DNA from: a virus
Length of the DNA: 32,530 nt
Direction: 5' to 3' (one strand)
IMG/VR virus record: IMGVR_UViG_3300020281_000085
Span: 1 to 32,530 of that record
In this document: positions 1 through 32,530 of the stretch, one piece after another
Layout: the number at the start of each line of letters is the position of its first letter
Numbering within the stretch: the first letter of the stretch is position 1
Made by a program: the position numbers and the translations under genes
The notes under the pieces: model-generated
The model's input: only the letters and a program-made list of their open reading frames with translations
The model's database searches: none
Told to the model about the DNA's origin: nothing

Positions 1-368
1 AGTTGTAATCTACCTAATAAATCACGGGCTGTAGATGCCTTGTTTGCCAGTATAGCAATATTAACATTATCATTAAATATTGCATAATGTAGAAGGTATG
101 ATACAACCGTTGTCGATTTACCAGTCTGCCGAGGCATCTTGCATATATTGAAACGGTTCTCATGGAAATTTTTAATTAATTTTTTCTGGAAAGGATATTG
201 TCTAAAAGGAACTAAACCCTCATCCAGTGATACAATTTTTATATAGTTGTTCGCAAAGTAGACAGGATCGTCTTTACACTTCAAGAACTCTTGAATGTTC
301 TCTTTCGTGAACTCAATCGGTGTATTTGCTTTTTTTAGATTAGGATTACCAAGATAAACTTCACTCAT
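1..368 (-). CDS. gp17: Large terminase subunit gp17, N-terminal part (cut by window edge)
   Basis: Packaging ATPase/nuclease that pumps DNA into the prohead at the portal. Reading from the ATG at 368 to the window edge gives 122 residues. The conserved ATPase start is visible: a Q-motif-like stretch FRQYPFQKKLI (about residues 55-65), then a Walker A loop PRQTGKST (about 79-86), followed by a segment ending AILANKAS that lines up with T4 gp17 (SRQLGKTT, then GILAHKGS). The C-terminal nuclease domain lies beyond position 1. Walker A falls near residue 80, compared with about 160 in T4 gp17, so the N-terminal extension is short. The start codon follows the TGA of the upstream 68-aa gene by one base, so translation is probably coupled. 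An ATG three bases further upstream in another frame stops immediately. Family assignment is secure. Confidence 0.95.
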   Translation of the reverse strand, partial: MSEVYLGNPNLKKANTPIEFTKENIQEFLKCKDDPVYFANNYIKIVSLDEGLVPFRQYPFQKKLIKNFHENRFNICKMPRQTGKSTTVVSYLLHYAIFNDNVNIAILANKASTARDLLGRLQ

Positions 369-369
369 A

Positions 370-576
370 TCATACTGTTTTTACATTTTTATTAGTTTTT
401 TTCTTTGCTAGTGGTATACCTGTTTTGAATTTAAAAAGTTCTTTGGCTCTGTTTTTTATAAAATTATCAATGACGAATGGAGTATTCTTTGGATAATTAG
501 ATTTACCAAACTTAGTAAATTGTTTTGTGGAATAAACAGGATCTGACTCCTCTTGAAATTGTTTAAAAGTTTTCAT
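370..576 (-). CDS. Small basic protein with capsid-targeting-like N-terminus (68 aa)
   Basis: A lysine-rich 68-residue protein of unknown function. I use the ATG at 576, which overlaps the TGA of the 916-aa gene (TGATG) and has AAGGAG 12 bases upstream. The in-frame ATG at 588 sits directly on that AAGGAG, leaving no spacing. The N-terminus MKTFKQFQEE resembles the capsid-targeting peptide of T4 internal proteins II/III (MKTYQEFIAE), which the prohead protease gp21 removes after a [LI]xE-type site. The C-terminus (IPLAKKKT, then VKTV) matches the end of the 66-aa protein at 9163-9363 (LPIAKKKT, then VKSV), so the two are probably paralogues. From this I infer a small head-internal, DNA-associated protein. 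An unrelated packaging accessory role is also possible given its place just before gp17. Confidence 0.75.
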   Translation of the reverse strand: MKTFKQFQEESDPVYSTKQFTKFGKSNYPKNTPFVIDNFIKNRAKELFKFKTGIPLAKKKTNKNVKTV

Positions 577-3326
577 CAGCAATTCCATCTCCTTAGTGCC
601 TTATTAATTCTTGAATCTGGATCCCTTGCAGTTTTTGCAGATGTAAGTCTCTTCTTCATACCTTTCATTCTTCTACAGAACGATAATCTTCTTTTTGCGT
701 CTTTAGAACCTTTCTTTAATTTTTTAGGATCTTTTGTGACTGCAGTTTTTAATTTAGAACCAGGATTCTCACGACGATACGCCTTGACTGCCTTTTTACT
801 TAAACCATCAGTCTTATCTTTACGATTGACCTTTTGCCAATCCTCACCCAACTCTGTTCTCCAATCATATGATGACATTAAATTAGGTTTATCTTCTTTT
901 TTATTTTTTTTATTTTTATCTATATTTTTTTGAATTTTTTTAATTTTATTCTTTTGTGTTTGAGTTAAAGGTTCCGTTTTTGCTGGTGGTAAATCATCAG
1001 TAAATGTTCCTGTTGGTCTTTTCTCAACAAATTTTTTCTTAATTGGTGTTGACGATCCACCAATATATTTGTCAAAATCAATCTTTTTTTGAAGATTTAC
1101 TTTTACAGGTGTTGTACCTTTATTTGGTTTATTTGCTAATTGATTTGCTTTTTTAGTTTGATTAATAATTGATTTAGTTTGAATATTTTGTGAGGTTATC
1201 TTATCAACAGGTTTATACTTAGTTACACCTGAATCAATCATTGATTTAGTTACTTTTGGTTTTTTCTTAGTAAATTGTTTTATAATTTGTTTTGCTACTT
1301 TTTTAACAATTTTCTTTTTGAATCCCTCATCAATACTTGCTTTTTCTTTTAATGGTTTTGCTTTGATTATATCAACAGTTTCAATTTCTGTAAACTTGAT
1401 ATCATCGACATTCCAATCTTGAATTACTAATTCACTTTCAATTGCAGTATTTTCTTCTACCTTTTTCTTCTCAGGTAATCCTTTATGCTTTGTAGATGCA
1501 AAATCTTTTACATCTTTAGTTTTCATACTAACAGCAGCTTTTGCAACCTCTGGTGTAGATGCCTCACCAGTTCTTTTCGCATTGAGAACTGCACCCATAA
1601 ACCTTTGCTGTTTTTTAGATAATGCCTTTTCAGAAACAACATCATCACCTAAATCAACAGAAGCTGCAAGATCTTTATAAGGAGGTTCCTTATATTTTTT
1701 CTCTGTATTCTTTGGTAGTTTTTGACCTTTGATATAATTACCAAAGTTACCGTGAACTAGTTTCTCATCTAAAGAAGAAGTTTCGACCTCTAACTCCTCC
1801 TTCTTAGTCTTTTTTACGCAGTTTGGATACCTCTTACCAAACATTGTCTTCATACCTTTCTTCTCATAACCTTTCCAACACTTTTCATCAAGTTCTTGTC
1901 TCCAATTGCTTTTATTCTCTTTTATCTCTTCATCCTCATGAGGAATTGTATTACCATCAGCATCTTTCTTATGATGCTCAACTATTTCATCTCTCCAACG
2001 ATGATGTGGTGTCTTGTAAACCTTTGCTTCGTATTCAACTTCTTCTTTACGACTGTTACCCCAGTTTGCAGCACCTACTTTACGACATTTAACTAATGCA
2101 CCTGATGCATATGCACTTGGCCAAACTGAATATCTTGACTTAACTTTATGGTAACAGGCATCTTTTGTACCACTACCTTTTCCTTTCTTATCCTTAACTT
2201 CTGTTAAATCTATTTCTGCTTCTTCTGTGTCTTCTAGAAGTGTATCTCCTACAACTACACCGTTCTCTGCAAACCAACCACGATTTACTTCAACTGCATA
2301 TCTTATTTTACCATCAGGATATACAGGAATCGAACTCATCGGGTCTAATTCTTTGATACTTTCAATTACACCTTCTTCGTTTATAAATGCAATATCAAGA
2401 GGTATGAAAGTATTCTTCATATGGAAAGAATGACGATCAGTATTCTCAAATACAAAGAGCATACCACGATCTTTTTCCAAACTTTCACGGAACATTAGAC
2501 CTAATCTAAATTCTCCATCGTTTTGTGGAACTTCAAGTTGAAGTGGTAATGAGATAAATTCTTCCTTCATTTTCTTTTTCTTTTTAGGTTTGTCAGTTGA
2601 AACATATGTTGGTTTTGCAGCACCAGATTTAGACTGCTGATTTGGATCTGCTTTTTTCTTTCTTCTTGCTGCAGATAATCTCTCTTTCTTACTCATACTT
2701 GCTCTCTTTGCAGAAGAAACACATTTAGGTGTTCCCTCACCTGGTTCATCACTGGCACAGGTTCCACCTGTAACCACGTTGACCCATCCACCTTTACCGT
2801 CCTTAGATTTAGAACCCTTAAACCATTTATGAAGTGAACCTTCTTTCATAGTCTTAGGTTTCTTACCTTCTTTTTTCATATTAATAGCAATCGCTGCTTG
2901 TTGAGCAGGACTTACTGCTTCATTCATTTTTTTAGTCTTTTTCTTCATTGAATTAATAAACTTTCGATAAATGGCAGCTTCAGCGGTTTTACCCATCACT
3001 CTCGCTCTTTGCTCCATAGCAATTGCTGCTTGAATTTTATGAGCGTGTGATCGACTTGATTTCCTAATTTTTGCCACACTCGCTTTCGCTGTTGCGACAT
3101 CCTTAAAACCAAGTCCATGAATAGTTCCTTTAGGATCTTCATCAGTATACAAATCAGAATGTTTTTTAGATTTTGCAGGTTGTCCTGCTTTTCTTGGGAT
3201 ACGAGGATTCGATCCCTCTGAGACTAAAAATCCATCTTCACGAACTTTATATCCATCAGGGATAGGTTTACACTTTTTATCAGTGTTACAATAGTATTGT
3301 CCTTTTTTACAGGAAGTCTTTCCCAT
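576..3326 (-). CDS. Lysine-rich multidomain mosaic protein with DUF192 and DUF3008 (916 aa)
   Basis: A string of short cassettes of the kind that occur separately in small marine T4-like phage proteins. In order: a Cys motif (C6, C13, C19; CKKGQYYCNTDKKCKP); a basic helical segment, about 51-135; a WVNVVTGGTC...KC cassette, about 163-225; a DUF192-type domain, about 270-362, with GLMFRESL, GMLFVF, FHMKNTFIPLDIAFI and NRGWFAENGV; a cassette KDACYHKVKSRYSVWPSAYA, about 388-420; a WRQELDEKCWKGYEKKGMKT cassette, about 475-505; a DUF3008-type segment, about 569-618 (SKKQQRFMGAV...DFASTKHKGLP); a lysine-rich linker, about 650-815; and a Lys/Arg-rich C-terminal cassette, about 839-916, ending RRWNC. 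Lysine is about 18% by my count. No signal peptide or membrane segment is seen. It lies between the small and large terminase genes, so a role in the head or with packaged DNA is an inference. The molecular function is unknown. The start is 7 bases after the gp16 stop. Confidence 0.85.
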   Translation of the reverse strand: MGKTSCKKGQYYCNTDKKCKPIPDGYKVREDGFLVSEGSNPRIPRKAGQPAKSKKHSDLYTDEDPKGTIHGLGFKDVATAKASVAKIRKSSRSHAHKIQAAIAMEQRARVMGKTAEAAIYRKFINSMKKKTKKMNEAVSPAQQAAIAINMKKEGKKPKTMKEGSLHKWFKGSKSKDGKGGWVNVVTGGTCASDEPGEGTPKCVSSAKRASMSKKERLSAARRKKKADPNQQSKSGAAKPTYVSTDKPKKKKKMKEEFISLPLQLEVPQNDGEFRLGLMFRESLEKDRGMLFVFENTDRHSFHMKNTFIPLDIAFINEEGVIESIKELDPMSSIPVYPDGKIRYAVEVNRGWFAENGVVVGDTLLEDTEEAEIDLTEVKDKKGKGSGTKDACYHKVKSRYSVWPSAYASGALVKCRKVGAANWGNSRKEEVEYEAKVYKTPHHRWRDEIVEHHKKDADGNTIPHEDEEIKENKSNWRQELDEKCWKGYEKKGMKTMFGKRYPNCVKKTKKEELEVETSSLDEKLVHGNFGNYIKGQKLPKNTEKKYKEPPYKDLAASVDLGDDVVSEKALSKKQQRFMGAVLNAKRTGEASTPEVAKAAVSMKTKDVKDFASTKHKGLPEKKKVEENTAIESELVIQDWNVDDIKFTEIETVDIIKAKPLKEKASIDEGFKKKIVKKVAKQIIKQFTKKKPKVTKSMIDSGVTKYKPVDKITSQNIQTKSIINQTKKANQLANKPNKGTTPVKVNLQKKIDFDKYIGGSSTPIKKKFVEKRPTGTFTDDLPPAKTEPLTQTQKNKIKKIQKNIDKNKKNKKEDKPNLMSSYDWRTELGEDWQKVNRKDKTDGLSKKAVKAYRRENPGSKLKTAVTKDPKKLKKGSKDAKRRLSFCRRMKGMKKRLTSAKTARDPDSRINKALRRWNC
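589..594 (-). promoter_or_regulatory. Shine-Dalgarno AAGGAG deciding the start of the 68-aa gene
   Basis: AAGGAG on the minus strand ends 12 bases before the ATG at 576 and abuts the alternative ATG at 588 with no spacer. A ribosome bound here would therefore start at 576. The site lies inside the last codons of the 916-aa gene. Confidence 0.6.
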
Positions 3327-3333
3327 CTACAGA

Positions 3334-3765
3334 CTATTCAGAGCTATTATTATTTAGTATTCCATCTTTTAACATTTTTGAAAGTTCACTTGTTGAACCT
3401 ACAAATAAAGCATTATTGGTAACGTTGCTCTGTGGTTTTGCTTTATCTTCATCTATTTCTTTTATTTTTTTATGCAAATCTGCTAATTTATCAGTCGTAT
3501 CTGCAACAGACTTGATTAATTGACCTGCAACTTCATATGCTCTTGGACTTGCAGTTTCTCCTGCAACTTCCATAATACCATTTATTGCCTCTTGACCCTT
3601 CTCGATTAAAGAATAGAGATTACCACGAGTATAATCATAATCCTTACTAACATCATCAGTGAGTTTCTGTATGTTACTTTTTGCTTTATCATTTTTAGTA
3701 ATCGCATTTACTTCAACAGAATCTGTATTGAAAGTATCATTTAATGAGTCATAAGAATCTTTCAT
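3334..3765 (-). CDS. gp16: Small terminase subunit gp16 (143 aa)
   Basis: DNA-recognition and regulatory partner of the large terminase. The central helical region (about residues 45-105, SPRAYEVAGQLIKSVADTTD followed by LHKKI) corresponds to the T4 gp16 coiled-coil core ([20 protein letters not shown], LHKDM). The downstream NNALFVGSTSEL (117-128) matches the NATVFMGSPTEL stretch of T4 gp16. Length is close to T4 gp16 (164 aa), with a shorter N-terminus. The start ATG overlaps the gp15 stop (TAATG), and AGAGGAG lies 10 bases upstream. In T4 this gene adjoins gene 17. Here a 2.75-kb gene and a small gene come between. Confidence 0.9.
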   Translation of the reverse strand: MKDSYDSLNDTFNTDSVEVNAITKNDKAKSNIQKLTDDVSKDYDYTRGNLYSLIEKGQEAINGIMEVAGETASPRAYEVAGQLIKSVADTTDKLADLHKKIKEIDEDKAKPQSNVTNNALFVGSTSELSKMLKDGILNNNSSE

Positions 3766-4616
3766 TAGATATCTACTCCTCTATTAGGTGCAAAATCTTT
3801 ACCATCACCAAAGAATGAACTTGTTTCAGTAAATCCAAAATCATCACCTGGTTCAATAAATGGTGTATCATTAGTATCTATAACATTATCTTCATTATAA
3901 TCCTTTGTAGGTTTAGGAACCACAGTATATCTTTGTTCTCTCTTTGCTGTTCTTGTATTTGTATCTGAGTAGTAATCGACCTGAACTTTGCGAATAAGTC
4001 CCTCTGGAGTTTTTGCAATATGACCAAACATAAAGGTCTTTGCTGTGAATGAGAGTGTGTATATTAATGCTCTTCTTGTTGAAAAATCCCCTTCATAATC
4101 ATCTTGCTGACTAATTGAGTTTAATATCATAGGTATATCTCTTTTTTCACCTATTGATTTGACCAAATCAATTGACATTGTAAATGCTGGTTGAAAGAAA
4201 GGTAATATCTGTTCTAAAATTTGTAGTCCATCATCTTGCAATTTAACTAAGATATTTAATTCAAAACTCAAATTGTAAGGTACAGGCATAAAAACCTTTT
4301 TCATTTTACCACCGTCACTACTATCTGCTGCCTTAAATGTTTGAGTTATACCTGCCTTACGAGTTGCATCATATGAAATATTTGTAATCTCAAAAGACAT
4401 TCTTGGTAATGTAATTTGAGTTGCTTTATTTAATTCTGCTTGTTGTGTAATTCTTGCTAAAAACTTTTGTCTAGGACCATATGCTACGGGAACTTTTATA
4501 TCAGATATATCATTACCTGCTTGGTCTTGATGTCTCACATGAATATCATTAAACAATGTACCAAATGCGATAACTGTCTTTCTAATTATTTCGTGATAAA
4601 AGTAATTTCCTAACAT
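3765..4616 (-). CDS. gp15: Tail sheath stabiliser/terminator gp15 (283 aa)
   Basis: Forms the ring that caps the tail tube and sheath and joins the tail to the neck. The length is close to T4 gp15 (272 aa). Shared landmarks run in the same order: an N-terminal MLGNYFYHEIIRKTVIAFGT (T4 MFGYFYNSSFRRYATLMGD), LPRMSFEI (T4 LPRINLHL), a QILEQILPFFQPAF stretch around 133-146 (T4 QIVEQILPYFQPHF), STRRALIYTLSF (about 179-190) and EGLIRKVQVDYYSD (about 205-218, T4 EGLIRTTYTDFH). The C-terminal 60 residues are acidic and less conserved. The gene overlaps gp14 upstream and gp16 downstream by one base each (TAATG). Confidence 0.93.
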   Translation of the reverse strand: MLGNYFYHEIIRKTVIAFGTLFNDIHVRHQDQAGNDISDIKVPVAYGPRQKFLARITQQAELNKATQITLPRMSFEITNISYDATRKAGITQTFKAADSSDGGKMKKVFMPVPYNLSFELNILVKLQDDGLQILEQILPFFQPAFTMSIDLVKSIGEKRDIPMILNSISQQDDYEGDFSTRRALIYTLSFTAKTFMFGHIAKTPEGLIRKVQVDYYSDTNTRTAKREQRYTVVPKPTKDYNEDNVIDTNDTPFIEPGDDFGFTETSSFFGDGKDFAPNRGVDI

Positions 4617-6028
4617 TAAAATGTACCAAATGGATTAGATTCCGTGAAATCGACAATAGCATCTGCTTCTGTCTCAAATATGTCACCTTCATTATATTTA
4701 TCGGTGGTATCATCCTCATTAAATCTTGAGACACTGTATAATGCTCCTGAAGAAAGTCCTTTTACATCTTCACCAGCAAAGAATCCTGTAATTGTTCCTC
4801 CAATACTAACGTTTGCAATAGAAAGTACGTTTGTATCAGCATCCCAATTTTTGACTCTTGCTTGAGTTCCTGAACGCATCCCCTGAACAACTTCATTGAA
4901 TTCAAAGTTGCCAGCACCATTGATTGTTTCTGGGTCAGATATTGTAACTGTGGGTTGAAGTGTATATCCTTTTCCTGCATTCTGTACAAATATTGATTTA
5001 ATCTCATTAAATCCTCCACTATCAACACCCATAGAAGCAATACCAACCGCCTTATCTGCAGCAGTTCCACCTGCAGGATTAGATACTGTAACTGTTGGTA
5101 CTGTTCCAAAACCAACACCATTATCAGTCATAGTAAATCTTAAAACACCTTGTGCCGAAGTTTCAATTGAACAAGTTGCTGCAGCACCTGTACCACCACC
5201 TCCAGTAATTGTGATAATAGGTGGAGTATTATAATTTGCACCAGTATTTGTCATAAGAATTTTTTCTATTGACCTAACACCTGCTCTTTCTGTTGTAAAA
5301 GCAACTGCAGTTGCATTATCTCCTGCTAAACCACTCGGAGAGGTGCTAATTGAAACTACAGGTGTCCCTGTAAATCCTGAGCCATCATTATTTAAGAATA
5401 TCTCACGAATATATCCTGTTCCAAGAGATACTGTTGCTGTTGCAGTGCGACCAACACCCACTAATTGAAGTGTAGAAATATATCCTTCTTCTTGAACCTG
5501 AGTGTCAATAGCATCAATTGAAGTGTCGATAACTTCGTTCTCATATTCAAATAACTCACACTTAAGTTTGTAAACGTAATTTTTGCCTAATTGGTAGAAA
5601 GGTTCTTCGTGTTCTACAAATTTAACTTCAAATAATCTTTGACCAAGTGGGAAAAATACTAAGTCTCCTTCTCTTGGTCTTGATGCCAAATCTATATTAT
5701 CAGATGCTGACATAAAAGGTGATATAAAATCTTCAAATCTTTCTTTTGAAATAGTTAACTCTACTTCATCTCTTAGACTCATTCCAAATTTTGTTAATAC
5801 ATCACCTGCACCTGAATATCCATCGTATGAATTTACATATGCTTCTAATACAAAATTATCATCAAATTTTGACGATTGAACTTCTTCTATGATTGATTGT
5901 GTATTTACAAACTTACGGGGAATATATGTAATATCTAATCCATATATTTTTAGTTGCTCATTTATAAGATCCTGAACTAATCTTTGTTCAGATTCGGAAC
6001 CTTGTAAAAAGTAAGAGTTTCTTGCCAT
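4616..6028 (-). CDS. gp14: Neck protein gp14 with internal beta-repeat insertion (470 aa)
   Basis: Head-completion (neck) protein that, with gp13, closes the filled capsid. Residues 1-175 follow T4 gp14: ITYIPRKFVNTQSI, EAYVNSYDGYSGAGDVLTKF, GMSLRDEVELTIS, REGDLVFFPLGQRLFEVKFV and EPFYQLGKN (T4 DPFYQLGQN). The C-terminal tail ends ESNPFGTF, close to the ESSPFDNDF tail of T4. Between them, about 205-375, sit four copies of a N-x-G-x-G-[YF]-x3-P-x-[VI]-x-[IV] repeat not found in the 256-aa T4 protein, which explains the extra length. The same repeat type occurs in the 531-, 2503- and 4377-aa proteins of this window. The gene starts 6 bases after the gp13 stop. Confidence 0.93.
   Translation of the reverse strand: MARNSYFLQGSESEQRLVQDLINEQLKIYGLDITYIPRKFVNTQSIIEEVQSSKFDDNFVLEAYVNSYDGYSGAGDVLTKFGMSLRDEVELTISKERFEDFISPFMSASDNIDLASRPREGDLVFFPLGQRLFEVKFVEHEEPFYQLGKNYVYKLKCELFEYENEVIDTSIDAIDTQVQEEGYISTLQLVGVGRTATATVSLGTGYIREIFLNNDGSGFTGTPVVSISTSPSGLAGDNATAVAFTTERAGVRSIEKILMTNTGANYNTPPIITITGGGGTGAAATCSIETSAQGVLRFTMTDNGVGFGTVPTVTVSNPAGGTAADKAVGIASMGVDSGGFNEIKSIFVQNAGKGYTLQPTVTISDPETINGAGNFEFNEVVQGMRSGTQARVKNWDADTNVLSIANVSIGGTITGFFAGEDVKGLSSGALYSVSRFNEDDTTDKYNEGDIFETEADAIVDFTESNPFGTF
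4900..5415 (-). repeat. Four GxGYxxxPxxxI repeats encoded inside gp14
   Basis: Protein-level repeats at about residues 214-235 (NNDGSGFTGTPVVSIS), 260-281 (NTGANYNTPPIITITG), 302-320 (DNGVGFGTVPTVTVSN) and 349-366 (NAGKGYTLQPTVTISD). Each copy is followed by a Gly/Ala-rich run such as GTGAAATCS. They replace the short linker expected between the conserved gp14 N-terminal part and its C-terminal tail. The repeat is clear at protein level. I have not measured DNA identity between copies. Boundaries are approximate. Confidence 0.8.
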
Positions 6029-6034
6029 TATACA

Positions 6035-6874
6035 TTACCCAATAAAATCAAGAGGAGGAGTTTCATATTCCTGCATTCTTTGTTTAATCGAGTCTAAGTC
6101 TCTTATTGCATCATCATATATCTCTCTACCATTTAATTCTATACCACCTGGTAATTTAGTTCCCCTAAACTTAATTAAATTTTGACCCCACTGTCTTTTT
6201 ATTAATGCTGTCAAATATAATTTTACGAATGGATCATTATAAACTTGAGTAAAAGTATCTGGATCAAGAGCACGGAAACAATCTATAACAATAAAATCTT
6301 CTACTTGTTGTGCTCCCCAATCAATATCCAAATATAATCTATCCTGTCTTTGATTAAATCTTATCTGCTTTTCAGTTGTTAATAAATGGTCAATATCTTC
6401 AAGATAAGTTTTTGTCATTGCATATTGCAATAAATTTACGGAGTTGAAATAATATAGATCATTTAAAAATAACTGATATTTGATACTAAACATTCCACCC
6501 GAAATAGAACTCGAATCAAATTTAAATATTTTATTAACACCGATTACGTGGTCTGGGACTGATATAAAATTAGAAGTTTCATAAAAATTACTTGTAACTG
6601 CACCATATCCACTTACATTTTGTGTTCCAGTGCTAGTGACAATTCCTACACCATCTGTTCCTTTTCCTGTGCCTCTATCAATATCCTCTTGAGTAATTTT
6701 ATACTTAAGAAACATTCTCTCAATACCATTATAATGACGCTCATTATAGTACTGAATTGTATCGTCAACTAAATCGTCAACCTGATCATCATCAACATTT
6801 ATTTCCAATACTGGTGCACCCAGTTTACGAAAACAATAGTCGATTAATCCTTGTCTAGTTGATGGTTTAGCCAT
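6035..6874 (-). CDS. gp13: Neck protein gp13 (279 aa)
   Basis: Head-completion protein that binds the portal after packaging and recruits gp14. It has the N-terminus typical of marine T4-like phages: RQGLIDYCFRKLGAPVLEIN (about 8-27), then a run of acidic residues (DDDQVDDLVDD) and a IQYYNERHYNGIE segment. Also seen are ISVPDHVIGVNKIF, an aromatic LNDLYYFN stretch, and a C-terminal LKxLx-type end KLPGGIELNGREIYDDAI. The length is near T4 gp13 (309 aa). The start overlaps the stop of the 58-aa gene (TAATG) and is preceded by AAAGGTG. Adjacent gp14 and gp15 confirm the assignment. Confidence 0.94.
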   Translation of the reverse strand: MAKPSTRQGLIDYCFRKLGAPVLEINVDDDQVDDLVDDTIQYYNERHYNGIERMFLKYKITQEDIDRGTGKGTDGVGIVTSTGTQNVSGYGAVTSNFYETSNFISVPDHVIGVNKIFKFDSSSISGGMFSIKYQLFLNDLYYFNSVNLLQYAMTKTYLEDIDHLLTTEKQIRFNQRQDRLYLDIDWGAQQVEDFIVIDCFRALDPDTFTQVYNDPFVKLYLTALIKRQWGQNLIKFRGTKLPGGIELNGREIYDDAIRDLDSIKQRMQEYETPPLDFIG

Positions 6875-7050
6875 TATTCACCTTTGAGGTTTGCTATTTC
6901 TGCAAGAAGTTCTTGCCTTTCCTTCTCAAAATCGTTTTTTAGAGTTTGTAATTTTGCCTCTAATAATACGTTTTGATTTAATGCTGATGATAATTTTGAA
7001 TTATATAAGTTGACGAGTACATTAACGTCCACTTCATTGTTTTGTTGCAT
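6874..7050 (-). CDS. Small coiled-coil protein (58 aa)
   Basis: A short ORF translated by eye between the 545-aa fibre-like gene and gp13. It starts MQQNNEVDVNVLVNLYNSKL and ends EIANLKGE. The second half (about 20-55) shows leucines and isoleucines at heptad-like spacing among Lys/Glu/Gln, predicting a coiled coil. The ATG at 7050 is 11 bases downstream of GGGGGAA, and its stop overlaps the gp13 start (TAATG). The good ribosome site, tight packing and absence of any other use of this 177-base stretch make it a real gene. Function is unknown. Its place next to gp13 and the fibre gene suggests a structural or chaperone role. Confidence 0.8.
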   Translation of the reverse strand: MQQNNEVDVNVLVNLYNSKLSSALNQNVLLEAKLQTLKNDFEKERQELLAEIANLKGE

Positions 7051-7053
7051 TTT

Positions 7054-8691
7054 TTAAAAAGTTCCCCCGTCTAGGGTTGAAGTCCAATGTGGTTTATTTG
7101 TATATACCACTGTAACAGTATTAGGTACAGATGACAAGTTTGCTATGGCACCATTGTTTCCTTCTTTACGTAAATTGTTGGAAGTATTGAATGTTCCTTC
7201 AACACCGATTAGATTTACTGAAGCAGAACCAGTAACGCCACTCTCGACAATACCGAATGCACCTGTGGTATCTTGTTTAATTATATCACCTGCAGCTGCG
7301 GTGATAGCAGCGTTAAGAGCAAGTGTATTTTTAGTTATTGCTGTTAATACCTGTTTTGATGTTACAACTGGTGATTGAGGATTGTTAGTAGATCTTTGTA
7401 GTCCTTCACTATCAAACCAAACAACACCTCCAGAATTAAAGTCTCCAGACTGATAGTAAATACCTTTAATATCAAGGAAACCTTTTGTACCAGAGACGAC
7501 ACTATTTGATATAGTTGCATCAGGTACGTATGTCCATCTTCTACTGTCATCACCATGTGTGTCATGGTTTCCAGTACCAGCAGTGCTTGATGCAATTGAA
7601 TTATCATCAAATCCAAAGAAACCCTCTTTTGAATTTGCGGTTCCAACACCAACATTATATGTGAAACTTAATCCACGGTCAGTGTTAGTATCGATTGCGT
7701 GAGTAACTGTAAGTTGCTGACCTGTAGCAATACCTGCAAGAGTGACACCTTGGAATGTTAATGTCTTAGAACCTGCATTAACATTCGTGACTGTTGTAAT
7801 ACCACTTAGCGATAGACTTGCATGCTGTAAAGTATCATTAACATTAATTCCTATAACTGAATCAACTACAACTGTAGATGCACCAGCATTCACAGTTTGC
7901 ATAACAGTTCTTGAACTTGTAGCATCACCAACTGATAAAATAGGATCATTTACAGTTGCCTGTGTCGAGTTAACTGTTGTGGTTGTACCATCAACTTGTA
8001 AGTTACCTTTAATGATAACATCACCTTCATTACTCAATCCATCTGGGAATGGATCAATGAATAATTTAGTAGTGCTACCCAAAGTTTGAATACTGTTACT
8101 ACTAATTTGAACTTCTCCAAGAGTAGCATTACTTCCAGCAACAACTAATTGACCACCAACAATTACTCTACCTGTATCAAATTTTACATCTGCTCCAGCA
8201 AATTTTAATTGATCATCTCCATTCTCATCATATTCAATCGTAGAATCAGGAGCAGCAGTTCCATTTACACCACCACCAAATCCAAGTTTGGTATCATCAG
8301 GTATCATTACATCACCTGAACCATTTGGATTAATAATTATATCGCCATCAGTATCACTTGAGGATAGCGTATTTGAATCTAAAGTTAAATTATCTACATT
8401 CCATACATCTATTTTTCTATCACTATCAACAACAGCAACGATACCACCATCACTATTTCTGGAGTTCGATACACCTGCTAATTCACCAGGTGTGTGTTCC
8501 ATCATTGAAGTATAATAATGACCAGCGACTGGATTGACGTTTGTACCATCATCTCCTAAAAATATCCTGTCTTTATACTGGTTTGTACCACCGTAGCTAC
8601 CGATACCAGTAACATACGCCATTTCACCCCAATTCAAACTAGCAGGTTTGGCCGTACCTGATGATCGTTTGATTCTAATTATACTAGCCAT
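7054..8691 (-). CDS. Fibre-like virion structural protein (545 aa)
   Basis: A Gly/Ser/Thr/Asn/Asp-rich beta-type protein typical of phage fibres and appendages. The N-terminus (IIRIKRSSGTAKPASLNWGE, then MAYVTG) is the kind found at the start of marine phage fibre/structural proteins that bind a virion partner. The interior carries repeated fibre-shaft motifs: VDNLTLDSNTLSSSDTDGDI, IINPNGSGDV, and GNLQVDGTTTTVNSTQATVN followed by DPILSVGD (about 225-257). It ends LDGGTF. It occupies the position of T4 wac (fibritin) just upstream of gp13, but I see no fibritin coiled coil or foldon signature, so homology to wac is not supported. Start ATG has GGAGGA 10 bases upstream, inside the end of the 75-aa gene. 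The receptor or partner cannot be told. Confidence 0.85.
   Translation of the reverse strand: MASIIRIKRSSGTAKPASLNWGEMAYVTGIGSYGGTNQYKDRIFLGDDGTNVNPVAGHYYTSMMEHTPGELAGVSNSRNSDGGIVAVVDSDRKIDVWNVDNLTLDSNTLSSSDTDGDIIINPNGSGDVMIPDDTKLGFGGGVNGTAAPDSTIEYDENGDDQLKFAGADVKFDTGRVIVGGQLVVAGSNATLGEVQISSNSIQTLGSTTKLFIDPFPDGLSNEGDVIIKGNLQVDGTTTTVNSTQATVNDPILSVGDATSSRTVMQTVNAGASTVVVDSVIGINVNDTLQHASLSLSGITTVTNVNAGSKTLTFQGVTLAGIATGQQLTVTHAIDTNTDRGLSFTYNVGVGTANSKEGFFGFDDNSIASSTAGTGNHDTHGDDSRRWTYVPDATISNSVVSGTKGFLDIKGIYYQSGDFNSGGVVWFDSEGLQRSTNNPQSPVVTSKQVLTAITKNTLALNAAITAAAGDIIKQDTTGAFGIVESGVTGSASVNLIGVEGTFNTSNNLRKEGNNGAIANLSSVPNTVTVVYTNKPHWTSTLDGGTF
7062..7068 (-). promoter_or_regulatory. Shine-Dalgarno for the 58-aa gene, embedded in the LDGGTF codons of the 545-aa gene
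   Basis: GGGGGAA on the minus strand lies 11 bases before the ATG at 7050. The same bases encode the Gly-Gly-Thr residues near the C-terminus of the 545-aa protein. Confidence 0.55.
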
Positions 8692-8692
8692 T

Positions 8693-8920
8693 TCAGAAAT
8701 TTCCTCCGTTGATGTCTAAATTCTGTGCTGCACCTGGCGTTAATTCTAATGTCGCATCAAATTTTTTCGTTACACCATTATATACAAGTACCATTCCATT
8801 AGATAAAGTGGAGGCATTTACGTCGCTTAATTCTGATAATGATAGAGTTGAGGAGCCTGCCAGTGATGAAATCACTTTTGTGGCATTTTGTTGCCCTACT
8901 CTGACTTTGATATCTGCCAT
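8693..8920 (-). CDS. Small fibre-associated structural protein (75 aa)
   Basis: Starts MADIKVRVGQQNATKVIS and continues SLSELSDVNASTLSNGMVLV, followed by YNGVTKKFDA. The LSDV...LVYN pattern is that of short phage fibre/appendage modules. It ends LDINGGNF, similar to the LDGGTF end of the next protein. It is the first gene after a perfect TATAAATA late promoter (8950-8957), so it probably heads a late transcript that continues through the 545-aa gene, the 58-aa gene and the neck genes. Only one base separates its stop from the next ATG. Small proteins of this type occur in marine T4-like phages. The role is unproven, perhaps a fibre connector or partner of the 545-aa protein. Confidence 0.8.
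   Translation of the reverse strand: MADIKVRVGQQNATKVISSLAGSSTLSLSELSDVNASTLSNGMVLVYNGVTKKFDATLELTPGAAQNLDINGGNF
8702..8707 (-). promoter_or_regulatory. Shine-Dalgarno for the 545-aa gene, embedded in the INGGNF codons of the 75-aa gene
   Basis: GGAGGA on the minus strand lies 10 bases before the ATG at 8691 and encodes part of the Gly-Gly-Asn near the end of the 75-aa protein. It is one of the best ribosome-binding matches in the window. Confidence 0.65.
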
Positions 8921-8949
8921 CTATTAGTTAGCAATTCAGATCTAAAAAG

Positions 8950-8957
8950 TATTTATA
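8950..8957 (-). promoter_or_regulatory. T4-type late promoter TATAAATA upstream of the 75-aa gene
   Basis: A perfect TATAAATA (followed by C) in a 42-base intergenic gap, 29 bases before the ATG at 8920. T4 late promoters consist of this box alone, without a -35 element, and are read by the gp55 sigma factor with the gp45 clamp. Transcription would start about 5-7 bases downstream of the box. No clear Shine-Dalgarno is seen in the short leader. Confidence 0.8.
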
Positions 8958-8962
8958 TTTAT

Positions 8963-9166
8963 CTATGACGTTATCTTTAATGATAGTTCTTTCAGCATGA
9001 ATTTAAGTTCTTCAATTTCTTTTTTCATATTTTCCATCTCTGTTTTTCTATCAGAATTTCTAATTTTATCAGACATATAATTTTTATAAGAATTAGTATC
9101 ACAATTTATGATAGCACCAGTTCTTTCATCACGAAATAGATTTTTATGTCCTTCTACTGGTATCAT
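8963..9166 (-). CDS. Small protein with C-terminal coiled coil (67 aa)
   Basis: Begins MIPVEGHKNLFRDERTGAII, followed by NCDTNSYKNYM. The second half (about 36-65) is a Lys/Glu/Leu/Met heptad-like helix (TEMENMKKEIEELKFMLKEL). Proteins with this N-terminus and a helical tail recur among small hypothetical proteins near structural genes in T4-like marine phages. No function is known to me. The start overlaps the stop of the 66-aa gene (ATGA). The stop lies just upstream of the late promoter, so it ends the gp8 to 66/67-aa transcription segment unless there is read-through. Confidence 0.75.
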   Translation of the reverse strand: MIPVEGHKNLFRDERTGAIINCDTNSYKNYMSDKIRNSDRKTEMENMKKEIEELKFMLKELSLKITS

Positions 9167-9363
9167 ACTGATTTTACTTTAGTTTTTTTCTTAGCAATAG
9201 GAAGTGGAAGATTAAATCCAGTTCCCTTTCTAAACTTTTCATTACTAGATTTAATTTTACCTAAATCTCTAACACTATTTGTAATAGCATCATCTATTGT
9301 AACAGGTTTTTCATCATAATATTTTGGAGTTACTTGCTCCATAAATTGTTGAAATGTTTTCAT
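9163..9363 (-). CDS. Small basic protein with capsid-targeting-like N-terminus (66 aa)
   Basis: N-terminus MKTFQQFMEQ closely resembles the T4 internal-protein capsid-targeting peptide MKTYQEFIAE. The C-terminus (LPLPIAKKKTKVKSV) resembles that of the 68-aa protein at 370-576, while the middle differs (TIDDAITNSVRDLGKIK here). The start overlaps the stop of the 2503-aa gene (TAATG), so translation is coupled to a virion protein. From these features I infer a protein that is packaged into the prohead and trimmed by the gp21-type protease. A plain accessory of the neighbouring baseplate genes is the alternative. No catalytic motif is seen. Confidence 0.75.
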   Translation of the reverse strand: MKTFQQFMEQVTPKYYDEKPVTIDDAITNSVRDLGKIKSSNEKFRKGTGFNLPLPIAKKKTKVKSV

Positions 9364-12300
9364 TACGCTAATGCAATTGCTCTAAAGTCTTGTAATCTGA
9401 CGGGATATGATTCATTTGTTGAAATCATAACTACCTTAATAACGAATCCATGGAATTGTTCTAAACCATCAACTGAGAATTGATATTCAGAGAACTTACC
9501 AGTTGAACTTGGAGTTACATATGCGTCTGCTCTACCATCATTTTGACTCAAATCAATTATATCATCACCAAAACCATCCCCATCTGTATCTTTCATATTT
9601 TTATATCCAGGAAATGGTCTATAAGTTTGAGATACTTCGCTAGAATCAGCACTGAATAATCTGTAAAATACTCTGAAATCAGCTTCAGGTGGAACACTTG
9701 CACCAATTAGTACCTTAAGTGATGTTGCAGGTTGTTCAAGAAATACTGCTTGAGTGACTAATGATGACCCATGAGGATCGTCCTCCAATTGATTTGTTCT
9801 TTGATCAGTTGAATAATTATCAATTCCAATTGGATTATTTATTTTATTTCGATGGAAACTGAATGTCGCATTTTTTACATCAAGTTCTGGAGATAAATTT
9901 GGATCTTTAGTAAACATATCAATATTCAATGTGAGAGACTTATTTTTAGGTAAAGTATTTAACTTAGTTGATTCATTTACTTTTGATGCAACCAATCTAG
10001 GAGTTGGGAAATGAGTAGTTTCATTTAATGCTACGGATGTAATTCCCTGATCCAAGAATGAAATTTCTGTTCCATTAGCACTTGTTCCACTAATAGTTCT
10101 AACACTTGAATTTACTGTCGTTTTGGTACCAGGTGTTATGACATTAAAATATGGTGTAAATGCACTAAATTGATGATTTTGAGATATTTTTACTTGATCT
10201 CCACCAAATCCTTTTTCATTTGTAAAACTTAAAAGGTTATTACCGCTGACTCTCTGGGCATCAAAATTGCCAACATTTACTTGTAAGTAATAATTATCAA
10301 TATTTGATGCATTATTTAAAGTCGTATTTGTAGGAAGAGTATGAGTTGTATTAATACCAACTAATGGCATTCCATTCACTTCATATGTTTGAATGCTTGT
10401 ACCAGATTCATGTGATGTTGCTTTTGTGCTCAATTGTCCTCTTGTCAATGTCAATTGTCCAGTTCCTACAATATACCTTACAAGTTCACCATCAAAAAGA
10501 GCAAATCCTCTATCAGTGGTTATACCAGAGTATTTTGTAAAAGGTGTAGTATCAGAGACTGAAACTGTTGTACCATCTGCTGTTATATCTGATGTGGTAG
10601 CAACTATTTCTGTATCAGGATCTACGTCTTCTATTTTTATTTGATTTGTACCACCATGATGAGCATGATTATACTGTACAACCTCAAATACATTTCCAGT
10701 ATAAAGATCTCCATTTACAGTTGAGTCACCATTTACTTTAACATTAGCTACAGCTGTTCTACTATTATTATTACTTCCATATTCTATTAGATCTGCATTA
10801 TTATTAAATTTTTCACCATTTACATCAGTTAGATATAAAGTATCAAATTGACTATTGATTGCTGCAACAACAAACTTAAATCCTGCACCTCTAGTTACTT
10901 TTGTGCTTGTATTATCAACAGTTAAAACATCACCAACTTGATATCCTGTACCTGCTCCATTTATTACAACATTTGTAACTACTTCACCAGATACTGTTAT
11001 ATTACACGTAGCACCACTTCCATTTCCAGTCAAAGAAATTGTTGGGACAGCAGTTGTACTACTAAATGAATATCCAGACCCACCTGCAATTAGTTCAGGA
11101 GTTGCAATAGGAGCTCCTTGACCTTCAACTATACCAGTTATACTAACGTCTTCTGCATCAGAAGGTAAACCAGTGCTGACCTTTCTTCCTATTGGGAATT
11201 TAGCATTTGTTTTAGTGCCTGATCCATCAATTTTGACAATTAATTTTCTAGGTAGTGAGCGTATTGGATTATCTATAATTTTTTGAGTATTTTCATTACC
11301 AGGTTCGATTGGTGTATTATAGAATGTAGTTGTTCCTGTAACTCCTGTGATGAATTTTGCTTTTCTTAATTTAAATGTTAAATCTTGGAACTGACTCGCT
11401 GTCCATATAGTTCCGTTTTGAGATTTAAATAAACTACCACCAATGTACTGCTTAGAAACAACAACATTTTCCGCATCTGGTAAATTTGATGTTTTTATTG
11501 TTTTCTCACCCATTGTAGAAACAAATAATTCATATTTGTCTGATGCTGGAGATAAGAATACAATAGCATATTCTTTACCAGATTCTAAGTAAATTGGTGA
11601 CTGGAATTTAATAGTTGTTGCTACTGAAGCGTCATTGGAAGTTTCAATCGGTTTTCCATCATTATATGTTTGTGGATTAATTGATAATTGAGCATAATCT
11701 TGTACCAAATATTGAGTAGGAGTTCCTAATTCAACTTCTCTTAATTCAACAAATAACTTTGCTTTCGGATCGATTGATTTAAAGTAAACATCAAACGAAG
11801 TTAAAAATGCACCAGTCTCGTCAACAGTAAATGATTGTGCGAGTGGGTCTCTATGAGGAGCAAGGAATTTCTCACCTTCTTCTTCCTTCCATGTCAGATT
11901 TGTTTTTGTGGTTGTTTCACTAGGTTTTGTTCCAGATGGTGGTGGTGGATTTCTTACTTGTACAGTGTTTGTAGTTTGAGTTTCTATGGTACCTGTAGCA
12001 GTGAATACACCAGATGCATCACTAGCATGATCAGTGCTGCCAGGAACTGGCACAGTGCCCTCTGGTGCAGCTGTAACTCTAAATGTTTTTGATCCTGTCT
12101 CAAAGAGAACTGGAGGTGCTGGTGTTGTATTTGGATCTCTAAAGAAAAATGCACCTAGTAAATCTCCCCAATTATCACTGACTAAATCTACACTAGTAAC
12201 TTTTGCAACTGCTCCACTCTCTTGTCCAATTATTTTTGCACCTTTTGTTATGAAACCATAATATTTTTCAATGTTTGCTAATGCTATACAATCAATATTT

Positions 12301-15300
12301 AATAATTTGGATGTTGCAGAATATGTATCTGATGGAGCAGGTCTAGTGCTATCGAATGGATCTACAGTGTATGTTTCGACTGAAACGGAAGGGGATCCTA
12401 AACCAGCACCAATTTCAGGTCTTGAAGTATCACCAAATTTATGGTTAGGTTTTTGTATTCTGGCAAATCCAATTGTAAGTGGTTTAGCGGATTTGTTGAA
12501 GGATTTTGTAATTTTAACATCTTCAAGCACATTGAATGTGCCTTTCTGCATTTTTATTTCGACTAATTTAGGTACAATATCAGGAATAGCATTATCAAGA
12601 TAATGATAATGTTTTGTTTGAGGTTTTAATCCATTTGCACTAAAAAATACATTTCGAGAACGCATATAAGGATCAACTTCACTTGTTACTTTTATACTTT
12701 CAACATAATCATATTCTTTACTTGGACCTTGTAATTGATTAGTATATGTGGTTAAGAATGTTTCTGTCTCTAGATATTGTGCGTTTATTATTTTTATTCT
12801 ATCTCTATACCAGTCAGAATCTGGATCATCAATATCTTTACCAGTATCTTCTGTAACTCCAGTTGCTTCTGATTTAGTTCCTAATGAAACTGTATTAGCA
12901 ACTGCTGCCCATTTAGCTCCAGTGGATTCTTGTCTGACGTTTTCAACATAAATTGTCCTTGTCCAGTTGTCAGATGGAGGGTCTAATACAACTGCACCCA
13001 TGAAAACTATGACGTTAAATGGATTAACATTTTCAATTCCTGTAGCATGTGGATTTTCTATCCAATCTACTTCTTCATAATCTAAAGTAATCATATCACC
13101 AGTTTTTCTACAATTTGTATCTAACAATTGTAAATTTGAGTTTGGATCGCATTTAGTTACATCAATAGCTGGATTTAATGCTAACTCAGGATTTATATTC
13201 CAGTTATCAACTGCACATACTAATTCTTGTTTTATTACATCAACATCACATATTGATCCTTTTTCTGGATGGAAATTAATAAATCTCCTGTCTTTAAAGT
13301 TATTTACAAAGAAACCAGACTTAAATCTATCCAATCCATCCGCATCTTTAACTTGCATGCTTTGTGTGGATAATTCAAGTGCATTCAATGAGGTCACTGT
13401 TTCTAATGTTTCTATTCTTCTTTCTAATGCACCAATGTCTCTCATAGTATATCTCTTATTATCTTTAAGAGTAATAATTGGATGATTAACTGTATCAAAA
13501 AGATAAGCTGGTAATCCAATTTCTGCAATTTCCATTGAGTCTCCTAGTTCAGTAGGAGGAACAGGTATATCATCTGATTCACCTTTTATGAGTTGAACTT
13601 CCTCAAATCTATTGATAATCAATTTATCAATTCTAGGTAAATAGTAACTATATCCAAATAACGAACTTTCATTTGGGGCTATTACAAATGGCAAAGTAGA
13701 CTCAAATGATCTATTATCAAATGCGAATGGAGATCCACTTATTGTGTCAGGATCAAAAGTAGATACTCTTGGTCTAAAATCAAGAACGTCTGAAAGTCTA
13801 CATCCATTTATACTCGGAATATCCTTTGAATATCTCTCTTTTGTATATGAGTTTACAGTAAATAAATCACCAACATTACCAGTTGCAACTTGATATTTGT
13901 CAAAAATAATTAGAAGTTTTTTCGATGGAATTCCTACTTTTGCTTTTCTAACTATCTTAGAATAATCACAATATTGATTTTTATGTCCTTTTTCTAAATT
14001 ATAATTATTTGTTCTATTCACAAAATTTCCACTCTCAGTATCCATCAACACAGTTTCAATACCAGATTCTTTGAAAATTATATCCTCTCCTATGGTAAAT
14101 GTATTTGCATTTAGGTATACAAAATTAATTTCAGTTGCATTTGGAACGCTTACAACTTGACCAATAGCACGACTATCTTTTCCAACAACCTTTTCACCAA
14201 TAACAACATTTGTATTTAATGCCAATCCAGATACAAATTTAAGTTTATCTAAAACAGGGGTAGACGTTGTTTTTGATTCAAGAACAGCGATCACTTTAAC
14301 AACATCTGGCACATTTAGAGATATTTCTTTATCTTCAACTCTAACTCCATAAGCATCACTCGTGGTTAATCCACTTTCGAGATTTGACACTCCAGACGTG
14401 CGAGTTATTTCTACAGATTGACTTCTTACGTAATCTTTTGTTTTACTTGTGGCACCGAATTTTTTTAATGTTACATTTACAGTCGCATTACCACTTGCTT
14501 TTGACAATCCATTAAAACTTATATCATTTCCACTGTTTGTAATATTAACTTGATCTGAAGTTAATGGTTCTACAGTACCATCAGTATAATGGATTGAATA
14601 TCTTTCAGCATCAAATGGTTCAAAGAATACACTTGTTACACCAACAGTCGCTGCCAAACCAACTTGCGATGAAAATGATATTGAATTGCCACTTATACTT
14701 TGATTAAGTATTTGTTTATTAATTATTAAATTAGAATTAGATGTATCAACATTTGAAATGTATTTTTTAGGTAATTTTGTAAAAATAGATGATTTTCCAT
14801 AGTTTGATACTTGTGCTACTTTAATTCTAAAGGTAGATTGCTGAGCTCCAGAAACAGATCCCTCACATACACCTGATACATCTTCGGTTGAAGCTAGAGT
14901 CAATGTGGTGCCAGTTGAGTTTATATTTGATATTTTGTTAAAGTGGGGAACCTCTCCTGCATCATTATTATAAGCAATGATTGTATCAGTTTTTATACCA
15001 GTATTTGCAAAATTACGACCATTTACACTTGCAGTACTTGAACCTGTAATGTTCAATTCATCTGACACTGAAAATCCAGGTAATACGTGATCAAAAAGAA
15101 CTGCATCAGCACTAAAATCAGATGCTAATGTAGCTTCTACTTTATCTTTAGATTGAAAAACTGATTTTATATCTCCAATATTATATGAAATAACTCCTGG
15201 TTGTGCAAGCGTTCCATTTTTGATAGATACTTTTTCAGTTGTTTCTTTCTCATTAAAAATTATTTGCTCACCCTCTATAAATGCACCTGTTGTTTGTGAT

Positions 15301-16874
15301 AAATTTAATTCATTTGTACCAGAAGTATTTGCATTTTCTGCAAGATAACCAATCGCTCCACTTGCAAGACCTCTTACTCTAGTTCCTTTTATTTTTCCTC
15401 CAGGATTTGTAAGAGCTGTAACTCTTAATGTTGTATATGTTTGTATATCAAAAAGATATAGATCCCAACTTGTTTCATCTGCTGAATACGAGGCATCTGT
15501 TAAACTGAATGAATAAACTCTTGCTACTCCTATCTTTAATCCACCAGCAGCATTTGATGAACCTTTGCGTCCATTATGCAGATCTATAACATTGTTATTA
15601 TTTCCAGCTTCAATTTTTGATCCACCAATATTAATAAATGGAGTTCCTTGTACATTATTAACTTTAAGCAAACTACCCATATCAAATGGAATTGATGCCA
15701 TATCCACAGTTTTGATGTCTCTTGGTTTTTCTATATCAAGAACAGTTGTATTTGGTTTATAAACATCAAATCCTTTGACGTACGCTTTACCTGCAGAAAG
15801 TTTTACACACATTAAATCATCAGAAGGTGTGTTTCCTTTATCTGTTACTTGATTTTCAGTGTATAGACCACCTGAATTAACCTCATCATTTAATGAGTTT
15901 TGAGTATTAACAGTAAAAGGAGTGACAGCATAATTACCAGATTCATCAAATGTTCTTTTTGCAAAATATTTTTTAATTTCAGAATATACTGTTTCATCTT
16001 GTAATTTTTTAGTAACACCCTCGTTTGTTCTGAATAATTCAACAAAATTAGTATCATCATAATCTTGAAGAGCTTTTTTAGCTAATTTTACTGTAACTTT
16101 AAATCTATCAGCACCTGGTGCAGCAAAATTAGTAAAACCTTTAGCATTATCATAAAGAGAAGAATCATCATTTGCATTTACTACATCTTCAATTATCTCT
16201 AATCCAACCCTGTATGATGGTTTATTTGAATACGGATCCAAAATTATTGATGAAGTAGGAACATCAATAAACAAACCTCTAATAAAATATACTCCTTTAT
16301 TAATTCCAAATGCTGATCCTGTTGCTGTTGCATCTTCAGTAACTAAAGTTAAAACAGTTTCTTCTGCAGTTAGTGTTGTATTACCATAAGTGACATTTTC
16401 TTCAAGTATTAAAATTTCCCCGTCTGGAAAAGCAGTGCTCTCACCATCCGTTCCAGATTGGTTATATTTAATAAAAATTGTTATATCATCAACTCCCTCT
16501 TCTGGTGGTAGTATGAAATTCTTAATTGTTGCGACTATTCCTGAATTTTGACCTCTTACTCTGGTTCCTTTTCCTTCATTGTTTGATATAATATTGTTTA
16601 AATATATTGATACATCTATACCTAAATGATTAGGATTTACTTTTGCAGAAAAATAAGTTGGATCATATTCAATACCACCTGGTATAACCATTGAACCTTC
16701 TTTAAACATGTGTTTTCCAAAAGATTCAACTTGATTTTGTAATATAGATTGTAACCCAGTTAATTCTCTAGCCTGTACAGGATATCCTGGCCTAAACAGA
16801 ACTTTGTAGAAATTATTATCCTTATCAAAATCATCATAATAAGGTGATATATTTAGATTAGTCTTCTGTGGCAT
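9363..16874 (-). CDS. DUF4815-containing giant virion structural protein (2503 aa)
   Basis: The N-terminus (NLNISPYYDDFDKDNNFYKV, LFRPGYPVQARELTGLQSIL, QNQVESFGKHMF) is the DUF4815 signature of large marine T4-like structural proteins. The conserved half runs to about residue 1300 and includes YTMRDIGALERRIETLE (about 1140) and DRRFINFHPEKGSICDVD. The second half carries DPLAQSFTVDETGAFLTSFD (about 1680), two GxGY repeats (about 1930-1985), a FDGELVRYI...LTRGQLSTKATSHESGTS module (about 2125-2160) and an Asp-rich DTDGDGFGDD loop (about 2428), a possible calcium site. It sits between gp8 and the neck genes, where T4 has genes 9-12, so a peripheral baseplate or fibre-attachment role is likely but inferred. 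No break or frameshift is seen across 7.5 kb. It starts 3 bases after the gp8 stop. Confidence 0.9.
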   Translation of the reverse strand: MPQKTNLNISPYYDDFDKDNNFYKVLFRPGYPVQARELTGLQSILQNQVESFGKHMFKEGSMVIPGGIEYDPTYFSAKVNPNHLGIDVSIYLNNIISNNEGKGTRVRGQNSGIVATIKNFILPPEEGVDDITIFIKYNQSGTDGESTAFPDGEILILEENVTYGNTTLTAEETVLTLVTEDATATGSAFGINKGVYFIRGLFIDVPTSSIILDPYSNKPSYRVGLEIIEDVVNANDDSSLYDNAKGFTNFAAPGADRFKVTVKLAKKALQDYDDTNFVELFRTNEGVTKKLQDETVYSEIKKYFAKRTFDESGNYAVTPFTVNTQNSLNDEVNSGGLYTENQVTDKGNTPSDDLMCVKLSAGKAYVKGFDVYKPNTTVLDIEKPRDIKTVDMASIPFDMGSLLKVNNVQGTPFINIGGSKIEAGNNNNVIDLHNGRKGSSNAAGGLKIGVARVYSFSLTDASYSADETSWDLYLFDIQTYTTLRVTALTNPGGKIKGTRVRGLASGAIGYLAENANTSGTNELNLSQTTGAFIEGEQIIFNEKETTEKVSIKNGTLAQPGVISYNIGDIKSVFQSKDKVEATLASDFSADAVLFDHVLPGFSVSDELNITGSSTASVNGRNFANTGIKTDTIIAYNNDAGEVPHFNKISNINSTGTTLTLASTEDVSGVCEGSVSGAQQSTFRIKVAQVSNYGKSSIFTKLPKKYISNVDTSNSNLIINKQILNQSISGNSISFSSQVGLAATVGVTSVFFEPFDAERYSIHYTDGTVEPLTSDQVNITNSGNDISFNGLSKASGNATVNVTLKKFGATSKTKDYVRSQSVEITRTSGVSNLESGLTTSDAYGVRVEDKEISLNVPDVVKVIAVLESKTTSTPVLDKLKFVSGLALNTNVVIGEKVVGKDSRAIGQVVSVPNATEINFVYLNANTFTIGEDIIFKESGIETVLMDTESGNFVNRTNNYNLEKGHKNQYCDYSKIVRKAKVGIPSKKLLIIFDKYQVATGNVGDLFTVNSYTKERYSKDIPSINGCRLSDVLDFRPRVSTFDPDTISGSPFAFDNRSFESTLPFVIAPNESSLFGYSYYLPRIDKLIINRFEEVQLIKGESDDIPVPPTELGDSMEIAEIGLPAYLFDTVNHPIITLKDNKRYTMRDIGALERRIETLETVTSLNALELSTQSMQVKDADGLDRFKSGFFVNNFKDRRFINFHPEKGSICDVDVIKQELVCAVDNWNINPELALNPAIDVTKCDPNSNLQLLDTNCRKTGDMITLDYEEVDWIENPHATGIENVNPFNVIVFMGAVVLDPPSDNWTRTIYVENVRQESTGAKWAAVANTVSLGTKSEATGVTEDTGKDIDDPDSDWYRDRIKIINAQYLETETFLTTYTNQLQGPSKEYDYVESIKVTSEVDPYMRSRNVFFSANGLKPQTKHYHYLDNAIPDIVPKLVEIKMQKGTFNVLEDVKITKSFNKSAKPLTIGFARIQKPNHKFGDTSRPEIGAGLGSPSVSVETYTVDPFDSTRPAPSDTYSATSKLLNIDCIALANIEKYYGFITKGAKIIGQESGAVAKVTSVDLVSDNWGDLLGAFFFRDPNTTPAPPVLFETGSKTFRVTAAPEGTVPVPGSTDHASDASGVFTATGTIETQTTNTVQVRNPPPPSGTKPSETTTKTNLTWKEEEGEKFLAPHRDPLAQSFTVDETGAFLTSFDVYFKSIDPKAKLFVELREVELGTPTQYLVQDYAQLSINPQTYNDGKPIETSNDASVATTIKFQSPIYLESGKEYAIVFLSPASDKYELFVSTMGEKTIKTSNLPDAENVVVSKQYIGGSLFKSQNGTIWTASQFQDLTFKLRKAKFITGVTGTTTFYNTPIEPGNENTQKIIDNPIRSLPRKLIVKIDGSGTKTNAKFPIGRKVSTGLPSDAEDVSITGIVEGQGAPIATPELIAGGSGYSFSSTTAVPTISLTGNGSGATCNITVSGEVVTNVVINGAGTGYQVGDVLTVDNTSTKVTRGAGFKFVVAAINSQFDTLYLTDVNGEKFNNNADLIEYGSNNNSRTAVANVKVNGDSTVNGDLYTGNVFEVVQYNHAHHGGTNQIKIEDVDPDTEIVATTSDITADGTTVSVSDTTPFTKYSGITTDRGFALFDGELVRYIVGTGQLTLTRGQLSTKATSHESGTSIQTYEVNGMPLVGINTTHTLPTNTTLNNASNIDNYYLQVNVGNFDAQRVSGNNLLSFTNEKGFGGDQVKISQNHQFSAFTPYFNVITPGTKTTVNSSVRTISGTSANGTEISFLDQGITSVALNETTHFPTPRLVASKVNESTKLNTLPKNKSLTLNIDMFTKDPNLSPELDVKNATFSFHRNKINNPIGIDNYSTDQRTNQLEDDPHGSSLVTQAVFLEQPATSLKVLIGASVPPEADFRVFYRLFSADSSEVSQTYRPFPGYKNMKDTDGDGFGDDIIDLSQNDGRADAYVTPSSTGKFSEYQFSVDGLEQFHGFVIKVVMISTNESYPVRLQDFRAIALA

Positions 16875-16877
16875 TGC

Positions 16878-18473
16878 TTAAAATTCCAGAATAATTTTTA
16901 TGTCTTCTTTTTGACGAGAGTTTCTAACAATCACGGGTCTATTATCTAGGTAAATTATTTCTCCTGACCCTTTATTTATCTCAGAATCAGATAAACCAGA
17001 AACAAAGTTAGTTCCTAAATTTATTAATTTATTACCTGATGGGTTAGTAGTAATACCTGAAAAATCAATTGATATTTTACCACTAAATGCTGAAGTTTTT
17101 CCTTTTATAGAATTTACTATTGTTGAACCAGTCTCGAATTGATAAATTCTACCTTGAGTAGATATTCCAGTATAATCAGTATGGTCGTAAGTAGTCGAAT
17201 TAAATGATAATGATCTATCTCTAAAATATTTTAATACTTTAGTGTCTTCATCATAAGATGCTACGAAAGCTGTTGCTTCTCTACCTTGATTGGGTGAGAA
17301 TGCTAGGACTTGTACAATCTCTTCACCAACTTGTGGAGTTCCTGTCACTTCATCGGTAAATTTAACTGCCTGTAATGCAGAAAAAGTGCTATCAGTATAA
17401 GTTACTGAGGTTCCAACTTTTGTTGGATTCTTAACAATACCAACCTGAGAAAATTTTGTATCGATTGGGAAATCTTTTGTAGATTCATCAAATCTAGCAT
17501 AAACGATAACTCTATCTGTACCTAACTCTTTATAAAGATCATGCCCATGACCTAGTGAAGGTGGAATAATTGGCACTAACTTAGCTGCGTTAGGAACCCC
17601 ACCAGCTGGTTGAAGTGTTGCTAAATCAACTAATGCATAACTATAACCCTTACCACCAGCACTTACTGTAACATTTGTAATTTTACTGTTTACGACATCA
17701 ACTCTTGCTTTTGCTCCAGTGCCATCTCCTATTATATCAACTTCTTGACTCAAACCATTATTATAACCATCTCCAGATTTTTCTATGTAAACATGTTTGA
17801 TTTGATTTTCGTTTACGCTTGAATCTCCGTTTTCTCTGACTGCCACTATTTGAGAATCGGTGCTTGTTGACCAATTGTTTGGGACAGTAATAAATTCTGT
17901 TGAGTCAAATTTAACAATATCACTAGGAGAAACAGTGAATAGATATTTCCATATAAAACCATCACCACTACTACCTGCTGCTGATGGTTCTAAATCTGTA
18001 AATGTTGGTTCATCTTGTGATACGTTTCCAGCTGGATTTGATCCTGTGGAACCATTATCAATACAAATATAGACTTTAAAGTCTGAGTTAAGGACATAAT
18101 ATTTCGCATCATATAAACGATTTGCCTTTTCTACAGCACTTTGATTAGTAGGACTGTAATCATCTCTATAGATATCATATCTAGTTCCTGCAACCCAGTC
18201 AATTCTTCGTATTATTCTTCTAATATTTGCAGACGAGACTTTTTTTCCATACATCATTGTGTCTCCAGAATGAAGTCTATATGCAAAACTATCAGTTGGA
18301 GAGGGAGTATCAGTATCCCAATCTCCAGATCTACCATAACCCACAAGAGTACCAGCACCTTTAGGATTTGGTAAACCTACGTAAACATAGTACGAATTAT
18401 TTGTATTTTCTACTGATTCAACAAAATTATTTGCGTTCAGAATTCTAAATTGGTCAGTAACAATAGCCGACAT
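16878..18473 (-). CDS. gp8: Baseplate wedge protein gp8 (531 aa)
   Basis: Wedge subunit that links the gp7/gp10 arms in the T4 baseplate. The gp8 hallmarks are: NSYYVYVGLPNP near residue 26, DSFAYRLHSGDTMMYGKKVS (about 61-80), RRIDWVAGTRYDIYRDDY (about 89-106), RLYDAKYYVLNSDFKVYICI (about 119-138), DGFIWKYLFTVSPSD (about 171-185) and a C-terminus GEIIYLDNRPVIVRNSRQKE then DIKIILEF. It is longer than T4 gp8 (334 aa). The extra length includes two GxGY repeats (about 233-285: KSGDGYNNG, GGKGYSYA). It is preceded by a 42-base gap with a perfect late promoter, so gp8 heads a late transcript. Confidence 0.9.
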   Translation of the reverse strand: MSAIVTDQFRILNANNFVESVENTNNSYYVYVGLPNPKGAGTLVGYGRSGDWDTDTPSPTDSFAYRLHSGDTMMYGKKVSSANIRRIIRRIDWVAGTRYDIYRDDYSPTNQSAVEKANRLYDAKYYVLNSDFKVYICIDNGSTGSNPAGNVSQDEPTFTDLEPSAAGSSGDGFIWKYLFTVSPSDIVKFDSTEFITVPNNWSTSTDSQIVAVRENGDSSVNENQIKHVYIEKSGDGYNNGLSQEVDIIGDGTGAKARVDVVNSKITNVTVSAGGKGYSYALVDLATLQPAGGVPNAAKLVPIIPPSLGHGHDLYKELGTDRVIVYARFDESTKDFPIDTKFSQVGIVKNPTKVGTSVTYTDSTFSALQAVKFTDEVTGTPQVGEEIVQVLAFSPNQGREATAFVASYDEDTKVLKYFRDRSLSFNSTTYDHTDYTGISTQGRIYQFETGSTIVNSIKGKTSAFSGKISIDFSGITTNPSGNKLINLGTNFVSGLSDSEINKGSGEIIYLDNRPVIVRNSRQKEDIKIILEF

Positions 18474-18495
18474 CTTAAAATTTTACTTTTCTTTT

Positions 18496-18503
18496 TATTT
18501 ATA
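18496..18503 (-). promoter_or_regulatory. T4-type late promoter TATAAATA upstream of gp8
   Basis: A perfect TATAAATA in the 42-base gap between the 4377-aa gene and gp8, 22 bases before the ATG at 18473. It matches the late promoter consensus read by the gp55/gp45/gp33 machinery. The leader would be very short, with no clear Shine-Dalgarno (AAAGAAAAGTAAAATTTTAA). It would drive gp8, the 2503-aa gene and the 66/67-aa genes. Confidence 0.8.
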
Positions 18504-18515
18504 GTGGTTATTTAA

Positions 18516-21500
18516 TCAAAGTCCAAATACTCTTATAGATCCTGATGATCTAAGACCCTTCAGAGAACTTGTAGTATAATGCTTACGTTGAATAGTTGGG
18601 AAGCTTGTCAATCCACTATTGACAGTTAATCCAGTAACACCTATTGAAACAGGTGAAGAATCTCTTGAAGCATTATATAATCTACCCCAACTTAATCGAC
18701 CCAATGATGTAGTCAATCCTACAGTTGTCACATTGTAGAATCCAGTGGTGGTTATACCACTTAATGCTGAACCATTTTTTACATTACAAATAATTTCACC
18801 ATTTTCATTACCTTGAGTATTTCTAGCATGTACAATGTAAATATTATCTAAGAAGGTAGTTCCTATACCAACAATAGATGAGTTATGAGTATCTACAGAT
18901 ATAACTCCATTTCCGACTCTTGTATCAGATATTAGTATTGGATATCCAACTTCCAAATCATTTGTGTTTGTTCCTGCTTTTTCTGCCCTAAAGAAGAACT
19001 TAATTGCAGTCTGTCCACCATTAGTAGTTGGTGCAATACCTGTAATGATTCCAGAAAAACCTTGAAAATTACTAATAGATGTAATTTTTTCCGTTTGGAA
19101 TGAAGGTAATTCTATAATAACTTCTGGAGGATTTGATTGGTCATAACCAAAACCAACAGCGGTAAGTGATGTACCACTGACAGAACCGTTTGTAATAGTA
19201 GTTGTAGCAAATGCTGTTGATCCAATACCAGTTGTGGTTCCAGAACCAATTGGTGGACGTATTGAAATACTTGGTGCTGATAAGTATCCAGATCCTACAT
19301 TTGTAACATCAATTGAGATGGTTCCAGCAGCAGAAACGATAGCAGTTGCTGATGCCCCCACGTTTATTGTACCAGAAGTTAAAAGTGCATCAACTTGATT
19401 TATTGTTAGATCATATTTAATTGCTGATAAAGATTCTACATGTCTTGTTGCCTCAATATGATTACCTTTCTCGTAGAAGAAAGAATTTGCGTTGTCAACA
19501 AATATTCCACCATCTGGACCAATTCCAGATGAAGATGTAACATTACCAATAATTTTAGCAGTTGGATATATTTGTGGTTCAATTGATCCTCTTGCTTTAC
19601 TTATAATTTCATTACCTATTCTAATATCAGTTTTTTGTTTTGTCCATCTTATTGGTTTTTTATTTGTTTCATCTACCCCTTTTCCTGAATAGATGTCAGT
19701 TTCAAGTGTATTTGCATTTACTATTTGCTTTATCACTCTTTCATTTGTTTGAGTAGTTGTTAAACCAACAGTGTTTGTCAATGGTGACTTCATTACACGA
19801 AGGTCATCACCAATTTTGACACTTTCCTGAATATCTACAATATCTACGTCTACACCTTCTTCACCTTTATAGAAGAAAATATCTACTTTATCATTATCAT
19901 TAGCACCAGGAAAAGTTTCTCCAGTTGGAGCTTCTTTAAATATAAAGGTTGTTCCACCCTCGTTAAAGAAATATGATTCACCTGGTTTTTGTAATACACC
20001 ATTGACAAAGATAAGTAAAACAGCATCTAAGTCTATTTCATCAGAATCTACAATACTAGGATCTTTCTGGAAACTAAGCAATTGTCCGTTAAAATACAAT
20101 GGGAATCTTGTTCTTGATCCATCTTGTAAATTTTTAATACTATCAATAAAATCAATTTCACCAAATTGCCAAGAAGAAAATTTATCATTAAATATTTCAA
20201 TAACTTCTAACTCAAATTCATTTATTGGTTTTGATAGATGTGATGCAGTTACTAAACCAATTGGTTTAAATTTATCTCCTACCTTAAATGAATGTCCATC
20301 TCTTGCAACCTTAAATTTTTTAATCTCAAATAATGTAGATCCTATTCCAACTGTTGTTGCTGCTGCACTCACTTCAACATCTAATAATAAATTAGAACCA
20401 GTATCAGTTGTTGCACCTTCTGCACGTCTTGACACACCTATTATAGGTAAATTGTCATAGTTTGGTTCGGGAATGATTATTTCAGGATTTACATATCCTG
20501 AACCTGGATTATCAATTGTAAATGCAAGTGTACCACCAGCACCAACTATTGCAGAAATTTCTGCACCTGTTCCACCACCACCACCAGCACCAACGTTTAG
20601 TAGTATTGTGTCTGTGGTCACTGAAATAATTGCTGTTTGTATTCCAGAAACAGGATCTGAATTAGGGAAACTCGTTTTTGATACTGCTCTTGGATATGGA
20701 TGATTGGAGAAGAAATTATCTTTTGAGCACTTGAATACTAATCCACCATTGACAATACCAACAGTATCGCTTGTTGATAATCCATGATTAGGAATAGTGA
20801 GTAAAAGTTCTCCTGTATGTGATGTATATACTGCGTCAGTTGCTGTAAACTGTTGACCTGCAAAACTACCTTTTCTTATTGAACCAATACCAGCACTTAC
20901 AAATCTATGAACGTACGCTTGATCTGTAACACCTATTGCAACTGAACCACCTCTATATCCCGAACCAAATGTTAGATCCTCAAAGAATTCGTAAGCAACA
21001 CCTCCACCAACATAGGTATGAACAATCGTGCTAGGACCTGCTTGCACCTCAAATGTTCTATCAGAGACTATCCCAACAACAAATAATGGTCGTTCATGAT
21101 CTTGGAAGAATGTTGTAGTGACTCCACTATATCCAACACAACTAAATTCTAAATTCTTCAATTTGACTGTATTTGGTCTCTCTAATCCAAAACCATGAAC
21201 TTCGTTAGTTGTAACTGTTATGATTCCCGTTGTATTGCTGTAAATTGCAGTCTGAATACCAAGATTAAATCCAGAAGATGTTCCAATACCCACTATACTT
21301 GTTAAACCACCAGCAGCATTTTTAAATGCCTTTACCTTTGCACCTTGTAATGGAGCATAACCTAATCCAGCAGTTGATCCGAGAGATACAATTAAACCTC
21401 CTCTTGGAACTTGATTTTGATTGATATCACCCTCTGAAATAATAAATTGTCCATTTTCAGATGTAATACCTGTAAATTGTATGGTTGAAATTCCTGCTGT

Positions 21501-24500
21501 CGTATCTGCAATAATTTCATAATTATTACCAACGTTGTTTGTAGTTAAAGGTGTTTGGAAAACTCCGTTTATGAATACCACTCCATTTCCAATTCCTATA
21601 CCTGAAGATGTATTTGCTCCACCAACAGTCAAAGAGTAAGTTTTTCCAATACCTGTGAATGAATCAGATATATCATCAAACAACATATTTGTTGTGTAAT
21701 TACTTCTTAAAAAGGTTCTACCGCTAAAATCTGCTTTAACAAAAGGTAAATTACTAAGATTTCTTCTTGATCTGGTATTTCCTTTTGGAGGTTCAGTGAA
21801 AATTACCTTACTATCTACAATATTAAATGTTCCTCTGTGAACTTTAACAAGTGCATTATCGGCATGAGTTGAAGCTGATATTCCTAATTGACCTCTTTCA
21901 ACTCTTACAGTAGGTAAAGTTGCAATTCCAAGTGCTACGTCAGTTGCATCATTTATCAATCCATTTGATATACTTGAGAGTCCAACTTCAGTTATTGTCA
22001 TATACTCTTCATCTATCTTCAAAACATCTGATGGTTGAATTGAACTTATTCCACTTAATACAAATTGAGTTTGAGCTATACCGATATTTCCATCTAATCT
22101 ATGTGTAATTCTTGTGAACGTAATTGGTTGTTGTACAACACCATCTAAACCAATCATTGTTTTCGTCAATTGCTTGGCCATAGAAATTTTATGGGAATTA
22201 CCTGAACCAGTTCCAGTAAAAGTAACTACATTGCCAGAATTAATATACTCAGGTCTTGTAACTAATTGGAAACTATCTTTGTTTATTACTTTTGCAAATA
22301 CTGTTGATGGAAGAATTGTTGTAACAATACCTGCCATATTCGTCGTAGATCCGATTGATACAGCGGTAGCTGATGTTCCAACAAAAGTTGTTTCTGGAGA
22401 GTAAACTAATTCCTCTTTATTACTGAAGAAATGATCTGGGATATTGAATATACCAGTTGTTTTATCTAAAATACCTGTGTTTGTAGGATCAAAAGTTTTT
22501 GTGTATATTGGAACACCCTCATGAGTTAAATTAAATATTTTTTTATCAGATCTTTTACCATCTTTTCCATCATAAGCTGTTAAAAATAATTGTTGTGTAA
22601 CTGGTCCATAATTTAAGTTAGGAGGAGTATTGTTGAAATCATTTTCAGTGTAAAAAATTTGATTGAAAGATTGAATTTTGATTAAAGAATTAAATTCAGA
22701 ATCTGGATAGAATCTTAAATTTATATCATTGCCAGATATCTCTCCACCAAATGTACCAATACCAGATGTAGATCCTACTGATACAAATGGATATTGCACA
22801 GTAAGGACATCATCATCATCTCTGATTGTTACTAACTGATGAATTGCGGAAGTGTTTCCACATGAAACTCTTACTAACGATTTTACAGTGCTGTCTAAAT
22901 TTTTACTAATTGTATTGTATGTTATGGCACTTCCAGTTCCAGTAATAAAACCTGACTCTAATCTTACACTTCTTTCAGCACCAGGAGGTTGACCTAATAC
23001 TGAATATCTGTAAGTACCAATTCCAGTAGTTGTAGTTCCTAATCCTACAATATTTGCTCTAATATCTAAATTGTTAGCACTGTTATTTTCACATTGCAAT
23101 TTAATAAGATTGTTTTCAAATTTTGCTGTGATAATACCCACTGCACTATTACTTAATCCTTTCTTAGTGTCAAAATATGCTTGAGACATTGTAGGTTTGA
23201 CACCATCAAAATCAAGAATTATTTCATTATAATTAATTTCTTTTGTAGAATTATCTTGCACAAAAATATTTGCATATAATCCATTAAAATCTGTCTTAGG
23301 AAATTCTACAATAGTTGACGTAGTTGCAGTAGATGCGGTGCTTACAACACCTGTTAAATCAATATTTCCGATTGATTCTGTGCCTATACCTACTAAGTCA
23401 GTATTGAAGTCAATCTTTAATATTTTTATATCATGATCTTTTGTAAATTTCTCTGTTGGATCAAATATTAAATTTTTCACTCCAGTTTCAAGAATTTCTG
23501 TAGAGAAATCACCTAATTTTAATGTAGTAAAATCAGTTGATTTTTCAAGTAAAAATGCATCTAACTCGTTTGTTAAAACAACTAATTCTGAGAATTGAAT
23601 ATCAAATGTATCGGGATCGACAATTTGTATTAAATAATTTCCATAATCTTCTGATAGAGTCTCTATCAATGTATCATTTGCTTTATTACCTGTATTAGAA
23701 AAATTATTACTAATATCATCATGAATAAGCACTCTATTTGATTTACACCTTGTAAAATCTGCTAATTTTTTAGTTGATAATTCTAAAAATTTAGATTTAT
23801 TAGTTCTAGAATCAAAATCTCTTGCATAGTCAAAATTATTAATTGCATCCACTCTTTGTGAATCATTCAATTCAAGAATGTTTAATACATCAAGAGTTAT
23901 TGTGTCATTTGTCTTTGCAGTTGTTCCAACACCTACTTTTACCTGTGATTCAATAGAAGTATCTGAAAAATTTTTTAATCCTGCAGGATGAATTAATCTA
24001 TTCAATGGATTGACAAATTTTTCCCACTCGACTGTACTCTTTACTGTGTATGATAAATTTTGATAATAATCATTATCAGGTATGACTTGATAATCTGTAT
24101 TTAATTTTCCTATATCATCTAACCACCCATACTCTTTCCTATTAGAAAAATCAACTTTGAATTTAGCTCTATTTCCATTTATTTTGCTAACAGTTGCTGT
24201 AATACCGCTAACTTTACCTGTAATTCGATCATTTATCTTAAGATTGAATTTACCATCTACTTTTATATAATCATCTCTTATTTCAACAATCCTTAAATCA
24301 GTTAAATTATTACCTATTGATAATAGTTCATTTAACTCAAATTCACCTCTAGTTTGTACAGGTCTTATGTCGGGATATTTATTTTTATTAATTATGGTGG
24401 CATAACCTGATTGAAAAGTTTTTGCAATACCAGGATTAGTTGTCAACCCTGATAAATTAAATTTAAGAATTGCTTCTACACCTGATATGTAATCCTCAAC

Positions 24501-27500
24501 CTTAAAGAATTTAAAGTTATAATTTTCTGAATTAAATCCATCTCCTGTTGATGTGACTGTGGAAATTCCCCCTTGTGTATTACCTATTCCAAGATCACCG
24601 AGTAATTGTATTCCCTCAACAAATATTTCATCGCCTATTGCAAAGGGTTGAGGATCAACAAAACCATTAAATGGTGTTTCAAGAAAACAAGTTACCATTC
24701 CAGAATTACTTGATATTATTGAATTGATGCCTACACCATTTGAATTATTAATTGCAATAATTTGATGATTTATAGAATCTAATCCTGATACAGGTGCTAA
24801 TACTTTAACACTTGATACAGTTTGACTTGGGGCGATTGCAACTAATGATGAGTTGTCAACAATAGTATTTGTTACTGGATTAAAAATAAGCAAATCAGGT
24901 GCATTAATATAGTCAATACCACCACTGATAATGTCAACAGATTTTACTGTATCAAGGTCATCAATTTCAAGAACGGGTGCAACTTGAGCTTCTGGACTTA
25001 ATGTTTTATCAGAAGAATATTCATAACCAATGTCTATAATTCTAACATCGTTAATTCTACCTATTGTTTTTGATTCTGGGACAATGTTTGCATTGGTACC
25101 CTCTACACTTATTACTGACTTGAATTTAGGTAATTTTTTATAATTAAATCCTGATGATAATATCTTAAAGTTTTTAATTTTTCCTTTAACATTGGGGGAT
25201 TTTGTTGAGTATTCTAATTTCTCACAATCAGTGCTTAAATAAGTTGTAAGTTCTGGTACTTTAGGTGATATATTAAATTTATTAGTTGTAACTCCTGATA
25301 TATTATATACACCTGAATATACACTATCTACAAAAACAATTTCATTAGCACGTATTACATCAGTATCTGATGTGCTTATATAACCACCTTTCGTTACTCC
25401 ATAATATAAAGTTTGTGGTGTTGATGATGAAAAATTAACTGTTAAGGCAGCACCGACATTACCAGGAGTTCCTAAAGAAGATAAATTGAAGTTTGATGTG
25501 TCTTGAGAACTAAGATATTCATTAGTTAAACTATTATCGTAAAATACTTTAAATTGATATCCAGATAATGATGAATCTGATAAATTAAAACTTAACTTAG
25601 AATTTTTATATGATGTAATTTTAGGATTAATCAAAGATACTGATTGATTTGCACCACCAGTATTAGCAGTTATTGATACTATTTTTGGTGGAGTTGTATA
25701 TAAATCATTTGAAGTTTCTGCTAATTGAAAATATCTATTATTAATTCTATTAACAAAATATGATCCAACACTTAAACCTGTTGCAGATCCTTGATAAAAT
25801 ACTTTATCACCTGTTACTAATCCATGATTATCAACATCAATACGATTTGCTTCAACATCAGACGCATTAAACGTAATTGAATTCAAAAGTAATTTTTGAT
25901 ATTCTGAATTGAATTTAACTGCAATCGGTGTAGTTGTTCCAATACCAACTGCAAGGTTTGGTACAACATTCATTTTTACTATATCACCATTCTGTAATCC
26001 GTGAGTTGTAGTGTCTGCTGCAGCAACATTTGTTTCAACTGTAGTTATTACTTTGTCTATATCTCCAGTAATTTGATTAAATTTAGAACTTAAATTATAC
26101 AATCCTGATCCAATTCCTGTTTGTGTTCCATTGGAGTGGAAAAATAACCCTTCACTTGTACTTCCGATACCAACTTTGGTTGTTAACAATCCAACAAAAT
26201 TTTTACCTTTATCAATAATGTAAAGATCCATGGATTGACCACTTAGTGGTATTTGAAAAGTTTGCACCTCTCCATTATCAGAAACTCCAAATTTAGCAGA
26301 TCCAGTTTTTTTATTTAATGATACTTTTTGACCAGTTTTAAAAGGATGATTTGGAATATGTATAGTCCTTGTTGGGATTGATAAATTTTCTTTGACATTA
26401 CCTATCCAATAATCAACACTAATACCACCACCAGCTGTTGTTCCTACACCAACTGACTGTTTACCATTAAAATATACAATATCATTTACCTTTGAATCAA
26501 ATTTTTTAGTTTTAACTGGTATATTAATTGAAGTATTAAGAAAGTCAATATGAGATCCAAGTGTATGAGCAATACCAGTATTTCTCAAAGCACGTATTGT
26601 TCTTCGTTCATTAAATAATTCCAAAACTTTTAGAACTTCAGTATCTGTTGTATTTCCTGATCCAACTCTTATTGATCCACCAACAGATATTGTATTTGGA
26701 ATTTTAGTTACAACAATATCTACAATATTAGAACTTGTAGATGCGGTCATTGACCGTGATAAACCGACTCTATCAGTTTTAACTCCAATATTAAAAGATC
26801 CTGCCAAATTAACAATTGTAGTGCTAAGTCCTGATATTAATGCTGAATTTAGATTATCAAATTCCATGAATGGTTGATATGTCGCAATTACTTCGTTATT
26901 ATTCTTCCATGTAAAAATTGCATCCTCAAAACGTTCCAGTGAAGTATCTAATCTACTAATATCAACACCAACTATTTCACTAACTTCCGCACTAAAACCA
27001 GATCCACTTGTTTCTTGACTGTCAAAATTTGTTACATCCCCTATTCTATATCCTGTTCCTCCATCTAAAATAACAAGGTTATCAATTCCCCCCTGAGTAA
27101 CCGATAGCACCTGTGTTGATTGCCTTAGTGCCTCATTAGATTCAATAATAAAATCATTATCACCAAATTTTTCATCTACATTATGAGGAAATGTATTTCT
27201 TAATAAATTAGAATTATTAAAATCAAAATCATGATTCATTGATAAATTATCTTCAATTAATGGAGATCTAAAACTTTTACCTATGAAATATGGATATTTT
27301 GATTCTATTTGGTTTGTGGTAGCTCCTAACTCTACAGTGGCAAAATAAGCGTATACTCCGTTAGGAAATTCAGGAGTTTTTCCAAATCTACCATTATGAA
27401 TATCTAAATCACCAGACTCATTAAAATAATAATCATCGATAAAGAAACCTGGTGCAAATCCACTTGGTCTATTAACAAGGTTAGTATCATTTAAAATGTA

Positions 27501-30500
27501 AGAGGATTCAATTATTTTGAGATCAGAATTTATATTATCTGGATCAGAGTAACCAAAAGGTCCATATATTGGATTTCCATCATATGCCCATCCAATAATT
27601 GGTGAATGTTTTGTTATTTTATCAAATTCACCATTATCTTTGATATCAAAAGAATTTTCAAGTGAATTTGCGATATTTTGAGAATATCCAAATACACCAA
27701 AAGTTAAAAAATCTTCTCTTGGAGTAAGACTAAAATCACCAAATCTTGTACCATTTACAGTTAATGATCTTACTCTTCCATTTAAATTAGCATTCAACCC
27801 TCTTGGTTTTACTCTTGCTGTTGTTGAAAAACTACTATAACCTATACCAGAATTTATTACAATCGTATCAATAATTTTACCATTTTCAGTAACTGGTCTA
27901 ACTATTGCACCAGTTCCGAAATTATCAGATATTTCTATATCAGGTAAAGAATTATAATTTTTTCCTTTATTAACGACAACTACTTCTTCAATTCTCCCAT
28001 CAACCACAATCGGTTTTACTGCAGCACTTGATCCATTGAGAATATTAATTTTAGGTTTAATTTGATGATTTAGTATTTTTGATCCATAATCACTTCCCTT
28101 ATCATAAAGATATGTGTCGATAATTTCACCTGTAATAATTGGTGTTAAATTAATATTACCAGTGACAGTTGAAGCATAAGAAACGTTTATATCAATTGTT
28201 ATATCTGGATACTTAAATACATGATATCCTGCACCAACAGATGTCAAATTAACAAATTTATTTCGGTCATAATCTAAGGTTGATGTTCCACCAACACCAG
28301 CATTCGCTAGTTTAAAGGAATCGTCATCAATTTTTTTAATAATATATGATGTGGATGTGCTTAATCCCCCTATTACAGTATCAGATGAATAATTAACTAT
28401 TTCTCCACTTTCAAATCCATGATTTACAAAATTAATCGTATCATATGATGTTGATATACCAGTTGGATCAACTCTTAATTTTCGATAAGTGTATCCTTCA
28501 CCAGGATTAATAACCTTCACTGAAAATAAAGTATTGACATTTTCAGTTCTAAATTTATGAGTACCACCGAATACTGTATCTGTTGCTAATCCAACAGTAT
28601 TAACTCCGACTGCATTATTTTCACTAAAAAGTGCGTCAGATGCTGTATTAAATATTCTAACTGTTGATGAATTAATTACTCTAACAAAATATGGATCACC
28701 ATCTGATAATGCACCTGTAATAGCTTGTGAACCATCAAATGCATTTCCAGTGGTAATTGGTTCGTTACCGTTGCTGTTATAGTAAACTAGTTGCCCGTTT
28801 TCAAGATTATGTTCTTTTTTAAATGTAATAGTTTCTTCAGTAGTGTCTATACCACCTCCAAAAAATATATCTCTACTATCAAATTCAATCGTTCTAAATC
28901 TATTACCCACGACTGGTTGTAATTTACATCCTGATCCATTACCTCCAGATAATGAAATACTATCAACTGCTTCAATATCAAAATTTTGAGGATCTACAAG
29001 GATCTCTTTTACAGTTCCTTTTATTACTGGTTCAACCAAAGCTGGATTTCCAGTTAAATTTTCAACTTCTATTACGGGAGGGTTTAATACATCATAACCA
29101 TCACCTGTATTAAATACATCAATCTTTTCAAGAGGTCCGTAGTAAATATTATCATCGGAAATTGGTGATCTTATCTGAACACCATCTCTTAATATACCTA
29201 TATCATTAACTGGTGTTTCATGTTTAGAAGATACAAATAAATTTTGAGATAAAGGAATTCTTCTTAAAATTTTATCAACATATAGTTTTTTATTACCTTG
29301 TGTCTGTAAAATAAAATTGTGATCTATAGATGTAGTAGTTCCTATCCCAATTTGTGCTGTGCTTGCACCACCGACTTGACTTAATGATTCATATAGAGCA
29401 AGTTTTGTTATATTTTGATTCTGAACAATTATAGGATCAACATAATATGTTCTTCCTGATTCCAAACCAGATATAACTTCCGTTTCAGGACTATAAACTA
29501 CTGCATCACCCTGAATAAATTGTAAATTTTCACCTACTTCTAATGGAAAATCAATAAAACTATATGTTTCAGTTAAAGAATTATACCCCTCAAAACTTAA
29601 AGAAGATGTTGCAGCAGAAACTTTTTTAGATGTAATATTATAACTGGGTAGTGAATTAGATGCTACATATCCATCAATATCTGAATCTGTATATACATTT
29701 AAAACATCAGATATTAATGTATCGTTTCCAGTTTCTATTTCAACACCAGTGCTTGATGCTGTTTCAATTACTCTACGAATATCATAAGATTCATTTGGAT
29801 CTTGAACGAACCCAGCTACGCCCGATGCAGTAAACTGACCAAGACTTGGGGTAATTTCACTTACTATACCAACTTTTTCAACAACTTGTTCGTTTCTTCT
29901 TAAAATTTGAAATCTATCACCTGTCTTCAGTTTAGATTTGTCAATATCAGTTTTTAATGTAAAAGTTGATCCTGAAATATCGACTTGAAATCTTGAACTT
30001 GTATTATATTTCCAAGAATTTGCAAATTTTTCCTTATATGAGCTATTATCATTCTGTATTTTTTCACCTACATTTTTTACAAATATCAACTCTCCTTCAT
30101 TTACTAAATTTATGTCACTGACAGATTCAAATTCTGATAATACTCCAGTGATTCTTAAATCAACCCTTTTTGATAAATCACCATTTTCATATCCAAATAT
30201 TGTTTCATTATCTCTAATATCATGAGCTGTTCCAATACCAATATTAATTCCAGTGCAACCAAAGAATTGATTTATTGATTTTGATGTATAATTTATTAAA
30301 TTTTGACCACTTATAAGAGTACCAGTGGTTCCAAATCCGACTGTAGAGTCAACTGATATAATAGAAGATCCTGCAGGAGTATCAGTTAAAACTTTTGTTT
30401 TACCTGGTATTGTAAATACACCCTCTATTAAATCACGATCACTAAAACCTATGAATAAAGATATTTTGTAATAACTTTTACCTTCTCTTTGAAGTATTTC

Positions 30501-31649
30501 AACTTCAGATATTGATGCATTTGTGTTAAGATCATTTGATTTATATATTGTTTGTCCTACTAAATTTTGAGGGTTACTATTAGGTGTAATTAGATCAGTA
30601 ATGATAACCTCTCTTCTTATGAACTCAGCATCTGAAGGTTTTACTAAATTACCCTCTAAATCTAAAACTTTAGATTCTACACCGTATAATACCTTAAATA
30701 ATATTCGTATTGATTCTTCAATACCTTTAGATTGATAAAATGATCGAGAAAATTTGACAAAATTTCCTACGTCTAAGTTTGATGCAAATTCATTATTATC
30801 AAATCCTGGTAAAAATGTCTTTTTTAATTTTTTAAAAAATTCTTGTAAAAATAAAACTGATAAGTTTGTAACTGTCGCTCCTGATTCATGATCAGTAGCA
30901 TCTGTATCTTCAAATATTAATTTTTCACGATTAACTTCAAGAAGTGATGATGATACTCCAACATTATATCCTGTGACTCCACTAAAACCTCTAACACATT
31001 CAGTAAAGAAAAATCTTTCATGTGTAAATGTATATTGACCCACCACTGGGTTCAAGGTTGTAACAGGTTCTTGTGGATGAGTTGCAGTGATAATTTTATC
31101 AACTTCTACACTTTGGAAACCGATATTAGTAACTCTTGTATTATTTGTAATTAAAATAGTATCATCTGGATCCTGAACTGAAGATAATGTTACAATGTCA
31201 TTTACAGCAATTTTAGTCGTGTTTATTCCAGCTATGGTTGTTGTAAATCTTACTACATTAACACCACTAGTTGTGACAGCCTCAGTTTTAGTAGCATCTT
31301 TTCCCTCATAAGTAATAATTTCATTACCTATTTTAATTAATCCATATTCATCAGGAAATCCTTTCGTACTAAGTACTTCTATTGTCTTATCAGATGCTTT
31401 TACTTGAGAGGGACTTAAAAAATGTACAGGTAGAATTGTCTCACCATGAATTACTTCTGGAACTAAATTATCTGATTTTAAATATTGATCAAAATTAGAA
31501 ATTAAATCAACAGGACCGCCTTGAAATTCTTGTGATAAGTAATATTGTTTAAAAAATTCAGTTGCGTTAGGAAAATCAGCCGTGATAAATTCTGGTAACT
31601 GATTTTCAATAATCGTGTTAACTTTTATTCTTTTGTCAATTTGTGACAT
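18516..31649 (-). CDS. Giant baseplate/tail structural protein with YHYH domain, in the gp7 position (4377 aa)
   Basis: One uninterrupted 13.1-kb frame. Residues 1-360 (IENQLPEFITADFPNATEFF, LQEFFKKLKKTFLPGF, FYQSKGIEESIRILFKVLYG) resemble the N-terminal region of large T4-like wedge-associated proteins, and the gene lies between gp6 and gp8 where T4 has gene 7 (1032 aa). A YHYH-family domain is at about 1345-1460 (HSPIIGWAYDGNPIYGPFGY, SGFAPGFFIDDYYF, DIHNGRFGKTPEFPNGVYAY). At least ten GxGYxxxPxxxI repeats, a dozen or more [VI]GIG[TS]T motifs, and INGVxQxP modules (about 3165, 3350 and 3890) fill the rest. C-terminus GSIRVFGL. A strong AGAGGA lies 8 bases before the ATG, within the gp6 end. 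The wedge role is inferred from position. The modular tail could bear the host-contacting parts. Confidence 0.88.
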   Translation of the reverse strand: MSQIDKRIKVNTIIENQLPEFITADFPNATEFFKQYYLSQEFQGGPVDLISNFDQYLKSDNLVPEVIHGETILPVHFLSPSQVKASDKTIEVLSTKGFPDEYGLIKIGNEIITYEGKDATKTEAVTTSGVNVVRFTTTIAGINTTKIAVNDIVTLSSVQDPDDTILITNNTRVTNIGFQSVEVDKIITATHPQEPVTTLNPVVGQYTFTHERFFFTECVRGFSGVTGYNVGVSSSLLEVNREKLIFEDTDATDHESGATVTNLSVLFLQEFFKKLKKTFLPGFDNNEFASNLDVGNFVKFSRSFYQSKGIEESIRILFKVLYGVESKVLDLEGNLVKPSDAEFIRREVIITDLITPNSNPQNLVGQTIYKSNDLNTNASISEVEILQREGKSYYKISLFIGFSDRDLIEGVFTIPGKTKVLTDTPAGSSIISVDSTVGFGTTGTLISGQNLINYTSKSINQFFGCTGINIGIGTAHDIRDNETIFGYENGDLSKRVDLRITGVLSEFESVSDINLVNEGELIFVKNVGEKIQNDNSSYKEKFANSWKYNTSSRFQVDISGSTFTLKTDIDKSKLKTGDRFQILRRNEQVVEKVGIVSEITPSLGQFTASGVAGFVQDPNESYDIRRVIETASSTGVEIETGNDTLISDVLNVYTDSDIDGYVASNSLPSYNITSKKVSAATSSLSFEGYNSLTETYSFIDFPLEVGENLQFIQGDAVVYSPETEVISGLESGRTYYVDPIIVQNQNITKLALYESLSQVGGASTAQIGIGTTTSIDHNFILQTQGNKKLYVDKILRRIPLSQNLFVSSKHETPVNDIGILRDGVQIRSPISDDNIYYGPLEKIDVFNTGDGYDVLNPPVIEVENLTGNPALVEPVIKGTVKEILVDPQNFDIEAVDSISLSGGNGSGCKLQPVVGNRFRTIEFDSRDIFFGGGIDTTEETITFKKEHNLENGQLVYYNSNGNEPITTGNAFDGSQAITGALSDGDPYFVRVINSSTVRIFNTASDALFSENNAVGVNTVGLATDTVFGGTHKFRTENVNTLFSVKVINPGEGYTYRKLRVDPTGISTSYDTINFVNHGFESGEIVNYSSDTVIGGLSTSTSYIIKKIDDDSFKLANAGVGGTSTLDYDRNKFVNLTSVGAGYHVFKYPDITIDINVSYASTVTGNINLTPIITGEIIDTYLYDKGSDYGSKILNHQIKPKINILNGSSAAVKPIVVDGRIEEVVVVNKGKNYNSLPDIEISDNFGTGAIVRPVTENGKIIDTIVINSGIGYSSFSTTARVKPRGLNANLNGRVRSLTVNGTRFGDFSLTPREDFLTFGVFGYSQNIANSLENSFDIKDNGEFDKITKHSPIIGWAYDGNPIYGPFGYSDPDNINSDLKIIESSYILNDTNLVNRPSGFAPGFFIDDYYFNESGDLDIHNGRFGKTPEFPNGVYAYFATVELGATTNQIESKYPYFIGKSFRSPLIEDNLSMNHDFDFNNSNLLRNTFPHNVDEKFGDNDFIIESNEALRQSTQVLSVTQGGIDNLVILDGGTGYRIGDVTNFDSQETSGSGFSAEVSEIVGVDISRLDTSLERFEDAIFTWKNNNEVIATYQPFMEFDNLNSALISGLSTTIVNLAGSFNIGVKTDRVGLSRSMTASTSSNIVDIVVTKIPNTISVGGSIRVGSGNTTDTEVLKVLELFNERRTIRALRNTGIAHTLGSHIDFLNTSINIPVKTKKFDSKVNDIVYFNGKQSVGVGTTAGGGISVDYWIGNVKENLSIPTRTIHIPNHPFKTGQKVSLNKKTGSAKFGVSDNGEVQTFQIPLSGQSMDLYIIDKGKNFVGLLTTKVGIGSTSEGLFFHSNGTQTGIGSGLYNLSSKFNQITGDIDKVITTVETNVAAADTTTHGLQNGDIVKMNVVPNLAVGIGTTTPIAVKFNSEYQKLLLNSITFNASDVEANRIDVDNHGLVTGDKVFYQGSATGLSVGSYFVNRINNRYFQLAETSNDLYTTPPKIVSITANTGGANQSVSLINPKITSYKNSKLSFNLSDSSLSGYQFKVFYDNSLTNEYLSSQDTSNFNLSSLGTPGNVGAALTVNFSSSTPQTLYYGVTKGGYISTSDTDVIRANEIVFVDSVYSGVYNISGVTTNKFNISPKVPELTTYLSTDCEKLEYSTKSPNVKGKIKNFKILSSGFNYKKLPKFKSVISVEGTNANIVPESKTIGRINDVRIIDIGYEYSSDKTLSPEAQVAPVLEIDDLDTVKSVDIISGGIDYINAPDLLIFNPVTNTIVDNSSLVAIAPSQTVSSVKVLAPVSGLDSINHQIIAINNSNGVGINSIISSNSGMVTCFLETPFNGFVDPQPFAIGDEIFVEGIQLLGDLGIGNTQGGISTVTSTGDGFNSENYNFKFFKVEDYISGVEAILKFNLSGLTTNPGIAKTFQSGYATIINKNKYPDIRPVQTRGEFELNELLSIGNNLTDLRIVEIRDDYIKVDGKFNLKINDRITGKVSGITATVSKINGNRAKFKVDFSNRKEYGWLDDIGKLNTDYQVIPDNDYYQNLSYTVKSTVEWEKFVNPLNRLIHPAGLKNFSDTSIESQVKVGVGTTAKTNDTITLDVLNILELNDSQRVDAINNFDYARDFDSRTNKSKFLELSTKKLADFTRCKSNRVLIHDDISNNFSNTGNKANDTLIETLSEDYGNYLIQIVDPDTFDIQFSELVVLTNELDAFLLEKSTDFTTLKLGDFSTEILETGVKNLIFDPTEKFTKDHDIKILKIDFNTDLVGIGTESIGNIDLTGVVSTASTATTSTIVEFPKTDFNGLYANIFVQDNSTKEINYNEIILDFDGVKPTMSQAYFDTKKGLSNSAVGIITAKFENNLIKLQCENNSANNLDIRANIVGLGTTTTGIGTYRYSVLGQPPGAERSVRLESGFITGTGSAITYNTISKNLDSTVKSLVRVSCGNTSAIHQLVTIRDDDDVLTVQYPFVSVGSTSGIGTFGGEISGNDINLRFYPDSEFNSLIKIQSFNQIFYTENDFNNTPPNLNYGPVTQQLFLTAYDGKDGKRSDKKIFNLTHEGVPIYTKTFDPTNTGILDKTTGIFNIPDHFFSNKEELVYSPETTFVGTSATAVSIGSTTNMAGIVTTILPSTVFAKVINKDSFQLVTRPEYINSGNVVTFTGTGSGNSHKISMAKQLTKTMIGLDGVVQQPITFTRITHRLDGNIGIAQTQFVLSGISSIQPSDVLKIDEEYMTITEVGLSSISNGLINDATDVALGIATLPTVRVERGQLGISASTHADNALVKVHRGTFNIVDSKVIFTEPPKGNTRSRRNLSNLPFVKADFSGRTFLRSNYTTNMLFDDISDSFTGIGKTYSLTVGGANTSSGIGIGNGVVFINGVFQTPLTTNNVGNNYEIIADTTAGISTIQFTGITSENGQFIISEGDINQNQVPRGGLIVSLGSTAGLGYAPLQGAKVKAFKNAAGGLTSIVGIGTSSGFNLGIQTAIYSNTTGIITVTTNEVHGFGLERPNTVKLKNLEFSCVGYSGVTTTFFQDHERPLFVVGIVSDRTFEVQAGPSTIVHTYVGGGVAYEFFEDLTFGSGYRGGSVAIGVTDQAYVHRFVSAGIGSIRKGSFAGQQFTATDAVYTSHTGELLLTIPNHGLSTSDTVGIVNGGLVFKCSKDNFFSNHPYPRAVSKTSFPNSDPVSGIQTAIISVTTDTILLNVGAGGGGGTGAEISAIVGAGGTLAFTIDNPGSGYVNPEIIIPEPNYDNLPIIGVSRRAEGATTDTGSNLLLDVEVSAAATTVGIGSTLFEIKKFKVARDGHSFKVGDKFKPIGLVTASHLSKPINEFELEVIEIFNDKFSSWQFGEIDFIDSIKNLQDGSRTRFPLYFNGQLLSFQKDPSIVDSDEIDLDAVLLIFVNGVLQKPGESYFFNEGGTTFIFKEAPTGETFPGANDNDKVDIFFYKGEEGVDVDIVDIQESVKIGDDLRVMKSPLTNTVGLTTTQTNERVIKQIVNANTLETDIYSGKGVDETNKKPIRWTKQKTDIRIGNEIISKARGSIEPQIYPTAKIIGNVTSSSGIGPDGGIFVDNANSFFYEKGNHIEATRHVESLSAIKYDLTINQVDALLTSGTINVGASATAIVSAAGTISIDVTNVGSGYLSAPSISIRPPIGSGTTTGIGSTAFATTTITNGSVSGTSLTAVGFGYDQSNPPEVIIELPSFQTEKITSISNFQGFSGIITGIAPTTNGGQTAIKFFFRAEKAGTNTNDLEVGYPILISDTRVGNGVISVDTHNSSIVGIGTTFLDNIYIVHARNTQGNENGEIICNVKNGSALSGITTTGFYNVTTVGLTTSLGRLSWGRLYNASRDSSPVSIGVTGLTVNSGLTSFPTIQRKHYTTSSLKGLRSSGSIRVFGL

Positions 31650-31652
31650 AAA

Positions 31653-32530
31653 TTATTTCCTCTCTAAATCTCCATTTGAGTAGCTAGAGGTATAATAATC
31701 TCTTGTAAATATAATACCTGATACATCTTCTCCAGAAGCAATAACGTCCTTAACCGTATTTATTGTGCTTTTAGAAACAGCAAAATTAAGGTATAAATCT
31801 TTTAGTCCAACAACATCATTTGATTCAGGGAATGCTTGAATTTCAATAATATTATTTTGAGAGTTTGTAGATGAAAAATTAATAGTATTAAGTATTATTT
31901 CACCTTTTTTATAATCAACAATACCTGCCTCTTTAACTAAAACGGTTTGCTCATTCTTTTCATTTTTATAAACTACACCAATTGTTCCTTTCATACTACC
32001 ATCTAAATTACCAGCAGCATCTTTATTCGGGATATCTGTTAAGTATGAAACTTGTGATGATCCTGAAATGGTAAACCCAGTGCTCTTTATATTAAATCCA
32101 GCAGGATTTATAAAAAATTGATTACCAAAACATAACTCATATTGTGCAAATTGATTTAATAATGCTTTTAGATCCCTTCTAATAATTACTTTAGTAATAT
32201 TTGATGTAATTCCATTATCAACTCTGTCAATTAAAGTACTTAATTTACTATACTTAAATCTTCCACCAAATTTGTTTATTTCAATATTGTTTCCGTATTG
32301 ATTTAATGAATCTATTATTCTAGTCTTTAAATTTGCATCTGAAGAAATCTGTGATGGATTATAATACACAGTTGTATCCAACTCTACATATAGTATCTTA
32401 AGATCAATAATTTCTGAATTTATACCAGCTACAGCGTAACTCTTCAATTTATTCTTAATTTGTGTTTTGTCAAAATCTGACACATAAGTACCATTTTTAG
32501 GTTTGATACTAATTTTAACTTTTCCAAATT
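31653..32530 (-). CDS. gp6: Baseplate wedge protein gp6, C-terminal part (cut by window edge)
   Basis: Wedge subunit forming the inner baseplate ring. The frame stays open to the right edge. Upstream of the GTG at 32483 it reads FGKVKISIKPKNGTYVSDFD, which is ordinary gp6 sequence, so the GTG is internal and the true start lies outside the window. Diagnostic C-terminal gp6 motifs: SYAVAGINSEIIDLKILYVE, LDTTVYYNPS, and NKFGGRFKYSKLSTLIDRVD (T4: NKFGGNFRYSKLSTLIDNTD-like). T4 gp6 is 660 aa; about 291 codons are seen here. The stop is 3 bases before the ATG of the giant gene, and gp6's last codons contain that gene's ribosome site. Confidence 0.92.
   Translation of the reverse strand, partial: FGKVKISIKPKNGTYVSDFDKTQIKNKLKSYAVAGINSEIIDLKILYVELDTTVYYNPSQISSDANLKTRIIDSLNQYGNNIEINKFGGRFKYSKLSTLIDRVDNGITSNITKVIIRRDLKALLNQFAQYELCFGNQFFINPAGFNIKSTGFTISGSSQVSYLTDIPNKDAAGNLDGSMKGTIGVVYKNEKNEQTVLVKEAGIVDYKKGEIILNTINFSSTNSQNNIIEIQAFPESNDVVGLKDLYLNFAVSKSTINTVKDVIASGEDVSGIIFTRDYYTSSYSNGDLERK
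31658..31663 (-). promoter_or_regulatory. Shine-Dalgarno AGAGGA for the 4377-aa gene
   Basis: AGAGGA on the minus strand lies 8 bases before the ATG at 31649, inside the last gp6 codons (Glu-Arg-Lys-stop). It supports the chosen start of the giant ORF. Confidence 0.6.

Follow-up and report, generated by a model that had tools for sequence, protein, structure and literature searches.

The analysed stretch of DNA, hereafter the window, comprises 32,530 nt of a virus record from IMG/VR (IMGVR_UViG_3300020281_000085). On its minus strand we found, in this order, genes for a gp13-like adaptor, gp14, gp15, gp16, a 916-aa protein, a 68-aa ORF and gp17 (Table 1). The nearest isolate is Prochlorococcus phage P-SSM2, as measured with gp15, and judging from its sequence the window phage is a P-SSM2-like T4-type marine phage. 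A single 4377-aa ORF lies where P-SSM2 has its giant gp7 baseplate wedge gene. A sequence-only reading of the window had claimed a small and basic protein next to the large terminase gene that starts with the peptide MKTFKQFQEE, and all of this is indeed the case: the minus-strand ORF 576..370 starts with these ten residues and encodes 68 aa plus stop (MKTFKQFQEESDPVYSTKQFTKFGKSNYPKNTPFVIDNFIKNRAKELFKFKTGIPLAKKKTNKNVKTV) with 16 K+R vs 5 D+E, and it is located between gp16/the 916-aa gene and gp17. An alternative in-frame ATG at 588, 12 nt upstream of 576, would add the residues MELL. We favour the ATG at 576 because it overlaps the stop codon of the 916-aa gene (TGATG), as in coupled translation, because an AAGGAG is found 12 nt before 576 whereas it leaves no spacing to ATG 588, and because what the relatives have in common is the tag.

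Table 1. Coordinates of the features discussed; positions without a locus prefix refer to the window
Feature	Position	Strand	Remarks
gp17 terminase large subunit, N-terminal part	1..368	minus	phrog_5989, E 1e-37; cut by contig end
68-aa tagged protein (putative cargo), CDS incl. stop	370..576	minus	homologues: free in L001 and L002, within a polyprotein in L003-L006
Capsid-targeting-like tag, residues 1-10	547..576	minus	MKTFKQFQEE; predicted cut after E9 (F-Q-E/E) or E10
Putative cargo body of the 68-aa protein	370..546	minus	basic, Lys-rich tail; a single confidently predicted helix at residues 38-52
916-aa Lys-rich modular protein, candidate gp21-processed polyprotein	576..3326	minus	phrog_12753 module, DUF192, CYHKVKSRYS module, CWKGYEKKG module, DUF3008, DUF6321
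gp16 terminase small subunit	3334..3765	minus	phrog_445, E 4e-53
gp15 tail sheath stabilizer	3765..4616	minus	76.7% identical to P-SSM2
Second tagged small protein, 66 aa	9163..9363	minus	MKTFQQFMEQ...; C-terminal end PLPIAKKKT..VKSV resembles the first
Common C-terminal end of both small proteins	370-420 and 9163-9210		PL(A/PIA)KKKT...VK(T/S)V
4377-aa ORF	18516-31649		
SAM lyase family (PF23780)	L021:14694-15203; L150:3837-5081; L211:1441-2151; L046; L090; L235		
S-CREM2 gp12	L150:7704-10313		annotated Cas9
Four MKTFKQF-tagged ORFs on one contig	L079:6505-9422		

The window contains a second tagged ORF (9363..9163), which the sequence-only reading had not reported. The C-terminal ends of the two small proteins are alike (PLPIAKKKTKVKSV vs IPLAKKKTNKNVKTV) and their middles differ; a similar C-terminal end is present in L010 (NLPLAKKKNNKKVQTA). 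The motif MK[TSN][FY]xxFx(1-2)E thus occurs twice in the window, compared to no occurrence in 300 simulated windows with the same trinucleotide make-up. Neither small protein has a family match in PHROGs, Pfam or PADLOC, a tblastn search of both against 50,697 phage records gave no match even at E 1, so that none of the isolate records searched contains this body, and the AlphaFold models are poor (pLDDT 66 and 63).

In the T4 record, the internal proteins IPII and IPIII start with MKTYQEFIAE, the capsid-targeting sequence (CTS). T4 genetics assigned targeting to residues 4 and 7 and processing to residues 8 and 10 (PMC9026906). The 68-aa protein has the aromatic F4 and F7 as in the T4 CTS; at the processing positions it has Q8, E9 and E10 vs a hydrophobic residue 8 and Glu 10 in T4, with F7-Q8-E9 as an alternative. 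On sequence grounds, the agreement with T4 is poorer at the processing positions than at the targeting ones. Given Q at residue 8 and E at residue 10, cutting might take place at FQE/E (the slash marks the cut) or might be inefficient. The paralogue has E9-Q10, so that FME/Q is the sole fitting cut. The protease gp21 is encoded in P-SSM2 and on contig L154 (77% identity to P-SSM2 gp21), whose gp17 N-terminus is 98% identical to that of the window and which carries its own tagged ORF next to it. L154 gp23 contains SFLSE/Q at the position matching SFLTE/A of T4 gp23, the established cut site there, and therefore the tag ends in a version of the site at which the capsid protein itself is cut. A search of the 32.5-kb window fragment for the Peptidase_S77 family gave no match, but the controls were silent as well, so that this search is uninformative on gp21. 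As a separate observation, several tagged or virion proteins (L193, L067 and L152, i.e. S-CREM2 gp160) contain a GPVAGFDP-like stretch. It resembles the residues of gp23 that directly follow the cut site, as though it imitated the N-terminus of the mature capsid protein.

We then searched viral contigs with a DNA pattern in which only residues 1-7 (MKTFKQF) were fixed. It occurs in at least 120 stretches, whereas the scrambled heptad MTKFQKF of equal composition was found 11 times, i.e. is at least 11 times rarer. Among the matches listed there are 119 distinct proteins, whose bodies form 73 clusters that show no detectable similarity to each other. Of these 119, 109 (92%) carry Glu at residue 9 or 10 (expected 0.11, p 4e-90); counting one protein per cluster it is 64 of the 73 listed clusters (p 1.5e-49), with E9 in 45% and E10 in 55% of them. 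Residues 9 and 10 are at or adjacent to the position of the T4 gp21 cut. A hydrophobic residue occupies position 8 in 60% of the 73 listed clusters compared to a background of 21%, and in the listed proteins E is not enriched from residue 11 onward, i.e. conservation ends at the predicted cut position. An upstream stop lies at most 30 codons away in 116 of the 119 listed proteins, and 110 have no earlier ATG. For 67 of the 119 listed loci, the short fetched stretch also holds a P-SSM2-type T4-like late gene. A separate tally gave 185 tagged ORFs in 85 clusters, and a six-frame scan of the whole P-SSM2 genome detected exactly four tagged ORFs (PSSM2_114, 115, 194 and 211), all of them annotated gene starts with differing bodies. 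Two statements of the sequence-only reading are supported by these data, namely that the first ten residues have the layout of the T4 CTS and that MKTF-QF-like N-termini occur on several small proteins of marine T4-like phages. In the computational tests the tag behaves as the T4 CTS does. On one contig, L079, four MKTFKQF-tagged ORFs lie close together; their bodies have no Pfam or PHROG match where tested, and one that begins FYRGLSDKYDP... recalls ADP-ribosyltransferases by eye.

A common N-terminus could also have no targeting function and be either a leader that enhances translation or a relic of recombination. Both the TGATG overlap of the start with the upstream stop and the cassette-like exchange between gp16 and gp17 described below would suit this. 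Yet among the matches listed the heptad is written by 52 different 21-mers, and therefore selection acts on the peptide: F4, F7 and E9/E10 are conserved, the codons are not. Together with the presence of all five tagged S-CREM2 proteins in virions, this makes such an explanation highly improbable in our view.

The virion data come from cyanophage S-CREM2, with 52 proteins in its virion proteome (Table 3 of PMC10665884). To its 219 CDS we applied a strict regular expression modelled on the T4, P-SSM2 and window proteins. It picked five, and all five are in the tabulated virion proteome vs 52 of 219 CDS overall (Fisher p 6.5e-4): gp6, a SAM hydrolase (MKDFDSFLEE), gp13 (MKDLHSFLTE), the kinase-like gp14 (VKRFDAFLTE), gp136 (MQTFSMFFSE), which lies in the gp16-gp17 interval like the window ORF, and the cytidylyltransferase gp154 (MKNFSSFLTE). 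With two looser expressions, 6 of 9 and 7 of 9 proteins were in the virion. The S-CREM2 test was not blind, since the virion N-termini had been listed before the strict expression was applied and a narrower P-SSM2 expression picks only gp154. Applied afterwards in identical form to S-SZBM1, for which a shallower proteome exists (30 of 218), the strict expression found two proteins, one of which was seen in virions, the cytidylyltransferase S-SZBM1_140. In addition, T4-GC190, the cluster of the tagged cytidylyltransferase PSSM2_194, was found in purified S-SM1 virions (PMC3037559). In the available portions of their papers, the S-CREM2 and S-SZBM1 authors give no packaging signal for the virion-associated enzymes. 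S-CREM2 gp12, a virion protein that carries the annotation Cas9, has no Pfam match; it shows FASFMAE/A at residues 19-25 and has an N-terminal region in common with the tagged P-SSM2 cytidylyltransferase. It is possibly a misannotated cargo.

Membership in a virion proteome is no proof of an internal location, and the S-CREM2 authors themselves allow for abundant contaminants (PMC10665884). The heptad might hence serve the assembly of other virion parts (tail, baseplate or capsid exterior), with the tagged proteins in the virion but not in the head. The proteomes are silent on location, and the second copy in the window adjoins baseplate/tail genes. Against this, the tag agrees with the T4 CTS in its residues 4 and 7 and has Glu at 9/10 as for gp21, which is active inside proheads, and the types of cargo (SAM lyase, cytidylyltransferase, kinase-like) are enzymatic rather than structural. 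We therefore regard a destination outside the head as unlikely and retain targeting to the prohead as the preferred reading.

When loci were collected by the gp17 N-terminus, with the tag disregarded, the gp16-gp17 interval consisted of the polyprotein gene and variable genes, and 23 of 43 intervals with both ends (the window being one of them) contained a tagged ORF. The density of tagged ORFs is 0.212/kb within these intervals and 0.0105/kb outside, a 20-fold difference (p 8e-11). The bodies in this slot vary: that of the window recurs in L002, and others are a 57-aa body (L154/L156), a 64-aa body (L157), a 228-aa body (L155), a SAM lyase (L211; PF23780, E 2e-17) and a 'GDFNG' body in many loci. 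That the gp16-gp17 region is a hotspot of variation was already known (Millard 2009, as cited in PMC3037559). The CTS itself is already known from T4; in the literature within our scope, which excluded subscription papers and supplements, we did not find that marine T4-like phages use it widely, nor the slot in the terminase interval or the traffic of modules between free and fused forms. In this literature no report was found that connects the MKTF tag with the phage capsid, and among the papers listed the only one to contain both 'capsid targeting sequence' and 'cyanophage' has the second term in its reference list alone.

This traffic is seen with the body of the 68-aa protein itself. Relatives of it were found on only six contigs (L001-L006); in two of them it is tagged and free, and in the other four it lies within a homologue of the 916-aa protein. 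The similarity of the fused forms begins at residue 10 (...GPIKE/EQPVYSTKEF... vs MKTFKQFQE/EQSVYSTKEF), thus free form and module differ by the tag. The same free/fused relation exists for DUF6321, a CWKGY module, a WTNKYKKSIDC module and the SAM lyase. A potential cut motif, [ILVMF]xE, is located exactly at the module junction in 24 of 168 cases (14% vs 2% elsewhere) and at most 2 residues away in 72 of 168 (43% vs 9.6%), which makes it 4 to 7 times as frequent there as in the rest of these proteins, but more than half of the junctions are without it and homologous junctions are not independent. Each of the five profile-defined domains of the 916-aa protein begins next to an [ILVMF]xE (p about 0.003, with distance limits chosen post hoc). 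The bulk excess of this motif in polyproteins (658 vs 463 in shuffled sequences) was dropped as evidence, as it is largely matched by the reversed motif (601). Six internal full-length tags were found in polyproteins, all at module starts; their number is not clearly above that in shuffled sequences and was not counted as an excess either. S-CREM2 gp137, a DUF6321 protein at the gp16-gp17 locus, is listed in the virion table. Processing of the polyprotein by gp21 is plausible but not shown. Pfam and PHROGs detected DUF192, DUF3008, DUF6321 and unnamed modules in the 916-aa protein and no peptidase domain. Besides its DUF192 domain, this protein shows a recurring linker motif, WRxELxE; in 65 polyproteins the pattern WR.[EDG][LFV].E was seen 20 times vs 0.1 expected.

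For an anti-defence role of the cargo there is evidence at the level of the class. Tagged proteins of the SAM lyase family (PF23780) are encoded in P-SSM2, S-CREM2 (in virion), L211, L046 and L090, and a SAM lyase module is part of the polyprotein S-SZBM1_194 (L235), where it follows an internal FITYREFIAE. Destruction of SAM as an escape from restriction is established for the T3 enzyme. For S-CREM2 gp6, an anti-restriction role is proposed by its authors (PMC10665884), and T4 Ip1-Ip3 inhibit GmrSD enzymes (PMC12373910). The suggestion of the sequence-only reading that such proteins can be anti-defence effectors thus gains support at the level of the class only, via the tagged SAM lyases, and nothing is shown for the body of the 68-aa protein. 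If the tag is accepted, this body could still be a structural or DNA-compacting basic head filler, like part of the T4 core, without an effector role in the host. It is small, Lys-rich and poorly structured, and T4 heads hold about 1000 internal-protein molecules (PMC3012670). However, the exchange of unrelated bodies at the same slot suits variable effectors better, and some tagged cargoes are enzymes; a mere filler is accordingly the less probable job for this body, but one to be kept in mind. By inference, the likeliest role of the body is to counter host defence or to serve an early takeover of the host.

Taken together, we consider it quite probable that the product of the 68-aa ORF is an internal (cargo) protein which a T4-like marine phage packages into its head, with the first ten residues as the CTS. 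The tag on dozens of unrelated phage proteins very probably directs them into the head for entry with the DNA. For the 68-aa protein, packaging, cutting and injection are inferred, as there are no virion data for the window phage. F4 and F7 would dock the tag onto the prohead core during assembly; gp21 would then cut after E9 or E10 (FQE/E or QEE/S) and release a basic body of 58-59 residues, which may stay with the packaged DNA and be ejected into the host alongside it. The gene occupies a cargo slot between the terminase genes in which relatives put different tagged bodies, and its 916-aa neighbour probably consists of several such cargo modules in a row. More tentatively, and with somewhat more doubt than confidence, we propose that the whole gp16-gp17 region is a hub of head-packaged effectors, made up of tagged free cargoes, including SAM lyases, and a Lys-rich polyprotein from which gp21 releases several injected proteins within the prohead; modules would pass from the free to the fused state, or back, at the cut sites. 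The T4 internal proteins are the classic example of phage proteins that enter the host together with the DNA and block its restriction. If marine T4-like phages rely on the same kind of tag, the injected cargo of very abundant ocean viruses could be listed from sequence; the SAM lyase, cytidylyltransferase and kinase-like proteins in cyanophage virions would be explained; and a hypervariable region known since 2009 would gain a function, along with dozens of candidate anti-defence proteins.

Several known systems invite comparison. The virion-associated enzymes of cyanophages (S-CREM2 gp6, gp14 and gp154, S-SZBM1_140) have the same kind of N-terminal tag and are present in virions, but belong to known families, whereas the body of the 68-aa protein has no family match. 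The propeptides of SPN3US head proteins are likewise N-terminal and removed by a prohead protease after Glu, yet several exceed 100 residues and their sequence is different (PMC5694885). Polyvalent proteins of phages and plasmids, e.g. P1 DarA/DdrB (Iyer et al. 2017, PMC5512222), resemble the 916-aa protein in being multidomain and proposed to be packaged, cut and delivered; the latter lacks a peptidase domain, would be cut by gp21 at [ILVMF]xE and contains other domains. T4 IPI, IPII and IPIII share with the marine proteins a 10-residue N-terminal tag (M-K-T, an aromatic residue 4, F7 and Glu at the gp21 cut), bodies that are small and unrelated to one another, and variable gene slots. The marine tag differs from that of T4 by F4 instead of Y4 and often by F-x-E (E9) instead of I/L-x-E (E10); the slot lies between gp16 and gp17, the body is unrelated to any T4 internal protein, and the marine phages have many more body types as well as modules fused in polyproteins.
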